The notes beneath the pieces were generated by a model. That model had not been told where the DNA came from. It did no database searches and worked only from the letters and a program-made list of their open reading frames with translations. A DNA stretch of 64,000 nucleotides from Fibrobacterota bacterium (lineage in GTDB: Bacteria; Fibrobacterota; Fibrobacteria; UBA11236). Made by a program: the position numbers and the translations under genes. The stretch is from contig CANKII010000004.1 in the NCBI GenBank assembly GCA_947482115.1, positions 1-64,000 of the forward strand, read 5' to 3'. Positions 1 to 64,000 of the stretch are shown here, piece after piece (the first letter of the stretch is position 1; each line of letters starts with the position of its first letter).

Positions 1-3000
1 GTCGTGCTGAACGTAAGGCCCGTCGGAAGGGTCGGGGATATCGTGAAACGCGTAGATGTACCCATCACCGACGGAGAGTCCGCTGTAATCGCTGCGTTCT
101 GGTTGAAGTTCGCCGTCGTTACGGGATACGTCAATGCGAACACAGGGGCTGTTGTGGCCTTCTGCGTTTTGAAGCTGAGCTTCACAAAGTCCGCGCTACG
201 GGCAACATTTGAAACTTCCACCTCGTCCAAGGCACCCGTTAAATATCGGGTTGCGGTGGAAGTGGGATCTCGTCCCAAAGTAAATGGGAAAGTCTGGTTC
301 AGCGCAATATTGGCTTCGGTAGTCGCAGTAAAAGTGGCCAACACGCCATCGACATACAAGGCTGCTCCCGCATCCCCCGTCGTGCTGCGAACACCCACCA
401 CATGTTTCCACACTCCGACATTTCCCGCGCCGATTGCCAAAGATGTACCGCCCGGACGCGTTCCATTGTTATGGACAAATTCCCATACGGAACCACTATT
501 TCGCTTGGCCAGTTGGTAATACGGGTCACCCTTGGTCGCGATCATTCCGGAAGTGGTGTTGTTATAAACGCGCACCCACGTCGAGATCGTATAAGGACCC
601 GCCTCGCTGAAGCTCAGAACATTACCCGCCCCGGCTGTGGTCACGGAACCAGGAGCAGAACCGTCCATGACGAAGTACGCACCTGAAGTACCACCGCTCA
701 TGCGCAAACTCTTTCCTTTACCTATCATGCCAGCAGTATCCACAGGCAAGCTGTTGCCCGTGAACGTACCCGTATTGCCCGGTGTTCCGTGAAATTTACG
801 GACAGTCGCATCATGCGCCGTATCCCCAGTTGTCTCACCCAAATGCCACACTCCCTGAAAACCCTTGGCCGTGTCGAATACAGCCGAACTGCTTGAATGA
901 TTTACGGCATCGCTTTTGCCCCAGTACATCTTGATAGTTGTCGCTCCGCCAGCGGTAACCGTGTCGGCCTGAACCCAAATAGCCGCCCCCGTATCTCCAG
1001 TCGCGAAACTCCAACGCTCCACTTCATAAGGAAGGTGCGTGCCACTCACATTGGCGAAGCGAATATCATTGCCAGTCGAAAGAGCCTGTTGGAAAACCGC
1101 CAGGTGTTTGGACGTCAAACGCACCAACACGGGAAACTTCCCCTGTCCTGTCGCAACACCCGCCGCGGAAACGGTTGTATTCAATGTCAAATCAGCAGTA
1201 TAGGCCCATTGCGAATAATCATCTCCTGGTGCCACGGTGATGTTGATGGTATCCATCAAGGAGCCTGTCGCATTCGCGGTTGTGATGATGTAATTGGTGG
1301 CTAAAGCGGTCGCGGCAGCCGTTCCTGAAATCACGCCTGTCGAAGAATTAAGACTTAACCCCGAGGGCAAGGAAGGACTCACCGAAAAAGTCAAACCTTC
1401 TCCCGTAAAGGTCGGAGTAATGCTCACTGCATCCCCTATTTGATAGGATGCCGATGCCGCATAGTTCAGCGCTGTCGGAGCTGCAGGATTCACAGTAAGA
1501 GTGACTGTTTCCGTATCCGAACCCACGAGGTTGGTTGCTGTGACGATATAATTCGTCGTGGCAATAACGGCCGTGGGAGTACCCGAGAAAATACCCGTGG
1601 TCTTGCTGAACGCTATGCCGGTGGGAAGCTTTTTGATTGACGTGGTATCGATCGAATAGCTCGTCACCGTATCGGTTACGGTCGGCGAGTCGTTCACAAT
1701 TGTCGTTCCTTTGACGAACACCGCCGGGTTGGTCGCGTAGTGCAAATTGTTCGGGACTGCAGCGATGTGAATGTTTACCACGGTTGAAGTAGAACCAAAA
1801 GCGTTGGTAAAAGTGACGGTGTCCGGTTGCGTGGATTGCGCCGTGGTGGGGGTCCCCGAAATCACACCCGTGCTGCTGTTAATGGAAAGCCCCGCGGGCA
1901 GCGGAGGAGACACACTGAAGATGCGCACTGTGGTGTCTCCGGTAATCACCGTTGGCGTTGAACTTGTTCCCGGGACATTCGCACCGAACAACAAAGTACT
2001 GGGGGAATACGCCAGGTTACTCGGAGGCCCTGCGTTTGCATTCACTGTGACATTCAACGTTGTCGTCGTGGACCACGCGCTGTCTCCATAAGCTGTCACG
2101 GTGTAAATCCGCGGAGGAAACTCCGCGGAGGGAGCACCGGTAATTGCACCCGTCGTCGTGCTGAAATTGAGACCAGCGGGGAGCGCCGAGTCAATGGCAA
2201 AACGCGTTGCATTTCCCACCACCGTCGGAGAATCCGTGGGAATGGGAATCAGACTCGTATACGCAGGAGACGACACTGGATAGTTCAGATTGAACAACGG
2301 CGTCACACCTGGTTTTTGGTTCACATATTCCAGCTTAATCCAATTGGCACTACGGGGCGTGCTCTGGACGCGAACTTCATCGATCAAACCGTTGAACGGT
2401 TCGGCGACGGAAGCAGGAGGATAAGCAGTAGATGTGTTCCGGGCTCCTATTATCAGTTCATAAGGACTGCAGTCTGTCGCGCGGGTGCCACCAGTGCGAT
2501 TCGCAATGAAAGCTCCGTCCATATAAAGACTGTCAACACCAGCCGCGGTGTAAGTCCCATGAACCAAATGCCAAGCGCCTATGGAAGGATCTGCCGTTGT
2601 TTTGGGACTTGCAATGTTCGCATTTTGATTGAAAACCAAACCGGGATTCGTGCCTTGAAAAGCGTATTTAATGGTTGAACTGCCTCGGCAGATGAGTTTG
2701 GGTACGGCCGTGCCCCAACTATTGGCATTGAACCACATCGACACTGTGAAAGCGGGAAGCAGTGAATCCAGCTTGCCGGCCTTGGCGTTGTTGGTGTTCG
2801 CGCCTCCGTCATCCCTACCGCTTTTATCAATTGCGATGTAACTCGAAGTTGTGCCGGTAAAGGAACGCCCCGTCCCGATTTGACTTGCCGCACTTGTCGT
2901 GCCGGTATTGACCCCGGTAAAAGCATTACTGGTGGCGTCGTTGATATTCCCGGAAGGTTCATTCATATGCCACACTGCCCTGAAATTGTTGGCCGTGTCA

Positions 3001-6000
3001 TACACCGTCGTGGGACGGGAATCGTCCGTGGCGGAACCGTTTCCCCAATACATGCGCACATTGGTGGTGCTATTACCCGCCACGGTGTCGGCCAGAACCC
3101 AAATCGCTGCAGAGGTATCCCCCGGCGCAAAGCTCCAACGCTCCATTTGATACGCAAGGTGGCTACCGCCTGCGTTAGTGAAACGGATGTCCGCACCTGT
3201 GGATTGCGCTTGGTTGAACACCACCGCATGTTTACCCGTCAGACGAACAAGAACGGGAACACTGCCCACGCCTGTCGAGACGTTGGCGCCCGCAGTCGTC
3301 GTATTCAAGGTCATGTCGCTGTGATAAGTCCACGCCGAATAGTCTTCGCCCGCGGTCACCGTGATGTTCACCGTATCCATGCTGGAGCCGGAACTATTGG
3401 TCGCGGTGAATACGTAGTCCGCCGCGCCTTGAGCTGAAGTGGGAGCGCCCGTAATCACACCCGTCGCGGAGTTCAGGCTCAATCCGGAAGGCAGGGATGG
3501 GGAAACGGTGATGACCGGAGTTTCGCCTCCGCTAACTATGACAGGAGCCAGTTTCGAAATGATATCACTGGCACGATAGGATACCGAGGTCGGGGCATAC
3601 GCCACAGTCGGCGCGGCGGGAAGAACCGTGATATTCACCGTAGCGGTAGTGGACCATGCACTGTCGCTCAACGCCGTGATGGTGTAATCCGTGGCAGAGG
3701 ATGCCGTACCACTAGGCGTACCGGTGATAGCACCGGTTGAGCTGCTCAATGTCAAGCCTGCGGGCAAAGTCGGAGACACGGAATAACGAGTCGCATTACC
3801 CGTGACAGATGGACTGTTGGCCGTGATGGGTGAACCGAATGTGTAAGATGCGTTAGGATTTGAGTAAGAAAGATCAAACACAGGAGTGACGCCCGTTTTC
3901 TGGTTCTTATAGGTCAATCGGATCCAGTCGGAAGAACGAACCACATTGGAAATTTCGGGTTCGTCGAAGGTACCCCTGAAATAAGGATCCGCTCCGTAGT
4001 TGGATTTTCCTATCCAAACGTTCGTACGGAGGATATTATCGATGGCGGCTGTTTGGTTCGCCGCCGTGAAAAACGTGGCGCCATTCTGATAAAGGTTCAC
4101 CGTGGGGGTGGTTCCCGTTCCCACCGTGACCACAATATGCTGCCAGACCGGAGCCGTACTACTGGCGGTAAAGGTGGCGCTCGATGTTTTAGTGCCTGCA
4201 GAGGTCCCGGTGGCAAGATGTTGATACCGGATTGTATTTGTGGCACCGGTGACATTGGTATTCATGAACAATTGAATATTGTTCACACCCTCCGAACTGT
4301 TTGCCAGTTCCATCAGATAAGAATTAGCCGCAGTAGGAGCACCAGCTTTTATCCAAAGTGAATAGGTTAGACCCGTGCTAAAGTTACTGTATCCGGCGTA
4401 GCTATTGTTTCCATTTGTAGTGGTGCTAGCACCATTGCCGATGTTCAAATAATCGCTGGTGGCCGCAGGGGCTCCCCTTGTTCCGCCCGCCCGGAGCGTA
4501 TCCGCCTTGCCAATGACTCCATTGGGGATGACATAAGAACCGCCACCGAAAGTTCCCGCATCGTTGGATGGTGTTGCCATCGGGGCTCCAGCCACTGCAT
4601 TGGGACGTGGAGCAATACCCGAGGTGTCTCCCAAATGCCATACACCGACATAGCCGCTGCTGAACACCGCTGCGCCATTGGATCGGCTGGTGGCAGAACC
4701 GTTGCCCCAGTACATTTTGATGGTCGTCGTATTGCTGGCGGCCACATTGTCCGCCGCCACCCAAATGGCCGCAGAAGTGTCTCCGGGAACAAAACTCCAG
4801 CGTTCAATTTGATAGGGCAAATGTGTTCCGCTTCCGTTCGTAAAACGGATGTCCGCGCCATTGGACTGGGCTTGATTGAAAACAGTCGCATGCTTGCCGG
4901 TCAGGCGAACCAGAACCGGGAAGTTCGTCTGCGCCGTGGTCACGCCTGCCGCCAACGTGGACGTATTCAGCGTCATGCTCTTGTTGTAAGTCCAACCCGA
5001 ATAATCTTCCGAGCCGAGCACCGTGATCACCATGGTGGAATCCGTAGCCGAACCCGATGGATTCGATGCCGTGATGGAAACGTTATAGGAGGCTGCGCCT
5101 CCCGAAACAGTTCCCGTGATGGTTCCATCGGCGTTGAGCGTTAAGCCCGCAGGCAGCGAACCCGCAGTCACCGCATAGGTGACCGGAAGAAAAGGTGTGG
5201 TGCCCGATGGTGAGGGTGAGTTGGTGGCAATTGCCTGCCCATCCTCATAAATCGGGGCATTGGCTGAATAGGTAAGCCCAGTCGGCGCGTTGGGCACGGA
5301 GATGAACAGGGAGTCCACGAGGTTAAACACCGTGATCCCGTTCTTGGCGGTGAAGGTGTATTTGGTTGACGTTTGCGCCGTGGTCGGAGTTCCCGACACC
5401 ACACCCGTAAGGGAATCCAACGTCAGACCCGCAGGAAGAGCGGGACTCACGAAGAACTTCACCGGGGTGAACGGATCCGTGCCCGTCACCGTGGCATTAT
5501 CCGCCGTCATCGCCACGTTCTTGCCCAACGTAAGCGTGTGCGTATCGTACGTGAAAGTGGCAATGGGATTCAGCACGGTGATGCTGAGAGGAATTGATGT
5601 ACTGCCTGCGGTATTCGTGACGTAAACGTTGTACGTCGCAGTCGCTGTACCCGTTGTCGGGGTGCCGGAAATGATGCCGGTGGTTCCGTCAATGCTCAAT
5701 CCCGCAGGAAGAGGATCGGAGGTGTAAGTCGCTACAAGTCCGCCCTTGTTCACCGATGGAGTCACCGTGGTACTCGATAGGCTCGCACCGAAGGTGTAGG
5801 TGGTGTTCGAGTAAACGAGATTAAACGGCGCAACACCGTTCACCGTGATGTTGAGCAGCATCGAATCCGCACCGAAACTATTGGTGGCATTAATTTGATA
5901 ATTCGCAGCAGCCGTTGCCACAGTGGGCGTTCCGGAAATGGTACCGGTAGTCGCATTCAAGGTCAAACCGGTTGGCAATGCAGGTGATACCGTCCAGTTG

Positions 6001-7325
6001 AATGAGAAACCCGCAGCCAAGGTTGCAGTATTCGCAGTAATGGCCGTTCCACCATCATAAGAGGCTGGATTGCTGGAATAGGTAATGCCTGAGGGAGGAT
6101 TAGTATTGCCGTTTTGTGTCACTCCCAACGTTAGAGCGGTTGCGCCGGGTTTTTGGGTCTGATAGCTGAGCTTGACCCAATTCGAATCTCGCGATGCATT
6201 TGCAAATTCCAATTCATCCATGGACCCAGCAAAGGCGGAGTCCGTGGTGCTTTCGAATGCCCGACCGATGAATGCATAATTACGCGACACAGACGGTAAA
6301 GGGCTTGCAGCCGCGGCAATGATCGTACCCGCGCTGTTTAGAACTCCGTTGTAATACTTGTAAAGAGTGTCCGACACCGGGCCTCGAGATACGACACAAG
6401 TGATGTGAATCCAAGTATTCAAGCTCAGGTTGCTACCACCGGTATTGCTTCCCACATAGGTATTGGTGCCTGCTGGGCTCGTGCTATAACGGAAATACAT
6501 CACAGACGCTGTGGTGGACGTGTTGCTTGGAATGGTTTGAAGCGCACCGGCTGGATTCGCTGCGCCAGGAGTGCTGGATTGAAGATGGAAGTGCCTTTTG
6601 TTCTGACCAAAGCGCGTATGATTAGCCCAAAAGGAAACAGTAAACTTCCCATTCGGAAAATCATACGCATTAGTGGCCGTACCACTGTCGATCATCATGT
6701 AGGTGCCGTTTCCACCTGTCAGGGTAACCGTGCCACCCAAAAGAGTATCGGCCGATCCAATGACACCATTTTTTACGGGATTATAACTGACCGGATAATT
6801 GCGAGGTTTTGCCGTGAGCGTGGAATAAAGCGTGGAGTTGGGGCGTGGATTGAGCCCCGATGTATCGCCCATGTGCCAGACACTTCTAAATCCATTCGCA
6901 GTATCGAACACGATGGGACCATTCGACTCCGACGTGGCCAAAGCTTTTCCCCACCACATACGAAACTTGGTATTGCTGTTTCCCACCACGCTGGGAACCA
7001 ACACCCAGATCTCCGCAGCGGAAGCAGTCCAACGCTCGATTTGATAGGAAAGCGCGGTGTTTCCAGTGGAATCGGAAAAACGCAAATCCGCACCACCCGC
7101 AAGAGCCGCCGAAAGCACATTGCTCCCGTGGGCTGAATCGGCATTGGTCAAGCGAACCAGAACGGGAAAATTGGCCACACTTCCAATAACGTTGGCACCA
7201 CCACTGGTGGTATTGATGGTAACGTCCCGGTAATTGGACCAGGTATCGTAGGGACCCGCGAATGCTGAAACAGACAATGCCAAAACAGCCAGAAGTCCGA
7301 TTTTTTTACCGAGATTCATCTTCAT
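1..7325 (-). CDS. Giant secreted DUF2341/LamG-like multidomain protein (3' end outside the window)
   Basis: One open frame runs without a stop from the ATG at 7325 to the window edge, about 2441 codons; the C-terminus is missing. AAGGAGG lies about 9 bases before the ATG, and the product opens with a signal peptide (MKMNLGKKIGLLAVLALSVS, cleavage after AFA). Four similar modules follow. Each begins with a DUF2341-like block carrying FPVLVRL or VPVLVRL (near 7165, 4915, 3250 and 1130), continues with an MYWG-type strand and a VWHLGD or VWHMN turn, and ends in a concanavalin-like LamG fold. Between modules are runs of roughly 85-residue putative Ig repeats (LPAGL..NSTTGVISGTPT pattern): about four at 6110-5030, two at 3900-3360 and four at 2290-1240. 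This architecture is typical of surface adhesins or polysaccharide-binding proteins; the ligand is unknown. No catalytic motif was seen. Confidence 0.85.
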   Translation of the reverse strand, partial: MKMNLGKKIGLLAVLALSVSAFAGPYDTWSNYRDVTINTTSGGANVIGSVANFPVLVRLTNADSAHGSNVLSAALAGGADLRFSDSTGNTALSYQIERWTASAAEIWVLVPSVVGNSNTKFRMWWGKALATSESNGPIVFDTANGFRSVWHMGDTSGLNPRPNSTLYSTLTAKPRNYPVSYNPVKNGVIGSADTLLGGTVTLTGGNGTYMMIDSGTATNAYDFPNGKFTVSFWANHTRFGQNKRHFHLQSSTPGAANPAGALQTIPSNTSTTASVMYFRYSTSPAGTNTYVGSNTGGSNLSLNTWIHITCVVSRGPVSDTLYKYYNGVLNSAGTIIAAAASPLPSVSRNYAFIGRAFESTTDSAFAGSMDELEFANASRDSNWVKLSYQTQKPGATALTLGVTQNGNTNPPSGITYSSNPASYDGGTAITANTATLAAGFSFNWTVSPALPTGLTLNATTGTISGTPTVATAAANYQINATNSFGADSMLLNITVNGVAPFNLVYSNTTYTFGASLSSTTVTPSVNKGGLVATYTSDPLPAGLSIDGTTGIISGTPTTGTATATYNVYVTNTAGSTSIPLSITVLNPIATFTYDTHTLTLGKNVAMTADNATVTGTDPFTPVKFFVSPALPAGLTLDSLTGVVSGTPTTAQTSTKYTFTAKNGITVFNLVDSLFISVPNAPTGLTYSANAPIYEDGQAIATNSPSPSGTTPFLPVTYAVTAGSLPAGLTLNADGTITGTVSGGAASYNVSITASNPSGSATDSTMVITVLGSEDYSGWTYNKSMTLNTSTLAAGVTTAQTNFPVLVRLTGKHATVFNQAQSNGADIRFTNGSGTHLPYQIERWSFVPGDTSAAIWVAADNVAASNTTTIKMYWGNGSATSRSNGAAVFSSGYVGVWHLGDTSGIAPRPNAVAGAPMATPSNDAGTFGGGSYVIPNGVIGKADTLRAGGTRGAPAATSDYLNIGNGASTTTNGNNSYAGYSNFSTGLTYSLWIKAGAPTAANSYLMELANSSEGVNNIQLFMNTNVTGATNTIRYQHLATGTSAGTKTSSATFTASSTAPVWQHIVVTVGTGTTPTVNLYQNGATFFTAANQTAAIDNILRTNVWIGKSNYGADPYFRGTFDEPEISNVVRSSDWIRLTYKNQKTGVTPVFDLSYSNPNASYTFGSPITANSPSVTGNATRYSVSPTLPAGLTLSSSTGAITGTPSGTASSATDYTITALSDSAWSTTATVNITVLPAAPTVAYAPTSVSYRASDIISKLAPVIVSGGETPVITVSPSLPSGLSLNSATGVITGAPTSAQGAADYVFTATNSSGSSMDTVNITVTAGEDYSAWTYHSDMTLNTTTAGANVSTGVGSVPVLVRLTGKHAVVFNQAQSTGADIRFTNAGGSHLAYQMERWSFAPGDTSAAIWVLADTVAGNSTTNVRMYWGNGSATDDSRPTTVYDTANNFRAVWHMNEPSGNINDATSNAFTGVNTGTTSAASQIGTGRSFTGTTSSYIAIDKSGRDDGGANTNNAKAGKLDSLLPAFTVSMWFNANSWGTAVPKLICRGSSTIKYAFQGTNPGLVFNQNANIASPKTTADPSIGAWHLVHGTYTAAGVDSLYMDGAFIANRTGGTRATDCSPYELIIGARNTSTAYPPASVAEPFNGLIDEVRVQSTPRSANWIKLEYVNQKPGVTPLFNLNYPVSSPAYTSLIPIPTDSPTVVGNATRFAIDSALPAGLNFSTTTGAITGAPSAEFPPRIYTVTAYGDSAWSTTTTLNVTVNANAGPPSNLAYSPSTLLFGANVPGTSSTPTVITGDTTVRIFSVSPPLPAGLSINSSTGVISGTPTTAQSTQPDTVTFTNAFGSTSTVVNIHIAAVPNNLHYATNPAVFVKGTTIVNDSPTVTDTVTSYSIDTTSIKKLPTGIAFSKTTGIFSGTPTAVIATTNYIVTATNLVGSDTETVTLTVNPAAPTALNYAASASYQIGDAVSITPTFTGEGLTFSVSPSLPSGLSLNSSTGVISGTAAATALATNYIITTANATGSLMDTINITVAPGDDYSQWAYTADLTLNTTVSAAGVATGQGKFPVLVRLTSKHLAVFQQALSTGNDIRFANVSGTHLPYEVERWSFATGDTGAAIWVQADTVTAGGATTIKMYWGKSDAVNHSSSSAVFDTAKGFQGVWHLGETTGDTAHDATVRKFHGTPGNTGTFTGNSLPVDTAGMIGKGKSLRMSGGTSGAYFVMDGSAPGSVTTAGAGNVLSFSEAGPYTISTWVRVYNNTTSGMIATKGDPYYQLAKRNSGSVWEFVHNNGTRPGGTSLAIGAGNVGVWKHVVGVRSTTGDAGAALYVDGVLATFTATTEANIALNQTFPFTLGRDPTSTATRYLTGALDEVEVSNVARSADFVKLSFKTQKATTAPVFALTYPVTTANFNQNAAITADSPSVMGTSTRFTISPTLPTGLTFST

Positions 7326-7701
7326 GTTTCCAGTCCTCCTTAGACCCTAAATCCTGTTGCCCGTGAAACGCCACGGACAAAACAAGCCACTACTCACACA
7401 CAAACAGGGGGAGGAAAAGTCCAACCCCTCTCTGAGAACATTTTTAAAAGACACAAATCGCAAAAAAGGAAAACTTTCCAGACTGAGCATCCGGATTTCA
7501 GGAATATATCTCCGGATGAATGCGGGATGTTATCCTTTCCATCTTCCAGTCCTGTTTATAGCACAAATTGCGGAAAATTATTTCCAACCCTTTGGTTTTA
7601 TGGAAATTACGCCAAATAGGGCAAAAAACTAACTGCCCTTACCAATGATGATCACGATGTCATCATTCACGCATGTTTTAAATGAGAGTTACCACAGTGA
7701 T
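7326..7701. other. Intergenic region upstream of the giant gene
   Basis: These 376 bases hold no convincing gene. A 91-codon plus-strand frame (7357-7632) has no ribosome site and no recognisable sequence. The stretch is more AT-rich than its surroundings and must carry the promoter of the giant gene. A perfect 8-bp inverted repeat, AATGATGA-N8-TCATCATT, lies at 7644-7667, about 35 bases after the stop of the Mur-ligase gene. It could be an operator or weak terminator, but no T-tract follows it on the minus strand. Confidence 0.5.
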
Positions 7702-9093
7702 TTAAAGGAATTTGTTCCGAATCAACCGAAATAATTCTTCGGCAAACCGGCCCAAATCCGGGTCCCGAGCTCCCATGCTGATGACGAAGTCTCCAGACTG
7801 GGTCTCCCCTGCCACCGCTTCCAAAACTTCCACCTTGGTCGGCAGAAAACGACCGATGGATTTTTGCGTATTGAGGTAGGCGATCAAATCCGCCGAAGAA
7901 ATACTTTTGTCCGCCGTGCCGCCGACGTAATAAATCTCGGGAAAGAAAACCCGATCGTTCACATCCAGCACTTCGGCAATCGAGTCCATGATATCCCGTC
8001 CCACCAATTTCATCGGCGCAAATCCATGCGGATGAAAGATCGCGAGCACGCGGCGGTTTTCCCCGTGCAGCTTTCCCTTCGCGGTTTCCAATGCGGCCTT
8101 TACTTTCGCGGGATTATGGGCAAAATCATCGACCACGGTAATCCCGCGAACTTCGCCAACTCGAATGAAGCGGCGTTCTACGCCCTTGAATTGTCGCAAA
8201 CCCTTCGCGCAAGCCGCGAAGGAAATTCCCAGGAGTTTCCCTAACGCAATGGCAGCCAGCGCATTTTCAACGTTGTAGCGACCGGGAACATTCAATTCAA
8301 AATCAACACCGCCCAGACTAAACCGGGAATTCCATTCCTCCAAAACCAAATTCCCAAGTCGTAGCCCGTCGACGGATTCGCGATCAAACAACATGTCGCC
8401 TTCATGCTTGAAAACCATGCAACGCGGTTCCCCGGAGTTGATCACGGCGCGTTTGCTTTGGGAACGAAAGGTTTGGAACAAGGGCATGAGCGCTTCGATT
8501 TCCTGATGATCCTTGTCGATGTTCAACAGGACTCCCACTTCAGGCCGGTAGCGCGTCAAACTGCCGTCGGATTCATCCGCTTCAATCACCAGCCATTCCC
8601 CGGAACCTGCAGCGGCATTACCCAACAGTCCACGCGATTCCAGCGAAATCAGATTGGCACCGGTGATCAGCGAAGGCGCGAGTCCTCCAGCTTCCAGCAC
8701 ATGATACATCATGCCGGCGACGGTGGATTTTCCGGAAGTTCCGGCTACGGCAACCGTTTTCTTCCCGGAACAAATGCGGGCCAGCAATTCGGATCGATGC
8801 AGAAGCGGAATCCCCAAATCGCGGGCGCGGCGGATTTCAGGATTGTCAGATTCAATGGCCGTGGAAACAATCAGCGCAGTATGCGTTGCATCCAAACCAC
8901 TGCCGTCCTGCGGAAGAATTTGGATTCCGTGTCGTTCAAAATAGGCGCGTTTTTCCTGTTCCGTTCCGCGATCAAAAACACGGTCGGAACCGGAAACGGC
9001 ATGTCCGGCAAAACGCAGATATTGGGCCAGTGCGCTCATGCCGCCGCCCGCGAGGCCGGAGAAATGACAATAATTCAGGGAGGGTTCGGACAC
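7702..9093 (-). CDS. MurC/Mpl-family Mur ligase
   Basis: 463 residues with the three-domain Mur-ligase layout. The N-terminal Rossmann-like domain has GLAGGGMSALA and a GSD at about residue 36. The central ATPase domain has a P-loop reading GTSGKST (about residue 117), EADESDGSL and NIDKDH. The C-terminal domain has DDFAHNPAKV and ends SMGARD. MurC and Mpl add L-alanine or a recycled tripeptide to UDP-MurNAc in the cytoplasm. The domain 1 start resembles MurC/Mpl rather than MurD, E or F. The P-loop is unusual: canonical MurC/Mpl read GTHGKTT. The gene is not in a division-wall cluster here, so a recycling (Mpl-like) or specialised ligase is as likely as the essential MurC; I therefore give no symbol. 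It is divergent from lolA. Confidence 0.8.
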   Translation of the reverse strand: MSEPSLNYCHFSGLAGGGMSALAQYLRFAGHAVSGSDRVFDRGTEQEKRAYFERHGIQILPQDGSGLDATHTALIVSTAIESDNPEIRRARDLGIPLLHRSELLARICSGKKTVAVAGTSGKSTVAGMMYHVLEAGGLAPSLITGANLISLESRGLLGNAAAGSGEWLVIEADESDGSLTRYRPEVGVLLNIDKDHQEIEALMPLFQTFRSQSKRAVINSGEPRCMVFKHEGDMLFDRESVDGLRLGNLVLEEWNSRFSLGGVDFELNVPGRYNVENALAAIALGKLLGISFAACAKGLRQFKGVERRFIRVGEVRGITVVDDFAHNPAKVKAALETAKGKLHGENRRVLAIFHPHGFAPMKLVGRDIMDSIAEVLDVNDRVFFPEIYYVGGTADKSISSADLIAYLNTQKSIGRFLPTKVEVLEAVAGETQSGDFVISMGARDPDLGRFAEELFRLIRNKFL

Positions 9094-9150
9094 GATTCAT
9101 CCACTTTCATTAGGACACGAAACTAGGAATTCGTATATATCTCCCACAGC

Positions 9151-9795
9151 ATGAAACTCCCGTTCTTTTCATCCATCCTTCTGACAGTTCTTTTGGGATT
9201 TACGATTCCTTACGCGCAAACATCTTCAGATTCCGCGACATGGCGCGATGCGAAACGCGTATTGGACGGACTCGCAAAACAGCACCGCGCTTCGAAAAAT
9301 TTTTCCCTCAAGTTTGAGACCCGCGCCACGGGTTCCGACGGCGGGCTTATGCCGTCCAGCAAGGGAACTCTTTTAGTCGCCGACTCGGGGCGATTCCGGC
9401 TTGAGTCCGCCACAGGCGTGGTGGTTTGCAATGGCTCCACTTTGTGGCAGTATTTCCCCGCCAACAAGCAGGTGATTGTAAAGCAGGCTTCGGAAGCGGG
9501 AGAAGCAGGAGGAATTCTGCTGCGTTTTCTGCAGGCCAAACCTTTGCGCGCGGGGCGGGAGCGTGGGAGTTCCCTGCGCATTCTTCTCGATCCCTCCAGC
9601 GTGGGACAAAGCCTCGACAGCCTCATACTCACAATCGATACGGATAAACCCGCCGTCCGCAGCGTGGAGACGCAAGACCCAGCCGGAAATCGCCTGACTT
9701 ATCTCGTAAAATCACTTCGCTATGATACACACCCAAACAACAAGACTTTTACGTTTCAAGCTCCTGCGGGAGTTGAAACCGTGGACATGCGGTAA
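9151..9795 (+). CDS. lolA: Outer-membrane lipoprotein carrier protein LolA
   Basis: 214 residues, starting MKLPFFSSILLTVLLGFTIP with a signal peptide cleaved near AQT, so the protein is periplasmic. The body matches LolA: SKNFSLKFETR, KGTLLVADSGRFRLE, CNGSTLWQYFPANKQVIVKQ, then strands ending TFTFQAPAGVETVD. LolA shuttles lipoproteins from the LolCDE or LolDF exporter in the inner membrane to the outer membrane. The matching lolD and lolE genes lie at 32-34 kb. No lolB is seen, which is usual outside Proteobacteria. The gene stands alone after a short divergent region, and a hairpin element follows its stop. Confidence 0.88.
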   Translation: MKLPFFSSILLTVLLGFTIPYAQTSSDSATWRDAKRVLDGLAKQHRASKNFSLKFETRATGSDGGLMPSSKGTLLVADSGRFRLESATGVVVCNGSTLWQYFPANKQVIVKQASEAGEAGGILLRFLQAKPLRAGRERGSSLRILLDPSSVGQSLDSLILTIDTDKPAVRSVETQDPAGNRLTYLVKSLRYDTHPNNKTFTFQAPAGVETVDMR

Positions 9796-9813
9796 TTTGT
9801 AAATTGAAACACT

Positions 9814-9861
9814 GACCCCTGAGCTTGCCTGTGGTGAGCTTGTCGAATCCATCGAAGGGTC
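9814..9861. repeat. Dispersed TTCGA/GAGC-type hairpin element after lolA
   Basis: A GACCC/GGGTC stem encloses CTGAGCTTG and GAGCTTGTCGAA motifs. The same core words recur in the elements at 43765-43819, 47234-47301 and 60031-60122. It lies 18 bases after the lolA stop, so it may also help end transcription or protect the 3' end. Confidence 0.6.
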
Positions 9862-9876
9862 GCGAAAGATTCAAAA

Positions 9877-10368
9877 ATGGCCAACGAATATTCATTTGAC
9901 ATCGTATGCGAAGCGGACGTTGAGGAATTGCGCAATGCCGTGCAACACACCCAGAAGGAAATCGCCAACCGTTTCGATTTCAAGAACGGCAAGTCCTCCA
10001 TCGAGTATACCAAGGAGGCGATCACCTTGATCTCGGATGACGAATACAAACTGAGCCAGTTGCGCGATGTGTTTGAAAACAAATTGATCAAGCGCGGACT
10101 GGAAATCAAAATGGTTTCCTATTCCGAACCCGAGGCGGGCGGGAAGCTGACCATGCGGCAAACCGCGAGCCTTCAGGACGGCATCGCCCAGGAAGACGCC
10201 AAAAAAATCGTCAAGCTGATCAAGGATTTGAAAATCAAGGTTCAGACTTCGATTCAGGGCGAGAAATTGCGCATCACCGGCAAGGACAAGGATGATTTGC
10301 AGGTCTGCATGCAGGCCATACGTTCCGCCAATTTCGATTTCTCCTGCCAGTTCACCAATTACCGGTAA
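9877..10368 (+). CDS. yajQ: YajQ-family nucleotide-binding protein
   Basis: 163 residues, the usual YajQ length, from the MANEYSFDIVCEAD start to the C-terminal FSCQFTNYR. Characteristic blocks are IANRFDFKNGKSSI, KLIKRGLEI, AKKIVKLIKDLKIKVQ and SIQGEKLRITGKDKDDLQ. YajQ proteins are cytosolic, with a tandem ferredoxin-like fold; some bind cyclic di-GMP and partner with transcription regulators, others bind tRNA or GTP. No partner is identifiable here. It follows lolA after 81 bases that contain a dispersed hairpin element, so it may have its own promoter. Confidence 0.92.
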   Translation: MANEYSFDIVCEADVEELRNAVQHTQKEIANRFDFKNGKSSIEYTKEAITLISDDEYKLSQLRDVFENKLIKRGLEIKMVSYSEPEAGGKLTMRQTASLQDGIAQEDAKKIVKLIKDLKIKVQTSIQGEKLRITGKDKDDLQVCMQAIRSANFDFSCQFTNYR

Positions 10369-10375
10369 TTCATTC

Positions 10376-11986
10376 GTGACTCTTTTTGCACGCTTCATGC
10401 CTGCAGCCGCAGTTGCAGCCGTTCTTTATTCCGGAGCGTTCGGACAATCCACCACGGCTTCCGATCCATTGGTGTCCAAAAGCATTCCGAAAATCTTTGC
10501 GGTGGCCGATCAGTTCTTCGCCTTTGACGAATTCGGAAAATCCTTCAGCCGTCTCGATCTTTTTTCCGTGCCGCCCCGTATTAAAAATGGAACATGGCCG
10601 TGGCCCGGCAGCGCAGCGGACGGCGTAACATGGAAAAATTCCCTGTTGTTGCGATCCGACTCCACTGCCGATTCCGCTCGCGTGTCTCGCATCGCCAGCC
10701 TGCTCTACGACGGTACCTTCAAAAGCAACAGCGGTAAACTCCGGAATGACAGTCTAATTCTGCCGCTGGGCGATGCCGGTTCGGTGGCCCGCGGGTCAGG
10801 ATTGACTGCAATGGCAGTCTGGCACGATACGCTCATTTTAGGATTCGGAAAACTCGGACTGACTTATGCGCACCTCGCGCCCGATACCGGAGACGCGCTT
10901 TTCAGGAACGACTCCATCGCCTTTTCATCCATCCCTTCCAGCGGGAATCTCACCGCAAACCTTATCACCCCATGCGTTTGGAATCAAAAATGTCGTGCGG
11001 ACACGATTCATATTCCGGTTGGCGGACTGGATTCCATCCTCGCCTTGACCGTGGATTCTTCGGCTTCCGACAGCATCTGGTTGCTGGTGGCCACGAAATC
11101 CGGTTTGCGACGCGGGTTACTGGGTGGAACAAACTTTCCGCGTGTCGCGGGAATTTCGGATTCGGATATCGTGCAAAATTTTCTGTCTTCGCCGGATCAC
11201 ACCTTGCTCTGGGCCTTTACGGACACGCACTTCTTTTTCAGTCATGACCATGGCCGCAGCTTCAAGATTCCCGACACCATCTCCGGAATCACAACCACGC
11301 CCTCCCTGCTCAAGGGATACGCTCCTCCGGGACCGCAGGCCGTTGCGTGGGGCGATACCACCTTCGTGAACTTCAACCTCCCCGATCGGCCGGGCTTGGT
11401 TTTGTTCAAGAAGGACTCCCTGCAAAAAGTCAATCCCGGCGCCGGAGAAATTTCCGATGTCCTGCTGGATGCTGCAGACAGCCTGAATATCACCCATACC
11501 GAAGGCTCTCTCACCCGGCTTGCCATCGCCCGTTTAAACACGGGTGAAGCCGTTCTTGCCGTCGGCTCCACAGTCAAGGGCATTTTCTATAAGCGACTGG
11601 ACGGCGCAGGCACAACCTTCGCGAATTTGAATCTCCTCCGCAAAGTGAAAGGGTCCCTGAACGAAATCATCACCTTCCCCACTTTGTTCGGCAGTGAAAT
11701 GGCGGATGGGGTTCCCAAGCCCGTGCATCTGGGATACCGCCTCGCCAAGGACGGCAAAGTAACCATTACAGTGTTCAACTATGCCATGGAAAAAGTGCGC
11801 ACCGTGGTACGCGATGCTCCGCGCAGAGGCGGCATAGCGCGCAGTGAAAACCCGGCGGAAGACAAATGGGATGGCACCGATGCCAGCGGACGCTACGTCT
11901 CCGTAGGTGTCTATTACATCTTGGTGGAAAGCGACAAAGGGGAACGCGGTTTCGGCAAGGCAATTTCGGTGTGGGGTCGCAAATGA
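10376..11986 (+). CDS. Secreted protein with propeller-like body and FlgD-type Ig C-terminus
   Basis: The likely start is GTG at 10376, 7 bases after yajQ, because it gives a signal peptide (VTLFARFMPAAAVAAVLYSG, then AFG); ATG at 10397 is the alternative. About 536 residues follow. The body is rich in short strand repeats, and SPDHTLLWAFTD and FFFSHDHGRSFK resemble BNR/sialidase-type propeller turns. The last 90 residues (HLGYRLAKDGKVTITVFNYA, WDGTDASGRYVSVGVYYILV) form a FlgD Ig-like module, often found at the C-terminus of proteins handled by type IX-like or related exporters in FCB bacteria. Its stop overlaps the next start (ATGA), so it is coupled to the PorV-like gene. Function unknown; a surface or secreted protein exported with the two following membrane proteins is a reasonable inference. 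Confidence 0.75.
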   Translation: MTLFARFMPAAAVAAVLYSGAFGQSTTASDPLVSKSIPKIFAVADQFFAFDEFGKSFSRLDLFSVPPRIKNGTWPWPGSAADGVTWKNSLLLRSDSTADSARVSRIASLLYDGTFKSNSGKLRNDSLILPLGDAGSVARGSGLTAMAVWHDTLILGFGKLGLTYAHLAPDTGDALFRNDSIAFSSIPSSGNLTANLITPCVWNQKCRADTIHIPVGGLDSILALTVDSSASDSIWLLVATKSGLRRGLLGGTNFPRVAGISDSDIVQNFLSSPDHTLLWAFTDTHFFFSHDHGRSFKIPDTISGITTTPSLLKGYAPPGPQAVAWGDTTFVNFNLPDRPGLVLFKKDSLQKVNPGAGEISDVLLDAADSLNITHTEGSLTRLAIARLNTGEAVLAVGSTVKGIFYKRLDGAGTTFANLNLLRKVKGSLNEIITFPTLFGSEMADGVPKPVHLGYRLAKDGKVTITVFNYAMEKVRTVVRDAPRRGGIARSENPAEDKWDGTDASGRYVSVGVYYILVESDKGERGFGKAISVWGRK

Positions 11987-13053
11987 AGTTCACACCCCAT
12001 CCCCCAACCCCTTCCCCTCTTGAGGGGAAGGGGAGTAAGACACCATCCTTACTCTTCTTCCCTCTTTTCTCGTTCTTTTTTTTCCTTACATCTTCTTTTG
12101 CCACTGACAGTGAAATTCTGGCCGGGCATGAAGGCTGGCTGGATCGTATGGGCGCCGGAGTTGTGGAATTGGGGCGCGGCAATACGGGAACTGCTTTTCT
12201 GGAAGCAACACCTGCAGCGTATTGGAATCCTGCCCTGCTGCCCTTTCAACGCAAACCCCAAGTCGCAATGGGAGCTGAAATACGCAGTCTGGATCGCAAC
12301 GGAAGTTATCTCTCCTTTCAGGAGCGCCTCACGGGAAATCTGGGAGTCGGACTCGGCATATTGAACCGTGGAGACTTCAACGTTCCCGCCTACGACGGCA
12401 ACGAGAATTACATCGGCACGGCAAGGCCGCAGGCTTTCGCTTCGTATCTCGGTGTGGGTTTGCGCACTTCCAGAAACAACGCCTTCGGTGCCACGGTATT
12501 ATGGTATGCGGGAAATCTGGATCTGGGCGGGGGTTACGGCGATCTGAATTTTGTGGGCGGATTGAATCTCGGCTGGTACCATCGTTTTCCCGATTCCATC
12601 AGCGCAGCCGTGGTCATTCGCAACCTCGGCATCAATGAACATCTTTCGGCGGAATTCGAACAAACGGTTTTCAGCGATCAAACCCAATCCGGATTTCAAA
12701 GCACCCAGACGGATTTTTTTCCGAAAACCATCATCGTGGCGGGAGAATGGCGAAAGAGTCTGTTTCATTTTCCCTGGATTTTTGCGGGTGAAGTTCTGGA
12801 CTATCAGTTGAAAAATCAAATCTTCGCCTCCAATCCCGCCTCCCACACACAGGCGGTTCGGGTGGGAGTGGATTGTGAACTGGCGACGCGTACGCATTTG
12901 CGAACCGGTGTGGATCGCGGAGATATCACCTTTGGTCTCGGCTATACCTTTCTGTGGAACCGTCGCCCCATTCAATTCGATTACGCCCTGCTCCTTGAGC
13001 GCGGCTGGATGACTTTCAATCCGTACGCCATTGGATTAAAGACTGTATTCTAA
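11983..13053 (+). CDS. PorV/PorQ-like outer-membrane protein, first paralogue
   Basis: 356 residues, started at the ATG that overlaps the upstream stop; no other ATG, GTG or TTG precedes the mature part in frame. The signal peptide is chimeric: residues 3-17 (FTPHPPTPSPLEGKG) are encoded by a dispersed palindromic repeat, followed by a very hydrophobic FFPLFSFFFFLTSSFA core. The mature part has the PorV/PorQ hallmark GRGNTGTAFLEATPAAYWNP (N-terminal G-N-A-x-NPA region) and then alternating beta strands to a C-terminal aromatic strand (YAIGLKTVF), as in an outer-membrane barrel. PorV-like proteins assist type IX secretion or act as FadL-like channels; which applies here cannot be told. It sits between a FlgD-Ig protein and a second paralogue. 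Confidence 0.75.
   Translation: MKFTPHPPTPSPLEGKGSKTPSLLFFPLFSFFFFLTSSFATDSEILAGHEGWLDRMGAGVVELGRGNTGTAFLEATPAAYWNPALLPFQRKPQVAMGAEIRSLDRNGSYLSFQERLTGNLGVGLGILNRGDFNVPAYDGNENYIGTARPQAFASYLGVGLRTSRNNAFGATVLWYAGNLDLGGGYGDLNFVGGLNLGWYHRFPDSISAAVVIRNLGINEHLSAEFEQTVFSDQTQSGFQSTQTDFFPKTIIVAGEWRKSLFHFPWIFAGEVLDYQLKNQIFASNPASHTQAVRVGVDCELATRTHLRTGVDRGDITFGLGYTFLWNRRPIQFDYALLLERGWMTFNPYAIGLKTVF
11991..12044. repeat. Palindromic repeat inside the PorV-like signal peptide
   Basis: The core CCCCTTCCCCTC-TT-GAGGGGAAGGGG at 12008-12033 is a perfect 12-bp inverted repeat. It is preceded by the CACCCCATCCCCCAA flank shared with the elements at 28101-28146 and 32760-32881. It begins 6 bases after the ATG and is read in frame as PHPPTPSPLEGKG. 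Confidence 0.9.
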
Positions 13054-13096
13054 AGAACTTCATCCCGTACCCTGCACTTTCATACATTATCCCGCG

Positions 13097-14008
13097 ATGC
13101 GCTTCCGCCTTTTAACCGCCGTTTTGACCATCCTGATCGGAATTGCGCCAGCTTTCGCCCTGACCCTCGATGGACAGGAAGGTGATGCCAGTTTTGGATT
13201 TCTGAAATTTTCGCTTTCCCCGCGATCCATTGCGCTCGGCGGTGCGGGCATGGCCTTGGTGGATGGCGTAGCCGACGTGGACCTCAATCCAGCAGCGGCA
13301 GCCCGCGACTCGGGGGGCATCGCATTGGGACAAGGGTACCTTCCTTTCGGATCCAAGGCTAATTACGTCTCATGGAATATTCCGTGGAAGGATCAACGCA
13401 TCACCGTGCAGGCTCGTTATTTGGGTGAGGAGAACATTCCCGGCTGGAGTGATTTGCCTTTCCGTTCCACGGCGGCCTACGGTGCCCATACTCTCAAGTT
13501 GCAGGCCGGCACGGCGGGAAATGTGCTGGGTTTTGCATATGGCGTGAGCGCAGCTTACGCCCAAAACAATATCGCCGATGTCACCTACGAAACAGGACTT
13601 TTAAACGCGGGACTGTGGCATGAACTTCCGGCCGGTTTCTCCACAGGGTTCTCCGTGTTAAATGCCGACTTCTGGACCACGAATGGACGGGACGGAAGCA
13701 AGATCATTCCACCCACGGCGGTTCAGGCGGGTCTGGCTTATACGCGCAACATTCCGGGTCACACCCGTTTATCCCTCGCAGTGGATGCCCGCAAGCGCAA
13801 CGATGAAAAACTTGCCATTCCGGTGGGAGTGGAAGCCTGCTGGCAGAATCTTTTGTCGGTTCGCGCGGGATATCCGTTTCAGGAACCCGAAGCATCCCCC
13901 GCTTTTGGATTGGGCCTGCACTGGTCGCGTTATGGTTTTGATTACGAGTATCAGGGAAATGCAGAGCTTTCCGGCGCGCATTTCTGGGCGTTGGAAGTCA
14001 GTTACTAG
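13097..14008 (+). CDS. PorV/PorQ-like outer-membrane protein, second paralogue
   Basis: 303 residues with a clear signal peptide (MRFRLLTAVLTILIGIAPAF, then A). The mature N-terminus carries the family signature FGFLKFSLSPRSIALGGAGM and DVDLNPAAAA, where the conserved NPA lines the plug region in PorV-type proteins. The rest is amphipathic strands ending in FWALEVSY, an outer-membrane C-terminal strand with a terminal aromatic. It follows its paralogue after 43 bases in the same direction, and the two probably share a transcript. Its last 11 bases overlap the 3' end of the convergent gene at 13998. The role is probably outer-membrane export or transport together with the upstream secreted protein; the cargo is unknown. 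Confidence 0.75.
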   Translation: MRFRLLTAVLTILIGIAPAFALTLDGQEGDASFGFLKFSLSPRSIALGGAGMALVDGVADVDLNPAAAARDSGGIALGQGYLPFGSKANYVSWNIPWKDQRITVQARYLGEENIPGWSDLPFRSTAAYGAHTLKLQAGTAGNVLGFAYGVSAAYAQNNIADVTYETGLLNAGLWHELPAGFSTGFSVLNADFWTTNGRDGSKIIPPTAVQAGLAYTRNIPGHTRLSLAVDARKRNDEKLAIPVGVEACWQNLLSVRAGYPFQEPEASPAFGLGLHWSRYGFDYEYQGNAELSGAHFWALEVSY

Positions 14009-14726
14009 ACCCGCGCTTCGACTCGTCGTATTTCCTGTTCAGCACCGATTCCTGCACCCATATCTGGCGGCCGTCACAAACGATGGCGAGCTTGATGGTG
14101 CAACGCTGCTGGTTCCACACGGCATATTCAAACGCCATCCCCTTTTCATCCGGCAGGGCAATATTGGTTTTCTTGCTTATCGGTTTCCCGTATTTGGCTT
14201 CCATGAATTGATCCAGCTCTTCCAAATCGCCGCGCACCCCGTCGTCTCCAATGCCTCGAAATAGGGCGTAAATGATGTAGCCCTTGAATAATTCACCCGG
14301 CGTAAAATAAAGCGTGGCCAGGTATTTTTTTTCACGGATGATGATGTCTTCCGACATTTCCAGATTCGCGCGCGCGGCGTCGTAATTCTTGTACATCCCC
14401 CTTTTTTCATTCAGGGATATGTTCAGGGAATCGATCACGGTTCCGAGTGTTCGAATCAAACAGCATTCATAGGTGGTGCGTTCATAGTGGTGAATCCCGC
14501 GGGCCCAGCAATCCTTGACCGTCGTGTCGCGATTGTTGACGCAGGGAGTGGTGGCGATCATGGATCGAATCACAGCTCCCTGACTCGCGGTATCCGGAAG
14601 TTTTCCGAACAAATCTTCGAACGCCTCCGTCAAGGTTGCGCCAAAGCTGATCATCTTGTAGCGGATTTCAAAGGAATGGCCTTGCGCGGCGAATAGCAGG
14701 ATGAAAAAAAGAAGGGCTTTTTTCAT
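13998..14726 (-). CDS. Unknown exported protein
   Basis: 242 residues, starting MKKALLFFILLFAAQGHS, a good signal peptide. I do not recognise the family. The mature part has cysteines at CVN, DCWARG, ECCLIR, RCTIKL and VCDGRQ that could form disulfides. It has a helical middle (residues about 100-150, MYKNYDAARANLEMSEDIII) and a charged, poorly ordered end (NRKYDESKRGSSN). It is convergent with, and overlaps by 11 bases, the PorV-like gene. No operon partner is evident; the upstream 70 bases probably contain its promoter. Confidence 0.6.
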   Translation of the reverse strand: MKKALLFFILLFAAQGHSFEIRYKMISFGATLTEAFEDLFGKLPDTASQGAVIRSMIATTPCVNNRDTTVKDCWARGIHHYERTTYECCLIRTLGTVIDSLNISLNEKRGMYKNYDAARANLEMSEDIIIREKKYLATLYFTPGELFKGYIIYALFRGIGDDGVRGDLEELDQFMEAKYGKPISKKTNIALPDEKGMAFEYAVWNQQRCTIKLAIVCDGRQIWVQESVLNRKYDESKRGSSN

Positions 14727-14793
14727 TTTCCGACTCCGAACTTTTTAAAAGGCAAAACGACGATGATGTTCAAATGTAGCATGTCCCGCCTCG

Positions 14794-14901
14794 TCACCTT
14801 CCCACAACTCCCATCCACAAAGCCAGCATTCCACGCAGCATCATCCATTTCAAATATCGCTGGCATCGAGCGTAATCCGGGCCGCCGAATCCGTGTTTCA
14901 T
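14794..14901 (-). pseudogene. 3' remnant of a UbiA prenyltransferase gene
   Basis: Read on the minus strand from ATG at 14901, 35 codons end at TGA and contain YARCQRYLKWMMLRGMLALW followed by MGVVGR. This aligns without gaps to the C-terminus of the intact prenyltransferase at 16495-17334 (YGKCQRYLKWIMLGGMIALW then VGVMGK). Many of the DNA differences are synonymous, so it is a diverged homologue, not a fresh copy. It starts 6 bases after the stop of the propeller gene, which therefore lies between the full gene and this remnant. Confidence 0.75.
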
Positions 14902-14907
14902 AATTGA

Positions 14908-16425
14908 TTAAGGCTGAATCTTCACCGTTTTGTGAAACCCGTCCGCCTTAAAATCCAGCAGATAAGCATTCGCTTGTGTTTCTTTGGGCAACAATTGCGA
15001 ATAATCTCCTGCCGATCGGACTTCATCCAATAATGTTTTCACCACAGCGCCTTTGGAGTCGTACAGGCGGATGATCACATGCGCTTGCGTGAGAAGATTG
15101 AAGCGCAGGGTTTGATTGTTTTCGAGATTCAAACGCTGAACATCAAAGTTGTTTGAAGAAGATAAGATGGGAACTCCGGAGCGAGTCCATACCCACGCGG
15201 CCCCTGCGCCGGAGTTGTCAACGGGTCCCCCCACCAAGGTGGTATTGCCGTCAGCAGAAAGGGAGACGGACGCGCCTTGGCGTACTCCGTTATCGCCATT
15301 AACTGCCCCGGTTCCGACCAGCTTGCTCCCTTGCTGTGTCCACACTCCCCCGGAGCGAGTCCACGCCCACACAGCCCCTGCCTGGGAGTTGTCAGCCCAA
15401 CCCCCCACAACGGCGGTATTGCCGTCCGCTGAAAGCGAGACGGATCCGCCCTGTAGTGCCATCCCAACGGGCGTAGCCCCAGTTCCCACCAGCTTGCCCC
15501 CTTGCTGTGTCCACACTCCCCCGGAGCGAGTAAAGACCCACACAGCCCCTGCGAAGGTGTTGTCCTCGTACCCCCCCAACACAGCGGTATTGCCGTCCGC
15601 AGAGAGGGAAACGGAATAGCCTTGTTGTGCCCCCCCAACTGCCCCAGTTCCCACCAGCTTGCTCCCTTGCTGTGTCCACACTCCCCCGGAGCGAGTAAAG
15701 ACCCACACAGCCCCTACGTTGTAGTTGTCATAGGCCCCCCCCACCACGGCGGTATTGCCATCCGCAGAAAGCGAGACGGAATGGCCTTGTCCTACCCCCC
15801 CCGATATAGCCCCAGTTCCCACCAGCTTGTTCCCTTGCTGTGTCCACGCTCCCCCGGAGCGAGTAAAGATCCACACGGCTCCTGCGCCAGAGTTATCACC
15901 GTCCCCCCCCAACACGACGGTATTGCCATCCGCAGAAAGCGAGACGGACCTGCCTTGGTATGCCGTCCCCCCAACGGCCCCATTTCCCACCAGCTTGTTC
16001 CCTTGTTGTGTCCACACTCCCCCGGAGCGAGTAAAGACCCACACAGCCCCTACGTTGTAGTTGTCATAGGCCCCCCCCACCACGGCGGTATTGCCATCCG
16101 CAGAAAGCGAGACGGAATGGCCTTGTCCTATCCCCCCCGATATAGCCCCAGTTCCCACCAGCTTGTTTCCTTGCTGTGTCCACACTCCCCCGGTGCGAGT
16201 ATAGACCCACACTGCTCCTGCGACAGAGTTGTCACCGTAACCCCCCACCACGGCGGTATTGCCGTTCGAAGAAAGGGAGACGGACGCGCCTTGGTTTGCC
16301 GTCCCTACGGCCCCTGTTCCCACCAGCCTGCTTCCTTGCTGCGTAAATTGTGCATGGATCCACACGGGAATGATGAAATAAAACAGAACCGTGAGAACCA
16401 GATTTACTTTCGATAAGGATTTCAT
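14908..16425 (-). CDS. Secreted seven-bladed FG-GAP propeller protein
   Basis: The start is placed at ATG 16425 because AAAGGA lies about 8 bases upstream; the ATG at 16434 falls inside that ribosome site. Residues 1-26 are a signal peptide (MKSLSKVNLVLTVLFYFIIP). Seven repeats of about 56 residues follow, pattern SVSLSADGNTAVVGG then GAVWVFTRSGGVWTQQ, as in FG-GAP_2; seven repeats suggest a seven-bladed propeller. Blades 2 and 4 are nearly identical, also in DNA. The last 75 residues (LRFNLLTQAHVIIRLYDSKG, GDYSQLL, AYLLDFKADGFHKTVKIQP) look like a C-terminal sorting or anchoring module of the FCB type. Many GGG GGG codon pairs create G7-G8 tracts. It is probably a surface or secreted binding protein; the ligand is unknown. 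Confidence 0.8.
   Translation of the reverse strand: MKSLSKVNLVLTVLFYFIIPVWIHAQFTQQGSRLVGTGAVGTANQGASVSLSSNGNTAVVGGYGDNSVAGAVWVYTRTGGVWTQQGNKLVGTGAISGGIGQGHSVSLSADGNTAVVGGAYDNYNVGAVWVFTRSGGVWTQQGNKLVGNGAVGGTAYQGRSVSLSADGNTVVLGGDGDNSGAGAVWIFTRSGGAWTQQGNKLVGTGAISGGVGQGHSVSLSADGNTAVVGGAYDNYNVGAVWVFTRSGGVWTQQGSKLVGTGAVGGAQQGYSVSLSADGNTAVLGGYEDNTFAGAVWVFTRSGGVWTQQGGKLVGTGATPVGMALQGGSVSLSADGNTAVVGGWADNSQAGAVWAWTRSGGVWTQQGSKLVGTGAVNGDNGVRQGASVSLSADGNTTLVGGPVDNSGAGAAWVWTRSGVPILSSSNNFDVQRLNLENNQTLRFNLLTQAHVIIRLYDSKGAVVKTLLDEVRSAGDYSQLLPKETQANAYLLDFKADGFHKTVKIQP
15165..16344 (-). repeat. Seven tandem 56-codon repeats with poly-G tracts
   Basis: These are the in-frame blades of the FG-GAP gene. Plus-strand runs of 7-8 C (for example near 15735, 15797, 15904, 16072 and 16132) encode the Gly-Gly of VVGG and of the inter-blade loop. 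Blades 2 and 4 match almost base for base, which suggests recent intragenic copying or gene conversion. Confidence 0.8.
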
Positions 16426-16494
16426 GAAAACCATCCTTTGTAGAACCTGCGGAAAAGGATAAGCTAAACGGTGGAAGTCATTTCCAAACGCTGT

Positions 16495-17334
16495 TTACTT
16501 CCCCATCACTCCCACCCATAACGCGATCATCCCGCCCAACATTATCCATTTCAAATAACGCTGGCATTTCCCATAATTCGCACCGGATTTCGCCAGTTCC
16601 ACCAGCAACACAATTAAAAAAGGTCCGGCGAGAACCAGCGACAAGATCGCATAATGCCAGTCATATCCAAAATAAATTAGAGGCATTGGAAGCATGGCCA
16701 GCAGCAGCACGACCAGCGTGAAGACCAGTTTTCGTGTAGCAGAAATTCCAAAGACCAATGGCAAGGTTCGAAGTTTTGCCGCACGATCACCCTCAACATC
16801 CTCAATATCCTTCACGACCTCTCGCGCGAAAGTCGCCAGAAATGCAAAGACAAACGCCGGAAGCGTGAAACGAATTGCGGATGGAAATTCAGGGAAGTAA
16901 ATCGCAAGCGCACACAGTAAAGCCACCGTCAGATTTCCAATCAGCGGAAGTCCTTTGAGTTTGCGGTTGTAGACCAATAACAATACAGCCATAAACAGTG
17001 CCAATGCGCCATGCCAAGGCGATGCGCACCATGCAGCTACAACAGCTAATGTGTAGAGTAAAAATGCAACGATGCGAACTTGAGAACTCTTCAACAATCC
17101 CGCAGCCAAAGGGCGACCCGGACGATTGACTCGATCTGTTTTGAGATCGCAAAGGTCATTATCCGCGTTTCCGGCAAAAGTCAGCAATGCCATGGAAACA
17201 CAACCCCACACTGCCAAAATCGCATGCGGCCGCACAGCGCCCATGCTGATCCATCCCAGCCACACACCCAAACCCGCAATAACGGCGTTTAAAGGGCGAA
17301 ACAGCCGGAACCATGCGGCGATAGTGCGATTCAT
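16495..17334 (-). CDS. UbiA-family prenyltransferase, first copy
   Basis: 279 residues, polytopic, with about eight hydrophobic segments. The first Asp-rich motif reads NADNDLCDLKTDRVNRPGRP and the second REVVKDIEDVEGDRAAKLRT, the two Mg-diphosphate sites of UbiA enzymes. The strong VNRPGRPL and KDIEDVEGD wording is close to geranylgeranylglyceryl-phosphate and related geranylgeranyl transferases, but quinone or (bacterio)chlorophyll substrates are not excluded. It acts in the inner membrane. The gene is divergent from the ABC-F gene with a very short spacer (31 bases). The FG-GAP gene lies downstream and a diverged second copy of this gene's 3' end lies beyond it. Another UbiA gene is at 36115. 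Confidence 0.82.
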   Translation of the reverse strand: MNRTIAAWFRLFRPLNAVIAGLGVWLGWISMGAVRPHAILAVWGCVSMALLTFAGNADNDLCDLKTDRVNRPGRPLAAGLLKSSQVRIVAFLLYTLAVVAAWCASPWHGALALFMAVLLLVYNRKLKGLPLIGNLTVALLCALAIYFPEFPSAIRFTLPAFVFAFLATFAREVVKDIEDVEGDRAAKLRTLPLVFGISATRKLVFTLVVLLLAMLPMPLIYFGYDWHYAILSLVLAGPFLIVLLVELAKSGANYGKCQRYLKWIMLGGMIALWVGVMGK

Positions 17335-17365
17335 GATGTGGAATGGTAACTACCTTTTCGCCCCC

Positions 17366-19306
17366 ATGATTGAAGCCCGAAACGTATCCCTCGCCTTTGG
17401 CGATCGCGAATTATTGCAGTCCGTCTCCTTCCAGTTGCCGGATCGGGGACGGCTGTGTCTGGCCGGGGCCAACGGCACGGGCAAATCGACCTTGTTCAGC
17501 ATTCTCATGGGCGAACTCAAGCCAGACTCCGGGCAGATCATCCGTTCCGGTGGATTGCGCATGGGAATGCTCCGGCAACATGCCGAGTTCCAACAGGATG
17601 CCACAGGCTATTCCGCCGCCTTGCAGGCCTTCTCCCCAGTGCTCGAAAAGGCCAAAGAACTCGACGCCTTGCACGAGATGATGGGACAGCGCGAACCCAC
17701 GGAAGACGAATTGCATCGCATGGATGTATTGCAGGATGCCGTGGTGCGTGAAGGTTTTTACACCGCCGAATCCGAGACGCGATCCGTGTTGCATGGATTG
17801 GGTTTCTCCCGCGAAAAGCAGGACGTTCCCCTTGCCACACTTTCCGGCGGATGGAACATGCGCGTGTTGCTGGCGCAATTGCTGCTCGGCAAACCCGATT
17901 GTCTTTTACTCGACGAACCCACCAACCATTTGGACCTCGAATCCATCGTGTGGCTGGAAGGGTATCTCCGCAATTATCCCGGATCGCTGCTGCTCATCTG
18001 CCACGATCGCCGCTTCGTCGATCATGTTTGCGAAGGCATTCTCGACTTGCGCAACAGTAAACTCGAAGCCTATCCCCTGCCCTATGAAAAGTATGAGGAA
18101 GAGCGGGCCCTGCGCGTCGCGCAAGCGCAACGCGCCAATGCCAAGGCCCAGGATGAAATCGACCGCCTGAGCAAATTCATCGACCGCTTCAAGGCAAAGG
18201 CCAGCAAGGCCTCGCTCGCGCGCAGCGCGATGAAAAAACTGGATCGCATCGAACTTACGGAGGTGGAACAGGACGGCCCGTCGCTGCGCTTGCGATTTCC
18301 CACCATTGATTATGCGGGAGCATTTGCCTTCATCGGCGAAGGTCTGAGTAAAAGCTACGGCGACAAAAATATTTTCAGAGACGGTGCGTTCAATATCAAG
18401 CCGGGCGACAAGGTTGCCTTGGTCGGGCCCAATGGCGCAGGCAAAACCACGCTCATGCGATTGATGACGGGTGAACTGACCTATGAAGCCGGAGAGTTGA
18501 AACAGGGCAACAGCATTCGCTCCGGTTATTATGCGCAATATGTCGAACTCACCGAAGCCGACAAAGAAACTCCCATACTCGACATCATCAAGGAAGCTTT
18601 TCCCAAGGCTCCGGAAGGACAGGTGCGCGCCGCGCTCGGCGCCATGATGTTCTCCGGTGACGATGCCTTCAAACCCTTCGGCGTCCTTTCCGGTGGTGAA
18701 CGCGCCCGCGTCCGTCTGGCGCGTCTGCTGCTTTCGCCCAGCAATGCCTTGCTGCTCGACGAACCGACCAACCATTTGGATATGCGCTCCAAAGATTTAC
18801 TGCTCGAGGCGCTGGTCGAATATCCCGGCACGGTAATTTTCGTTTCGCATGATCGCGACTTTTGTGAAACACTGGCCACGCATGTGTTGCGTGTGGACGA
18901 CGGCCGCATCGTCGAGTATCCCGGTGATTACGCCTACTATCTCCACAAGCTGGAGCAGGACATTGAGCGCGAAGAGAAACAGGCAGCCAACGATGCCCGC
19001 AAGGGAACCTCCGGAAAAAACGCAAAATCTTCGTCCGCCCCCCAAGCCCCCGAAGGGGGCAAGGGAGCTGGCCGGAAAGAAGTGGAAAAGGCAAAGCGTC
19101 AGCGGGAAAAGCGTGAATCGGAGGTGGGCTCCCGCATCGAGTCCATCGAGAAGCGCAACATGACCATCGACGCGGATTTGTGCAAAGAAGAAATCTTCAG
19201 CGACTCCAATGCGTTGCGACAATTGAGCGGAGAGCGGGCCGCGAACAATGAGGAACTGGAAGCCTTGTACGAAGAGCTGATGAAGCTCGAGGCGGAGGTG
19301 GCGTGA
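17366..19306 (+). CDS. ABC-F ATPase (Uup/YheS type)
   Basis: The frame is open further upstream, but MIEARNVSLAFGDRELL at 17366 is the family N-terminus; the product is 646 residues. There are two ABC domains and no membrane segments. Domain 1 has GANGTGKST, LSGGWNMRVLLAQLLL and LLLDEPTNHLDL. A charged linker at about residues 240-300 carries KFIDRFKAKASKASLARSAM. Domain 2 has GPNGAGKTT, LSGGERARVRLARLLL and LLLDEPTNHLDM. The C-terminal 110 residues are a charged coiled coil (EVEKAKRQREKRESEVGSRI) as in Uup/YheS. ABC-F proteins bind the ribosomal E site and relieve stalling. The linker before the coiled coil contains a GCCCCCGAAGGGGGC palindrome read as PQAPEGGKGAG. Its stop overlaps the rsgA start. 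Confidence 0.88.
   Translation: MIEARNVSLAFGDRELLQSVSFQLPDRGRLCLAGANGTGKSTLFSILMGELKPDSGQIIRSGGLRMGMLRQHAEFQQDATGYSAALQAFSPVLEKAKELDALHEMMGQREPTEDELHRMDVLQDAVVREGFYTAESETRSVLHGLGFSREKQDVPLATLSGGWNMRVLLAQLLLGKPDCLLLDEPTNHLDLESIVWLEGYLRNYPGSLLLICHDRRFVDHVCEGILDLRNSKLEAYPLPYEKYEEERALRVAQAQRANAKAQDEIDRLSKFIDRFKAKASKASLARSAMKKLDRIELTEVEQDGPSLRLRFPTIDYAGAFAFIGEGLSKSYGDKNIFRDGAFNIKPGDKVALVGPNGAGKTTLMRLMTGELTYEAGELKQGNSIRSGYYAQYVELTEADKETPILDIIKEAFPKAPEGQVRAALGAMMFSGDDAFKPFGVLSGGERARVRLARLLLSPSNALLLDEPTNHLDMRSKDLLLEALVEYPGTVIFVSHDRDFCETLATHVLRVDDGRIVEYPGDYAYYLHKLEQDIEREEKQAANDARKGTSGKNAKSSSAPQAPEGGKGAGRKEVEKAKRQREKRESEVGSRIESIEKRNMTIDADLCKEEIFSDSNALRQLSGERAANNEELEALYEELMKLEAEVA
19046..19060. repeat. 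Palindrome within the ABC-F linker
   Basis: GCCCCCGAAGGGGGC is a 6-bp perfect stem with a 3-base loop, flanked by CCGCCCCCCAA and AAGGGAGC. It has the layout of dispersed C/G-rich palindromic elements, and is read in frame within a Lys/Ser/Ala-rich linker between the second ATPase domain and the coiled coil. Confidence 0.5.
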
Positions 19307-20223
19307 ACGTGCCGGATCTCCGCCATGGAATTTTGGTGGAGGTTCAGCGCCGCAGCGCTTCGGTTGTCGACGATGTCACCGGAGCGGAATTTCATTGTGC
19401 TTACAGTCCGGAAATCGATTTAAAGAACTTCTCTAATTTTGCTGTCGGTGATCGCGTGGAATTTTTTCCCGGGGACACTTCGCAGGAAGCTTTAATAACC
19501 AACGTCCTTCCCCGTACTTCCAAAATTTCGCGTCCCGGTCCCAGCGAACGTTTCGCACGTGAATTGATTCTGGCAGCTAATGTGGATTTGCTGGTGGCCG
19601 TCACCGCTTCGGCACGACCGGATTTCAACCCCCGCCAACTCGATCGGTATCTGGCTCTCGCAGAAAACTTCGGAGTCGAAGCGTTGATCTGTGTGAATAA
19701 ATCGGATTTGCAACCCGGACTTCCTGAAGCTGTTTTGTATCTGGAAACATTGGGCTATTCTGCGGTGACTTGCTCCGCATTGACAGGATTTGGAATTGAA
19801 GATTTGCGGGACAAACTTCGCGGCCGCATCGCCGTTCTTTCCGGTCCTTCCGGTGCAGGAAAAAGTTCGCTGATTCACGCGTTAATTCCCGAAGCAGGAG
19901 CCGTGACGGGTGATGTGCGACGCGATGGCAAGGGACGGCATACGACCACATCGAGTCGGCTCTATGTCACGCCGGATAATGTGCGCCTCATCGACACACC
20001 GGGATTACGCGAACTCGGATTGTGGAATACGAAACCCGGCGAAGTGTCCGGCCTGTGGCGCGACTTCAAGCCTTATTTGGGGAAATGCAAGTTTACGGAT
20101 TGTCTGCACCGTTCCGAACCTGATTGTGCCGTGCTGGCCGCAGTAGAATCCGGAGCAATTCCGGATTGGAGATTGCAGTCCTACTATCGCGTGTTGGATA
20201 CGTTGGGAGAGATTGTGGACTAG
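19303..20223 (+). CDS. rsgA: Ribosome small-subunit GTPase RsgA
   Basis: 306 residues starting at GTG 19303, which overlaps the ABC-F stop (GTGA), so the two are translationally coupled. The order is an N-terminal OB fold (about 1-75), then a circularly permuted GTPase with G4 NKSD at 132, SAL at 158-160, G1 GPSGAGKSS at 181-189 and G3 DTPG at 231-234. A zinc site of C262, C267, H269 and C275 closes the protein. RsgA is a late 30S maturation factor acting in the cytosol. Coupling with a ribosome-associated ABC-F factor makes a small translation-related operon. Confidence 0.95.
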   Translation: MNVPDLRHGILVEVQRRSASVVDDVTGAEFHCAYSPEIDLKNFSNFAVGDRVEFFPGDTSQEALITNVLPRTSKISRPGPSERFARELILAANVDLLVAVTASARPDFNPRQLDRYLALAENFGVEALICVNKSDLQPGLPEAVLYLETLGYSAVTCSALTGFGIEDLRDKLRGRIAVLSGPSGAGKSSLIHALIPEAGAVTGDVRRDGKGRHTTTSSRLYVTPDNVRLIDTPGLRELGLWNTKPGEVSGLWRDFKPYLGKCKFTDCLHRSEPDCAVLAAVESGAIPDWRLQSYYRVLDTLGEIVD

Positions 20224-20236
20224 ACTTTTTCAGGTC

Positions 20237-21031
20237 TCACGTTTTTTCGAGTCCATCCATTCCGCGGCGCAATAAAGTTCTTTTGTGGTGGAGAAAAAAA
20301 TCCCTCAACGCAATTTTGATCTCCTCGAAATCTTTCTGATCCTGCATCCAGTTTAACGCGGCGGGTTCTCCTTCACGATGGAGCATACGATAGAAGGATT
20401 CAAGGAATCGCATATCTTCCGATTCCCCCCCCCTTCTTCGTAATCCAACGAGGTTTAGCCCCCCCCAGCGCAGCGGCTCTCCAAGTGCTCGGCAAAAAGG
20501 CGGCACATCCTGATCCACCCGCAAACCGCCGCCGATGAAAGCCCCCGCACCGATGCTGGCGAATTGATGCACACCGGTCATACCCGACACCACAGCACCT
20601 TCACCGATGCGCACATGCCCGCCGAGTTGAATCGCATTGGCCAATACCACTCGATCTGCAATCTCGCAATCATGCGCCACATGGGTGTAGGCCATGATCA
20701 AACAATCGCGGCCCAAGGTTGTAACTCCGTTAGGAGTTGAGGCACGATTCACCGTGGCATATTCGCGAATACGGGTTCCAGCTCCGATCACCGCCCGAGT
20801 CGGTTCACCGGAATATTTTTGATCCTGCGGCGCATTTCCAATCACCACTCCGTCATCAAGAACAACACCATCACCGAGCTCTGTTCCTGAATAAAGATGA
20901 CAGAAGGGGCCGAGATGCACACCACTCGCAACCGACACGCCCGCGTCGATGATGCAATAAGGGCCGGCAATCACATCCAAGGCCAATTTGGCTTCAGGAT
21001 GGACGATCGCAGTGGAATGAATATGCGGCAT
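20237..21031 (-). CDS. lpxA: UDP-GlcNAc O-acyltransferase LpxA
   Basis: 264 residues of left-handed beta-helix hexapeptides, starting MPHIHSTAIVHPEAKLA. The motif AYTHVAHDCEI places the catalytic base at H120, and GGLRVDQDVPPFCRALGEP marks the acyl-pantetheine region. The C-terminal helical domain is complete. LpxA makes the first step of lipid A synthesis in the cytosol, using hydroxyacyl-ACP. It is the last gene of the minus-strand bamA-to-lpxA cluster, 32 bases after fabZ, and converges with rsgA. Two G-tracts on the coding strand (G9 at 20425-20433, G8 at 20459-20466) encode RRRGGE and RWGGLN; loss or gain of one G would truncate it. Confidence 0.95.
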   Translation of the reverse strand: MPHIHSTAIVHPEAKLALDVIAGPYCIIDAGVSVASGVHLGPFCHLYSGTELGDGVVLDDGVVIGNAPQDQKYSGEPTRAVIGAGTRIREYATVNRASTPNGVTTLGRDCLIMAYTHVAHDCEIADRVVLANAIQLGGHVRIGEGAVVSGMTGVHQFASIGAGAFIGGGLRVDQDVPPFCRALGEPLRWGGLNLVGLRRRGGESEDMRFLESFYRMLHREGEPAALNWMQDQKDFEEIKIALRDFFLHHKRTLLRRGMDGLEKT

Positions 21032-21063
21032 GAAATTTACCGGACGAAAATAAACCGTCCGTA

Positions 21064-21522
21064 TTAGACCAAAGTCGCCTTGATAATCGCTTCACAAACC
21101 TTCTCGCCGTTTACCTCGGCATAAGTCGCAAACGTCGAGAAGCCCCGGCGGAATTGGGTCAAATCGACATGCAAATGGAGCACATCACCGGGACGCACCG
21201 GTTTGCGAAAGCGCACTTCCTCGATGGCTGCAAAAGCGGGACGCTTTCCCGCTGCTTCCTCGGGAAAGGAAATCGCCATCAGAATGCAACAGGCCTGCGC
21301 AAGAGCTTCCAATTGAATCACACCGGGCATCACCGGATCGCCAGGGAAATGTCCGATGAAAAAATCATCACCGAAGGAAACGTTTTTCACTGCTTCGATG
21401 CGTTTTCCTTTTTCCAATGCGGGAACCGAATCCACGAATAAAAACGGCGGACGATGCGGGATGGTCCGCAATATGGCGGCGTGGTCCAGCGAAATTATTT
21501 CAGGGTTGTTCGAGTCGCTCAT
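21064..21522 (-). CDS. fabZ: 3-hydroxyacyl-ACP dehydratase FabZ
   Basis: 152 residues with the hot-dog fold signature: IPHRPPFLFVD, then GHFPGDPVMPGVIQLEALAQ with the catalytic His at 58 and Glu at 72. FabZ removes water from 3-hydroxyacyl-ACP in fatty-acid elongation and competes with LpxA and LpxD for the same acyl donors, which explains the usual lpx neighbourhood. The start overlaps the 3' end of lpxC by 23 bases, so the two are very likely co-translated. Confidence 0.95.
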   Translation of the reverse strand: MSDSNNPEIISLDHAAILRTIPHRPPFLFVDSVPALEKGKRIEAVKNVSFGDDFFIGHFPGDPVMPGVIQLEALAQACCILMAISFPEEAAGKRPAFAAIEEVRFRKPVRPGDVLHLHVDLTQFRRGFSTFATYAEVNGEKVCEAIIKATLV

Positions 21523-22384
21523 GCAGCAATTGCTCCAGTAGGAGGTGATTCAAGGCGTGACCGCCGTTGCGGATGTCCAAACGCAGCCGTGGCAGCGCGA
21601 GTCCCAACAAGGCGAGGTCACCCATTAGATCTAATATCTTGTGCCGCACCGGTTCCTGTTCCATGCGAAAAGCCTTGGGATGCAACAAGGGAAAGCTTCG
21701 GCCTTCAAATTCCGGGCGATTCCGGCAGGCCACTTCAAATTCTTCCCGAGACTCGGCCAGTAAAAGTCCGGAGTCTCCATCGGCACCGGCCAACAAATCT
21801 GCCACAGCCTGCGCAGCCAGCCATTCCTTGTAAAGAATGAACGTTCGCGCTGGAAGAATATGGTCCACAATATCGGATGGTTTTTCCACCGCCACTCGTT
21901 CCTGTAACGGGGGCTTGTCCCAGGTGTAATCCACCGAAAAAGAATTTGCGGGACATGCGCGAAGACTTCCTTCCGGCCCCTCATATTGCCAATTCAACCT
22001 TGAGGAATATTCACTCCATTGCGGAGCTTTGGCAGCTTCAGCAAAAATCCGGCTCAATGCATTGTAAAAAGGCAATGAGCTTCCATCCAATCCCGGTGGC
22101 TCGGAGGAGTCACAAACAATATCGAGCGGTGCATCGGCAAAGAAAAGGCAGGCGGCCAGCAAATGTTCCGGCGTGCGAATCTTCTGTCCTTCCGGTCCTT
22201 CAATTATGGTGGAGCGACGCGCAAGAAGTTGCAGTGAACCCAAATCTTCGGGGGCAAGCGGCTCCGTCCATCCAGGCCAAAAAAAACGAATCCCACCATC
22301 GTCATTACGCTTTCGGAAACGAACTGAACCGGGAAGCCCGGTATGAACCCCTTTTCCTTGAAGAACGATTTCGGAATCCGACAC
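21500..22384 (-). CDS. lpxC: UDP-3-O-acyl-GlcNAc deacetylase LpxC
   Basis: 294 residues, GTG start 5 bases after the stop of the oxidoreductase gene. LpxC marks are GKGVHTGLPGSVRF, TPEHLLAACL (zinc ligand H74), GLDGSSLPFYNAL, HKILDLMGDLAL (second zinc His and Asp) and NGGHALNHLL (the general-acid His). It catalyses the committed, zinc-dependent step of lipid A synthesis. The protein is not fused to fabZ, unlike in Bacteroidetes, but its 3' end overlaps the separate fabZ gene. Confidence 0.95.
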   Translation of the reverse strand: MSDSEIVLQGKGVHTGLPGSVRFRKRNDDGGIRFFWPGWTEPLAPEDLGSLQLLARRSTIIEGPEGQKIRTPEHLLAACLFFADAPLDIVCDSSEPPGLDGSSLPFYNALSRIFAEAAKAPQWSEYSSRLNWQYEGPEGSLRACPANSFSVDYTWDKPPLQERVAVEKPSDIVDHILPARTFILYKEWLAAQAVADLLAGADGDSGLLLAESREEFEVACRNRPEFEGRSFPLLHPKAFRMEQEPVRHKILDLMGDLALLGLALPRLRLDIRNGGHALNHLLLEQLLHERLEQP

Positions 22385-22389
22385 GATAT

Positions 22390-23205
22390 TTACAGCAGGC
22401 TCATCAATACGGTGAAGTCCTGATCGCCCAAACCACGACGCACGGCTTCGTCGTATTGTTCCTTGACTTTGCGAAGCTGCGGCAGATTGAGCGCATCCGC
22501 ACTTTCCAATGCCAAGCGTAAATCCTTGTTCATGTGCTTGATCGAAAATTGCGGGCTGTAGTCAGCGTTCCGCAACTTGGGTTCCTTGATGTCGGACAAA
22601 GCCGTATGCGCCGTGTTGATTTTCAACGCCGCGAAAAAGGAATCGTCCGTCACGCCTTCGGCACGGGCAAAGTTCAAACTCTCCTGCAACCCTTCCATCA
22701 ACATGGCGATATTCATGTTCATGGCCAGTTTGATCGACGATGCGCTGCCAATGGGTCCAATATGCAACATGGTTCCGAGGCGCGCCAGAACAGGCCGGAT
22801 TTGTTCGAGCAAAGCGGGATCGCCACCGGTGTAAAACACATTCTTGCGGGCGGCGGCAGCGGGTTTGCTTCCAGTGAAAGGCGCTTCCAAAAATTTGGCT
22901 CCCGCCTTTTCCACCTGTTGTGCAAACTTTTTGGTCCACATCGCTGAGATGGTGCTGCTCTGCGCCAATATCTGTCCCTTGTGCAACGCAGGCAGGATTT
23001 GATTCAACACCGCTTCGACGGCGGGAGGATCGGCTACAACGAGAATGATCAACTCCGCACCTTCCATGGCTTTCACAGGATTGGCAACGAACCCCGGCAC
23101 ATTCTTGACCGTGCGGTTCCATGAGGCAAGCAGCAGGCCGTCTTCATGCAGGTTTCTGGCCCATGCTTCGCCGATGATTCCGAGTCCCAAAACGGTTGTT
23201 TTCAT
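22390..23205 (-). CDS. NAD(P)-dependent beta-hydroxyacid dehydrogenase family protein
   Basis: The start is set at ATG 23205 (MKTTVLGLGIIGEAWARNL), preceded by AAGGAAAG; 271 residues. The N-terminal Rossmann domain has GLGIIG and the family block ILVVADPPAV. Residues 110-125 read FLEAPFTGSKPAAAARK, matching the substrate-binding (D/E-x-PVSGG-like) loop, and KLAMNMNIAML contains the catalytic Lys. The family reduces or oxidises short beta-hydroxyacids, e.g. hydroxyisobutyrate, tartronate semialdehyde or glyoxylate; the substrate cannot be told. Its ATG overlaps the stop of an lpxD 3' remnant, showing that it was once coupled to lpxD in the lipid A operon. Confidence 0.85.
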   Translation of the reverse strand: MKTTVLGLGIIGEAWARNLHEDGLLLASWNRTVKNVPGFVANPVKAMEGAELIILVVADPPAVEAVLNQILPALHKGQILAQSSTISAMWTKKFAQQVEKAGAKFLEAPFTGSKPAAAARKNVFYTGGDPALLEQIRPVLARLGTMLHIGPIGSASSIKLAMNMNIAMLMEGLQESLNFARAEGVTDDSFFAALKINTAHTALSDIKEPKLRNADYSPQFSIKHMNKDLRLALESADALNLPQLRKVKEQYDEAVRRGLGDQDFTVLMSLL

Positions 23206-23266
23206 TTGCTTTCCTTTTCCGTGTTTCTCAAAAATACTTGCTGCTTCCGCCATTCATCGATGGCAT
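23202..23266 (-). pseudogene. Duplicated 3' remnant of lpxD
   Basis: On the minus strand the codons read AIDEWRKQQVFLRNTEKESK and then TGA at 23204-23202. The intact lpxD ends PIDEWRKQQILLRNRETV. The DNA differs at many third positions, so the two ends are diverged homologues. The remnant starts just past the vapC stop and its own stop overlaps the next ATG. It looks like the original lpxD end left behind when vapBC arrived. Confidence 0.8.
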
Positions 23267-23686
23267 TCACTTAACCCTTGTGCGCCCTGAATACAGAGCC
23301 ACTTTCACGTGCTTGGCAAACAACTGAAAATCCTGATCCGTTGTGAAAACCGCCGCCCGTGCCCGCGAGGCCGCCGCGCAGATCAGAAAATCCGTATTGG
23401 ATCCTTGGACCCCAACAGAACGGCATTTGTTGTAAAAGTCTGCCGCAGCTTCATAATCCTCCGCGATCAACGAAAAATCCGGAAACGCCCGCAGGTAATT
23501 TCGCAAACGGAGGAACTGATTCACATCCCGAATGCCTGAAAGAATCTCCTGTCTCACGGCACCCAGCAACAGAACCTGACCGTCCCGGATTAGCTCCAGG
23601 AGATGAACCGCATTCGATGACGATTCCTGTGTGCGCGAACGGCGAAACGCCTCGGACCACACACAAGTGTCCACCAAAACCTTCAC
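23267..23686 (-). CDS. vapC: VapC-type PIN-domain toxin
   Basis: 139 residues with the PIN nuclease fold: acidic residues in VDTCVWSEAF (D6), AVRQEILSGI, SNTDFLICAAA and FTTDQDFQLF. VapC toxins are Mg-dependent RNases that cut tRNA or rRNA and are held off by VapB. The start overlaps the vapB stop (ATGA), so the pair is coupled. It lies within the lpxD-oxidoreductase junction of the envelope operon, and the codon after its stop begins the lpxD remnant. Confidence 0.88.
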   Translation of the reverse strand: MKVLVDTCVWSEAFRRSRTQESSSNAVHLLELIRDGQVLLLGAVRQEILSGIRDVNQFLRLRNYLRAFPDFSLIAEDYEAAADFYNKCRSVGVQGSNTDFLICAAASRARAAVFTTDQDFQLFAKHVKVALYSGRTRVK

Positions 23687-23883
23687 TTGCGTTTTCTCTG
23701 CGCTTTGTAGTCATGGCGCGGATCGTAATCGATCTCTCCAAACATTTCAGCGACTTTCATCTGCTCATGCCGCTGAACGTATTCCACCAGGGCCTCGGTC
23801 ACAGCCGCCTTCTTGGTGTCGTGTCCACCGGCCTTTTGCGCTGCCACGATTAATTTGTCATCCAGGGCGAGGTTGGTAGCCAT
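23683..23883 (-). CDS. vapB: VapB-type antitoxin
   Basis: 66 residues, starting MATNLALDDKLIVAAQKAGG, the family's ribbon-helix-helix DNA-binding start (one strand, then helices through TKKAAVTEALVEYVQRHEQ). The C-terminal AEMFGEIDYDPRHDYKAQRK is the toxin-wrapping tail. AAGGAGG sits 6 bases before the ATG. It neutralises the VapC that overlaps it and probably represses their promoter; two direct repeats upstream could be the operator. Confidence 0.88.
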   Translation of the reverse strand: MATNLALDDKLIVAAQKAGGHDTKKAAVTEALVEYVQRHEQMKVAEMFGEIDYDPRHDYKAQRKRK

Positions 23884-23906
23884 AGGGAACCTCCTTTTTC
23901 ATAATT

Positions 23907-23927
23907 CTACACATTGGGCTACACATT
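23907..23927 (-). promoter_or_regulatory. Direct repeats in the vapB promoter
   Basis: On the minus strand AATGTGTAG-CCC-AATGTGTAG is two 9-bp direct repeats with 12-bp spacing, 24 bases before the vapB ATG. TAGAAT immediately downstream could be a -10 box. This fits a VapB operator, but the factor is inferred. Confidence 0.45.
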
Positions 23928-23982
23928 AGCAAGGGGCTGGAAAACCCAAGCGTAGCCGGTTGCCTGCGTCTTCTCGGAAGGT

Positions 23983-24954
23983 TCAAACGGTTTCTCTGTT
24001 CCTCAATAAAATCTGTTGCTTACGCCATTCATCGATAGGCATCGCCGGAAATCCGGCCACGACTGCGCCGTCGGCTAAATCCTTCGTCACCCCGGATTTT
24101 GCGGCTACACTCACGTTATTCCCAATTCTCAAATGCCCGGAGATGGAAGCTGCGCCGCCCATGCGCAAACCATCCCCCACTTGGGTCGAACCTGCGATAC
24201 CGGATTGGGAGGCGAATAAACAATTCCGCCCTAAGCGGACATTGTGCGCGATTTGCACATGACTGTCAAGCTTGCAGCCATCCCCTATTTCAGTGGGATG
24301 CAACACGCCCGCTGCAATCACCGTATTCGCACCAACGAAACAATGATTTCCAATGCGAACACCGGCCAGATGCGGCATGGCTTTCAACTTTCCATCCACC
24401 TCCACAAAACCGAATCCCGCGCAACCGATCACCGCGCCGGATTGAACAACGCAATCCCGACCGATGATGCAATGTTCCTGAATCACAGCACGAGGTTCGA
24501 TACGAGTACCGCGACCGATGAAAGTGCCGGGTCCCACATAAGCTCCCGCGCCTACAACGATATCGCCTTCCAACGTTCCTTCCACGACGGCATTCGGACC
24601 GATGACATTGTTTCCACCGGAAGTAAACGGAGCTTCGTATTCAATGCGCGAGGCCAGCACTTCAATTAAAGCTGCGAGAGCCAATCGGGCATTGGTTACT
24701 TGAACAACAAGTATGGATTCCGATAATCCGTTGATGCCTTTCTCCGCCAATACCAGCATGGCTTGCAGCTCATTCCTGGTTTCAAGCCGGACATGACTGT
24801 CCATCAGGATCAGCGAGTGAGAGCCGCAGCGTTCAGGATCGTCAATGGATTCAAAGCGGGAGGAAAGAGCAAGAGTCCCCGAATAGGGACTCTTTAAGAA
24901 AGGACCGCAGGCTTCCAACGCCTCCGAAAGCGCGAAGCCGTCCCGGAACCGCAT
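23983..24954 (-). CDS. lpxD: UDP-3-O-acylglucosamine N-acyltransferase LpxD
   Basis: 323 residues. An N-terminal UDP-binding domain (about 1-105) is followed by hexapeptide beta-helix repeats. VQIAHNVRLGRNCLFASQSG carries the catalytic His region, and a C-terminal helix ends IDEWRKQQILLRNRETV. LpxD adds the N-linked hydroxyacyl chain, the third step of lipid A synthesis. It follows ompH after only 4 bases. Downstream, the ancestral link to the oxidoreductase and lpxC is interrupted by vapBC, and its current last codons differ from the remnant left beyond vapC. Confidence 0.95.
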   Translation of the reverse strand: MRFRDGFALSEALEACGPFLKSPYSGTLALSSRFESIDDPERCGSHSLILMDSHVRLETRNELQAMLVLAEKGINGLSESILVVQVTNARLALAALIEVLASRIEYEAPFTSGGNNVIGPNAVVEGTLEGDIVVGAGAYVGPGTFIGRGTRIEPRAVIQEHCIIGRDCVVQSGAVIGCAGFGFVEVDGKLKAMPHLAGVRIGNHCFVGANTVIAAGVLHPTEIGDGCKLDSHVQIAHNVRLGRNCLFASQSGIAGSTQVGDGLRMGGAASISGHLRIGNNVSVAAKSGVTKDLADGAVVAGFPAMPIDEWRKQQILLRNRETV

Positions 24955-24958
24955 GAAA

Positions 24959-25504
24959 CTATTTCGCGGGAGTCGCGGCGGGAGTGCCGGAAGGATTTTC
25001 CTTGTTGAGCAAGTCCAGAACCTTCTGCGTCAAATCATTGTCCTTTTTCCAATAGACCACGGCTCCGGCGGCGCGGTCGAAGACCATGTCATAGCCTTCC
25101 TGATTGGCCACGTCCTGAATGGTCTTTTTGATCTTCTGGATGATCGGATCGGAAATTTCCTGGTTCTTGTGGAAGAGCTCTCCTTCCTTGCCGTAAATCT
25201 TCTGGACGAACTGTTCGTACTCGCTTTTCTTCTTGAGGAAATCCGCCTCGAGTTCCTTCTTCTTCTCGTCGGACAGCAGAAGCGACTGCTTCTCCAGCTT
25301 ATCCTTCATGTCCATCAATTCCTTCTGCTTGGCGGAGGCGTCCTGCTCCCACTTCGCCACCTGCTTGTCGTATTCCTTTTGCGCCTTGGTGGTCTCGGAA
25401 TACTTGTCGAAGATCATCTTCGAATCGACATGCGCGATTTTAAGATCGGCACCGGCGAAAACCATCGCGGCGGCCATCAATATCATCATTCCTGTTTTCA
25501 TCAT
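24959..25504 (-). CDS. OmpH/Skp-like periplasmic chaperone
   Basis: 181 residues with a Met-rich signal peptide (MMKTGMMILMAAAMVFA), then IAHVDSKMIFDKY, the family's first strand. A long charged coiled coil (about 40-125, with KQKELMDMKDKLEKQSLLLS) forms the tentacles, and the closing strand region is YDMVFDRAAGAVVYW. A Pro/Ala tail ends it. Skp holds unfolded outer-membrane proteins in the periplasm for delivery to BamA, whose gene is just upstream; bamA-skp-lpxD is a classic order in diderms. Confidence 0.9.
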   Translation of the reverse strand: MMKTGMMILMAAAMVFAGADLKIAHVDSKMIFDKYSETTKAQKEYDKQVAKWEQDASAKQKELMDMKDKLEKQSLLLSDEKKKELEADFLKKKSEYEQFVQKIYGKEGELFHKNQEISDPIIQKIKKTIQDVANQEGYDMVFDRAAGAVVYWKKDNDLTQKVLDLLNKENPSGTPAATPAK

Positions 25505-25558
25505 GCGCTCCTTTTTGCCTTGCGAAAATCTAATCCGTATTCTTCAGCCGGAACGGGC

Positions 25559-27967
25559 CTAGAACCCCTGTTCGATGGTGAACTGGATGGCCGGGCTGTG
25601 TCCGATGGCCTTGTAACGGTGTCCACCGTAATCCTCAAGATCATCCAAAGGCCAGCCGAAGTCAAAGCCCATGCCGAACGGGGCCACAAGGGGAACCACC
25701 ACGCGGAAGCCGAAGCCCACATCGCGGCGCAGGTCGGAAAAGTCGATTTCAGACCATGGACTTGGCGCCTGATCCTTGGGAATGGCGTTGTAATATCCGT
25801 AACCTGCGTTGGAATTGTATTTCAACATTTTTCCAAAGACGTTTCCGGCGTCGAAAAATCCGAGAACGTAGAAGGTGTTTTCCACCACTGGATAGGTGAG
25901 TTCGGTGGTGTAGGAGAAGAAGCTGCGGCCCACGCGACCACCACCCACCGTACCTGCCTCATAGCCGCGCAGTTTACCTTGATAGCCCAGCAATCCGCCC
26001 ATTTGATAAAGGGCATAGCTTTGAATGTTATCGCCGAGAATGATTCCGAATTCGGATTCCACGCCAAGAACCAGCTTGTAGAAGGTCGGGAACCACCAGT
26101 TGATCTTGGTATCCCATTGCGAATAGTTGAAGTCACCGCCCAATCCGCCACCGACCTTGGTATAGGTGAGCTGGTATTTCGAACCGTCCGACGGGAAGAA
26201 CGGCAGGTTCTTGTCGTCGCGAACGAGACTCAGGTAAACGGAAGATTCCAGTCCTGAGGCCACGATTAAATACTGGCGGTTGCGACCCTGACCATTGTCG
26301 TTCAGCGAGAAGTTATAGCCGCCGCGCAAGGTGAAATAATCATCCGGCCATGTCAGACGGCGGCCCAGATTCAAATGGAAACCGTAGCTCTTGTATTCAT
26401 TCGCAATGATTCCGGTTTGAGGCCGTTGATCGGTATAAGACACACTGCCGCCCACCGACGTCGGCGTATCCATGAACCACGGTTCGGTGAAACCGAGCGA
26501 CCCGGCGGTTTTGTAAGGTCCGAGTTCGGCGCTCACATCGGCGCGCTGTCCGTTGCCCATAAAGTTGGGGATTTGAACGCCCGTGGTGAACACGAAACCA
26601 TCGCGACCGCTGTAGGCTGCGCCTGCGGAGAAGGTTCCGGTGCCGGCCTCTTTCTCGGAAATCTTGAAGACCAGATTGACATCGGAAGGATCCCCGCCAT
26701 CGGGGCGTTCGATATCCGGCTCCACGTTGTCGAAGAAGGACAGCTGCATGATGTCGCGCTGCGAGCGCATCAACAGGGATTGCCGGTAAATGTCACCCGG
26801 GAAGAGTTTGATTTCACGGCGGATAACCTTGTCCTTGGTCTTGGTGTTGCCGCGAACGTCCACCAGATTGATGTGGGCAAGGCTGTTTTCCTTGATGTTG
26901 AAGGTCACCTCAACCAAGGTGTCATGGTACTGGAAACGATCGTTGAGTTCCACAAACAAGTAACCCTCTTCGCGGTACAGCGAGGTGATTTGGAACTTCA
27001 TCATTTCGTATTTCCGCTTGTTGAACACCTCTCCGCTGTCGAAGAGAATCTGGGCCTTCAAGGCCTCGTCCTTCACGATGTTGTTGTGGATGAAATGGGC
27101 CTTGAGGAAGCGGTAACGTTTCCCCTCCTGCACCTTGATGCGAATGTCGAGATGTTTCTTGTCCGCATTGTACATGACGGAATCGGATGCCACCGATGCG
27201 TCGAGATAACCCAGTTCGCGATAATAATCCAGCAGGGAATCGAGGCCGAGACGGTAGTCGTCCTCCTTGTAGTCCCCGGAACGCCACCAGCGATCTTCCT
27301 TGACCTTGAAATGTTGGCGCAATTCCTTGTCCTGCACATGCGCGTTTCCGTCAAATGTGATGTAACGTACAAGCACCTTTTTACCTTCATCGATCTGGAA
27401 GGTGATGATTTTCCGGGCGGTTTCCTTTTCGTCGCTTTCCTCGACCTTCACCTCTGCCAGCAAATAACCCTTGTCCTGATAGATGTTCAGGATTTTCTGG
27501 CGCGCAGCTTCCACCGCTCCGGCCGAATAGACCTGACCGTCCACCAAATCAACTTTTCCCTTGAAGTCATCCTTGTCCAGTTTCTTCAGACCCTTGTATT
27601 CCACCTTGGCGAGAGTCGGCAGTTCGGCCACGATAAAATACAGAACCACTCCATCCACGGAGTCGGATGCTTCCTGTTCCACGCGAATGTCGGAGAAAAG
27701 GCTCAATTTGTTCAAGGCAGTCACTGATCCCTGAATTTTGTTTCGCAACACGGGAAGAATATATCCCTCACCCTTGACCACCAGAATGGTTTTCAGAATC
27801 AGGAATTTGTCGACGGTTTTATTTCCCTCGACGCGAATGTCCGCGATTTTGATCTCTTTGGAGGGGCTTTGGAGAAAACCCTGGGCCCGAACCGGAACCG
27901 CGAAGAAGCCCAACCCCGAAAGGGAGCAAAGAATGCAAATGCGAAAAAAAGTCCCGAGGCTCTGCAA
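25559..27967 (-). CDS. bamA: Outer-membrane assembly factor BamA
   Basis: About 802 residues. No ATG fits: TTG 27967 has AAGGA 9 bases upstream and gives a signal peptide (LGTFFRICILCSLSGLGFFA, cleaved after VRAQ); TTG 27976 is the alternative. Five POTRA domains span about 35-420 (IKIADIRVEGN, then ARKIITFQIDEGKK, LDIRIKVQEGKRYRFLKAHF and HINLVDVRGNTKTKDKVIRR). A 16-strand Omp85 barrel follows with GTVGGGRVGRSFF and the conserved C-terminal signal ending FTIEQGF. BamA inserts beta-barrel proteins into the outer membrane. It is the first gene of the bamA-to-lpxA cluster, directly after an intrinsic terminator. Confidence 0.93.
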   Translation of the reverse strand: MQSLGTFFRICILCSLSGLGFFAVPVRAQGFLQSPSKEIKIADIRVEGNKTVDKFLILKTILVVKGEGYILPVLRNKIQGSVTALNKLSLFSDIRVEQEASDSVDGVVLYFIVAELPTLAKVEYKGLKKLDKDDFKGKVDLVDGQVYSAGAVEAARQKILNIYQDKGYLLAEVKVEESDEKETARKIITFQIDEGKKVLVRYITFDGNAHVQDKELRQHFKVKEDRWWRSGDYKEDDYRLGLDSLLDYYRELGYLDASVASDSVMYNADKKHLDIRIKVQEGKRYRFLKAHFIHNNIVKDEALKAQILFDSGEVFNKRKYEMMKFQITSLYREEGYLFVELNDRFQYHDTLVEVTFNIKENSLAHINLVDVRGNTKTKDKVIRREIKLFPGDIYRQSLLMRSQRDIMQLSFFDNVEPDIERPDGGDPSDVNLVFKISEKEAGTGTFSAGAAYSGRDGFVFTTGVQIPNFMGNGQRADVSAELGPYKTAGSLGFTEPWFMDTPTSVGGSVSYTDQRPQTGIIANEYKSYGFHLNLGRRLTWPDDYFTLRGGYNFSLNDNGQGRNRQYLIVASGLESSVYLSLVRDDKNLPFFPSDGSKYQLTYTKVGGGLGGDFNYSQWDTKINWWFPTFYKLVLGVESEFGIILGDNIQSYALYQMGGLLGYQGKLRGYEAGTVGGGRVGRSFFSYTTELTYPVVENTFYVLGFFDAGNVFGKMLKYNSNAGYGYYNAIPKDQAPSPWSEIDFSDLRRDVGFGFRVVVPLVAPFGMGFDFGWPLDDLEDYGGHRYKAIGHSPAIQFTIEQGF

Positions 27968-27981
27968 GCAGTTCAATCCTT

Positions 27982-28005
27982 AAAAAAACGCCTCGAATCC
28001 GAGGC
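27982..28005 (-). terminator. Intrinsic terminator between clpC and bamA
   Basis: On the minus strand GCCTCG-GATT-CGAGGC (28005-27990) is a perfect 6-bp stem and tetraloop, followed after one base by seven T. It lies only 15-24 bases before the bamA start codon, so it may end the lolE-clpC transcript or act as an attenuator for bamA. Confidence 0.8.
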
Positions 28006-28052
28006 GCGCTGGTACCGGTAAGACGGAAAAAAGCTGAACTAATATAGGAAAC

Positions 28053-28070
28053 CGCGCCTCTTTAGGCGCG
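28053..28070. repeat. Inverted repeat downstream of clpC
   Basis: CGCGCCT-CTTT-AGGCGCG is a perfect 7-bp stem with a 4-base loop. No T-tract follows on the minus strand, so it is not a classical terminator; it may stabilise the transcript's 3' end. Confidence 0.5.
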
Positions 28071-28100
28071 AAATCACCCCACCCTTTAAATGAAAACCAC

Positions 28101-28146
28101 GTCCCCCTTCCCCTCAAAAAGGGGAAGGGGGTTGGGGGTTAGGGTG
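28101..28146. repeat. Palindromic repeat overlapping the clpC stop
   Basis: CCCCCTTCCCC-TCAAAAA-GGGGAAGGGGG (28103-28131) plus the GGTTGGGGGTTAGGGTG flank belongs to the same family as the elements at 11991 and 32760-32881, here in reverse orientation. Its end supplies the CCC TAA last codon and stop of clpC. Confidence 0.85.
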
Positions 28147-30628
28147 TTGTTGCCGCGACTTCGCTCTCCGGCTCCTTCTTGGCATCCTTGGCCGAGGAGG
28201 TGAAGCTCAAGGCATCTCCCTTTTTGGAGATTTTCAACAGGGAATTATCCGTGATCTTTCCCCGCAGAATTTCATCCGCCAAGGGATCTTCCAGCAACTT
28301 CTGGATGGCACGGCGCAAAGGCCGCGCTCCCAGTTGCGAGTCGAAACCCTTCTCGATGATGAACTCACGAACGGAGTCGGAGATCTGCATCTTGACTTCG
28401 CGCGATGCCAGGCGGGTTTCCACCTCGGCGATGAGCAGATCCACAATGCGACCCATGTCCTTGCGTTCGAGCGGACGGAAGACCACGATGTCATCCAGAC
28501 GGTTGATGAATTCCGGATTGAAGGTCTTCTTGACCTCATCGCGAACCATGCGTTCAATGCGTTCAAACTCCGTCTCGGAATCGGCATGGCCAAAGCCCAG
28601 ACCCACACCCTTCTTGATGTCCTTTGCGCCCAGATTGCTGGTCATGATGATGATGGTGTTCTTGAAATTCACCTTGCGACCATAGCTGTCCGTAAGCTGC
28701 CCGTCATCGAGGATTTGCAACAGGATGTTAAACACATCCGGATGAGCCTTTTCGATTTCGTCGAGCAGGATCACGGCATAAGGCTTCTTGCGAACCTTCT
28801 CGGTAAGCTGGCCGCCTTCTTCATATCCCACATATCCCGGAGGCGCACCGACGAGACGCGACACCGCGAACTTCTCCATGTACTCCGACATGTCGATGCG
28901 AATCATGGCATCGTCGGACTCGAACAGGAAATTGGCCAAAGCTTTCACCAGCTCCGTTTTGCCCACACCAGTGGGGCCGAGGAACATGAAGCTGCCCATG
29001 GGACGCTTGGTCGAATGCACACCCGAACGCGAACGGCGGATGGCTTTGGCGATCACTTCGATGGCCTTTTCCTGACCCACCACACGCTGGGTAAGCTCTT
29101 TTTCCATATTCAACAGGCGTTCCGTTTCCGGACCTGCCATCTTGGTCAAGGGTACTCCGGTCATTTTCGCCACAACTTCGCGAATGGACTCTTCGTCCAC
29201 AATCAGCAATTCCTCACGCTTTTGATCGCGCCATTTCTTGCGCATCTCATCAAGTTCGGACTTGAGCCTTTCCTGGGAGTCGCGCAGGCTGGCGGCGGTT
29301 TCATAATCCTGATTCTCAACCGAGGATTCTTTTTCCTTCACCACGGCTTCGAGTTCCTGTTCCTTGGTCCGCAATTCGGGCGGAATGGAAAGGCTGGCCA
29401 GACGCACGCGGGCTCCGGCTTCGTCGATCACGTCGATGGCTTTGTCCGGCATGAAGCGATCGTTGAGATAGCGATCGGAAAGCTGGACGGCGGCGGAAAG
29501 CGCAGCATCGGTATAGGTCACCTTGTGATGCACCTCGTACTTGGGACGTAATCCCTTGATGATTTGCAGGGTTTCAGCCATGTTGGGCGGATCGACCAGA
29601 ATGGTCTGGAAGCGGCGCTCCAAGGCTCCGTCTTTCTCAATGTACTTGCGGTATTCGTCCAAAGTCGTGGCGCCGATGCACTGGAACTCTCCGCGCGACA
29701 GCGACGGCTTGAAGATGTTGCTGGCGTCCAGAGAACCCTCGGAACCACCCGCGCCCACGATGGTGTGCAACTCGTCGATGAAGATGATGACATTCTCGTT
29801 TTTCTGCAATTCGGTCATCAACGACTTGAGACGCTCTTCGAACTGGCCGCGATATTTGGTCCCCGCCACAATGCTGCCCATGTCGAGCGTCACCACGCGT
29901 TTGTTCTCCAGCACTTCGGGAATGTTGCGCTCCACGATTTTCTGCGCAAGCCCTTCCACGATGGCGGTTTTACCCACCCCCGGTTCACCGATGAGCACGG
30001 GATTGTTTTTCTTGCGACGGCTCAGAATCTGGATGACGCGCTCGATTTCCTGCGAACGTCCAATGATGGGATCGAGTTGACCCTGACGTGCGAGCTCGGT
30101 GAGGTCACGACCAAAATGATCGAGGAAAGGTGTTTTCGATTTTTTGCGGGATGCGGTAAAGTCGGAATTGGAATTGGAATTGGATTCTCCGCCTCGCAAG
30201 ACGCGTTCGATCTCTTCCTTGACGCGATCGTATTCCACGCCGATGTTGGCCAAGGCCGTGGCCGCAGCGCTTTCATGGTCTTTCATCAAGGCGAGGAGCA
30301 AATGCTCGGTGCCGATGTATTTGTGGCTCATGGCGCGCGCTTCCTGCGCGGCGATTTCCAGAACTTTTTTGGCGCGAGGCGTGAACGGGATCATCTGCCC
30401 AATGGTCATCATCCCACCGGAGGAGGAAATGGATTTCTCGATGTTGCGGGCCAAATCGTCCAGGTCAATGCTCAGGTTCTTAAGCACCGCCACGGCCACG
30501 CCGTCGCCTTCACGGATGAGGCCGAGCAACAGGTGCTCGGTACCCACATAGTCATTGCCCAATCTCACCGACTCCTCGCGGGCGAGCTGCATGACCTTTT
30601 TAACCCTGTCTGTAAACATTCCGTTCAT
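28139..30628 (-). CDS. clpC: Clp protease ATPase ClpC
   Basis: 829 residues. The double ClpN repeat (about 1-145; VGTEHLLLGLIREGDGV and IGTEHLLLALMKDHESA) is followed by AAA-1 with GEPGVGKTA and VIIFIDELHTIVGAG. The middle domain holds a UVR motif (ENQDYETAASLRDSQERLKS), which marks ClpC rather than ClpA. AAA-2 has GPTGVGKTE and VILLDEIEKAH and completes the C-terminus. The start ATG has GAGGAAAG in front. ClpC unfolds substrates for ClpP; in Firmicutes McsA and McsB feed it phosphoarginine-tagged proteins, and here both lie directly upstream. No CtsR-like regulator is seen. The final codons are supplied by a dispersed repeat. Confidence 0.95.
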   Translation of the reverse strand: MNGMFTDRVKKVMQLAREESVRLGNDYVGTEHLLLGLIREGDGVAVAVLKNLSIDLDDLARNIEKSISSSGGMMTIGQMIPFTPRAKKVLEIAAQEARAMSHKYIGTEHLLLALMKDHESAAATALANIGVEYDRVKEEIERVLRGGESNSNSNSDFTASRKKSKTPFLDHFGRDLTELARQGQLDPIIGRSQEIERVIQILSRRKKNNPVLIGEPGVGKTAIVEGLAQKIVERNIPEVLENKRVVTLDMGSIVAGTKYRGQFEERLKSLMTELQKNENVIIFIDELHTIVGAGGSEGSLDASNIFKPSLSRGEFQCIGATTLDEYRKYIEKDGALERRFQTILVDPPNMAETLQIIKGLRPKYEVHHKVTYTDAALSAAVQLSDRYLNDRFMPDKAIDVIDEAGARVRLASLSIPPELRTKEQELEAVVKEKESSVENQDYETAASLRDSQERLKSELDEMRKKWRDQKREELLIVDEESIREVVAKMTGVPLTKMAGPETERLLNMEKELTQRVVGQEKAIEVIAKAIRRSRSGVHSTKRPMGSFMFLGPTGVGKTELVKALANFLFESDDAMIRIDMSEYMEKFAVSRLVGAPPGYVGYEEGGQLTEKVRKKPYAVILLDEIEKAHPDVFNILLQILDDGQLTDSYGRKVNFKNTIIIMTSNLGAKDIKKGVGLGFGHADSETEFERIERMVRDEVKKTFNPEFINRLDDIVVFRPLERKDMGRIVDLLIAEVETRLASREVKMQISDSVREFIIEKGFDSQLGARPLRRAIQKLLEDPLADEILRGKITDNSLLKISKKGDALSFTSSAKDAKKEPESEVAATTP

Positions 30629-30643
30629 GTGTCTTTCCTCGTG

Positions 30644-30665
30644 ATGGAGAGCGCGGACTCTCCAT
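30644..30665. promoter_or_regulatory. Inverted repeat before the clpC ribosome site
   Basis: ATGGAGAG-N6-CTCTCCAT is a perfect 8-bp inverted repeat ending about 16 bases before the clpC ATG. In RNA it would form a hairpin next to the GAGGAAAG ribosome site, so an operator or translational control element is possible. Its role is inferred. Confidence 0.4.
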
Positions 30666-30731
30666 GAATTTGAACATTAATGAAATTAGGATATTCGACC
30701 GCTTCCGCAAAACTTGTGGCGAAACTGCGTT

Positions 30732-31748
30732 CTAAAACGGGTCGGTGCTCCACATTGAAGCGCTTGGAAGTACTTGCCTGTGAAAGGGTTGAGCGGTGAT
30801 TCGGAGTTTTTCCAGCTTCGCCAAAAGCGATGCGGGGAAATGCCCGAGATAAACTCCCACACGGGTGAAAGAGCTGAATTCCAAAAATTGGGCGTAATCC
30901 AGCGGCTTTTCCTGTTGCAGCAACTGAAAAGATTGGAAGATGCGATCTTCGAGCCGGTGTTTGTCTTTCTCCAGCCATTTTTCCAAAGCCTCGGTTTCAG
31001 TGACGAGAACGGACTTGACCTGTTCCGAAATTCGCTGATACCAGACTTCCTCAGGAAATTTCATGCCACCGCGAGAGAGGACCCGGAAAAAGCCCGCCTC
31101 GGCCGCACCGGGATCCCGTAACGCAAGAGGTTGCAACTCCAAACCCAGCGCATTCATGGCCTGTTGCGCAGACTGAATACGGCGTGAAGCCACCAAGGCC
31201 GGAAGATGAACAGCCCATTCCAACTGCAAACCCGATCCCGCAAAGGTGGGATTGGAAGTCAGAAATCCATAGCCGGAGGAATGACAGAAAGGTCCGTTGA
31301 TTTCCATCAGTCCGGGCGTTACGGGAATATCCACCGTTTCGGGAAAACCGGGTCTCACCTTGATCTGGGTCCAATGTTCCACTTCCCCAACCAAAGCATG
31401 TTCGGCTGGATCGGAACTCAGGAACAACAATTTGAAATCGCGCTTTCCCGGAAACGTAATGGGACGCTCCGGCAACCATTGGCGTTCGCGAAAAAATCCA
31501 ATGGCTTCGGGACTTTGATTCGCCAACACTAAGGGTTTGGAAAAACCGGTTGTACCCGCAAAGGTACGTGCCTGTGTCACCACTTCGGAACACATTTCCG
31601 GCGGACAGGAAACCCAAAAAGGAAAACCGGTGAAGTTGCGGCGGCGGATCGAACGGGTAAAAAGCACACGCGCCTGAAGACTGGAAGCTTCAGGAACATC
31701 GGCCGAAACCCAAGCGGGCAGCAGCGATGCCCATTCCAACAGATTCAT
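30732..31748 (-). CDS. mcsB: McsB-like arginine-kinase homologue with altered active site
   Basis: 338 residues of the ATP:guanido phosphotransferase fold. Blocks that align to McsB are RVLFTRSIRRRNFTGFPF (SSRIRLARN region), GEVEHWTQIKVRPGF (NEEDHIRIQ region), GYGFLTSNPTFAGSGL followed by AVHLPALVASRRI, and RIFQSFQLL near the C-terminus. Several catalytic positions differ: NEED becomes GEVE, the Cys of TSCPTN becomes Asn, LRAS becomes LQLE and the ISNQ ATP site becomes LSRG. McsB normally phosphorylates arginines to mark proteins for ClpCP. This copy could be a pseudokinase or adaptor. Its start overlaps mcsA (ATGA), and clpC follows after about 100 bases. Confidence 0.8.
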   Translation of the reverse strand: MNLLEWASLLPAWVSADVPEASSLQARVLFTRSIRRRNFTGFPFWVSCPPEMCSEVVTQARTFAGTTGFSKPLVLANQSPEAIGFFRERQWLPERPITFPGKRDFKLLFLSSDPAEHALVGEVEHWTQIKVRPGFPETVDIPVTPGLMEINGPFCHSSGYGFLTSNPTFAGSGLQLEWAVHLPALVASRRIQSAQQAMNALGLELQPLALRDPGAAEAGFFRVLSRGGMKFPEEVWYQRISEQVKSVLVTETEALEKWLEKDKHRLEDRIFQSFQLLQQEKPLDYAQFLEFSSFTRVGVYLGHFPASLLAKLEKLRITAQPFHRQVLPSASMWSTDPF

Positions 31749-32068
31749 GGTTTCGCTTTCAATGCTTTAATCCGGCGATGCAATCCGGCGGCTTCTTCAT
31801 AGCGCTCATTGCGCAACGCATCGGAAAGCGTTTCTTCCAACCCCGCCAAATCCTCCAACGCTTCCGTATTGCTTTGGGCATTCGGAGACATCTCGCTTAT
31901 GGACGGCATGACATGCTGATACAGATTGGGATGCATTTGTATGAGATCCGCCCACAGGGTTTCGCCAAAGCAGGAATAGCATTGCGGACAACCCAGCAAA
32001 CCTCGCGTGACAAATTCTGCATAAGTAAAACCGCATTGGGTGCAAACCTGCATCTCAGTATGGATCAC
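31745..32068 (-). CDS. mcsA: McsA-like zinc-finger activator
   Basis: 107 residues, shorter than Bacillus McsA. It has two CxxC pairs (CTQC at 9-12 and CPQC at 27-30) and a C-terminal UVR motif (LEETLSDALRNERYEEAAGL). In Firmicutes McsA binds and activates McsB and links it to ClpC. Both ends overlap neighbours: its ATG overlaps the lolD stop and its stop overlaps the mcsB ATG. The whole lolE-lolD-mcsA-mcsB-clpC run is therefore one tightly packed operon linking lipoprotein export and protein quality control. Confidence 0.85.
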   Translation of the reverse strand: MIHTEMQVCTQCGFTYAEFVTRGLLGCPQCYSCFGETLWADLIQMHPNLYQHVMPSISEMSPNAQSNTEALEDLAGLEETLSDALRNERYEEAAGLHRRIKALKAKP

Positions 32069-32754
32069 GCTGCGATCTCCGCATCCACAGCCGGATGCAA
32101 GGCACCGTCGCGCATCACGAGTCGGCGCGTGGCTTTGCGGGCCAGCGCAACATCATGTGTCACGACCAACACTGCAACTCCGAGGTCGCGATTCAAATCG
32201 GCGAGGACATTGTGCAAATGATCGGAGTTGTGCGCATCGAGATTCCCGGAGGGTTCATCGCATAACAACGCCTTGGGTTCATTCACCAGCGCACGCGCCA
32301 CCGCCGCGCGCTGGCGTTCACCACCGCTGAGCTGAGAAGGAAGATGTTCCAATCGTTGTTCAAGTCCCACCTGCGTCAACAACATTCGTGCGCGTTCGAT
32401 TCCCTCCTTGCGGAGGTTGCCGTTGATGCGCAGTGGCAGCATGGCGTTTTCCAACACGGTGAGATCGGGAAGCAAATGATGGAACTGGAATACGAATCCG
32501 ATGTCCTGATTGCGAATGGCGGATAGGCGTGCGTCGGACAACGAACTTACCGCTTCGCCGCGAAAGAGAACCGTTCCCTCCGAAGGCCGTTCCAGAAATC
32601 CGAGAATGTGCAACAGGGTACTCTTCCCCACACCGGACGCACCGGTGATGGAAACAAAATCTCCGGGCATGAGATCGAAATCCAGATTCCGAAACAACTC
32701 AATGCGGTTGCCCGTGTCCTCAAAAGCTTTGGCCACGCCACGCAAGCTAAGCAT
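32065..32754 (-). CDS. lolD: Lipoprotein-releasing ATPase LolD
   Basis: 229 residues from ATG 32754; upstream in-frame codons only translate a repeat element. Walker A is GASGVGKST, the Q-loop is DIGFVFQFHHLLPDLT with the MacB/LolD-type wording, the signature is LSGGERQRAAVARAL and Walker B is LLCDEPSGNLD. The switch His is in VVTHD. LolD powers the inner-membrane LolE-type partner, encoded just upstream, to release lipoproteins to LolA. Its ribosome site (GGGGAAGGGG, 8 or so bases before ATG) comes from a palindromic repeat inserted between lolE and lolD. Confidence 0.9.
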   Translation of the reverse strand: MLSLRGVAKAFEDTGNRIELFRNLDFDLMPGDFVSITGASGVGKSTLLHILGFLERPSEGTVLFRGEAVSSLSDARLSAIRNQDIGFVFQFHHLLPDLTVLENAMLPLRINGNLRKEGIERARMLLTQVGLEQRLEHLPSQLSGGERQRAAVARALVNEPKALLCDEPSGNLDAHNSDHLHNVLADLNRDLGVAVLVVTHDVALARKATRRLVMRDGALHPAVDAEIAA

Positions 32755-32759
32755 CAAAG

Positions 32760-32881
32760 CACCCCTTCCCCGACCCTTCCCCTTTTTGAGGGGAAGGGAG
32801 AACACATTAAGGGTTCTTTGTTAAAGACCCATGTGAAACTTCCTCCCCTCAAAAAGGGGAGGAAGCAAATGGTGGGGTGGT
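32760..32881. repeat. Two inverted copies of the C/G-rich palindromic repeat
   Basis: Copy 1 has CCCTTCCCC-TTTTTGA-GGGGAAGGG (32774-32798) and copy 2 has CTTCCTCCCC-TCAAAAA-GGGGAGGAAG (32839-32865) ending GGTGGGGTGG. They lie in opposite orientation and fill the whole lolE-lolD spacer, running from the lolE stop to just before the lolD ribosome site. Confidence 0.85.
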
Positions 32882-34128
32882 TACTCATGTCGTATTGCCT
32901 CCACCGGATCTTGGCGTGCGGCTTTGAAGGCGGGCAATAGCGTTGCGATGCCGCACAGGAAATTGGTGACGAAGAGAACTTCGACCACATCCATCCAATG
33001 AAGATCCACCGGAAGCACAGTGACGAAATACACGTCGCCTGGAAGCTGAATCAATCCGAAATGTTTCTGCAACCAATAACTCAACAACCCTAATGCTGTT
33101 CCCACAAGTGAACCGGTGAGACCGATCAGCATTCCTTCGAAAACGAAAATTCGCAAAATTGCGCGGCGTGTCGCGCCCATGGCGCGCAAAATTCCGATCT
33201 CGCGAGTCTTGTCGTTCACCGCCATCACCAGAGAAGAAATAATGTTGAAGGCCGCGATGAGGATGATGATGCCCAGCGCCAGCGACACCAGCACCTTTTC
33301 ATAATTCATCCACTTGATGAGCGTGTAATTCTTCGCCTGCCAATCGACTGCACGATACGGAAAACCCAGATGCTCTTCCAACGCATCGGCGATACGCGGG
33401 CTTTGGTATGGGTCCGTGACACGGGCCTGAATTCCCGTGACCTGATTGGGAAGGTCGAACAGCTTTTGCGCGGCAGCAATGGAAATATATGCCATCGACT
33501 CGTCGTATTGATACATGCCCGATTCAAAAATCCCTGCGACGATGAAAGGTTGCACGCGCGGCGCGAAGGTTCCGGACATCAAAGTGGCTTTGGAAAAATC
33601 CGCGAGGAACACCTTGTCGCCGACAAAAGCAGCGAGGCGATCCGCGAGGGCATAGCCCATCAGAATGGATGGATACGATCGACCCGTGGTACTGTCCATC
33701 ATCGAATCCAGATTATATACTCCGCGTTTCACTGTTTCCGGAATTCCGATCACGCCACGCGACAACGCAGGATCGATTCCGTACACCAGAATGCCGTCCT
33801 GATTTTTCTGATGGGCGATGACCGTTTTCGCCATCACAAACGGCGCGGCGCTGACCACACCCGGTTCGCGTAAAACCATTTGCCGCAAAGAATCATATCC
33901 CTCGAAGGGTGTGAACTGATGCCGCGTGATTTCGATATGGGCGTCCTTACCCATAAGCTGCCGCTTGACCTCGCCCTCGAATCCGTTGATGGCGGAGAGC
34001 ACGAAAATCAGCAGCCACGAACCAAGCATGACGCCGAGGGCGGAAAACAGGGCGATCACGCCGGAGGTGACGCTGCGGCGTTGGGCCCAGAAGTACTTGC
34101 GGGCGAGGAACCATTCGAAGGAAGTCAT
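32881..34128 (-). CDS. lolE: Lipoprotein-releasing permease LolE/LolC-type
   Basis: 415 residues from ATG 34128 (MTSFEWFLARKYFWAQRRSV). There is one N-terminal membrane segment (SGVIALFSALGVMLGSWLLI), a large periplasmic MacB-like domain (about 55-270) and three C-terminal segments. LALGIIILIAAFNIISSLVM and KTREIGILRAMGATRRAIL are the FtsX/LolC coupling-helix signature. The C-terminal LLPAFKAARQDPVEAIRHE is complete. A single permease gene suggests a homodimeric LolF-type exporter working with the adjacent LolD. It is the first gene of the operon reading into mcsA, mcsB and clpC, and is divergent from the AT-rich islet. Confidence 0.9.
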   Translation of the reverse strand: MTSFEWFLARKYFWAQRRSVTSGVIALFSALGVMLGSWLLIFVLSAINGFEGEVKRQLMGKDAHIEITRHQFTPFEGYDSLRQMVLREPGVVSAAPFVMAKTVIAHQKNQDGILVYGIDPALSRGVIGIPETVKRGVYNLDSMMDSTTGRSYPSILMGYALADRLAAFVGDKVFLADFSKATLMSGTFAPRVQPFIVAGIFESGMYQYDESMAYISIAAAQKLFDLPNQVTGIQARVTDPYQSPRIADALEEHLGFPYRAVDWQAKNYTLIKWMNYEKVLVSLALGIIILIAAFNIISSLVMAVNDKTREIGILRAMGATRRAILRIFVFEGMLIGLTGSLVGTALGLLSYWLQKHFGLIQLPGDVYFVTVLPVDLHWMDVVEVLFVTNFLCGIATLLPAFKAARQDPVEAIRHE

Positions 34129-34297
34129 GCGGAAGATAAACCTAAATGGCAAAGCCTTTGCTCACAAGCCCACTCTAATTGAGCCAAGCAGTCATTTTAA
34201 GCAAAGGGCTATCAAAAACACTCAAATTGAAATGACGCAACTATGCCTTCAATCACTGATAATTCTCTATTATTGAAGAAAACTCGAGGGACCTACT

Positions 34298-35434
34298 ATG
34301 AAGATTTTGGAATATCAATTCAAGGAAGGGACTGAAGCTGGTTGGGAATTCGATAAAATTCAAGCTTCAGATATCAATGTTTTAGTCGGGCAAACGGCGA
34401 CAGGAAAAACTCGATTTCTAAATACCATTTTCAACGCTGGCCTTGTAGCTGCAAGAGACACGAAATTAACCAGTGTTGGAACTTGGGATATCAAATTTAA
34501 TCATAATGATGCAGACTACTTCTGGCACGTTCAATCTGAAAAAACATCTCCTACTGAGGTTAGCATTGTAAACGAAGTTTTAAAAAAAACAGACGGAGAT
34601 AAAGAAGAAGAGCTGATTAAAAGAGACTTGGCAGGATTTTATTTTAAGGGTAGCCCGATACCCAAACTTTCACAAAACCATTCTGCGATACAACTTTTAA
34701 AAGAAGAAGAAACAATAAAACCGATTTTTGAGGGTTTCGGAAGAATTGCGAAAAGGTATTTCTCCGGGGACGACCTCAAGAAACAAGCTAGAGATGAAAT
34801 CATCGACACCAAAACTAAGGAGCTTCTAGACAAGGCGAAGAACAAAAAAACTCTTTTGTTTCGGTTTGCGATCGGCAACAAGCTTAACCTACTACAAGAA
34901 TACTATCCGGAAAATTTTAAAAGGGTTTGCGACGCCTTCAAAAACGTTTTCCCGTTTGTTGAAAGTTGCGCAATAACAACCAAAGATCGTACTGCGGAAA
35001 CTTTAAATGTTATGGCAGATTTAAAGATTAAGATATTCGCAGTTAAAGAAAAAGGTGGAAAGGAATGGATATCATACGATCAGTTATCGTCCGGCATGCA
35101 AAAGGTGATCCTATTCCTAGCTGATATTGAAACGCTGCCAGCTGGATCGATTTACCTAATTGACGAATACGAAAACTCTCTCGGCGTCAATGCTATTGAT
35201 TTTTTGCCTGATTACATAGCAACGGTCAACTATGACATTCAGTTCTTTATTACGAGCCACCACCCATACATCATCAATAATTTTGAGCCGAAAGATTGGT
35301 TTATTTTTCACAGAAAAGGGAAAAAGGTTAGCATCAAATATGGTGCCGAGAACGCTAAGAAATTCAGCAAATCAAAACAAGAAGCGTTTACGCAACTCCT
35401 CAACGATCCGTTTTATGCTGAAGGTATTGAATGA
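34298..35434 (+). CDS. ABC/AAA-type ATPase of a two-gene defence-like islet
   Basis: 378 residues. Walker A is GQTATGKT at 31-38, the ABC-like signature LSSGMQ is at 263-268, Walker B IYLIDE at 285-290 and the switch His in ITSHHPYII at 318-326. This is the AAA_15/AAA_21 OLD-like layout, without a TOPRIM domain in the same chain. The central part (70-250) is charged and helical with no recognised domain. Its TGA overlaps the ATG of the next gene. Both genes are strikingly AT-rich with Lys/Asn/Ile codons unlike the GC-richer neighbours, which suggests recent transfer. The layout recalls PARIS (AriA/AriB), RloA/RloB and OLD-type anti-phage systems; the exact family is unclear. A GAGGGA ribosome site precedes the ATG. 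Confidence 0.8.
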   Translation: MKILEYQFKEGTEAGWEFDKIQASDINVLVGQTATGKTRFLNTIFNAGLVAARDTKLTSVGTWDIKFNHNDADYFWHVQSEKTSPTEVSIVNEVLKKTDGDKEEELIKRDLAGFYFKGSPIPKLSQNHSAIQLLKEEETIKPIFEGFGRIAKRYFSGDDLKKQARDEIIDTKTKELLDKAKNKKTLLFRFAIGNKLNLLQEYYPENFKRVCDAFKNVFPFVESCAITTKDRTAETLNVMADLKIKIFAVKEKGGKEWISYDQLSSGMQKVILFLADIETLPAGSIYLIDEYENSLGVNAIDFLPDYIATVNYDIQFFITSHHPYIINNFEPKDWFIFHRKGKKVSIKYGAENAKKFSKSKQEAFTQLLNDPFYAEGIE

Positions 35435-36111
35435 GATGGTATGTGGTCGTAGAGGGACTGAAAACTGAGAAGGCGATATACGACTCCTGGATAAAGCATT
35501 TGAACCCAGCAATGCAGAATTGCGGCACCTATAATGCAGTCCAGGATAACTCATATTTCATTGTGGCCGGTTATGGTTATCCAAATTATTTGCAGGTAAT
35601 AAAATCAGCTATTGATGATATCAATGCCAACAAAGATATTGACGAACTTGTTATTGGTGTCGATTCAGAAAATATGGAACATGCCGAAAAAAATAAAGAG
35701 ATCCAAGATGTGGTTGACGCAAACCCTTGTCATGCTACGGTGCACATTATTGTGCAACATTTCTGCATTGAAACTTGGCTACTAGGGAACAAGAAAGTAA
35801 TTCCAAGATCGCCTCAGAATAAAAAGCTAAAGGAATACAAAAAGCTTTGGGATGTCGTCCAAAAAGATCCAGAAGGCCTCCCACCTAACGTAAGTGAGGG
35901 GTTAAACAGAGCTCAATTTGCCTTAAAATATTTAAGAACTGCTTTAGTAGAAAAAGGACAATCCTACTCGAAAAATTCACCGGGGATTTCTCTGGATTTG
36001 ACCTACCTAGATCAGCTTAAAAGAAGAGTTTCCGAAACAACCCACATTCCAAGTTTTAAGAAATTCCTTGACGTTTTTGAAGCCAAAAATTCTCCGGCCA
36101 TCTCAAACTAA
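35431..36111 (+). CDS. TOPRIM/RloB-like partner protein
   Basis: 226 residues, overlapping the ATPase gene (ATGA). The first strand and turn WYVVVEGLKTEKAIYDSWI resemble the TOPRIM start, with the catalytic-type Glu at 8. ELVIGVDSEN (D78, E80) fits the second acidic strand of a TOPRIM nuclease. QHFCIETWLLGNKK (E114) resembles the NPCFExWLL motif of RloB-like proteins. If it is a nuclease it would act on DNA or RNA when released or activated by the ATPase, as AriB does in PARIS. No metal site is proven and the family is not certain. It ends 3 bases before the next, GC-rich gene. Confidence 0.65.
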   Translation: MRWYVVVEGLKTEKAIYDSWIKHLNPAMQNCGTYNAVQDNSYFIVAGYGYPNYLQVIKSAIDDINANKDIDELVIGVDSENMEHAEKNKEIQDVVDANPCHATVHIIVQHFCIETWLLGNKKVIPRSPQNKKLKEYKKLWDVVQKDPEGLPPNVSEGLNRAQFALKYLRTALVEKGQSYSKNSPGISLDLTYLDQLKRRVSETTHIPSFKKFLDVFEAKNSPAISN

Positions 36112-36114
36112 TCA

Positions 36115-37005
36115 ATGAAACCTTTCTTCCAACTCGTCCGCATCCCCACCGTCTTCAGCGCCTTCAGCAACGTCTACGCAGGTTACTGGATCGGCGGCGG
36201 AGTCGCGTCTCCGAAATCCCTGATCCTCGGCCTTATCGCCGGAGGACTGTACCTCATGGCCGGAATGGCGTTGAACGACATCGCCGATTACAAGGTGGAC
36301 AAGGAAGAAAGACCTGATCGTCCATTACCGTCCGGCGCAATTTCTTTATCAACGGCCTGGATGGTGACACTCGGAATGTTTGCGCTCGCATTGATATGCC
36401 AGTGGTTTGCAAACCCCGTTGCCGCAGTCCTCGGCGTATGCCTTGTCCTAGCCATATTCTGCTACAACTTCGTGTTCAAGGGAACCTTTCTCGGCCCATT
36501 GACCATGGCAAAATGTCGGGCGTTGAATTTGCTCTGCGGCATCGCATTATGCGCCGACGGGCTCAGCGATTTCTTCTTTCTCCCCTTCCACACCTATTGG
36601 GCCATCCTGTCGCTTTGGGCCTACATCATCCTCGTCACCTATTTGGCTCGCGACGAAGTCAAGGGAAACTCGTCGATGCGTGTGCGGATTTTCTTCGTTG
36701 GCATCGCAGTATGGGCCGGATTATGGATCGGCTTCGCCGCCTTCCATTACTCCTACCTGTCCTATGTCCTGCTTGCCGTGCTGCTCTTCCATCTTTACAT
36801 GCTCTCCGCTCCGATTCGGAACCTTCGCGCAAATCCCGCCGTGCCTTCCGCAACCGGAAGAACCATTGGCGCATTGCTGCGCACATTGCCGATGACGGAT
36901 GTCATCGGTATGTTGGGAGCGGGAGTGTTTTGGCCTTGGGCTTTGGCCGGACTGGCATGGATGCTGCCCGGGCGATTTCTCGCCAAACGATTTTACAGCA
37001 CCTAA
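36115..37005 (+). CDS. UbiA-family prenyltransferase, second copy
   Basis: 296 residues with about nine membrane segments. The Asp-rich motif 1 is ALNDIADYKVDKEERPDRPL, and the second loop carries YLARDEVKGNSSMRVRI, a weaker motif 2 (DEVKG in place of DxxxD). It belongs to the polyprenyl-transferring UbiA family, close in layout to proteins annotated for 4-hydroxybenzoate or related aromatic acceptors; the substrate is unknown. It starts 3 bases after the AT-rich islet but its base composition is that of the chromosome, so it is probably native and has lost or exchanged its own upstream region. Confidence 0.8.
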   Translation: MKPFFQLVRIPTVFSAFSNVYAGYWIGGGVASPKSLILGLIAGGLYLMAGMALNDIADYKVDKEERPDRPLPSGAISLSTAWMVTLGMFALALICQWFANPVAAVLGVCLVLAIFCYNFVFKGTFLGPLTMAKCRALNLLCGIALCADGLSDFFFLPFHTYWAILSLWAYIILVTYLARDEVKGNSSMRVRIFFVGIAVWAGLWIGFAAFHYSYLSYVLLAVLLFHLYMLSAPIRNLRANPAVPSATGRTIGALLRTLPMTDVIGMLGAGVFWPWALAGLAWMLPGRFLAKRFYST

Positions 37006-37034
37006 GCCGTCAAAACCGATTCTTCAAATCAAGA

Positions 37035-37808
37035 CTAAAGTGCCGGACACGGCAGCGTGGTGATTTGACTGACAATCTGGCTGACGATTTTCGGTCCGGA
37101 TACATCCCCGTTCAAATAGCTCTTCCGGAAGGAATGCCCCTGATTGTCCTTCACGTTCAAGAGGAACAAAGCTCCGTTGGTCGTATTGGCGGATCGATGC
37201 TGAAGGATGGATTGGATCACCAAGTCTGTGGTCAGCGTGGTATAAGGCCCGTTCCCCGCCGTATAGCTTGACGGTGTGCCCACAGACACGATTCCAAGAC
37301 TCGTGGACGCCAGCTGTTCGTACGCCCGGTTGGCGTAAAAGTTTCCTTGGGAATGCGCCACCAACACCACCTTTTTTCCCGCCGCGAGATCCGCAGCATA
37401 CTTTTGCACATGCGTTTGTAAATCCGGATCCTTCACATAACTGGAAACCGTGGAGCCGACTTCAAGGGATTGCAGCGCCGTTTGGAACAGGGCAGGTGAA
37501 CTGGAGGGATTGGACAGCCATTGATAATACGGAATGGATTTGTCGTTCAAAGTCTGGCTGAGCACCTGAACGATTTGACGGGTGTCGCTTTCATTCGCGT
37601 TATAGGAATAGGAAAAATTGACGGTGACGCCGGTAGGCAGCGACGGTCGCACCTTGTGCTCCAACGCCAGCGTTTGCGCTCGGGCCGAACTCAGGGAGGT
37701 GTTCATCCCGTTGACGAAATACACGGAAACGACGGGAGTTTGCGGACAGGCAGCCATGCCCTGTTGTACAAGAAGGAACACCGCGCATGTGATGATGAAG
37801 TTTTTCAT
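37035..37808 (-). CDS. Secreted alpha/beta-hydrolase (lipase-like)
   Basis: 257 residues with a signal peptide (MKNFIITCAVFLLVQQGMAA). The strand VVSVYFVNGMNTSLSSARAQ is followed at about residue 143 by VVLVAHSQGNFYANRAYEQL, a nucleophile elbow (HSQGN, Ser catalytic) as in lipases and PGAP1-like esterases. A late His (NQGHSFRKSYL) may complete the triad; the acid is not assigned. It probably acts in the periplasm or outside the cell on an ester. It follows the lipoprotein gene after 3 bases, so the two are likely one operon. Confidence 0.7.
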   Translation of the reverse strand: MKNFIITCAVFLLVQQGMAACPQTPVVSVYFVNGMNTSLSSARAQTLALEHKVRPSLPTGVTVNFSYSYNANESDTRQIVQVLSQTLNDKSIPYYQWLSNPSSSPALFQTALQSLEVGSTVSSYVKDPDLQTHVQKYAADLAAGKKVVLVAHSQGNFYANRAYEQLASTSLGIVSVGTPSSYTAGNGPYTTLTTDLVIQSILQHRSANTTNGALFLLNVKDNQGHSFRKSYLNGDVSGPKIVSQIVSQITTLPCPAL

Positions 37809-37811
37809 GCT

Positions 37812-38306
37812 TCAATCTCCGCAGTTGTTGGATGTGCTTTTCGCAGCGGAGAAGGCCTCTCCACTCAAAAGCGCGTTTGTTTGCGCATAGGCCGTCGCCC
37901 GGGACCCGGTGTTGATCACCTGTCCTTCAATTTCTTCGACGCGATCCACAATCTTGTTCGAGTCCGCTGCAAAGATGCAATCGACTGCATCGTTCATTTT
38001 TTGCGCTGCGGACGATGCGAGGGTTTTGCTTGCATTGGAGGAAAGCATATCCTGATAACTTTTGGCCAGCTTGACGAGCACTTTCTGCGTGGGCGCATCG
38101 GCATAGTCGGTGTAGATATGTCGCTGCACATCATCCCGCAGGCCGTCACCGTCCGTATCGATTCCCTGCAATGTCGTTTTTCCGGCGTCCCCCGGATCGG
38201 GTGGAAGATTCGAAGGGGCGGTGTTGGATTGCGGAGCCTGCGCCATGCAGCCGCACAGAGCGAGGGCGGAAAGGCAGGGCAACAGGCGTATTCGAAAAAA
38301 ATTCAT
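37812..38306 (-). CDS. Lipoprotein with a calcium-binding-type repeat
   Basis: 164 residues. The start MNFFRIRLLPCLSALALCGC is a lipoprotein signal with its Cys at 20. After a Pro/Asn linker, DTDGDGLRDDVQ is a thrombospondin type-3-like calcium loop, and the rest is helical (KVLVKLAKSYQDMLSSNASK). I recognise no enzyme family. It is directly upstream of the lipase-like gene and may be a partner or anchor for it. Confidence 0.65.
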   Translation of the reverse strand: MNFFRIRLLPCLSALALCGCMAQAPQSNTAPSNLPPDPGDAGKTTLQGIDTDGDGLRDDVQRHIYTDYADAPTQKVLVKLAKSYQDMLSSNASKTLASSAAQKMNDAVDCIFAADSNKIVDRVEEIEGQVINTGSRATAYAQTNALLSGEAFSAAKSTSNNCGD

Positions 38307-38405
38307 GCTCTCACTCCGGAAGAGTATTATCGCAAAATTAGACGCATCAAGAATCGGGTTGGTAACCGGCTCAAAACCGGAAATTTCGTGATTTTAGGAA
38401 ACGAA

Positions 38406-39089
38406 CTAAGATTTCGGCTGACTTTTTCCCAAATAACCGACCACATGGCGGATGCTTTTCCATACCGTATTCTCCAATGCGGTTTGATAGAAAAACAGAA
38501 ATACGGATGAAGATGCCTTGGTTTTAAAAGAGCTCACCGGCGATTTTCCATCCACATTCCAGATATCGACATCATAAGAGATAGTGCAATTGGTGGAACT
38601 GCCACCGCCTGTCATCGCCATGGAACCACCGGGACCTGATGGCGCCAGAACACCGGTGGTATAAGTTGTGGAGCTGCCGATCAGAATGTTCCCGACATGA
38701 ATCACATATTTCGCATTCAACGATTGAAACAAACTGTCGACTTTCACTGCCGTGTCCAGGCTGGCGCTGTCAAGCATCGCGGATAACCGGGTCGAACCCG
38801 CACTGACGGAAATTCCGGAAGCGTTCAGGGAATCCGCAAGCATTTGGGAAAGGCGGCTTGAAAGCGAAGCTCCGCTTCCATAAGCGTTCGCAAAGGATTT
38901 CCGAAATCCCAAGACTTGCGCTTTGTCTGAGACAACCAGAATCGATTTTGCGGCTTTGAATTCATCCAGGGAAAATCCCGGACGCGAAAAATTGGGGGTG
39001 ATATAACTGCCGGCACAAGAGCAAAGGAGTTGAAGCCCAACTACGGCGAAAAGGCCTTTGACCAGAATTCCGGCGTTCATTTTAAACAT
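38406..39089 (-). CDS. Unknown lipoprotein
   Basis: 227 residues. GGAGAG sits 6 bases before the ATG, and the signal peptide ends LLCSC (lipobox, Cys at 25). The mature part has the pattern of FCB outer-membrane lipoproteins that resemble TolB-like or CsgG-like folds: KAAKSILVVSDKAQVLGFRK, RLSQMLADSLNASGISV and SLFQSLNAKYVIHVGNILIG, then beta strands. This is only a resemblance. It follows the 82-residue lipoprotein gene after 53 bases in the same direction. Confidence 0.65.
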   Translation of the reverse strand: MFKMNAGILVKGLFAVVGLQLLCSCAGSYITPNFSRPGFSLDEFKAAKSILVVSDKAQVLGFRKSFANAYGSGASLSSRLSQMLADSLNASGISVSAGSTRLSAMLDSASLDTAVKVDSLFQSLNAKYVIHVGNILIGSSTTYTTGVLAPSGPGGSMAMTGGGSSTNCTISYDVDIWNVDGKSPVSSFKTKASSSVFLFFYQTALENTVWKSIRHVVGYLGKSQPKS

Positions 39090-39142
39090 GTACGACTCTC
39101 CGAACAGGAGCCGACAAGTTATTCAAAAAACGGTCTGGAAAA

Positions 39143-39391
39143 TCAGCGGATGACGACCCGGGAAGCAACGGCATTTACCGTACTGGTGCTCGTGCGCCCC
39201 AGTGTCACGGAGACACCGGAAGAATCCGCAGCTGAGCCATCGGATTTTGCGGAGGTCTTCAAAGTAGTGGAGCTCGAAGTTGTGGATTCCTGTGAAGGAC
39301 CGGACACTTCCATGCAGCCTGTCAGGAACACCAAGGTCAGAACGACCCCAAAACAGGCCATGAACTTTCCGAATTTTGTGTTCCCGATCAC
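39143..39391 (-). CDS. Small Ser/Thr-rich lipoprotein
   Basis: 82 residues from GTG 39391, preferred over the ATG at 39361 because it includes lysines before the hydrophobic core. The signal ends VFLTGC with the lipid-bearing Cys at about 26. The mature 56 residues are mostly Ser, Thr and Ala with no fold signal (SGPSQESTTSSSTTLKTSAK). Probably a small envelope lipoprotein; function unknown. Confidence 0.55.
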   Translation of the reverse strand: MIGNTKFGKFMACFGVVLTLVFLTGCMEVSGPSQESTTSSSTTLKTSAKSDGSAADSSGVSVTLGRTSTSTVNAVASRVVIR

Positions 39392-39510
39392 TGTCAGCCC
39401 CCGAGTCAGTGATTAGACGTCTTCAAATGTCGCAGTAAGACATTGATACAGACTATTTTACACGGATTTGATGGGGTTTTTTTCAAAAAACAGGGGCTAT
39501 CTCATTTTAA

Positions 39511-39546
39511 GCCCAAAAAAAGCAAAGGCCGGAAATACTTCCGGCC
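39511..39546 (-). terminator. Intrinsic terminator after the 39.6 kb lipoprotein gene
   Basis: On the minus strand GGCCGGAA-GTAT-TTCCGGCC is a perfect 8-bp stem, followed by TTTGCTTTTTTT. It lies 25 bases after the stop of the gene ending at 39572. Confidence 0.9.
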
Positions 39547-39571
39547 CCGTCATTTCATGGACGAACGGTTT

Positions 39572-40720
39572 CTAGTTGCTGGAGATCACGGCTCCGGTCT
39601 TGGAATAGACGACCGTTTTGGTAACCCCCTCAGGGCCGTTGTAGGTCGCCTGATACCCCGTAGTCGAGAAAGTCCCCGTCAAAGTGGCGCTCTTGCCGTT
39701 GGCAAAGGTCACGCTGGCCGAGAATGTTCCGGAAGCAGGTTGCTGCCCATGCAAAACCGGCGCATCAGGGGTGAAGGTGAATTCTCCATCGCGCTCGAAG
39801 ACACGGCGTTTGTGGCTCACTACATGCAGCGAATAGAAACGATCATCCAGGGAACTTTTGAGATCCGCTCCCGGATTGAAGGCGATGTCCACGATCAAGG
39901 AGCTCAATGTGTCCGTTGAAATCGCTGAAGAAGTCTGGATGAAAAGATGCATGGTGTCATTCGCCGTGATCTCGCCGGTGCCCAGGCGATTCTTGAAATA
40001 CACCGAATCGGTGCGGCTGGCCCATGTGCGGCTCCAATTGGCCTGATAGACGACATTGTCTGCGCCCGTGCTGAAATTATTGTCCGCACCCGGCCCCACC
40101 ACAATCGTGCCCGTCTTCACCAATTTTTTCAGGAGAACAATGTCGGTGTGTGTGAACACCACTTTGACGCGATTACTCCTGCCGGTCACAACGTTTAGGA
40201 GCGTATCCCCGTCTGCATCGGAAAATTCAATGCGGTCCGATGCGCCGGTGGGTACACTATTGAGTTGCCAGACGACCGTCTGGGAAAATCGCATGATATT
40301 TTCATTGTTCTGGATGTTGTCCTTATAGAAGGCATCGTATTTCACGACGGCCGTGTCATAGGTGATTTGCGCGCCAAAAATTCCCGGGATGGTCACGGCA
40401 ACCGTCACATAACCCGCATCCTTGGTGGTGGAATCCACCGTTACCGTATTCCCTGCGGTAGCCATGACCTTTCCGAGCGCGGAGGCTTTGGCCAAAACAA
40501 CCGTCATGCTTGTGGTAGGAGTTGAAGAGGGAAGCGAATCTACGGGTGAACTCACTTCTGCCGCCCAGTTCGACATGAAGGATTCCCCGCCGCTTAAGCT
40601 GGTTCCCATGGTGGCCGGATCGACTGTTCCGGTGATTTTGTCGCTGCTGGTGATGCACGCGTTCAGGGTAAAGAGCGTAAAAACTGCCGCTAAAGCTGAA
40701 AGAAAATGTGCGTGTTTCAT
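39572..40720 (-). CDS. Beta-rich lipoprotein under a putative regulon site
   Basis: 382 residues from ATG 40720 with AAGGAG 8 bases upstream. MKHAHFLSALAAVFTLFTLN then AC is a lipoprotein signal (Cys at 22). The mature part is beta-rich, with many Thr/Val strands (TVTVDSTTKDAGYVTVAVTI, MHLFIQTSSAISTDTLSSLI) and an aspartate loop (FSDADGDTL). No family is recognised. The promoter region holds a TATAA-like -10 and a variant of the GTAGGGT-ACCCCAT motif at 40792-40809, which would place it in the same regulon as the two-component genes. A strong terminator follows. Confidence 0.65.
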   Translation of the reverse strand: MKHAHFLSALAAVFTLFTLNACITSSDKITGTVDPATMGTSLSGGESFMSNWAAEVSSPVDSLPSSTPTTSMTVVLAKASALGKVMATAGNTVTVDSTTKDAGYVTVAVTIPGIFGAQITYDTAVVKYDAFYKDNIQNNENIMRFSQTVVWQLNSVPTGASDRIEFSDADGDTLLNVVTGRSNRVKVVFTHTDIVLLKKLVKTGTIVVGPGADNNFSTGADNVVYQANWSRTWASRTDSVYFKNRLGTGEITANDTMHLFIQTSSAISTDTLSSLIVDIAFNPGADLKSSLDDRFYSLHVVSHKRRVFERDGEFTFTPDAPVLHGQQPASGTFSASVTFANGKSATLTGTFSTTGYQATYNGPEGVTKTVVYSKTGAVISSN

Positions 40721-40791
40721 AAGAACTCCTTCGTTACACATTGAGTCTTGTAACCTGCCTTATAATCTACCGCATTTGAAGAATTGAAGCT

Positions 40792-40809
40792 ATGGGGGAA
40801 ACACCCTAT
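40792..40809 (-). promoter_or_regulatory. Variant of the GTAGGGT-N3-ACCCCAT motif
   Basis: On the minus strand ATAGGGTGTTTCCCCCAT, 72 bases before the ATG of the lipoprotein gene. Relative to the consensus at 46445 it has a spacer one base longer and A for the first G. Same orientation to its gene as the other sites. Confidence 0.45.
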
Positions 40810-40837
40810 GGAATGCAAAAAACGAATCTTAAGGTCG

Positions 40838-43486
40838 CTAAACTTCTTTCGTCTTCGCTTTCCGTTGAATTTCTGCAATTTTGAACAAGGCCTCCAGCGG
40901 AGTCAGCGCGTTGGCATCCAACTTCATGATCGAATCAAACAACTCACGATGTATTGGATTTTCCACTGTGACAGGGCCGCTCGGAGCAGAGAAGAGATCC
41001 GCCTGCAAACCGGAAGTGGATTGCGAGCCCATGCGCTTTCCTTTTCCTGAAGGATGAACCACTTCTCCGCGTTCCAACTCCTTGAGAATTTCCCACGCAC
41101 GACCGATGACGCGATCTGGAACTCCTGCCATCTTCGCCACTTGAATACCGTAACTCGAATCACAACCGCCTTCGATCACCTTGCGTAAAAAGATCACCTC
41201 GCCGCCCGCCTCACGCACGGTCACCTGCACATTGCGTAAACGCGGAAGTTTTTCCGCCAGTCGAGTCAGTTCATGGTAATGCGTGGCGAACAAGGTGCGC
41301 GCCGCAATCGCAGAATCTTCATGCAACGCTTCCACTACAGCCCACGCCAGTGAGAGTCCGTCATAGGTGCTGGTGCCGCGTCCGATTTCATCCAGCAACA
41401 CCAGACTGCGCGGCGTGGCATGACGCAAGATCGCCGCGGTTTCGATCATCTCCACCATGAACGTGCTCTGCCCCTTGGCAAGACGATCCGCCGCGCCCAC
41501 ACGGGTGAAAATACGATCCACCAATCCGATGCGGGCAAAGTCGGCGGGAACGAAGGAACCGATTTGAGCCAGCAACGCTATCAATCCGATTTGACGGAGA
41601 TAGGTGGACTTGCCCGCCATGTTGGGGCCGGTCACCAATAAAATTTGCCGATCTCGAATGTCGAGTTCCACATCATTGGCGATGAATACACCCTCTCCTG
41701 CCAAGGCTTCGACGACGGGATGACGTCCGCCGAGAATGCGCAAACTTTGATCTTCCGCAATTTCCGGACGGCGGAAGCGTAGCTCGACGGCAATCGAAGC
41801 CAGACATTGAATCACATCGAGCGCACCCAAAGCCTGCGCCGCAGCGAGAAGACTCGGCGCATCCTGCGCCACTTCATCGCGGATTTGGCAGAAGAGTTTG
41901 TATTCCAGCGAATTGATTTCACCCTCAGCACCGAGAATGCGCGTTTCCCATTCCTTCATTTCCGGCGTGATATAACGCTCCGCGCCGGAAAGGCTTTGTT
42001 TGCGCAGATAATGCACGGGAACTTTTTCTTCGTGTAACTTGGTGACTTCGAGGTAATAGCCGAACACCTTGTTGTAACCCACCTTGAGACTCGGAATGCC
42101 CGTGGCGTCGCGCTCGCGCGCCTGCAAATTATTCAGCCATTCGCGTCCGTCACTGATGTTGGCATTCAGCGTATCCAGTTCGGGAAAAACACCGGAGCGG
42201 ATCATGCCGCCTTCGCGTACCGTGAGCGGCGGACGTTCCGTGAACTTGTCCGTCAATTGCGAACCCTTGTCACCGAGCCCGTCCAGTGGTTTTCGGTATT
42301 CCGCGAACAACGGAGACTTCAAACCCTGCAGTACTTCGGCCAACTTTCCGGACTCGATCAGCGAATGTCCTAGACCCACGAGATCGCGTGCATGTACGCG
42401 GCCCGCGCCGCATTTGGCGGTGATGCGTTCCACATCGTTGATACCCTGCAAGTGCTGGCGCAAGGCGCGAAGGATTTCCGGATGCTCGGTCAATTCCTGT
42501 ACGGCATCGAGGCGTGCCTGGATCGTGACCGTATCGAGCAAGGGATGCGTCAGCCAATGTTTAAGCGAACGCCCGCCCATGGCGGTGACGGTGCGATCCA
42601 TCAGATGAAACAAAGTGCCCGATTCATCATCCCCGTGAATCGGTTTGATGAGTTCCAGATTGCGCACCGTGGCTGCATCCAAAGTCATGTACTTGTCGAA
42701 GCGCGTGGCGGTGAGTTTGACCAAATGCGTGAGTTCGGATTTCTTACTGTCCTTCACATAGGCCAGCGCGGCAGCCGCAGCGCGCAAGGCCAGTGGCAAA
42801 TGCGCACAATCAAACGCCTCAAGCGAGTGCACCTTGAACTGCCGCTGTAGCGAAGCGATGCCTTCATCGAGATGGAAATAACCTTTGGGCAAAGAGGTGA
42901 AAGGAAGATGCTCCCTGTCACGGAATTGCTCCAACTCATGCGGAAGTTCGGAAGCTTCCGGGTACACCAGCTCCTGCGCATTCAACCGATAGATTTCGCC
43001 GGCGACTTCTTCGAGTCCACCCTCTGCCACCACGAAATGCCCGGTGCTCAAATCGAGATACGAAAGTCCATACTTTCCATCTTTCGCATCGCCGGGATAC
43101 ACCGAGGCGAGATAATTATTGGACTTGGCTTCGAGATAATTTTCCGACAATGCCGTACCGCGCGTGACCACCTCGGTGACGTCGCGCTTCACCAATCCCT
43201 TCGCAAACTCCGGGTCTTCGGTTTGCTCGCATACGGCAACCTTGAGTCCCGCCGAAATCAATTTCGGCATGTAGCGATCCAAGGAGTGATGCGGGAAACC
43301 GGCCAGCGGAGTAGCGTCTTTTCCGCCATGATTCCTCGCCGTGAGTGTGATTCCGAGAATGCGGGAAGCCGTAATCGCATCCTCATTGAAGGTCTCGTAA
43401 AAATCGCCCATGCGATACAACAACAGGGTTTCGGGATACCGGGATTTAATCTCCGAATATTGTTTCATCATGGGCGTCAAAGACAT
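40838..43486 (-). CDS. mutS: DNA mismatch-repair protein MutS
   Basis: About 882 residues from ATG 43486 (MSLTPMMKQYSEIKSRYPET). The mismatch-reading domain carries LLYRMGDFYETFNEDA, i.e. the conserved Phe-x-Glu (DFYETF). Connector, core and clamp domains follow, then the ABC ATPase with GPNMAGKSTYLRQIGLI, the signature region STFMVEMIETAAILRHA, SLVLLDEIGRGTSTYDGLSL and ATHYHEL. MutS recognises mismatches and recruits MutL. The C-terminus (TPLEALFKIAEIQRKAKTKE) is complete. It is a single transcript unit as far as seen. Confidence 0.97.
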   Translation of the reverse strand: MSLTPMMKQYSEIKSRYPETLLLYRMGDFYETFNEDAITASRILGITLTARNHGGKDATPLAGFPHHSLDRYMPKLISAGLKVAVCEQTEDPEFAKGLVKRDVTEVVTRGTALSENYLEAKSNNYLASVYPGDAKDGKYGLSYLDLSTGHFVVAEGGLEEVAGEIYRLNAQELVYPEASELPHELEQFRDREHLPFTSLPKGYFHLDEGIASLQRQFKVHSLEAFDCAHLPLALRAAAAALAYVKDSKKSELTHLVKLTATRFDKYMTLDAATVRNLELIKPIHGDDESGTLFHLMDRTVTAMGGRSLKHWLTHPLLDTVTIQARLDAVQELTEHPEILRALRQHLQGINDVERITAKCGAGRVHARDLVGLGHSLIESGKLAEVLQGLKSPLFAEYRKPLDGLGDKGSQLTDKFTERPPLTVREGGMIRSGVFPELDTLNANISDGREWLNNLQARERDATGIPSLKVGYNKVFGYYLEVTKLHEEKVPVHYLRKQSLSGAERYITPEMKEWETRILGAEGEINSLEYKLFCQIRDEVAQDAPSLLAAAQALGALDVIQCLASIAVELRFRRPEIAEDQSLRILGGRHPVVEALAGEGVFIANDVELDIRDRQILLVTGPNMAGKSTYLRQIGLIALLAQIGSFVPADFARIGLVDRIFTRVGAADRLAKGQSTFMVEMIETAAILRHATPRSLVLLDEIGRGTSTYDGLSLAWAVVEALHEDSAIAARTLFATHYHELTRLAEKLPRLRNVQVTVREAGGEVIFLRKVIEGGCDSSYGIQVAKMAGVPDRVIGRAWEILKELERGEVVHPSGKGKRMGSQSTSGLQADLFSAPSGPVTVENPIHRELFDSIMKLDANALTPLEALFKIAEIQRKAKTKEV

Positions 43487-43542
43487 GGGTGCAAAATTAC
43501 TTTGCAAGCGGGTATTTTATGGTGAATCAGAAGGGTTGAATC

Positions 43543-43764
43543 ATGGGTTATCGCGGAAAATCCGAATATGAAGAGCGGGACAAGCTGTTTGAACGCAGCA
43601 TGCAGGACAAGGCCGTGGATCGGAATCAGGTGAAAAAAGGACTGGATGACCTGTTCAAGTCCAAAGCTCCGGCCGCAAACCCCTGTCTCCAAGGCCATGC
43701 GTGGATTCGCGATTGGGACGGGAAAAACAAATGTGCGCGCTGTAAAACGCTGAAACCGGTATAA
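43543..43764 (+). CDS. Small zinc-ribbon protein
   Basis: 73 residues, AAGGG about 7 bases before the ATG. The N-terminal half is charged and helical (YEERDKLFERSMQDKAVDRN). The C-terminal half has CLQGHAWIRDWDGKNKCARC, a Cys-x3-His plus Cys-x2-Cys pattern as in short zinc ribbons that end KCxxCxxxK. No function is known to me. It stands alone between mutS and a small membrane-protein gene; a hairpin element begins right at its stop. Confidence 0.65.
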   Translation: MGYRGKSEYEERDKLFERSMQDKAVDRNQVKKGLDDLFKSKAPAANPCLQGHAWIRDWDGKNKCARCKTLKPV

Positions 43765-43819
43765 CGCCGCGCTTCGACGGATTCGACAAGCTCACCGCAA
43801 GCAGGCTCAGCGACCGGCG
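43765..43819. repeat. Dispersed TTCGA/GAGC-type hairpin element
   Basis: A CGCCG/CGGCG outer stem and CGCT/AGCG inner stem enclose TTCGACGGATTCGACAAGCTCA and GCAGGCTCAG. It begins one base after the stop of the zinc-ribbon gene. It shares core words with 9814-9861, 47234-47301 and 60031-60122. Confidence 0.6.
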
Positions 43820-43894
43820 TGTCGTATCCAAACTTCGTCAAGGAATTGTTAATTTTTCCGCTCAGTTAAGAAACTTTGGGATGCGGAGAATATC

Positions 43895-44080
43895 ATGTCT
43901 ATCGGTAAAATCATCGGAATTTTGATCGTTTATGCAATCGGTGCGGCGGCCTGCTGTGCTTGGGCCATTTCGCTCAACGTGACTCCCCTGCTCGGCTTTT
44001 TGTTGTGGACTTCGTTCTTCGGCTTTTCCAATGCAGTCACATGGGCATTGTATTGGTCGCGCGAACATTGGATGTCGTAA
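43895..44080 (+). CDS. Small two-helix membrane protein
   Basis: 61 residues with GGAG 7 bases before the ATG. There are two hydrophobic segments: IIGILIVYAIGAAACCAWAI and LLGFLLWTSFFGFSNAVTWA. It ends in a charged YWSREHWMS. It is probably an inner-membrane protein with both ends in the cytoplasm. No family is recognised. It converges with the response-regulator gene, leaving 18 bases between the two stops. Confidence 0.6.
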   Translation: MSIGKIIGILIVYAIGAAACCAWAISLNVTPLLGFLLWTSFFGFSNAVTWALYWSREHWMS

Positions 44081-44098
44081 AACACATCTTACCGAGAT

Positions 44099-44815
44099 CT
44101 AAAACTCGATGAGTTGAACGCCGCTTTCGATGATGCCCTTGGAAATGGCATAGCGGGTGAGCCCTGCGGTGTCATGGATGTTGAGTTTGGTCATCAGATT
44201 TTGGCGGTGTTTTTCGACGGTCTTGATGCTGATGCCGAGATCCGATGCCACTTGCTTGTTGGCCCTGCCCTCGGCAATCAATTGAAGAATTTCCATTTCA
44301 CGGGAACTCAGGAGGATCGCTTTTTTCTTGAGGGTTTGCGGGGAATGCGCATCCCGTTTTTCATCCTTGTTATGCCAGGAGTTGGCGGTGTTGAAAAATC
44401 CCTCCCGATTTTGGTTTTGCCGGATCAGTTTGGATAAGGCCGCCAGCGAGGACTGTTTGATCAGATAGCCGGCCACTTTAATCCGGCTGGCCTCTTCGAT
44501 GTAAGCATCGTCGTTGTGCGCGGAAAGAAGAATCACCCGTGTGGCGGGAAGATCTTTCAGAATTTGCCGCGCGGCTTCCAGTCCGTTCATTTTCGGCATC
44601 ATGATGTCCATGACAACCACCGCGGGCCTGAATTCCCGGGTCAACTCCACAGCCCGGCGGCCATCCTCGGCTTCACCAATCACCTTGATGTCGCCCTCGA
44701 TTTCCAGCAACGCCTTGAGTCCCTGCCGGACAACCATGTGATCATCCGCCAATACGACGGAAATGGAATCGGACGAGGTATGCGATGCATGAAAAGGTTT
44801 TGTATCCAAGCTCAT
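44099..44815 (-). CDS. NarL/FixJ-family response regulator, second of two
   Basis: 238 residues. The receiver domain (about 18-135) has acidic LADDH, the phospho-acceptor in VVMDIMMPKMNG, the switch Ser in LLSAHNDD and Lys in GYLIKQSS. The LuxR-type HTH (about 170-232) has LSSREMEILQLIAEGRANKQ and the recognition helix region DLGISIKTVEKHRQNLM. It is a near-duplicate of the regulator at 44891. The two differ mainly at the N-terminus and in the interdomain linker (HNKDEKRDAHSPQ). Two copies of the regulon motif lie 36-75 bases upstream of the ATG, so it is probably autoregulated and can be expressed apart from the kinase operon. Confidence 0.9.
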   Translation of the reverse strand: MSLDTKPFHASHTSSDSISVVLADDHMVVRQGLKALLEIEGDIKVIGEAEDGRRAVELTREFRPAVVVMDIMMPKMNGLEAARQILKDLPATRVILLSAHNDDAYIEEASRIKVAGYLIKQSSLAALSKLIRQNQNREGFFNTANSWHNKDEKRDAHSPQTLKKKAILLSSREMEILQLIAEGRANKQVASDLGISIKTVEKHRQNLMTKLNIHDTAGLTRYAISKGIIESGVQLIEF

Positions 44816-44850
44816 GCTTAGGATAATCTGAAAATTAAGGTGACTTGCAC

Positions 44851-44890
44851 ATGGGGTTTAACCCTACAAGCTCATGGGGTAAAACCCTAC
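44851..44890 (-). promoter_or_regulatory. Tandem GTAGGGT-N3-ACCCCAT sites
   Basis: On the minus strand GTAGGGTTTTACCCCAT (44890-44874) and GTAGGGTTAAACCCCAT (44867-44851), 23 bases from start to start. Each half is inverted (GGGT/ACCC). The upstream copy abuts the stop codon of the preceding regulator gene. AATTTTCAGATTAT downstream holds a possible -10. Confidence 0.7.
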
Positions 44891-45613
44891 CTAAAATTCG
44901 ATGAGCTGAACGCCGCTTTCGATGATGCCTTTGGAAATGGCGTAGCGGGTGATCCCGGCGGTATCGTGGAGATTGAGTTTTAACATGAGATTCTGGCGGT
45001 GTTTCTCAACGGTCTTGATGCTGATATCGAGATCCGAAGCGACCTGCTTATTGGATCGCCCCTCGGCGATCAGTTGCAACAATTCCATCTCGCGGGAACT
45101 CAGGGCGGTAATTTTTTTCCTGGCCTTTTTCGCGATTTCGGGATCGAAGTTCTCTTCTTTGACATGCCATGTATTGGCGGGCATGAAAAGTCCTTCACGC
45201 TGTTGTTTGTGCCGAATCAGTTTGGACAAGGCTTCCAGCGAGGACTGTTTAATCAAATAACCCGCCACTTTAATCCGGGCGGCCTCTTCGATATAGGCGT
45301 CGTCGTTGTGTGCGGAAAGGAGAATAATCCTTGTGGCGGGAAGCTCCTTCAGGATTTGCCGGGCGGCTTCCAGTCCGTTCATTTTCGGCATCATGATATC
45401 CATGACCACCACCATGGGTTTAAATTCCCGGGTCAATTCCACGGCTCGCCGTCCATCCTCCGCTTCGCCAATCACCTTGATGTCGCCTTCAATTTCCAGC
45501 AACGCCTTGAGTCCCTGTCGAACGACCATGTGATCATCCGCCAATACCACGGAAATCACCTCCGGTGTCAAGACGGCCGGTGTTTTTTTCACGTTCACTT
45601 TACTCAAGTTCAC
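44891..45613 (-). CDS. NarL/FixJ-family response regulator, first of two
   Basis: 240 residues with the same receiver (VVMDIMMPKMNG phospho-acceptor, IILLSAHNDD, GYLIKQSS) and LuxR HTH (LSSREMELLQLIAEGRSNKQ, DLDISIKTVEKHRQNLM) as its paralogue at 44099. The ATG overlaps the end of the histidine-kinase gene, so kinase and regulator are coupled. The DNA of the two regulators is highly similar through the receiver domain, which points to a fairly recent tandem duplication. With the kinase it forms the likely cognate pair. Confidence 0.92.
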   Translation of the reverse strand: MNLSKVNVKKTPAVLTPEVISVVLADDHMVVRQGLKALLEIEGDIKVIGEAEDGRRAVELTREFKPMVVVMDIMMPKMNGLEAARQILKELPATRIILLSAHNDDAYIEEAARIKVAGYLIKQSSLEALSKLIRHKQQREGLFMPANTWHVKEENFDPEIAKKARKKITALSSREMELLQLIAEGRSNKQVASDLDISIKTVEKHRQNLMLKLNLHDTAGITRYAISKGIIESGVQLIEF

Positions 45614-46380
45614 TTCGCGGATCCTTCAAGGGGAATCTGTACGTGAATGGTGGTGCCTGTTCCAATGACGGAATCAATTTGAAAAGTGCCGCCAAACATC
45701 TCCGCTCTCTCCCGCATGATGATGAGTCCCAGCCGTGGGTATCGTTTGCGGCGCAATAAATGGTCCGCCGTTTGAAATCCTGCACCATTGTCCTTGATTT
45801 CCAAAGTGATGGCGCCGGGAATCTTTTGAAGAGTCACATGTGCCTGGGTGGCCTTGGCATGTTTGACAACATTGGTGAGGGCGGATTGCACCAAACGGTA
45901 GACAGCGGTTTCTTTGGGGTTGCTCAAATGGCTTTCGCCCGGGAAAACCTTGAACTGGATGAGCAGGCCGGATTGTTTCGTCAAAGTTTTCATATAGGCG
46001 TGCAAGGCGGGAACAAGCCCCAAGTGATCCAAAAGTGTGGGTCGCAGCTTGCGTGCGAAGTGATGCACGATGTCCACGGACTTTTCCACCAATTTCCGGA
46101 CGTGCTCAACCTTTTTCTTGAAGACTTCGCGATTGTACGTGGACTCTTTGGTCAGCACCGTCAATTGGATGTTGATGCCGGCAAGAGTTTGACTGATATC
46201 ATCGTGTAATTCGCGGCTGATCAGTTTTCGTTCATCCTCTTGCGCGGCCAAAAGCCCGCGGATGACATGCCGGTGCTGCCGTTCCATGAAACGGGCATCC
46301 TTCAGCAAATTCTCATAGCGCCGCCTGCATTCCGCAAGGGACTCCTTTGGATTCGATGTGGGCGCGACTTTTTTCATCAT
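45610..46380 (-). CDS. Soluble NarX/DegS-type histidine kinase
   Basis: About 256 residues from ATG 46380 (GTG 46395 possible). No membrane segment or sensor domain is present. A short N-terminal coiled coil (residues 10-45) leads into the HisKA_3 dimerisation helix with the phospho-His in ERKLISRELHDDISQTLAGI. The HATPase domain has VQSALTNVVKHAKA (N box), LEIKDNGAGF (G1) and GLIIMRERAEMFGG (G2). It must read a cytoplasmic signal or a partner protein. It is the first gene of the kinase-regulator-regulator operon. One copy of the regulon motif lies 65-81 bases upstream. Confidence 0.9.
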   Translation of the reverse strand: MMKKVAPTSNPKESLAECRRRYENLLKDARFMERQHRHVIRGLLAAQEDERKLISRELHDDISQTLAGINIQLTVLTKESTYNREVFKKKVEHVRKLVEKSVDIVHHFARKLRPTLLDHLGLVPALHAYMKTLTKQSGLLIQFKVFPGESHLSNPKETAVYRLVQSALTNVVKHAKATQAHVTLQKIPGAITLEIKDNGAGFQTADHLLRRKRYPRLGLIIMRERAEMFGGTFQIDSVIGTGTTIHVQIPLEGSAK

Positions 46381-46444
46381 ATCACAACGTACCACAGAAG
46401 AACGGTAATTGACGGCAATTTCCGAAGATAAGGGTGATTTCCGT

Positions 46445-46461
46445 ATGGGGTATAACCCTAC
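46445..46461 (-). promoter_or_regulatory. GTAGGGT-N3-ACCCCAT site upstream of the kinase operon
   Basis: On the minus strand GTAGGGTTATACCCCAT, 65 bases before the kinase ATG. A further GGGGTAAAAG lies upstream and CCCTTATCT, a possible -10 region, lies 10-18 bases downstream. Confidence 0.65.
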
Positions 46462-46541
46462 CTTTTACCCCTTCGGAAGAGTCCGATGTTGGAAGCAGCG
46501 GTCTTATCCGATGTATTTCTCCGGAGGCTTTTCGCGAACGA

Positions 46542-46658
46542 TCATGGGTTCGCCAGACCCATTTTGCGTTTGGCATAATTATCCGCGTGTTTTCCCTTGA
46601 CCGCCTTACTGAAGTCGTATTCGTTCCGCATTTCGGTTTTGGCTTTAACCTTCTTCAT
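46542..46658 (-). CDS. Small third gene of the ParE operon, possibly truncated
   Basis: 38 residues: MKKVKAKTEMRNEYDFSKAV, then KGKHADNYAKRKMGLANP. The ATG overlaps the ParE toxin stop (ATGA), so it is coupled. The MRNEYDFSKAVKGK wording resembles the N-terminus of a common small protein (MRxEYDFSxGVRGKxA) found next to toxin genes, which normally continues for another 15-50 residues. This copy stops early, so it may be a truncated antitoxin-like remnant or a short working peptide. Confidence 0.5.
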   Translation of the reverse strand: MKKVKAKTEMRNEYDFSKAVKGKHADNYAKRKMGLANP

Positions 46659-46948
46659 TTGACTCTTTCTTTCCAAAATTCTGGAAGTCTTTGATCGTGT
46701 GCAATAGCCGCCACCAAAATAAAGTTACCACGGATGAAGTAGACGATGTAATAGGGAAAAACCGGACAATTTGCACGGCGATAACCACCGGATCGTTCCC
46801 GCCACAAAGTGGGCATTGATACAACGTGATTCAACATGGCCGCGACTTCATTTCGGAAGCGAAGTCCGAGTCCTATTTTTCTGGACTCGTAATATTCAAC
46901 TGCCTCGAAGATATCCTGGCGCGCCTCGGGTAAAAACGCGAGGTTCAT
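46655..46948 (-). CDS. ParE/RelE-family toxin
   Basis: 97 residues with the ParE/RelE fold pattern: the N-terminal helices ARQDIFEAVEYYESRKIGLG, the core SMPTLWRERSGGYRRANC and the final strands VFPYYIVYFIRGNFILVAAI. RelE-type toxins cut mRNA on the ribosome, whereas ParE types poison gyrase; sequence alone does not decide. The start overlaps the antitoxin stop (ATGA), and its own stop overlaps a third small gene. Confidence 0.85.
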   Translation of the reverse strand: MNLAFLPEARQDIFEAVEYYESRKIGLGLRFRNEVAAMLNHVVSMPTLWRERSGGYRRANCPVFPYYIVYFIRGNFILVAAIAHDQRLPEFWKERVK

Positions 46949-47175
46949 TGACCGAAGCGCTTGTCCAGTTCCTCAAACACCCGGATGGCGGGAATGGATT
47001 TGGTTTCTCCGGCATCGTACCGGCGCATGCGCTCCCGCACTTCCATGTCCCAAGCGGCTTCCGCTTCGGCGCTGGCGGCAGGTTCAAGGCTGGATAGAAT
47101 TCGGGATGCAAGCGCGAGTCTTTGATCCTCGGGGAGTTGCATGGCTTCGGATGCGACGGTGTCGAGATTGATCAT
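46945..47175 (-). CDS. Addiction-module antitoxin of the ParE operon
   Basis: 76 residues of the short antitoxin family paired with RelE/ParE toxins. The N-terminal helix is ASEAMQLPEDQRLALASRIL, followed by SAEAEAAWDMEVRERMRRYD and AIRVFEELDKRFGQ, the usual A-x-W-x-x-E-x-x-R-R wording. It has no obvious DNA-binding domain, as is common in this family. It is first in the operon, with a double-hairpin repeat about 60 bases upstream. Confidence 0.85.
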   Translation of the reverse strand: MINLDTVASEAMQLPEDQRLALASRILSSLEPAASAEAEAAWDMEVRERMRRYDAGETKSIPAIRVFEELDKRFGQ

Positions 47176-47233
47176 GGTGAGAATTTACTTCTATGTGAAA
47201 TGTGGGGCAAGTTATGCGAAATGACAGCTCTTT

Positions 47234-47301
47234 CGCTGGCTTCGACTCCGCTCAGCCAGCGGAAAACTGTTCCCGGTCGTTGAGCGTAGTCGAAACGACC
47301 G
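47234..47301. repeat. Double-hairpin dispersed element
   Basis: Hairpin 1 is CGCTGGC-N14-GCCAGCG with loop TTCGACTCCGCTCA. Hairpin 2 is CGGTCGTT-N12-AACGACCG with loop GAGCGTAGTCGA. The same two loops occur with different stems at 60031-60122. It sits in the divergent region between the antitoxin gene and the propeller gene at 47374. Confidence 0.8.
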
Positions 47302-47373
47302 CTTTATGACATCATTGCCAAAGGTTGATTTGGGAACGTAAGTTCTTGACACGTTTTGGCAGGATACGATTGG

Positions 47374-48414
47374 ATGAAATACCCATTTTTCAAATCCGCT
47401 ATGGCATTTGGTTTATTGTTCTTCGCATTATCAAATAATGTTTCTGCTCAATCAACTTGGACTACGAGAATCTCTGGAACGACAATCAACTTGTATTCCG
47501 TTGTATGGACAGGCGGCCAGCTCGTGGCGGTGGGAAACTCTGGAGCGGTTCTCACCTCCCCGGACGGGATCTCGTGGACGACGCGTACATCTGGAACGAC
47601 AGGCTACTTGAATTCTGTAACGTGGACAGGCAATCAACTCGTGGCAGTGGGTGATTCTGGAACTGTTCTTACTTCCCCAAATGGTTTTTCGTGGACTATG
47701 CGCACATTGGGAACGAGAAGCTACTTGTATTCCGTAGCGTGGACCGGTAGCCAACTTGTGGCGGTGGGTTATACTGGAGCTGTTCACACCTCCCCGGATG
47801 GCATCGTGTGGACGACACGCATATCATCGGGGACGATAGGCACTTGGAATTCTGTAACATGGGCAGGCAATCAACTTGTGGCGGTGGGTGATTCTGGAGC
47901 CGTTCTCACTTCCCCTAATGGTATCTCTTGGACGCCGCGCACCTCTGGAACGAAATTGAACTTGTGGTCCGTTGCGTGGACGGGTAGCCAACTCGTGGCG
48001 GTGGGAATCAGTGGCATCATTATCACATCCCCAGACGGGATATCGTGGACCCAGCGTTATGTATCCGGAAACTCCCCCTCATTGTTTTCCGTTGTATGGA
48101 CGGGGAATCAACTCGTGGCGGTGGGACCTAGTGGCAACGTTGTCGCGTCCCCAGACGGTATCTCTTGGACGACGCGCACGTCTGGAACGACAAACTTCTT
48201 GCGATCCGTTGTGTGGACAGGCAGCCAATTCATAGCTGTGGGTTACTTGGGTACCGTTCTTACATCGCCTCAAGTTGGTACGGCCATTCACTCGTTTGAA
48301 AAACAATTCTCCAAAACATCTTCATCCAAATTTTTCTACAACGGAACTTTGAAAAACATGCTTGGACAAACAATCGAAGAAATTCCTGTTCCCAAAATCC
48401 ACCAAAACAAATAA
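47374..48414 (+). CDS. Secreted seven-repeat propeller protein
   Basis: 346 residues from ATG 47374. The signal peptide is MKYPFFKSAMAFGLLFFALS, cleaved near VSAQ. Seven repeats of about 39 residues follow (SWTTRTSGTT, LNSVTWTGNQLVAVGDSG, TVLTSPNG), each resembling a BNR/Ycf48-type blade, so a seven-bladed propeller is likely. The last 45 residues (TLKNMLGQTIEEIPVPKIHQ) are a shortened remnant of the C-terminal module seen in related secreted proteins. It is probably an extracellular or surface binding protein. TTGACA at 47346-47351 could be a -35 box but lies close to the ATG. Confidence 0.75.
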   Translation: MKYPFFKSAMAFGLLFFALSNNVSAQSTWTTRISGTTINLYSVVWTGGQLVAVGNSGAVLTSPDGISWTTRTSGTTGYLNSVTWTGNQLVAVGDSGTVLTSPNGFSWTMRTLGTRSYLYSVAWTGSQLVAVGYTGAVHTSPDGIVWTTRISSGTIGTWNSVTWAGNQLVAVGDSGAVLTSPNGISWTPRTSGTKLNLWSVAWTGSQLVAVGISGIIITSPDGISWTQRYVSGNSPSLFSVVWTGNQLVAVGPSGNVVASPDGISWTTRTSGTTNFLRSVVWTGSQFIAVGYLGTVLTSPQVGTAIHSFEKQFSKTSSSKFFYNGTLKNMLGQTIEEIPVPKIHQNK

Positions 48415-48425
48415 GGCCGGGGAAT

Positions 48426-49307
48426 TCATTTTTTCCTCACCAGCCACCTCGAATAAACCTCCGTAAATTCCGCCCCAATGAAAAGGATCTGCGCCGAGTA
48501 GTAGATCCACACCAGCACGATCGCAAAAGACCCCGCCGCGCCATACAACGATGCAATCGAACTATGCCGCAGATACAACCCGATGAAATAACGACCCACC
48601 GAAAAAAGCAGCGAAGCGCCCAGCGCTCCGAACCACACGTCCTTCCACCGCACTTTGGCATCCGGCAGGATCTTGTAAATGGCCGCGAAGAAAAGCGTGG
48701 TGATTCCGAAGGCGAATACCCGGTTTCCCCAGCTCAATAAAATCAGATATCCCGGAACCACATCGGATAGAAACCTTCCCATCGCCGCCAACACCACGCT
48801 GAGAATCAACAGGATCAACAGGAATAGTCCGATGGCCAGAATCAACGCAAAGGAAAGCAGCCGCTTGTGGAAAAAATACCGGACTCCGCTTCCGTTGGAC
48901 TTCACTCCCCAGATGGTATTCAAGTCCTCCTGCAGTTCCACAAAGGTTCCCGTCGCGCCAATGAGCAATGTTCCCACGCCGATCAAAGTGGCAATGAGAC
49001 TGGAAGAGGGCTGACTCGCCAGTTCAATGAGGCGTCCGATATATTCCGTGCCCACCGGCCCGATGATGTTCTGCAACTGGTCCAGCACTTCCGCGCTGGC
49101 TGCGCTGTTTCCAAAAAATATTCCCGCCACCGCGATGGCGATGATGAGCAACGGAGCCAGCGAAAAGATCGTGTAATAAGCCAGCGCTGCGGACAGACGT
49201 GAGGCGTTGTCCTCGCTCCATTTCGAGGAGGTTTCGCGGAGCAACAGCAGCAAGGAGAAGAATTTTCGTTTCCAGGATTTTTTACGCTTCATGGGAATTG
49301 TTCGCAT
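48426..49307 (-). CDS. YihY/BrkB-family inner-membrane protein
   Basis: 293 residues with six membrane segments and the family blocks SAALAYYTIFSLAPLLIIAI, LIGATGTFVELQEDLNTIWG, AIYKILPDAKVRWKDVWFGA and SLYGAAGSFAIVLVWIYYSA. The family, once called RNase BN, has been linked to envelope or lipid transport, but its reaction is unsettled. It lies 14 bases after tamA in the same direction, so it probably belongs to the tamB-tamA transcript. Confidence 0.85.
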   Translation of the reverse strand: MRTIPMKRKKSWKRKFFSLLLLLRETSSKWSEDNASRLSAALAYYTIFSLAPLLIIAIAVAGIFFGNSAASAEVLDQLQNIIGPVGTEYIGRLIELASQPSSSLIATLIGVGTLLIGATGTFVELQEDLNTIWGVKSNGSGVRYFFHKRLLSFALILAIGLFLLILLILSVVLAAMGRFLSDVVPGYLILLSWGNRVFAFGITTLFFAAIYKILPDAKVRWKDVWFGALGASLLFSVGRYFIGLYLRHSSIASLYGAAGSFAIVLVWIYYSAQILFIGAEFTEVYSRWLVRKK

Positions 49308-49320
49308 CCTTTTTCAAGAT

Positions 49321-51252
49321 TCAAAACGCCTGCGCCAAATCGATCAACCATGCATCCGGCCAGTTGCTTCCACCCGGCCGACCCCATGCCAAATCCAGCC
49401 GCAGATTGAAAATGCCCAGCAGCGGATAGCGCAAGCCTCCACCATAGGCGATGCCCCTTCCGTAACCGGTGGTGAAAAAGGAGCGGGTGAACGAGAATTG
49501 TTCCCCTCCCAGAATGTTCCAGACCTTTCCGTAGTCCACGAAGGGAACGACTCCCAGCGGTTTCAGATATTTGGTGAAACCGCGCGTATCAATGATGGAG
49601 AAATCAAAAGGAGAAAGACGCAATTCGGCGGAGAATAAAAAGTAAGCGGGTTCGAGCGCCTCCTGTTCCAGCGGACACGAGCCGATGGTGGGCGGCGGAG
49701 CATCGGGGCACAGTTGTGCGAAAGAGTAACTGCGAATGCTGCGTGTCCCACCCAGAAAAAACCGGTTCGCATTTGCCCCGCCCGGAGCGAAGAAGCGTCC
49801 GCCATCCAACCGGAAGGCCACCTTGAACTGATTCCACGGCGGGAGGTAGTAGTAATAAGCGGACTTTGCTTCCAGCCAATTGGCGCGATCATGAAACACA
49901 TCCAAGCCATCGACCGGGCCGCCGTTTCCCCACGTCAGGGCATAACGCGTTCCGCGACTCGGATTGAGATCCTGATCCACAAACGAAAAAAAAGCCGTGT
50001 TCACAAAATTGAAGGAGCCCGCCTTCTCCCGCACCAACGCTCCACTACTTGTATCCACCACGAGTTGACTCAAATAATCCAATTCCACGCTGCTGACTCC
50101 GCGCAGCCAGTATGTAAAAGCACGCGAAAGACTTGCCGTGTTGGAGGTGTGATAATCGCCCGCGAAAATCGGATAGCCCGGCAGCTTGTCCTGAAACCAT
50201 TCCACCAGCATGTTGTCGTCGAAGCGCAGCAACATTCCCCACAGCAAGGGAGAGCCGAACCCGGCCGAAAAACTTTGCTTGTTTTGTGCAAATACGCTTC
50301 CCAGTCGAACCTCCTTCATGCTTCCCGCAATATTGGAATGCATCACCGTTGCGGAAACACCGAAGCCGTACTGGGTTTCATAGAACAGCGATGTGTTCAG
50401 GTGGCCCGGAACCTTTTCCTCCACGTCCAGTATCATGGCGTTGCCGGACGCGGCGCTGTCCTCCAGCCTCACAGAATTGTAAAGTCCGGTGGACTGCAGC
50501 TTTTCGATCACCTTGTCGTTTTGATCGATGCGCACGGTATCGCCCTGATGATAGGGAATCAGGGACCGCAGCAGCGCTTCCTGGGAGAGCCCCTCCAAAG
50601 AATCTGCGGGTGGCGCGCGGCGGATATTCAACAACAACGTGTCGAAAACAACGGCATGGCCGCGCTTGACACGGTAATTCACATCCACGGCATAAAGGGA
50701 ATCTTTCAGGATGGTTTCCGGAGTCACACTGGCGCGGACAAAGCCGGAGTTTCCAAAAAAGCGGGTGATCAGCCTTTGATCAAGGGAAAGATCTTCTTCG
50801 ACATAGGGCTTGTCTTCCTGTGCATGCAATTTTTCCATGGAAGAATTTACCGCATTCAAATTCGTATCCGAATTCTCTTCGATCACCAATCTGATTTTTC
50901 CGAAGCGGTATCGCTTTCCCTCCGAAACATGCAACTGGACCTGCCAGGATTTTTTGGCGTCTTTCACGGCAATGACTTGGAATGCCAACTTGATCTGGAG
51001 AAATCCTGACTGGCGGTAAAAGGTTTCAACGGAATAGGAGGCGTCCTCAGCCCAGGCCTTGACCGAATTTTCTGAAAGTTTCTCCGGCATGTCGGGAAGA
51101 TTTTCCAACAACTCTCGCGAATGGAAGGAGGAGTCTCCATCGATTTTCACAGCCAAATTATCAGCCCAAACCCGTCCGAAAAAAACGATCAGAACCAGGG
51201 GTAGCCAGAGGTAAAGAATTCTTTTTTCGCGACAGGGCAGCAGGAAGTTCAT
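49321..51252 (-). CDS. tamA: TamA-like Omp85 protein
   Basis: 643 residues. A hydrophobic signal (RILYLWLPLVLIVFFGRVWA) is followed by three POTRA-like domains (about 35-290). A C-terminal Omp85 barrel begins near HLNTSLFYETQYGFGVSATV and contains GGTRSIRSYSF, the conserved lid-loop motif (GxRxxRGY type), ending in WLIDLAQAF. The TAA stop of the tamB-like gene and this ATG share one base. With TamB it forms the outer-membrane half of the translocation and assembly module, which helps insert certain outer-membrane proteins and may move phospholipids. Confidence 0.85.
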   Translation of the reverse strand: MNFLLPCREKRILYLWLPLVLIVFFGRVWADNLAVKIDGDSSFHSRELLENLPDMPEKLSENSVKAWAEDASYSVETFYRQSGFLQIKLAFQVIAVKDAKKSWQVQLHVSEGKRYRFGKIRLVIEENSDTNLNAVNSSMEKLHAQEDKPYVEEDLSLDQRLITRFFGNSGFVRASVTPETILKDSLYAVDVNYRVKRGHAVVFDTLLLNIRRAPPADSLEGLSQEALLRSLIPYHQGDTVRIDQNDKVIEKLQSTGLYNSVRLEDSAASGNAMILDVEEKVPGHLNTSLFYETQYGFGVSATVMHSNIAGSMKEVRLGSVFAQNKQSFSAGFGSPLLWGMLLRFDDNMLVEWFQDKLPGYPIFAGDYHTSNTASLSRAFTYWLRGVSSVELDYLSQLVVDTSSGALVREKAGSFNFVNTAFFSFVDQDLNPSRGTRYALTWGNGGPVDGLDVFHDRANWLEAKSAYYYYLPPWNQFKVAFRLDGGRFFAPGGANANRFFLGGTRSIRSYSFAQLCPDAPPPTIGSCPLEQEALEPAYFLFSAELRLSPFDFSIIDTRGFTKYLKPLGVVPFVDYGKVWNILGGEQFSFTRSFFTTGYGRGIAYGGGLRYPLLGIFNLRLDLAWGRPGGSNWPDAWLIDLAQAF

Positions 51253-54200
51253 TAGCGGTTCCCCCTGTTTTTATCGGGAGAGGATTTCGCGGACTTGTTC
51301 CACCAGAATCCCCAGAAATCGTAGCCGTAATTAATGCCTATGGCTTTTTGCACAGGATCTTCCAGCGCGACGGTGCGTTGCACGGGAAGCGTATGCACCG
51401 AGGCCGCGACGGTGACATGGTCTTTAAGCCGGAACTTCCAATCCGGATCGTTTACGTAATTCTCAAAAGGCGGTCGCCACTCAATGGCAAACAAGTTTTC
51501 CCACGGGCTGGAAAGATCCTGCGATTCGGTGTGATAACCGGATTTGATTTTAAGCCGCAGGCGGAGGAACTCCTTGCTGGTCACCTGCAAGCTGAGTGCT
51601 TGTGTGAGGGTATCGTTTCCTGTTCCTGGATTTTTTCCGGCCAACGAACCCAGCCCGGTGATTTCGGTTGCCGCGATCCACGAGTTGGAATGACGTCCCA
51701 CAAAACCGGAAATGCTGTGATTCAAAGTGGGCTCCAGCAGCGAAAGCCCTTTTTGTCCGTAGCCCGAACTTCCGCCATTGGAGAAGGAGGGATCATAGCA
51801 TCCGCGTTGCATGGAATAAAGGATTGCGGCCACGTTCGCACCCGCGCCATAAGCGCCGCCGCAATCGCTGTCGTAGGAAAACTGCAACTGGCTCAAGGGT
51901 CCGTTCAGGCGGGTAATGACGGAACAGGAATCGCGTGCCGCAGAAGAGGCGGAATTGTTGTCGCAATGCGCGGCGAGGTTCTTGCGCGCATCGAGCTGCG
52001 CTTCGCCTTCTTCCAAAGGCGCGTTCAACCATTTCACCTCCAGTTGCCGGATTTGATAGGCTTCGTTCTCAATTCCCAATTCCCCTTTAAGGGAATTCAT
52101 CCGGCCCTGCACCAGAGTGTACGGGTAAACGCCGCGCATGTTGAAATCACCCACCCAGGTCAGCCGCAGAATGTCCGAATCGATGCGGTTGTCGTCCCCG
52201 AGGGTGTGAAGCCTCACGCTCAGTTGAATGGGGTGGACGCGCCCGCTTTTTTTCTTGTTGTGCTGGTTCTGAAAAAGTTCCGTAATGGCCGACAAAGTTT
52301 TCAGCCGGTAGCGAAGCATTGAGTGACTCAACGATCCGGAAAACTCCAAAGAGGGAACGCCCCGGTTGCCGGTGCGAAGCAAAGATGCCGGAGGCAAAGC
52401 ATAGGCAAAACTTACGTCCCTCAAATCACCTTCAGCATGCAAGGGAGGGTCGACATACAAGACGGTGCCTTGAGAAAATCCTCCGTTAACGCGCGTTCCG
52501 CCGGAGTCCATGCGAACTTCAGCGCGCAAATTTTTGAGATCCACCTTGCGATTGTCCGTCCATTGCACGGCGAGTTCACTGCCGGTCAATTGGGCATGAA
52601 GCACCTTGTTTTTCAATCCATATTCCATTGTGCCCTGCAGACCCAATCCGTTTTGATCCTTCAAAATCAGATCGGGGATGTTCAACATCCCGTGGTTCAA
52701 TGTTGGTGTCAGGGAAAAATGCTGGCGTGTTACAGGCGGGATGAGATAATCTCCCTCAAAGGTTCGCGTTGTCAGCGTTGCTCCGGTCATCGCATTTCGG
52801 GAAGGAACCCCGAAATCCACATCCACATGCAAGGTTTGCAGTAGTCCGGAATTTTCCGGGAGGCTTGCGCCGCCCTGAATTTGCAGACGACCGCGAAAGC
52901 CATTGAAGCGCGAAGTCACCGCATCGATTTGAAGATGCAATGAATCCGCGGCCACGGCATCGATGTGGATTTGCTGGCTGTCTTCCAGCGCGTGAGTCAA
53001 TGCGATACGCAGGGAATCCCTCAACAACGGAGTGCTTTCCGATTGCGTCACACCGAGAACGATTAGTTTGTCGCCATTGCCGTCGAGTTGCAATCGCTTC
53101 AAAGTCACATCACCGATTTCTTCGCGTGGCGCAAGGCCGGTGAAGGCCAGCGATCCTTGAAAACCCCCGGAATCCGCATAGATGAGATTTCCCTGCATTC
53201 CTCCGCTCTTGAGAAACGGTTCGGGTCGGAAGATGGATTCGGCCCACGCCAAATCGAATTCCGGAGTTTCCAACGACACCTGTTTATAATCCGGCAGTCG
53301 CAGTTTGTTGAGTTCGTAGAACTGTCGGCCGTTCAGGTTCAGTCGCGAGCGGATGATGATCGAGGACTCCCGGGAATGGAGCATCAGATTTTCCAAATCC
53401 AGGGATCGTGCATTCCAGCGGGCTTGGGTTTCAATGACAAATTGCTGCTTTTGGAATTCCGCCATCGCCGTCGCGTTCCATGCGCCGTTTCGTCGTTTCC
53501 AATTCCATTCGAAACTCCCGTCCACGACCGGCTTTTGGACGGGGATTTTTTCCAGCCCCGCATAAGGCAATTCTCCCGCGTGAAAATGATTCGCAGTGAC
53601 CTGCATTGAATCCCGCACTTGAAAAAATTGTATGCCGCCGTAACGCGGATTCTCCAGGGTGAAATTCACGACCGGAAAAACCTTCGCGGTTTCCACCGTG
53701 CCGAAAAGCGACCACGTATCCTCCTGAGTGTAGAGTTGCGCGGATTTCAATTCATAACCGTGCGGGGAGTAAATATGCTGTGATGTCAGTGAGTCCAGCT
53801 TTGCGCCGTAAGCGGAAAGATGTTGAACGCGGAGGGAGACAGTCACGGTTTTTCCCGATACGATTCCAGCCGCGTCCAATGCCGCAAAAGAAACATTGGT
53901 GTCCACAAAAGCCAGCACCCATCGTTCCGAGGGTGTGACATGAACGGAAAAATTTCCGTTCCAGTTTCCGCGCACCTGCTGCGCCTGTGCCTGCACGATC
54001 GAGTGATCCTCCGTAATCACGCGCATGGAAAGGCCCTGTCCATTCCAATCGGCATGTTCCACATGCGCTCCTGTGACCAACATTTTCCTTCCGGCGCGAA
54101 CACGAAATTTTTCCGCGTAACCCCGGGTGGATGCAGTGAACCGCTGCCACAAGGGAAGCAAAGAATCACTTTCCGCGAGCTGAAGTTTCCGGACATCTCC

Positions 54201-55148
54201 ATTCAAGGCCAACACTTCTCCGGAGCGGCCCTGACTTTTTATTTGCCATTGGCCTACATGGTTGATTCCATCAACGCGAACTTCCATTTTTTGTGAACTC
54301 AAAGCCAAAGGCAGGGAACTGGAAAATCCATCCACCTGACTTTGCAATAATGCGTGTCCTTCAACGGAGTCTCCACGCGTGAGATGAATATCCAAATGAA
54401 CATCGTGGGCGAAGGGAAGATTTTTTTGCTTCAGTCCAAAAGCGGAGGCATAGGGATTGGAATTCTCGACTTGCGCTTGCAAGGAGACGCGCCCACGCCA
54501 AAGATCTTTTTGAGCAAGGCGTGAAATCAAATGAATCTGATCCTTTTCCCGGAGGACATTCAAGTTCAAATCCACCGAATCTGCTTTCGACCAATTCATG
54601 CTGGCGGAAATGGAAGGGCTTAAGTTGTTGGCAAAAGGAGATGTCACTTTTCCGATATCCAAATGGATTTGCGATCCATCCGGATTGTGCGCCTCAATAT
54701 TCCAGACCGAAACCAGGATGCCGGAATCATTTTCCAATTGGACTGCCCGAATATTCAGCGCGGCTTTGACCGGTATTTTGAAAATCGGAAACGCGAAAGA
54801 AGAATCCGGGAGGTTTCGGCGGGGATGGGTTGCGTCCCGGGCGGCGCTAAAGTGAACAAAGGCCGTATCCACCCGCACTTGCGCAAAAGCTGGAAGTCCG
54901 GCATGAATTTCGGTGTTACCCAAACGGGCTTGTAAAACGGGCGAGCGATACCACGCCGAATCAAGGTGGAATTTCAAATCCCATTTCAGTGCCCCACCGT
55001 AAATGCGCAGGGTTCCGTCCACCAGATGAATTTCCTGGCGAAGAACATGATGTTCCAGCCAGAATTTTCCACCGACCATCGACAGGACAAACAAAAGTGC
55101 GATCGCCAGCACTGTCCATCCAAAAAATCGGAGGATTTTAAGGGGCAT
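51252..55148 (-). CDS. tamB: TamB/AsmA-like large envelope protein
   Basis: 1298 residues. An N-terminal signal anchor (FFGWTVLAIALLFVLSMVGG) is followed by a very long series of amphipathic beta strands with no enzyme motif, as in TamB/AsmA bridge proteins that span the periplasm. The last 250 residues (LSQLQFSYDSDCGGAYGAGA, then GINYGYDFWGFWWNKS) take the place of the DUF490 domain and end in a charged tail. It is placed directly before the Omp85 gene, which strongly supports the TamB role. It is divergent from the DUF3494 cluster. Confidence 0.82.
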   Translation of the reverse strand: MPLKILRFFGWTVLAIALLFVLSMVGGKFWLEHHVLRQEIHLVDGTLRIYGGALKWDLKFHLDSAWYRSPVLQARLGNTEIHAGLPAFAQVRVDTAFVHFSAARDATHPRRNLPDSSFAFPIFKIPVKAALNIRAVQLENDSGILVSVWNIEAHNPDGSQIHLDIGKVTSPFANNLSPSISASMNWSKADSVDLNLNVLREKDQIHLISRLAQKDLWRGRVSLQAQVENSNPYASAFGLKQKNLPFAHDVHLDIHLTRGDSVEGHALLQSQVDGFSSSLPLALSSQKMEVRVDGINHVGQWQIKSQGRSGEVLALNGDVRKLQLAESDSLLPLWQRFTASTRGYAEKFRVRAGRKMLVTGAHVEHADWNGQGLSMRVITEDHSIVQAQAQQVRGNWNGNFSVHVTPSERWVLAFVDTNVSFAALDAAGIVSGKTVTVSLRVQHLSAYGAKLDSLTSQHIYSPHGYELKSAQLYTQEDTWSLFGTVETAKVFPVVNFTLENPRYGGIQFFQVRDSMQVTANHFHAGELPYAGLEKIPVQKPVVDGSFEWNWKRRNGAWNATAMAEFQKQQFVIETQARWNARSLDLENLMLHSRESSIIIRSRLNLNGRQFYELNKLRLPDYKQVSLETPEFDLAWAESIFRPEPFLKSGGMQGNLIYADSGGFQGSLAFTGLAPREEIGDVTLKRLQLDGNGDKLIVLGVTQSESTPLLRDSLRIALTHALEDSQQIHIDAVAADSLHLQIDAVTSRFNGFRGRLQIQGGASLPENSGLLQTLHVDVDFGVPSRNAMTGATLTTRTFEGDYLIPPVTRQHFSLTPTLNHGMLNIPDLILKDQNGLGLQGTMEYGLKNKVLHAQLTGSELAVQWTDNRKVDLKNLRAEVRMDSGGTRVNGGFSQGTVLYVDPPLHAEGDLRDVSFAYALPPASLLRTGNRGVPSLEFSGSLSHSMLRYRLKTLSAITELFQNQHNKKKSGRVHPIQLSVRLHTLGDDNRIDSDILRLTWVGDFNMRGVYPYTLVQGRMNSLKGELGIENEAYQIRQLEVKWLNAPLEEGEAQLDARKNLAAHCDNNSASSAARDSCSVITRLNGPLSQLQFSYDSDCGGAYGAGANVAAILYSMQRGCYDPSFSNGGSSGYGQKGLSLLEPTLNHSISGFVGRHSNSWIAATEITGLGSLAGKNPGTGNDTLTQALSLQVTSKEFLRLRLKIKSGYHTESQDLSSPWENLFAIEWRPPFENYVNDPDWKFRLKDHVTVAASVHTLPVQRTVALEDPVQKAIGINYGYDFWGFWWNKSAKSSPDKNRGNR

Positions 55149-55252
55149 GCTTTGCTCCCCGGTTCTTCACGGAAGAAGCCTGCGCATAAATTCTCTCACC
55201 TAATGAATTACAAAGCGGAGGATAGAAACAAAAACGCCCGGGGAAGGTCCGG

Positions 55253-55270
55253 GTGGGGTTAAGACCCCAT
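55253..55270 (+). promoter_or_regulatory. Variant regulon site upstream of the DUF3494 cluster
   Basis: GTGGGGTTAAGACCCCAT, 62 bases before the first DUF3494 ATG and in the same orientation to its gene as the other sites. It has a spacer one base longer than the 46445 site and GTGGGGT in place of GTAGGGT. Confidence 0.5.
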
Positions 55271-55332
55271 TGCCTTGATGTGAACCCGGAATGAGATTGG
55301 ATTGCAACGAACTTCAACAAAGGACAAATTCA

Positions 55333-56235
55333 ATGATCACCAGAAACATTCAAAATCGATTCCTGATTCTTCCCTTCGTGGCTTTCGCACTGCTTCCACA
55401 AAGCATCAAAGCCATCCCCGTATCCCCCGCAACCGTGAATCTGCGAACAGCGAGCGATTATGTGATTCTGGCGAAAACCGGAATCTCAACCACGGGCACC
55501 ACAGCCATCACGGGAAACATTGGCGTGAGTCCGTCCACCGCAACTGCGATCACCGGCTTTTCCATCATGGCCCCTCCGACCACCTATGCGACCTCCGCCA
55601 AAGTGACCGGGAAAATTTATGCCGCGGACTATAACACCCCAACTCCCGCGAATCTGACCACAGCCGTTCTGGACATGATGACGGCCTATACCGATGCCGC
55701 CGGACGTGCGCCGGATTCCATCGAATTGGGCGCGGGAAACATTGGCGGAAGAACATTTGTTCGCGGTGTGTACAAGTGGGGGGGCAATGTTTTGGCCGCC
55801 TCAAACTTCACCCTCACCGGCAGCACGACCGACACCTGGATTTTCGAGATCGCGGGAAACCTCAATTTGAGTTCCGGTGTCCGGATCACCTTGGCGGGAG
55901 GCGCATTGCCCCGGAATATTTTCTGGCAGGTGGCCGGATCCGCAAACCTTGGAACCACCGCGCATTTTGAGGGAGTGGTGCTTTCCAAAACTTCAATCGT
56001 CTTGCAAACCGGCGCGACCGCGAATGCAAGAATGCTGGCGCAAACCGCGGTCACGCTGGATGCGAACAACCTTGTGGAACCCGGCAGTACAGTGCCGATT
56101 CTCATGTCTTCATTCTCATTGAAGCCTGCCGCGAGATTTTTCCTCGTGGATGTTTCTGGACGCACCTTACGGTCGAATCCTGTTTACTTGAAGACTATTT
56201 CAACCTCAACATCAATCAAAGGACCCGTCCAATGA
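55333..56235 (+). CDS. DUF3494 ice-binding-family protein 1
   Basis: 300 residues from ATG 55333, preceded by CAAAGGAC. The signal peptide is NRFLILPFVAFALLPQSIKA. Residues about 32-245 are one DUF3494 domain: DYVILAKTGISTTGTTAITG, GNIGVSP, AYTDAAGRAPDSIELGAGNI, GVYKWGG, NIFWQVAG and MLAQTAVTLDANN. Proven members of this family bind ice or act as ice adhesins; others are simple adhesins. The last 45 residues (FSLKPAARFFLVDVSGRTLR) look like a shortened C-terminal sorting module, and the stop overlaps the next ATG. The first of three tandem paralogues. Confidence 0.85.
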   Translation: MITRNIQNRFLILPFVAFALLPQSIKAIPVSPATVNLRTASDYVILAKTGISTTGTTAITGNIGVSPSTATAITGFSIMAPPTTYATSAKVTGKIYAADYNTPTPANLTTAVLDMMTAYTDAAGRAPDSIELGAGNIGGRTFVRGVYKWGGNVLAASNFTLTGSTTDTWIFEIAGNLNLSSGVRITLAGGALPRNIFWQVAGSANLGTTAHFEGVVLSKTSIVLQTGATANARMLAQTAVTLDANNLVEPGSTVPILMSSFSLKPAARFFLVDVSGRTLRSNPVYLKTISTSTSIKGPVQ

Positions 56236-58265
56236 ACATCAAAGGCATTTCCCATCGATCCCTGCTTCTCTCGCTTTCACTCTTATCCCTGCTTCCGCTT
56301 GGCGTGAAGTCGCAGAACTTGTCACCGCCGACGGTGAATCTTGGAAGGGCTGGCGATTTTGTGATTCTGGCAAAAACCGGAATCTCAACCACCGGCACCA
56401 CGGCCATCACCGGAAACATTGGCGTGAGTCCGGCGGCCGCAAGTTTTATCACCGGATTTGGCCTGCTTGCTCCTCCCACTACCTATACGACTTCTGCCAT
56501 CGTAACTGGTGAAGTCTTTGCTGCGGATTATGATCCCCCGACACCGTCCAATTTGACGACGTCCGTACTCAATATGCAAACGGCCTACACCGACGCCGCC
56601 GGTCGTGCTCCCAATGTGACCGAACTCGGCGCGGGAGACATTGGCGGAATGACACTCGCGCCTGCGGTTTACAAATGGGGCAGCAATCTTTTAATCCCGA
56701 CAAATGTCACACTCTCGGGCAGCGCGACCGATATCTGGATTTTTCAAATCGCGGGAAATCTCACACAGAGTTCCGGTGTCAGCATTAATCTGGCCGGCGG
56801 CGCATTGGCCAAAAATATTTTCTGGCAGGTGGCCGGGGCGGCAAGCCTTGGAACAACGGCACACTTTGAAGGAACCCTTCTGTCCCAAACCTCGATTGTG
56901 CTGATGACTGGCGCGACTGCGAATGGAAAACTCCTGGCACAAACTGCGGTGACACTTGATGCCAATGCCGTTGTCGATGCGGCTCCGGCTACTGTTGGAA
57001 TCAGCGGCACGGTGACATCGGGAACAGCGCCTTTGGCGGGTGTTCAAGTCATGCTCATTTCGAATATGGTTCATGTGGATTCCATCCTCACGGATACTGC
57101 GGGGCATTACAGTTTTGCCCGTGCGACGGTGGGTACGGGCGTCAAGCAAGTACGCGCCAGTAAGGCTGGTTACATCACAATCAATACTTCAGTCATTGTA
57201 ACGGGAATTCCCGCCACGGTGAATTTCAATCTTGCCGCAGGCGGCGGAAATTTGGCGGGCAAGGTCCTCAAGGCTTCCGACAGCACAGCCGTTACAGGTG
57301 CCAAACTGGTATTACGCCGCGGAACGACCTTGGTGGACAGCCTTCTCACGGATTCGGCCGGAAATTATGCCTTTAATGGATTGATTGCCGCCAATAATTA
57401 CACGATTACCACCACGGCATCCACTTTTTTCCCGTCTACCAGCAATTTGGCGGTCACCACAAACGCGACTGCCACGTTCAACATCTACTTGTCCTTAACC
57501 CTTCCTGCAACAATCACAGGAACGGTGCGGAGCACGGTCACAACCAATCCCATTGCCAATGCGCTGGTGGTGTTGCGACGGGGTTCCGCGGTCGCAGTCA
57601 TTTTGGATAGTGTCCGCACCAATGGTTCCGGAGTTTACACCTTCACCAATGTGGCTCCCGGAACTCCCAATGCATGGATCACTGCAAGCGCCACGGGTTT
57701 CATTGCCGCCACCAACAATAGTCTGGTCGTCGGGAATGGTGCCACAGTGACGTCCAACTTCTCATTGACATCGCCAGGAATCATCAAGGGTACTTTGACC
57801 AATGTGGTTCAGGGTGTTCCTTTGGGGATGAATAACGTCTTGATGGTACTGCGCGCAACATCGCTGACCACCGCCATTATCGACAGCACGCGTTCCAATG
57901 CACAGGGGAATTACAGCTTCAGCAATGTGATCCCGGGGAAATATTTTGTCACGGCGTTATCGACCATTGGAACTCAAAACAGCGACAGCATCCGGGTTAA
58001 TTCGGGTGCGACAGTGACCTTCAATTTTACTTTCAATCAAACGGCGATTTATTCCGTGCTTTCAAGTTCACATCCCATTCACTTCCTCCAATCCGGTGAT
58101 CGTTTGATTCTGGATTTGGGAATGTCCAAGGTTTCCCGGACGGTGACAGCTTTCAATTTGCATGGCTCCATCCAACATCAGGTTTCCGTGCCGGCCGGTG
58201 TGTCGCAGGTCATTCTTCCTGCCATCTACGCTCCCTCCAACGGATACTTTTTTCAAGTTCATTAA
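56232..58265 (+). CDS. DUF3494 ice-binding-family protein 2 with carboxypeptidase-type repeats
   Basis: 677 residues, coupled to the gene before (ATGA). A signal peptide (LLLSLSLLSLLPLGVKS) is followed by a DUF3494 domain (about 30-245). Four CarboxypepD_reg-like beta sandwiches then span about 250-600, each with a G-x-V/L start and a Y-S/T-F-x-N/A-V/A-x-P/A-G-x-Y ending (e.g. GNYSFSNVIPGKYFVTALST). The last 75 residues (LILDLGMSKVSRTVTAFNLH, YAPSNGYFFQVH) are a C-terminal sorting-like domain. The layout is that of a long surface adhesin with an ice-binding-type head and an Ig-like stalk. Confidence 0.85.
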   Translation: MNIKGISHRSLLLSLSLLSLLPLGVKSQNLSPPTVNLGRAGDFVILAKTGISTTGTTAITGNIGVSPAAASFITGFGLLAPPTTYTTSAIVTGEVFAADYDPPTPSNLTTSVLNMQTAYTDAAGRAPNVTELGAGDIGGMTLAPAVYKWGSNLLIPTNVTLSGSATDIWIFQIAGNLTQSSGVSINLAGGALAKNIFWQVAGAASLGTTAHFEGTLLSQTSIVLMTGATANGKLLAQTAVTLDANAVVDAAPATVGISGTVTSGTAPLAGVQVMLISNMVHVDSILTDTAGHYSFARATVGTGVKQVRASKAGYITINTSVIVTGIPATVNFNLAAGGGNLAGKVLKASDSTAVTGAKLVLRRGTTLVDSLLTDSAGNYAFNGLIAANNYTITTTASTFFPSTSNLAVTTNATATFNIYLSLTLPATITGTVRSTVTTNPIANALVVLRRGSAVAVILDSVRTNGSGVYTFTNVAPGTPNAWITASATGFIAATNNSLVVGNGATVTSNFSLTSPGIIKGTLTNVVQGVPLGMNNVLMVLRATSLTTAIIDSTRSNAQGNYSFSNVIPGKYFVTALSTIGTQNSDSIRVNSGATVTFNFTFNQTAIYSVLSSSHPIHFLQSGDRLILDLGMSKVSRTVTAFNLHGSIQHQVSVPAGVSQVILPAIYAPSNGYFFQVH

Positions 58266-58292
58266 TACACCAAAGAAAAAGAGGACACCAAA

Positions 58293-59114
58293 ATGAAAAA
58301 TCTTTACACGCGCATCGCGCTATTGGCCACCTTGATGACAGGAGCATTCACATTAAGCCTTTCCATCGTGGGATGTGTGAACAGTGATAGCCCTGACATT
58401 TCCCAACCCACTAATCCAGGTCAGGGCACGGGCTCAAACGGTTTGGGAAAGGGTCCATCATCGGTGAGTCTTGGGGCTTCGGCGGGTTATGTGATTCTGG
58501 CGAAAACCGGAATCTCCACCACCGGGACCACGGCTGTAACCGGGAATCTTGGTTTGAGTCCGGCCGCTGCCAGTTTTATCACCGGATTTTCCCTCTTGAA
58601 TCCTCCGACCACTTATTCAACTTCCGCCAGGGTCACCGGGCAGGTGTTTGCATCGGATTACACTTCGCCCACTCCCACGAATCTGACCACGGCCGTGCTC
58701 AACATGATGACGGCGTACACAGATGCAGCGGGTCGTGCTGCAGATTACACCGAACTGGGCGCTGGTAACATCGGCGGCAGGACTCTAGCTCCAGCCGTCT
58801 ATAAATGGGGTACCAGCCTTTTAATCACCACCAATGTCACTCTTACGGGCGGCCCAAACGATGTTTGGATTTTCCAAATTGCGGGGAATCTCACCCAGAG
58901 CTCTGGCATCCAGGTTATTCTCGCGGGTGGCGCACAGGCCAAAAATATTTTCTGGCAGGTGGCCGGTGCGGCGAATTATGGTACGACATCACACTTTGAA
59001 GGAATCGTACTATCACAAACATCCATTGTCCTGAAAACGGGCGCAACCATGAATGGAAGGCTGCTGGCGCAATCCGCCGTTACTTTGGATGCAAACACGG
59101 TCGTGGAAAATTAA
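58293..59114 (+). CDS. DUF3494 ice-binding-family lipoprotein
   Basis: 273 residues. The signal ends LSIVGC, a lipobox with Cys at 28. A Ser/Asp/Pro/Gly linker (SDSPDISQPTNPGQGTGSNG) leads to a DUF3494 domain from about residue 60 to the end (GYVILAKTGISTTGTTAVTG, AYTDAAGRAADYTELGAGNI, LLAQSAVTLDANTVVE). Unlike its two neighbours it has no extra C-terminal module and would be membrane-anchored by lipid. It lies 27 bases after the second paralogue in the same direction. Confidence 0.85.
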   Translation: MKNLYTRIALLATLMTGAFTLSLSIVGCVNSDSPDISQPTNPGQGTGSNGLGKGPSSVSLGASAGYVILAKTGISTTGTTAVTGNLGLSPAAASFITGFSLLNPPTTYSTSARVTGQVFASDYTSPTPTNLTTAVLNMMTAYTDAAGRAADYTELGAGNIGGRTLAPAVYKWGTSLLITTNVTLTGGPNDVWIFQIAGNLTQSSGIQVILAGGAQAKNIFWQVAGAANYGTTSHFEGIVLSQTSIVLKTGATMNGRLLAQSAVTLDANTVVEN

Positions 59115-59155
59115 GGTCAGCTTTAAAAATGAATTCACACGAAGAGAAGGGTATT

Positions 59156-59647
59156 ATGAAAAATTTGATTTTGAGTTTGGCGTGCATGGGAGTGTTGGTG
59201 GGGATTTCCTCAGCGGCCAAGGGCGGAAATTTCGGACTGGGAATCATTCTGGGAGATCCCTCAGGAATTTCAGCGAAGATTGCCACGAGTCCGATCAATT
59301 CGGTCAACCTGGTTCTGGGATATAACCAGTACCGTGATTACGGATGGCGCAATAACAAAAATTGCTGCTACGACGGGGGACAGCTCTATGTAGGCGGCGA
59401 TTACGTCTGGTACAATTACAATTTGATTCACGTATCCAAGGGTAAGCTGCCGCTTTATTACGGCCCGGGACTCAATGCCACCATTTCCAACTATTCCAGC
59501 TTTGGCGTGCGGTTTGTGCTCGGACTGGAATACCAGTTCGCCGATGCACCGTTCGACTTGTTTCTGGAGATCGGACCCGGAATCAATGTGTTGCCCAATA
59601 CTTGGGCAAATGGTTCCGGTGGGTTGGGCGCCCGATTCTTTTTCTAA
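59156..59647 (+). CDS. Small outer-membrane beta-barrel protein
   Basis: 163 residues from ATG 59156. The signal peptide is MKNLILSLACMGVLVGISSA, cleaved before AKGG. About eight amphipathic strands follow, with FGLGIILGDPSGISAKIA and VRFVLGLEYQFADAPFDLFL, ending GGLGARFFF with a terminal Phe as outer-membrane barrels do. It resembles short DUF3996-type barrels. It follows the DUF3494 lipoprotein after 41 bases and probably closes that operon; a strong terminator comes next. Confidence 0.7.
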   Translation: MKNLILSLACMGVLVGISSAAKGGNFGLGIILGDPSGISAKIATSPINSVNLVLGYNQYRDYGWRNNKNCCYDGGQLYVGGDYVWYNYNLIHVSKGKLPLYYGPGLNATISNYSSFGVRFVLGLEYQFADAPFDLFLEIGPGINVLPNTWANGSGGLGARFFF

Positions 59648-59714
59648 TACAGCGACGTGGACGGAGTTGAGAGCATGGACAACAACATGACCTGCTAATT
59701 CTGATCCCGAAGCG

Positions 59715-59748
59715 CAACAACGGCGGTCCTAACGGACCGCTGTTGTTG
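59715..59748. terminator. Bidirectional intrinsic terminator
   Basis: CAACAACGGCGGTCC-TAAC-GGACCGCTGTTGTTG is a 15-bp stem with one G-T pair. T-rich sequence follows on the plus side (TATTTGATT). It lies between the convergent barrel gene and the CsbD-like gene. Confidence 0.85.
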
Positions 59749-59755
59749 TATTTGA

Positions 59756-59941
59756 TTACAGTTTCGAAATCATCTCCCGCAATTGTTCCTTTGTTTTTCC
59801 AAGTTTCTTTTCCAGACGTCCGAAAAGCTCTTCTTCTTTTCCCTTCGCGAATTCCAGATCTTGATCCGTGAGAATCGCGAACTGCTGCCGCAGTTTTCCT
59901 TTGAGTTCATGCCAGTTTCCGGCGACGTCAAGGTCGTTCAT
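59756..59941 (-). CDS. CsbD-like stress protein
   Basis: 61 residues from ATG 59941 with AAAGGA about 8 bases upstream. The sequence MNDLDVAGNWHELKGKLRQQ, followed by a helical AKGKEEELFGRLEKKLGKTK, matches the CsbD family in its W-x-x-x-K-G-K start and K-x-G-K-T turn. CsbD-like proteins are small, soluble and induced in general stress; the molecular role is unknown. A regulon site lies upstream at 60010-60026, giving a link to the kinase-regulator genes. Confidence 0.8.
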   Translation of the reverse strand: MNDLDVAGNWHELKGKLRQQFAILTDQDLEFAKGKEEELFGRLEKKLGKTKEQLREMISKL

Positions 59942-60009
59942 AATCGGTTCCTTTGGGTGTTGAGACATTTCAAGAGGGTGAATGATTTGAAAAATGTGAA
60001 TCTCTGTTC

Positions 60010-60026
60010 ATGGGGTCTAACCCTAC
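60010..60026 (-). promoter_or_regulatory. Regulon site upstream of the CsbD-like gene
   Basis: On the minus strand GTAGGGTTAGACCCCAT, 69 bases before the CsbD-like ATG. It differs from the 46445 site at a single spacer base. Confidence 0.65.
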
Positions 60027-60030
60027 CTAT

Positions 60031-60122
60031 TGCTGACTTCGACTCCGCTCAGTCAGCAAAAAACGAGGTGTTCGCTGGTTGAGCGGCTTGCACTGAGCCT
60101 GTCGAAGTGAGCCGAAACCAGC
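60031..60122. repeat. Double-hairpin dispersed element between two regulon sites
   Basis: Hairpin 1 is TGCTGAC-N14-GTCAGCA with loop TTCGACTCCGCTCA, the same loop as at 47234. Hairpin 2 is GCTGGTT-N35-AACCAGC, enclosing GAGCGGCTTG and CTGTCGAAGTGAG. The stems differ from the 47234 copy but stay self-complementary. It fills the space between the divergent sites at 60010 and 60126. Confidence 0.8.
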
Positions 60123-60125
60123 ACG

Positions 60126-60142
60126 GTAGGGAAAGACCCCAT
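60126..60142 (+). promoter_or_regulatory. Regulon site upstream of the OmpA-family gene
   Basis: GTAGGGAAAGACCCCAT, 82 bases before the OmpA-family ATG and in the same orientation to its gene. It differs from consensus in GGGAAAGA for GGGTNNNA. TATTTGATA at 60169-60177 is a possible -10. Confidence 0.55.
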
Positions 60143-60224
60143 AGCCATGAAATCTTCGGCGGAACATATTTGATACCGGAATAAAAAGTTGATGTTGTTT
60201 CAACTTTAACAAAGGACAAATCCA

Positions 60225-61877
60225 ATGAGTGCCAAACAAATGTTCAATCGGTTTATGATACTCTCCCTTCCATTTTTATCCCTGCTTCCGCTGAACGTCA
60301 AGGCGCAGGATACTCTGAATTCGCAACCGGAACCCGCCAAGTATGGCGGCACCGCCTTGTCACAAGTGATGGAACCGACCACAACGCCTTATGGCACCGG
60401 AGGCATGTCGAATGTCATTTCCGCCGAGCCTTTGGGCTCGGGTCGTTTGGGAATGCAGTTGCGCGGAAATTTTTATTCACAGGGTAAAACAGTAGCCGGT
60501 ACCGTGCCCATCAATACCCAGGTGACAACACTTACGTTCGGAGCCGCGTTGGGAATCAATCCCTACCTCGACGGTTTCGTCGGTCTGGGCGCTTATAATC
60601 TCCATGGCGGAAACGGCCCTTCTGGATCCGGAGCGGGTACCGCCGTTTTGGGCGCACAAGCCAGCCTTCCACTTCCCGAAAATGTTCCCGTCCATTTGGC
60701 CTTGCAGGTTGCAAGTCTGTTTGGAATCGCGGGCAAGCAAATCGACACCACCCACAGACTCTCCGGTGAATCCGGTGCCTATGGGTATAACTATCTGGAA
60801 ACCCGGAAATCCACCGATATCATGGCGAGGTTTGCGCAATCCTTTATTTTTGCAGGTGAGAACATGGGAATCAAGCTTCACTTTAACGAAGGCCTCATTT
60901 CTTCGTTTGAGTCAGGCAAGAATCTTCTGTTAGTCACCGGAGCCGGATTGCAATTCATCGTCACGCCGCCGTTGGTGCTGGGAATTGAAATCAACGACCG
61001 GACTTTTGTGTCCAAGATTCTGGCGAGCGATCCCATGTGGATCACTCCATCCGTGGTTTTTCGCACCCCGGCCCATTTGAATGTTGAAGCAGGTGCGGAC
61101 ATTTCCATATCCGCCGACCGCGCGGATGGAAATCGTACTCTGGAACCTTGGAGAGGATTTTTGGGCCTGACTTTTTCCTATGACACACAGGCGGATCGAA
61201 GGAAAGCTGAAGCCGAAGCGGCCCGCAAGGAAGCCATGGAAAAAGCGCGTCTTGCAAACATGGCCAAGGACGCCATCGCCACCAGGGACAGCCTTGCCGC
61301 AGCAAATGCCGCCGACAAAGCAAACATCGCCAACCAGAATGCAGACGACAAGGCGAAACAGCAGGCCATTGCGGATTCCCTCGCAGAAAAAGCACGTCAG
61401 GATGCAGCCGCCCTTGCCGCAAGTCAATCCAATCTCGATGCGACTCAACGCGCTTTGCAGGAAGAACGTGCGAAGCGTTCCGATGCTGAAAAACAACTGC
61501 TGAGCACAGGTAATTTGCTTATGGACGCCGTGTATTTCAAAACCGGAAAAACGGACATCTCCATCAATTCTTATCCCTACCTCAACATCATCGCCAAGAT
61601 GTTAGTCAAGTATCCGAAACTCCAGATTGAAGTGGCCGGACATACGGACAATGTTGGAGGTCAGGCTTCCAATCAGAGCTTGAGCCAAGGTCGTGCAGAA
61701 GGCGTGATGCGCTACATGCAACAGAAGGAACCGGCCTTGCAGGGAATGCTGACCGCCAAGGGTTACGCCTTTAGCCAGCCCAAGGCAAGCAATTCAACGG
61801 AGGAAGGACGCAAGTTCAACCGCCGCACGGAACTGCAAGTCACGAACAAGGATGCTTTGAAGGAATACAATCCTTAA
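60225..61877 (+). CDS. OmpA-family outer-membrane protein
   Basis: 550 residues. The signal peptide is RFMILSLPFLSLLPLNVKA, cleaved at QD. An N-terminal barrel-like region (about 30-310) has alternating strands (GSGRLGMQLRGNFYSQGKTV, FGAALGINPYLDGFVGLGAY). A long Ala/Lys/Asp/Glu helix or coiled coil spans about 320-425. The C-terminal OmpA/MotB domain (about 430-545) has LQIEVAGHTDNVGGQASNQS and the peptidoglycan-binding Asp and Arg positions (HTDN, EEGRKFNRRTEL). It would tie the outer membrane to the wall. It has a CAAAGGAC leader like the DUF3494 genes, a regulon site and a strong terminator. Confidence 0.88.
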   Translation: MSAKQMFNRFMILSLPFLSLLPLNVKAQDTLNSQPEPAKYGGTALSQVMEPTTTPYGTGGMSNVISAEPLGSGRLGMQLRGNFYSQGKTVAGTVPINTQVTTLTFGAALGINPYLDGFVGLGAYNLHGGNGPSGSGAGTAVLGAQASLPLPENVPVHLALQVASLFGIAGKQIDTTHRLSGESGAYGYNYLETRKSTDIMARFAQSFIFAGENMGIKLHFNEGLISSFESGKNLLLVTGAGLQFIVTPPLVLGIEINDRTFVSKILASDPMWITPSVVFRTPAHLNVEAGADISISADRADGNRTLEPWRGFLGLTFSYDTQADRRKAEAEAARKEAMEKARLANMAKDAIATRDSLAAANAADKANIANQNADDKAKQQAIADSLAEKARQDAAALAASQSNLDATQRALQEERAKRSDAEKQLLSTGNLLMDAVYFKTGKTDISINSYPYLNIIAKMLVKYPKLQIEVAGHTDNVGGQASNQSLSQGRAEGVMRYMQQKEPALQGMLTAKGYAFSQPKASNSTEEGRKFNRRTELQVTNKDALKEYNP

Positions 61878-61912
61878 AGGATTGAAACGTAAGACCAACG
61901 CGACAATCCCTC

Positions 61913-61948
61913 ATTCCGCTCCGGTGAACACCGGGGCGGAATTTTTTT
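61913..61948 (+). terminator. Intrinsic terminator after the OmpA-family gene
   Basis: ATTCCGC-TCCGGTG-AA-CACCGGG-GCGGAAT (61913-61942) is a long stem with one mismatched pair, followed by T6. The T-tract runs into the stop codon of the convergent recJ gene at 61947. Confidence 0.9.
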
Positions 61949-63659
61949 ATTCCAATGCGGTGACGCGCAATTGAATGCGTTTCGATCCTCGGAATACATT
62001 CCATTCGGGATAAAACGCCAATCGCGAAATGTGGGTTTTTTCCTCCAGCCAATCTGCCAGATGTCCCAGATTAAAGGCGATGGCTTCAAAAACCTGATCG
62101 CCACTGCGCACGGCAAATTTGAGATGCTTCTCCCCCACCTTGCGCGGCTCGCCGCTTAACTCCACATTCTCGGCATAGAACAACGGCGCCACATTGCTGG
62201 GACCAAACGGTTCGAAACGGCGCAGCCACAATAATCCGTCCGCATCGAGCTCTTCCAGATTCAGCCGCACGGTCGGGGCAACTTCCGGTGCCTGTGGCCC
62301 GTTCACAAATGCGATGGCCGCGCGTGCCGCCATGGCTTCCCGGAAAGCGGGGATGTTTCCCTCGCGAATGGTGAAGCCGCAGGCGAATTCATGGCCGCCG
62401 AATTTTTCGAACAACTCGGCGCAGGAGGATAATGCCTGCGTGAGATGAAAGCCCTTGATGGTGCGGCCGCTGCCTTTCGCAAAACCTTCAGCATCGATGG
62501 CCAACACAAACGAAGGGCGGCGGAAGCGATCCACGAGCCGCGCGGCCACAATGCCGATCACGCCTTCATGCCAATCTTTGGATGCAAGAACCAAAGATCC
62601 GGATTCATTCAAACCGGGTTCATTTTCCACGCGCTCAATGGCTTCAATCGTCATGGCCTGATCCAGTTTGCGGCGTTTGATGTTCTGTACTTCCATCTTG
62701 TCCACGTATTCATGCGCCTGTGTTTCATTCTCCGAGAGAAACAATCGCAAACTGATTTCCGGACTGCCCATGCGACCCATGGCATTTAACATGGGTGTGA
62801 CCTTGAATAGAATTTCCGTGCTGGTCAGCGCGGCAGAATCCACACCCGTGCGTTTGAGCAAGGTGCGCAAACCCTGATTCGTGGAGGATGCCATGCGACG
62901 CAAGCCTGCGCGCAGCAAAGCGCGATTCTCGCCAACGACAGGAACACTGTCGGCCAAACTTCCCATGGCCACCAAATCAAGGTACGGCGTGGGATCGGGA
63001 CCGTTCAATGCAACCGTCAACGCTTCGAGCAGACGATATGCCACGCCGCAACCCGACAAGCCCTTGTTGGTGTAAGAGCAACCGGGTTGATTGGGATTCA
63101 GAATCACTTCGGCATTCGGCAACACCGGCGGAGCCTGGTGATGATCGGTGACGATCACTTTCAAGCCCAATGAACGGGCATATTCCACTTCTTCCACCGC
63201 TGACATTCCCGTGTCCACGGAGATGACCCATTGCGCACCCTGCGCTTTCACCTTGTCAAGACTGGGACGGGACATGCCGTAACCCCCGTCGAAACGGTTG
63301 GGCAGAATCCAGATGGCGTCGAATCCCAAACCCTTCAAACCCAGATACAACACCGCCGTTCCGGTCACGCCGTCCACGTCGTAATCGCCATGCACGCACA
63401 CCCGCTCACCGCGTTCGCGCGCTTCAGTGAGCAATGCAACTGCGCGATCGAGATTCAGAAAAAGATTTTCGGCTTCGGGTGCCGGCTCGGGAAGAAAGAA
63501 GGCGCGCGCCGCATCCTTATCCTGAATGCCGCGCAACAGCAGCAGATCGGCGACGAAGAGCGGGCCGTTAATTTCCTTCGCCAATTGTCGCCGCAACGAT
63601 TCTTCTCCGGCAGAGGATGGTGGGATAATGCGCGGTAAACCTTCAAGAACGGAATTCAT
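61947..63659 (-). CDS. recJ: Single-strand exonuclease RecJ
   Basis: 570 residues from ATG 63659 (MNSVLEGLPRIIPPSSAGEE); further upstream codons are open but belong to the overlapping gene. The DHH domain has VCVHGDYDVDGVTGTAVLYL, VISVDTGMSA, VIVTDHHQAP and MGSLADSVPV, with DHHA1 at GVIGIVAARLVDRFRRPSFV and SGRTIKGFHL plus KFGGHEFACGFTI. An OB fold (about 440-560) closes it. RecJ is a 5'-3' single-strand DNase of recombination and mismatch repair, acting with MutS pathways (mutS is at 40.8 kb). Confidence 0.95.
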   Translation of the reverse strand: MNSVLEGLPRIIPPSSAGEESLRRQLAKEINGPLFVADLLLLRGIQDKDAARAFFLPEPAPEAENLFLNLDRAVALLTEARERGERVCVHGDYDVDGVTGTAVLYLGLKGLGFDAIWILPNRFDGGYGMSRPSLDKVKAQGAQWVISVDTGMSAVEEVEYARSLGLKVIVTDHHQAPPVLPNAEVILNPNQPGCSYTNKGLSGCGVAYRLLEALTVALNGPDPTPYLDLVAMGSLADSVPVVGENRALLRAGLRRMASSTNQGLRTLLKRTGVDSAALTSTEILFKVTPMLNAMGRMGSPEISLRLFLSENETQAHEYVDKMEVQNIKRRKLDQAMTIEAIERVENEPGLNESGSLVLASKDWHEGVIGIVAARLVDRFRRPSFVLAIDAEGFAKGSGRTIKGFHLTQALSSCAELFEKFGGHEFACGFTIREGNIPAFREAMAARAAIAFVNGPQAPEVAPTVRLNLEELDADGLLWLRRFEPFGPSNVAPLFYAENVELSGEPRKVGEKHLKFAVRSGDQVFEAIAFNLGHLADWLEEKTHISRLAFYPEWNVFRGSKRIQLRVTALE

Positions 63660-64000
63660 CGATGAACCTTTGCGTCGTATTCCAGAAACAAACCGAGCAA
63701 GGCGATTTGCGGTTTGGAATAACCTTTGATGGCTTGAAAAGCCGTTTGTAAATACGTTGCGAACGCCGGAAGATCGGCGATATGCTCCAGTGGAGTGAGA
63801 TAATTTGAAAGCGAGGCATCCCATCCTTCGTTTTTCAAAGCCTGTGAAAGATTGGAATGCGCGGCTTTCAGGGATTGATACAATCGAATGCAGCGCAACA
63901 GAAAATGCAGCAGGCGCGTCGACTCTTCCAGGTCCTCCACGGCCGATCCCTGTCCGGTGTAGTCCGCAAAGACGCGCCAATCCGAAGCGGTGATGGCCGC
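63656..64000 (-). CDS. Partial unknown gene upstream of recJ
   Basis: The C-terminal 114 residues of a protein whose start lies beyond the window edge; the frame is open to position 64000. The TGA at 63658-63656 overlaps the recJ ATG, so the two are coupled. The fragment is helical: TASDWRVFADYTGQGSAVED, HFLLRCIRLYQSLKAAHSNL, then DLPAFATYLQTAFQAIKGYS and ending LEYDAKVHR. I recognise no family; a replication or repair protein is possible from the context, without direct support. Confidence 0.6.
   Translation of the reverse strand, partial: AAITASDWRVFADYTGQGSAVEDLEESTRLLHFLLRCIRLYQSLKAAHSNLSQALKNEGWDASLSNYLTPLEHIADLPAFATYLQTAFQAIKGYSKPQIALLGLFLEYDAKVHR

Follow-up and report, generated by a model that had tools for sequence, protein, structure and literature searches.

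A degenerate McsB in the mcsA-mcsB-clpC gene run of Fibrobacteria, probably a pseudokinase serving ClpC

The mcsA-mcsB-clpC locus

The window analyzed here, i.e., the whole stretch of 64,000 nucleotides from a Fibrobacterota bacterium, contains a tight run of genes in the order lolC-lolD-mcsA-mcsB-clpC (Table 1). The mcsB-like gene lies on the minus strand, which the original prediction had not given; its start shares 4 bp with the mcsA stop, and 103 bp separate it from the clpC gene downstream. The encoded protein consists of a phosphotransferase-like and a dimerization-like domain. A frameshift or pseudogene is ruled out by the lack of any stop or frame break in the gene. In a search of the whole genome (2.7 Mb, 15 contigs) with PF00217, this gene was the sole match, which rules out a second, canonical McsB elsewhere. 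No CIRCE element was found within the window, and a promoter scan gave fewer sites than its shuffles.

The gene order and the McsA partner are those of canonical McsB systems, in which the kinase marks damaged proteins for degradation and so feeds ClpC. The description of the locus as an otherwise intact operon holds for the mcsA-mcsB-clpC order and needs correcting in two details: there is no ctsR, and McsA is short and lacks its first zinc finger.

Two further gene pairs in the window were annotated. Beside lolC, an AAA_21/AriA/AbiLi-like ATPase gene is followed by one for a weakly matching RloB-like protein, possibly an RloAB-type defence pair; farther away, a gene for an Omp85/POTRA protein (TamA-like) adjoins one for a TamB protein.

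Table 1. Genes and diverged sequence blocks of the locus, with two other gene pairs of the window (residue numbers are those of B. subtilis McsB)
Feature	Position	Strand	Description
clpC	28139..30628	-	829 aa; ORF and profile; GTEH motif in both N-terminal repeats
mcsB-like gene	30732..31748	-	338 aa; ORF, profile and fold; degenerate McsB (very probably a pseudokinase)
ISNQ block	31065..31082	-	VLSRGG in the window protein; alignment
RG..GE lid loop	31098..31133	-	R207 and E212 lost
GLRAS block (174-178)	31218..31232	-	GLQLE; R176 to Gln
TSCPTN block (165-170)	31242..31259	-	TSNPTF; Cys167 to Asn
NEEDHxR block	31368..31388	-	GEVEHWT; E121 to Val, R125 to Thr
SSRIRLARN block	31635..31661	-	FTRSIRRRN; R29 kept, R31 to Ile, R34 and N35 kept
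mcsA-like gene	31745..32068	-	107 aa; one CxxC/CxxC zinc finger and UVR
lolD	32065..32805	-	ORF and profile; overlaps the mcsA start by 4 bp; same gene run
lolC/E-type permease gene	32881..34152	-	ORF and profile; opens the gene run
ATPase and RloB-like pair	34298..36111
Omp85/POTRA and TamB pair	49321..55148	-

A divergent protein with the McsB fold

The window protein is a weak member of the PF00217 profile (36.7 bits, above the cut-off) and falls below every NCBIfam McsB cut-off, with 74.5 bits against 385 for the best model (NF002194) and 56.3 bits against 500 for another one. Identity to canonical McsB is about 21%. The AlphaFold2 model built from a 50-row alignment (pLDDT 90.8) has the McsB chain 6TV6_C as its best PDB match in VIA-align (Z 32.6, 321 residues, rmsd 2.9), in line with the expectation that the fold-defining blocks are kept. 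Because the rows of that alignment were mostly canonical McsBs, the prediction was repeated with nine family members only; the resulting model (pLDDT 84.9) again aligned to McsB (Z 32.1, 324 residues), and Foldseek also returned 6TV6 as the best match. Both McsB domains are spanned by the two VIA alignments, and hhalign connects the nine family members with 20 canonical McsBs at 99.9%. Thus, as far as the models go, the window protein has the McsB fold over its whole length and resembles in this respect the kinases of B. subtilis (6TV6), Geobacillus stearothermophilus (6FH1) and Staphylococcus aureus (8GQD).

Loss of catalytic and ATP-site residues

The residues were compared, in B. subtilis (Bsu) numbering, in an alignment of 54 rows, of which 51 are McsBs from the phylum and three are PDB chains; an 88-residue fragment at a contig edge (G061) was excluded, and one sequence (G055) has a truncated C-terminus. 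The canonical set (n = 36, i.e., 33 proteins of the phylum and the three PDB chains) was defined by family after the scores were known, and one family, f8, was kept outside it because it is degenerate. By homology to arginine kinase, we take R29, R31, R125, R176 and R207 to be the arginines that contact the ATP phosphates, and E121 and E212 to be the catalytic carboxylates. The role of the catalytic cysteine, Cys157 of S. aureus (Bsu C167), follows a review (PMC12467219).

The canonical McsBs retain R29, R31, E121, R125, C167, R176, R207 and E212 in 36, 36, 36, 35, 33, 36, 35 and 36 of 36 sequences, respectively, compared with 9, 0, 0, 0, 0, 0, 2 and 0 of 10 in the window's family (hereafter f1). 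In the window protein, R29 alone remains of the eight. All 10 f1 genomes have lost six of the eight sites, as against losses in 0-3 of the 36 canonical McsBs per site, and judging from these counts the shared loss exceeds chance. The residues still shared with canonical McsB include R34-N35, H123, P168, G172 and H182-L183-P184.

The claim that this is a McsB with altered catalytic motifs is thus borne out by an alignment with many McsBs: none of the 10 f1 proteins keeps E121, C167, E212, R31, R125 or R176. The individual replacements that had been read from the sequence, NEED (119-122) to GEVE, TSCPTN to TSNPTF and GLRAS to GLQLE, all reappear in the alignment. The predicted arginine change in the first motif is also seen: R29 persists, R31 has become Ile, and two extra arginines come after it. 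ISNQ (223-226) has changed as proposed, with the reading as LSRG shifted by one column, ISNQ being aligned with VLSR. Within these blocks, the window protein shares E177, R226 and G227 with every other f1 member.

Relocation of the catalytic residues was considered and rejected, given that four MAFFT modes and the hhalign profile-profile alignment yield the same residues; the MAFFT modes differ only at column 212, which holds Arg or, in one mode, Asp, and never Glu. In 9 of the 10 f1 members, an acidic residue lies five columns past the E212 position, and two invariant acids, E122 and E124 in the window protein, flank the lost E121. A replacement in a moving loop is therefore possible, though it would restore neither C167 nor the arginines.

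The phosphoarginine-site residues of McsB, R337, D338 and R341 (PMC8370763), are all missing from the window protein, which lacks the C-terminal RDxxRA-like end. The other nine f1 members keep at least Arg341, so that this residue is present in 9 of 10, and R337 is also missing in most canonical McsBs of the phylum. No RAxxxR remnant was found in the other frames past the last aligned residues of the window mcsB, so the missing end looks like a real loss.

Selection and evolutionary rate

The NG86 dN/dS values for eight pairs of f1 genomes are about 0.15-0.33, which are rough ratios since dS is near or over 1. Differences at second codon positions amount to 0.15-0.36, compared with 0.46-0.62 at third positions, and taken together these values indicate purifying selection on the mcsB-like gene. 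The ratio of McsB to ClpC distances has a median of 9.19 in f1 (45 pairs, range 4.4-28.6) versus 4.22 for the 10 pairs among five canonical genomes (range 3.9-4.7). By this estimate, the rate of McsB relative to that of ClpC is about double in f1 what it is in canonical families, suggesting that the constraint is relaxed, not gone.

At 29-64% identity to the window copy, 70 of the 333 columns are fixed in at least 9 of the 10 f1 members. Canonical McsBs have 85 columns that are fixed at the 90% level or above, a few of these being gap columns; f1 retains the residue in 26 of the 85, among them R34, N35, H123, P168 and H182-L183-P184. In a separate count, f1 has a new fixed residue, differing from the canonical one, at 34 columns, and 14 of these are located within four former active-site blocks that together hold 58 of the 333 columns (hypergeometric p = 5e-4, with blocks chosen after a first inspection of the alignment). 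The newly fixed residues in these blocks include, in the window protein, E124, T127, E177, R222, R226 and G227.

Distribution and origin of degenerate McsBs in the phylum

We surveyed 167 genomes of the phylum, 52 of which have a McsB match. The f1 family includes 10 genomes from two genera of the class Fibrobacteria, and its sister family, f2, is represented by one genome. The McsB scores are 64-97 bits in all 10 f1 genomes, 163 in f2, about 155 in the two genomes of f4, and 200-219 in the five genomes of f8; in the remaining families McsB is canonical and scores 308-421 bits, apart from the fragment G061. All the available f1 genomes carry the same degenerate McsB, i.e., the window protein is no lone mutant.

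The f2 protein also lacks E121, C167 and E212. In f4, which belongs to the same class (L056 and L057), these three residues are lost and all five ATP-phosphate arginines are kept, so that it may be an ATP-binding pseudokinase. In f8, from the same phylum but outside the class (L058-L062, e.g., L061:4127-5278), all five genomes have replacements at R31, C167, R176 and R207, and four of the five have one at R29, while McsA retains both zinc fingers. Three of the 36 canonical rows, L066 and L072 (f9) and L064 (G042, f7), have Arg in place of Cys167, with the other catalytic residues almost intact.

The clade of f1 and f2 has support of 100/100, and a single clade of f1, f2 and f4 is not rejected (p-AU 0.33). 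A single origin of all degenerate McsBs was rejected when f8 was added (p-AU 0.018). The catalytic residues have therefore likely been lost two or more times, subject to the reservation that the branches of f4 and f2 are long. The f8 proteins are probably a second degenerate group of independent origin. The placement of f4 is unsure because its branch is very long.

No match to mcsB was found in any of the other 113 genomes of the class (f3 and f5), and the only matches to mcsA were of the UVR type, at 21-27 bits, in 17 of these genomes. ClpC was found in 102 of the 113 and in all 68 good-quality genomes of the class. This gene content indicates that Fibrobacteraceae kept ClpC and lost mcsA and mcsB together.

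McsA, ClpC and the missing CtsR

The window McsA has a finger of the form CxxC-x14-CxxC. It shares the C-terminal Cys4 finger and the UVR motif with the known McsA activator and differs from it by the absence of the first zinc finger. McsA of f1, f2 and f4 has likewise lost the first finger and kept the second finger and a UVR-like end (13 of 13 genomes with McsB), whereas the first finger is present in the canonical families of the phylum. The finger that persists in the window McsA is the McsB-docking one; PMC12467219 describes this second finger as contacting McsB and positioning its catalytic Cys.

Both mcsA and clpC adjoin the mcsB-like gene in 10 of 10 f1 genomes, and mcsB is beside clpC, on the same strand, in all 10 f1 genomes and in the one f2 genome. 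In neither f4 nor f8 was mcsAB found next to clpC; all 7 genomes checked from these two families encode ClpC elsewhere. ClpC of the window is 87-91% identical to that of the other nine f1 genomes. The GTEH residues E32 and E106 of ClpC bind phosphoarginine, according to PMC12583610. These residues are kept in f1 and also in f3 / Fibrobacteraceae without McsB, hence they do not discriminate; they have a second role in the resting state of ClpC.

CtsR (PF05848) was found in 0 of the 167 genomes, which implies that the system is not the CtsR circuit of Bacillus. B. subtilis has genes for McsB (PF00217), ClpC and CtsR; the B. subtilis control genome gave no match for PF00217, NF002194, Clp_N or CtsR and was not counted as support. 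Among 15 genomes, of which 31 LMWPc loci were inspected (6 of them without a readable loop), a P-loop Thr of the YwlE type was seen in one only, G166. The Thr of the CSGNTCRS P-loop is, we assume, typical of the arginine phosphatase YwlE, and this marker is not discriminating because there are genomes with canonical McsB that lack it. The phosphatase in question (L127), a low-molecular-weight enzyme with the CSGNTCRS loop, comes from the genome with the highest-scoring canonical McsB.

A candidate McsB pseudokinase in the service of ClpC

Kinase activity has very probably been lost in the window protein. The proposal that it is non-catalytic is well supported, considering that the protein lacks both carboxylates, the Cys and four of the five arginines at the ATP phosphates, that the losses are consistent within the family, and that the genome encodes no other PF00217 protein; nothing positive was found for the accompanying suggestion of a different chemistry. 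Because the catalytic residues are lost and yet the gene is under selection beside clpC, the protein is probably a helper, no longer an enzyme. An adaptor role at ClpC would be the most likely one; it fits the operon, the docking finger that McsA retains, the McsB fold and the disappearance of mcsA together with mcsB from related genomes. On balance, we favor as probable the reading that a McsB pseudokinase, in complex with McsA, serves ClpC without arginine phosphorylation. Under this scheme, McsB would be unable to phosphorylate arginine, the zinc finger that McsA retains would still dock on it, and the complex would act directly on ClpC, probably at the N-domain, as ordinary McsA/McsB and MecA do, recruiting substrates to ClpC-ClpP or activating it without a phosphoarginine mark.

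The main outside support comes from PMC12583610, which reports that the McsA/McsB complex binds to the N-domain of ClpC and that occupying or mutating the phosphoarginine pockets of this domain suffices for ClpC activation. The chief obstacle lies in B. subtilis, where, according to PMC5506225, the adaptor function of McsB needs kinase activity and ClpC is stimulated only by the active kinase. Also against this reading are the preserved GTEH phosphoarginine residues of ClpC, the doubled rate of McsB, which also fits relaxed constraint, and the finding of no mcsAB beside clpC in f4 and f8.

Several other explanations have to be weighed. The gene could be a relic in decay, a weakly useful McsA partner on its way out after the kinase function was lost in the ancestor of the class. 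This would agree with the absence of mcsA and mcsB from all 113 f3 and f5 genomes in which ClpC persists, with the accelerated evolution of McsB relative to ClpC and with the missing C-terminal end of the window copy. We nevertheless consider it improbable in view of the open, near full-length gene in every f1 genome, the low dN/dS in the eight pairs, the 70 columns that stay fixed at such divergence and the unbroken adjacency to mcsA and clpC. It is about equally improbable that McsA and McsB form a redox or stress sensor, or a scaffold, for a partner other than ClpC and have simply inherited their operon position. The retained Cys4 finger of McsA and the degenerate McsAB of f4 and f8, not found beside clpC, are consistent with such a role, whereas adjacency to clpC in 11 of 11 f1 and f2 genomes, the presence of ClpC in each of the 7 genomes checked from f4 and f8 and the lack of any other visible partner argue against it.

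An active kinase with a rebuilt active site, in which shifted residues substitute for the lost ones or another group is phosphorylated, is highly improbable. R29 persists in 9 of 10 members, and the invariant E122 and E124 and the acid downstream of the E212 position could be enlisted in its favor, but the six residues missing from all 10 proteins in every alignment, and four of the five arginines whose ATP-phosphate roles follow from arginine kinase, would have to be replaced. Somewhat less unlikely is that the dead active site was rebuilt as a new pocket, i.e., a receptor-type adaptor that would recognize an unmodified degron or a small ligand and pass substrates on to ClpC; this idea is prompted by the clustering of the newly fixed f1 residues in the former active-site blocks. 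If correct, it would mean that the phosphoarginine mark has been replaced altogether.

Relation to known systems and implications

Compared with canonical McsB, the pseudokinase proposed here lacks the carboxylates, the Cys and most ATP arginines, and has no ctsR in its locus. By analogy with adaptors of the MecA type, it might bind and activate ClpC without a covalent mark, although the folds of MecA and McsB are, we presume, unrelated. The bacterial Ser/Thr pseudokinases likewise have kept a kinase fold and lost the catalytic residues; structure comparison assigns McsB to the phosphagen kinase fold, to which that of the Ser/Thr pseudokinases is presumably unrelated. No report of a McsB pseudokinase was found in the literature searched, the coverage of which excludes most subscription papers.

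The phylum presents a graded series, from canonical McsB through at least two kinds of degenerate McsB to genomes that keep ClpC and have neither mcsA nor mcsB. In B. subtilis, it has been hard to tell the kinase role of McsB apart from its adaptor role (PMC5506225). A lineage in which the kinase has been removed, and McsA, McsB and ClpC have been kept together, would be a natural separation of the two roles, and predicts that McsA-McsB can serve ClpC without phosphoarginine.

Follow-up and report, generated by a model that had tools for sequence, protein, structure and literature searches.

A foreign two-gene islet in a Fibrobacterota genome encodes a probable anti-phage module of the split OLD type

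A low-GC islet in the genome of a Fibrobacterota bacterium carries two coupled, horizontally acquired genes that probably form a split OLD-type module directed against phages (or mobile elements), in which an ATPase sensor would activate a separate TOPRIM nuclease. The islet occupies positions 34129..36114 (unstranded) of the window, by which we mean the whole 64,000-nucleotide stretch of DNA that was analysed. OLD ABC ATPases are already known to be associated with TOPRIM nucleases (PMC12839542, PMC10568477), and the pair therefore varies a known theme; very probably it belongs, as an unnamed branch, to an established family of bacterial immune systems. Not every member of the OLD family serves defence, as Cran1 acts in the cell cycle (PMC12796447). 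We describe here a pair that is conserved, that keeps the catalytic residues of both proteins, that has been transferred horizontally and whose relatives are placed in a phage defence hotspot.

The islet was delimited by GC content and by comparison with congeners. Gene 1 (34298..35434, plus strand) encodes an ABC-type ATPase of the OLD/AAA_21 group of 378 aa, assigned from its open reading frame, PF13304, profile and model, and gene 2 (35431..36111, plus strand) encodes an RloB/HEC-01B-like TOPRIM protein of 226 aa, a predicted two-metal nuclease, assigned from its open reading frame, hhalign, conserved site and model. The two are coupled by an ATGA start/stop overlap (35431..35434, plus strand), a spacing of -4 nt that is also the commonest among relatives. 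Both open reading frames and their position between lolE and a UbiA gene are as an earlier sequence-only reading of this DNA had described them. The unusual composition that it reported was likewise borne out, with a GC content of 38.3% in gene 1 and 39.2% in gene 2 against 53.4 +/- 1.9% in the 40 other open reading frames of the window (z-scores of -8.0 and -7.5), none of which falls below 49%, and with GC3 z-scores of -3.2 and -3.1 against the same 40 frames.

The islet is flanked by lolE on the minus strand and by ubiA (UbiA family) on the plus strand. In two congeneric genomes lolE and ubiA adjoin each other in divergent orientation, with 128 bp (G001) and approximately 145 bp (G003) between them, and this empty site identifies the islet as an insertion; the two-gene islet is a foreign, horizontally acquired insert. 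No flanking repeats, tRNA genes, Rfam elements or mobility gene that would explain the insertion were found at the islet ends, and promoter and terminator scans gave matches no better than chance. The ubiA flank was considered as an insertion hotspot and dropped, since the upstream gene in a further genome (G002) resembles, by sequence reading, a cyclopropane-fatty-acid-synthase-type methyltransferase, which fits ordinary rearrangement. Only three bases separate the last stop of the islet from the ubiA start codon (window 36111-36115), where the congeners have an intergenic region of 128-145 bp, and ubiA may therefore now depend on transcription of the islet.

Gene 1 has the Walker A motif, signature, Walker B motif and switch histidine by which the ABC ATPase of split OLD-type modules is recognised, and all of the motifs that the sequence-only reading had named are present. 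Walker A is GQTATGKT (residues 31-38), the signature is LSSGMQ (263-268), Walker B is IYLIDE (285-290) and the switch histidines are H321-H322 in TSHHPY, with a helical insert at residues 130-217 or thereabouts. Across 47 homologues there is no variation at G31, G36, K37, S264, G266, D289, E290, H321 or H322. The protein scores 47.3 bits with PF13304 (AAA_21) against a cut-off of 27, and its best PADLOC match is AbiLi (1.5e-17), with AriA (4.5e-16) and PtuA (1.4e-14) also matching. When PDB sequences were searched with the gene 1 profile, AriA and retron/Septu PtuA chains came first, the AriA chains being the best matches, and the AlphaFold model (pLDDT 89.2) resembles Rad50/SMC and PtuA heads.

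Gene 2 is more divergent at the level of the single sequence. It scores 20.1 bits with the RloB Pfam model, below the cut-off of 31.5, and DUF4276 is likewise below cut-off, but among its relatives matching at E up to 1 RloB is found in 43 of 49 and DUF4276 in 36 of 49. With hhalign the gene 2 profile aligns to RloB at E 3e-9, around the D-x-D and N-x-C-x-E motifs, and to HEC-01B at E 1.6e-7 over 199 columns. DUF4435 gave no Pfam match, either in the window protein or among the families listed for the 49 members, and an hhalign E-value of 0.73. In PADLOC the window protein matches PDC-M38B/HEC-01B at E 0.012-0.025 only (the HEC-01B models at 0.016-0.025), and AbiLii is not among the matches listed for it. 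The gene 2 AlphaFold model (pLDDT 94.7) gave nothing significant with Foldseek in the PDB or viral libraries, the best viral match being an RloB-like protein at E 0.013, and when gene 2 or its profile was compared with the sequences of PDB chains, chance matches alone were returned. A TOPRIM fold for gene 2 is therefore well supported by profile and motif rather than by structure search.

At the sequence level gene 2 has a complete OLD-type two-metal TOPRIM site, made up of E8, E13, D78, D/E80, C112-x-E114 and K181. Among 49 homologues E8, D78, C112 and E114 are invariant and position 80 is always D or E, while E13 and K181 each occur in 48. The sequence-only reading had picked out E8, D78 and E80, which are indeed conserved, but it had left out E13, C112, E114 and K181, whose conservation equals that of E8 and D78. 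BpOLD, a class 2 OLD nuclease, binds metal A through E400, D455 and D457 and metal B through E404, T506 and E508, with K562 as the catalytic lysine (PMC6755086). Mapped by motif order and context, not by superposed structures, E8 of gene 2 corresponds to E400, E13 to E404, D78/E80 to D455/D457, C112/E114 to T506/E508 and K181 to K562. FCIETWLLGN, which had been noted merely as a motif, is present, and its C-x-E is probably part of the catalytic site, at the second metal.

Relatives of gene 2 were found in 7 plasmid records (six genera), in at least 73 genome loci, in 5 viral contigs and in 1 short phage-labelled contig; the genome loci came from a profile scan, and a single-sequence scan of genome contigs with gene 2 returned none. 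They span at least 12 phyla according to record labels, some of which belong to metagenome bins and may be mis-assigned. An ATPase with the expected motifs lies directly upstream of gene 2 in 83 of 86 loci as judged by script, usually at a spacing of -4 to +15 nt. Of the three exceptions, two (L029 and L055) start at a contig edge and in the third (L028) the same ATPase survives with an internal deletion, so that an ATPase or its remnant is directly upstream in all 84 relatives whose upstream gene can be judged. The linkage on which the sequence-only reading had made its proposal depend is accordingly conserved. Across 47 loci the pairwise distances between gene 1 proteins correlate with those between gene 2 proteins (Mantel r 0.866; maximum of 2000 permutations 0.33), and gene 1 and gene 2 therefore travel together. 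Their distribution is patchy: of the 151 genomes in the phylum sample 2 have the pair, and within the genus and family it is missing from every other member sampled. In the L028 copy (L028:6549-7690) the in-frame internal deletion leaves only the N and C ends of the ATPase, and gene 2 stays open.

In two loci (L084 and L087) the pair is flanked by the P2-type replication gene A on one side and by the portal gene on the other. The DNA of the L084 pair is identical to that of a pair in E. coli strain 23CRST009, where the RefSeq annotation places it in a P2-family prophage between the replication endonuclease and portal genes; the window proteins share 31% and 32% identity with this pair. This gpA-gpQ region is a tested defence hotspot, which in P2 itself holds old and tin (PMC9122126, Rousset et al.). 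Further relatives are carried by small plasmids of 10-15 kb, including those of Acinetobacter and Proteus, and a Planktothrix relative lies near a XamI-type restriction-modification pair. On the Acinetobacter plasmids type II toxin-antitoxin genes lie near the pair. We infer a defence role for the pair from genomic location, because its relatives are found at phage and plasmid sites known for anti-virus functions. On chromosomes of the sampled genomes the neighbours are mostly housekeeping genes, with a minority of methyltransferases, phage genes and other ATPase defence genes, and the general defence-island signal around the relatives is weak.

Methylovorus pMsip02 (L003, NC_012972.1), which is filed as a plasmid, encodes a Zot-family protein, a capsid protein, DUF2523 and an integrase, with the pair as cargo, and looks like an inovirus-type replicon. 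The 10-kb Proteus terrae plasmid NZ_CP152081.1 (L007) has two copies of the module, at 1082-2949 and 6688-8554; in the second the ATPase is annotated as two open reading frames, and the gene 2 protein is identical. A small Acinetobacter pittii plasmid (L010, LC777725.1) carries the pair together with the carbapenemase gene blaOXA-72.

In a maximum-likelihood tree of 67 ATPases the gene 1 family forms one clade (99/98), which is sister to, and not nested in, the four HEC-01A sequences sampled (100/92), the HEC-01A branch being long and thinly sampled. RloA (100/100) and the DUF4435-linked ATPases (100/98) form separate clades and the DUF4276-linked ATPases also stand apart, so that the tree splits five lineages of shared layout, namely DUF4435-linked, RloAB, DUF4276-linked, HEC-01 and that of the window pair. 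The source genome itself has a second pair of the same layout and of a different clade (G000:C2:65201-65743, L206), with an ATPase of 399 aa and a DUF4276 protein of 201 aa. Literature searches on HEC-01, or on DUF4276 with AAA in defence, found no paper in the library searched.

Two alternative readings would assign the pair to a system that already has a name. PARIS is defined by an AAA_15 or AAA_21 ATPase beside a DUF4435 protein, DUF4435 defining AriB (PMC9122126). If the pair were a divergent PARIS, with gene 1 as AriA and gene 2 as AriB, it would be expected to respond to Ocr-like triggers and to cleave tRNA; the common layout of an ABC ATPase with a small TOPRIM partner, the rank of the AriA chains in the PDB search and the PADLOC AriA score all speak for this. 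It is improbable, however, and we reject PARIS membership, since AAA_21 is present but gene 2 is without DUF4435, and in the tree the DUF4435-linked ATPases are separate and the gene 1 family groups with HEC-01A. Less improbable, though still doubtful, is that the pair is simply RloAB/AbiL or HEC-01, both already in PADLOC, with scores weakened by divergence. AbiLi, the top match of gene 1, matches 47 of 47 relatives, AbiLii matches 45 of 49 at E up to 1 (best 4e-7), HEC-01B matches up to 29 of 49 (best 1.3e-7), and HEC-01A is the sister ATPase clade. Set against this are the marginal PDC-M38B/HEC-01B values and missing AbiLii match of the window gene 2, its low RloB score, and the clades that RloA and the gene 1 family each form on their own. 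RloAB/AbiL membership in particular was rejected by the ATPase tree and the sub-cut-off RloB score, despite AbiLi and AbiLii being among the best PADLOC matches. The sequence-only reading had tentatively placed the pair among OLD-like ATPases with an effector, outside the named subtypes, and that placement came through most of the checks it had proposed: by profile gene 2 goes with RloB and HEC-01B, while PARIS fails on DUF4435 and RloAB on the tree.

Other readings would take the pair out of phage defence altogether. The close coupling of the two genes, their frequency on small plasmids and prophages and the type II toxin-antitoxin genes near them in Acinetobacter would suit an addiction module that maintains a plasmid or prophage, but we think this unlikely, since a position in the P2 old-tin hotspot speaks for a role in keeping out other phages and since in the related PARIS system deletion of either gene is non-toxic (PMC9122126). 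The apparently intact gene 2 beside a gutted ATPase in L028 also argues against a gene 2 that is toxic on its own. That the pair does housekeeping work in DNA repair or RNA processing is very unlikely indeed: TOPRIM proteins and Rad50-like ATPases serve repair too, and in many genomes chromosomal copies sit among housekeeping genes, but this reading is opposed by the low GC content, the carriage on mobile elements, the rarity of the pair in the phylum sample and its absence from the other members of its genus and family that were sampled.

Under the preferred reading, that of a split OLD-type defence module, the gene 1 ABC ATPase would sense a sign of infection, and would hold gene 2 and then release or activate it. 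As a two-metal TOPRIM nuclease, gene 2 would then cleave nucleic acid, either RNA or DNA, and the cleavage would lead to growth arrest or to blocked phage replication. The nuclease activity, its control by the ATPase and the abortive outcome are proposed by analogy with PARIS, in which AriA releases AriB, which cuts tRNA (PMC11455837, PMC12409363). Two candidate activities of gene 2 are tRNA cutting, as in AriB, and DNA cutting, as in OLD and GajA. To our knowledge, PARIS is the only split ATPase-TOPRIM system whose mechanism is understood. The present lineage, which the E. coli P2-like prophage copy opens to tests in a standard laboratory strain, could show whether tRNA cleavage and ATPase-driven effector release go with the layout in general or are specific to PARIS. 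The lineage may well be a distinct, unnamed and widespread split OLD clade, present in at least 12 phyla, on plasmids, in P2-like prophages and on an inovirus-like replicon, with an effector sufficiently unlike AriB to act on another target and an ATPase, shorter than AriA, that may sense a different trigger.

Among the closest known systems is HEC-01, a PADLOC candidate composed of the ATPase HEC-01A and the DUF4276-like HEC-01B; it too is a two-gene ATPase with a TOPRIM-like partner, and its ATPases are the sister clade, but in the tree the window family is monophyletic and separate, with only four related HEC-01A rows sampled. RloAB/AbiL likewise joins an upstream ATPase to an RloB-type partner, and the gene 2 profile matches RloB, but the window protein lies under the RloB Pfam cut-off, the ATPase clade is distinct and the sampled RloA ATPases are longer (approximately 390-455 aa, against 378 for gene 1). 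PARIS shares the split ABC ATPase and TOPRIM nuclease as adjacent genes, with a similar ATPase, and differs in its DUF4435 effector and in the length of AriA (464 aa in the PDB chains). PtuA of Septu and of the retrons Ec78/Ec83 is related to gene 1 by PDB profile and PADLOC, but its effector is the HNH protein PtuB, not a TOPRIM protein. Gabija, an ATPase-TOPRIM fusion with a UvrD-like helicase, was rejected, as there are two separate proteins here and the next gene is ubiA. The OLD proteins of classes 1 and 2 (P2 Old, BpOLD, GajA) also combine an ABC ATPase with a TOPRIM domain and the two-metal site E, E, DxD, T/C-x-E, K; the window module differs from them in being two separate proteins with no helicase partner, and relatives of the window pair use the same P2 hotspot as old-tin.
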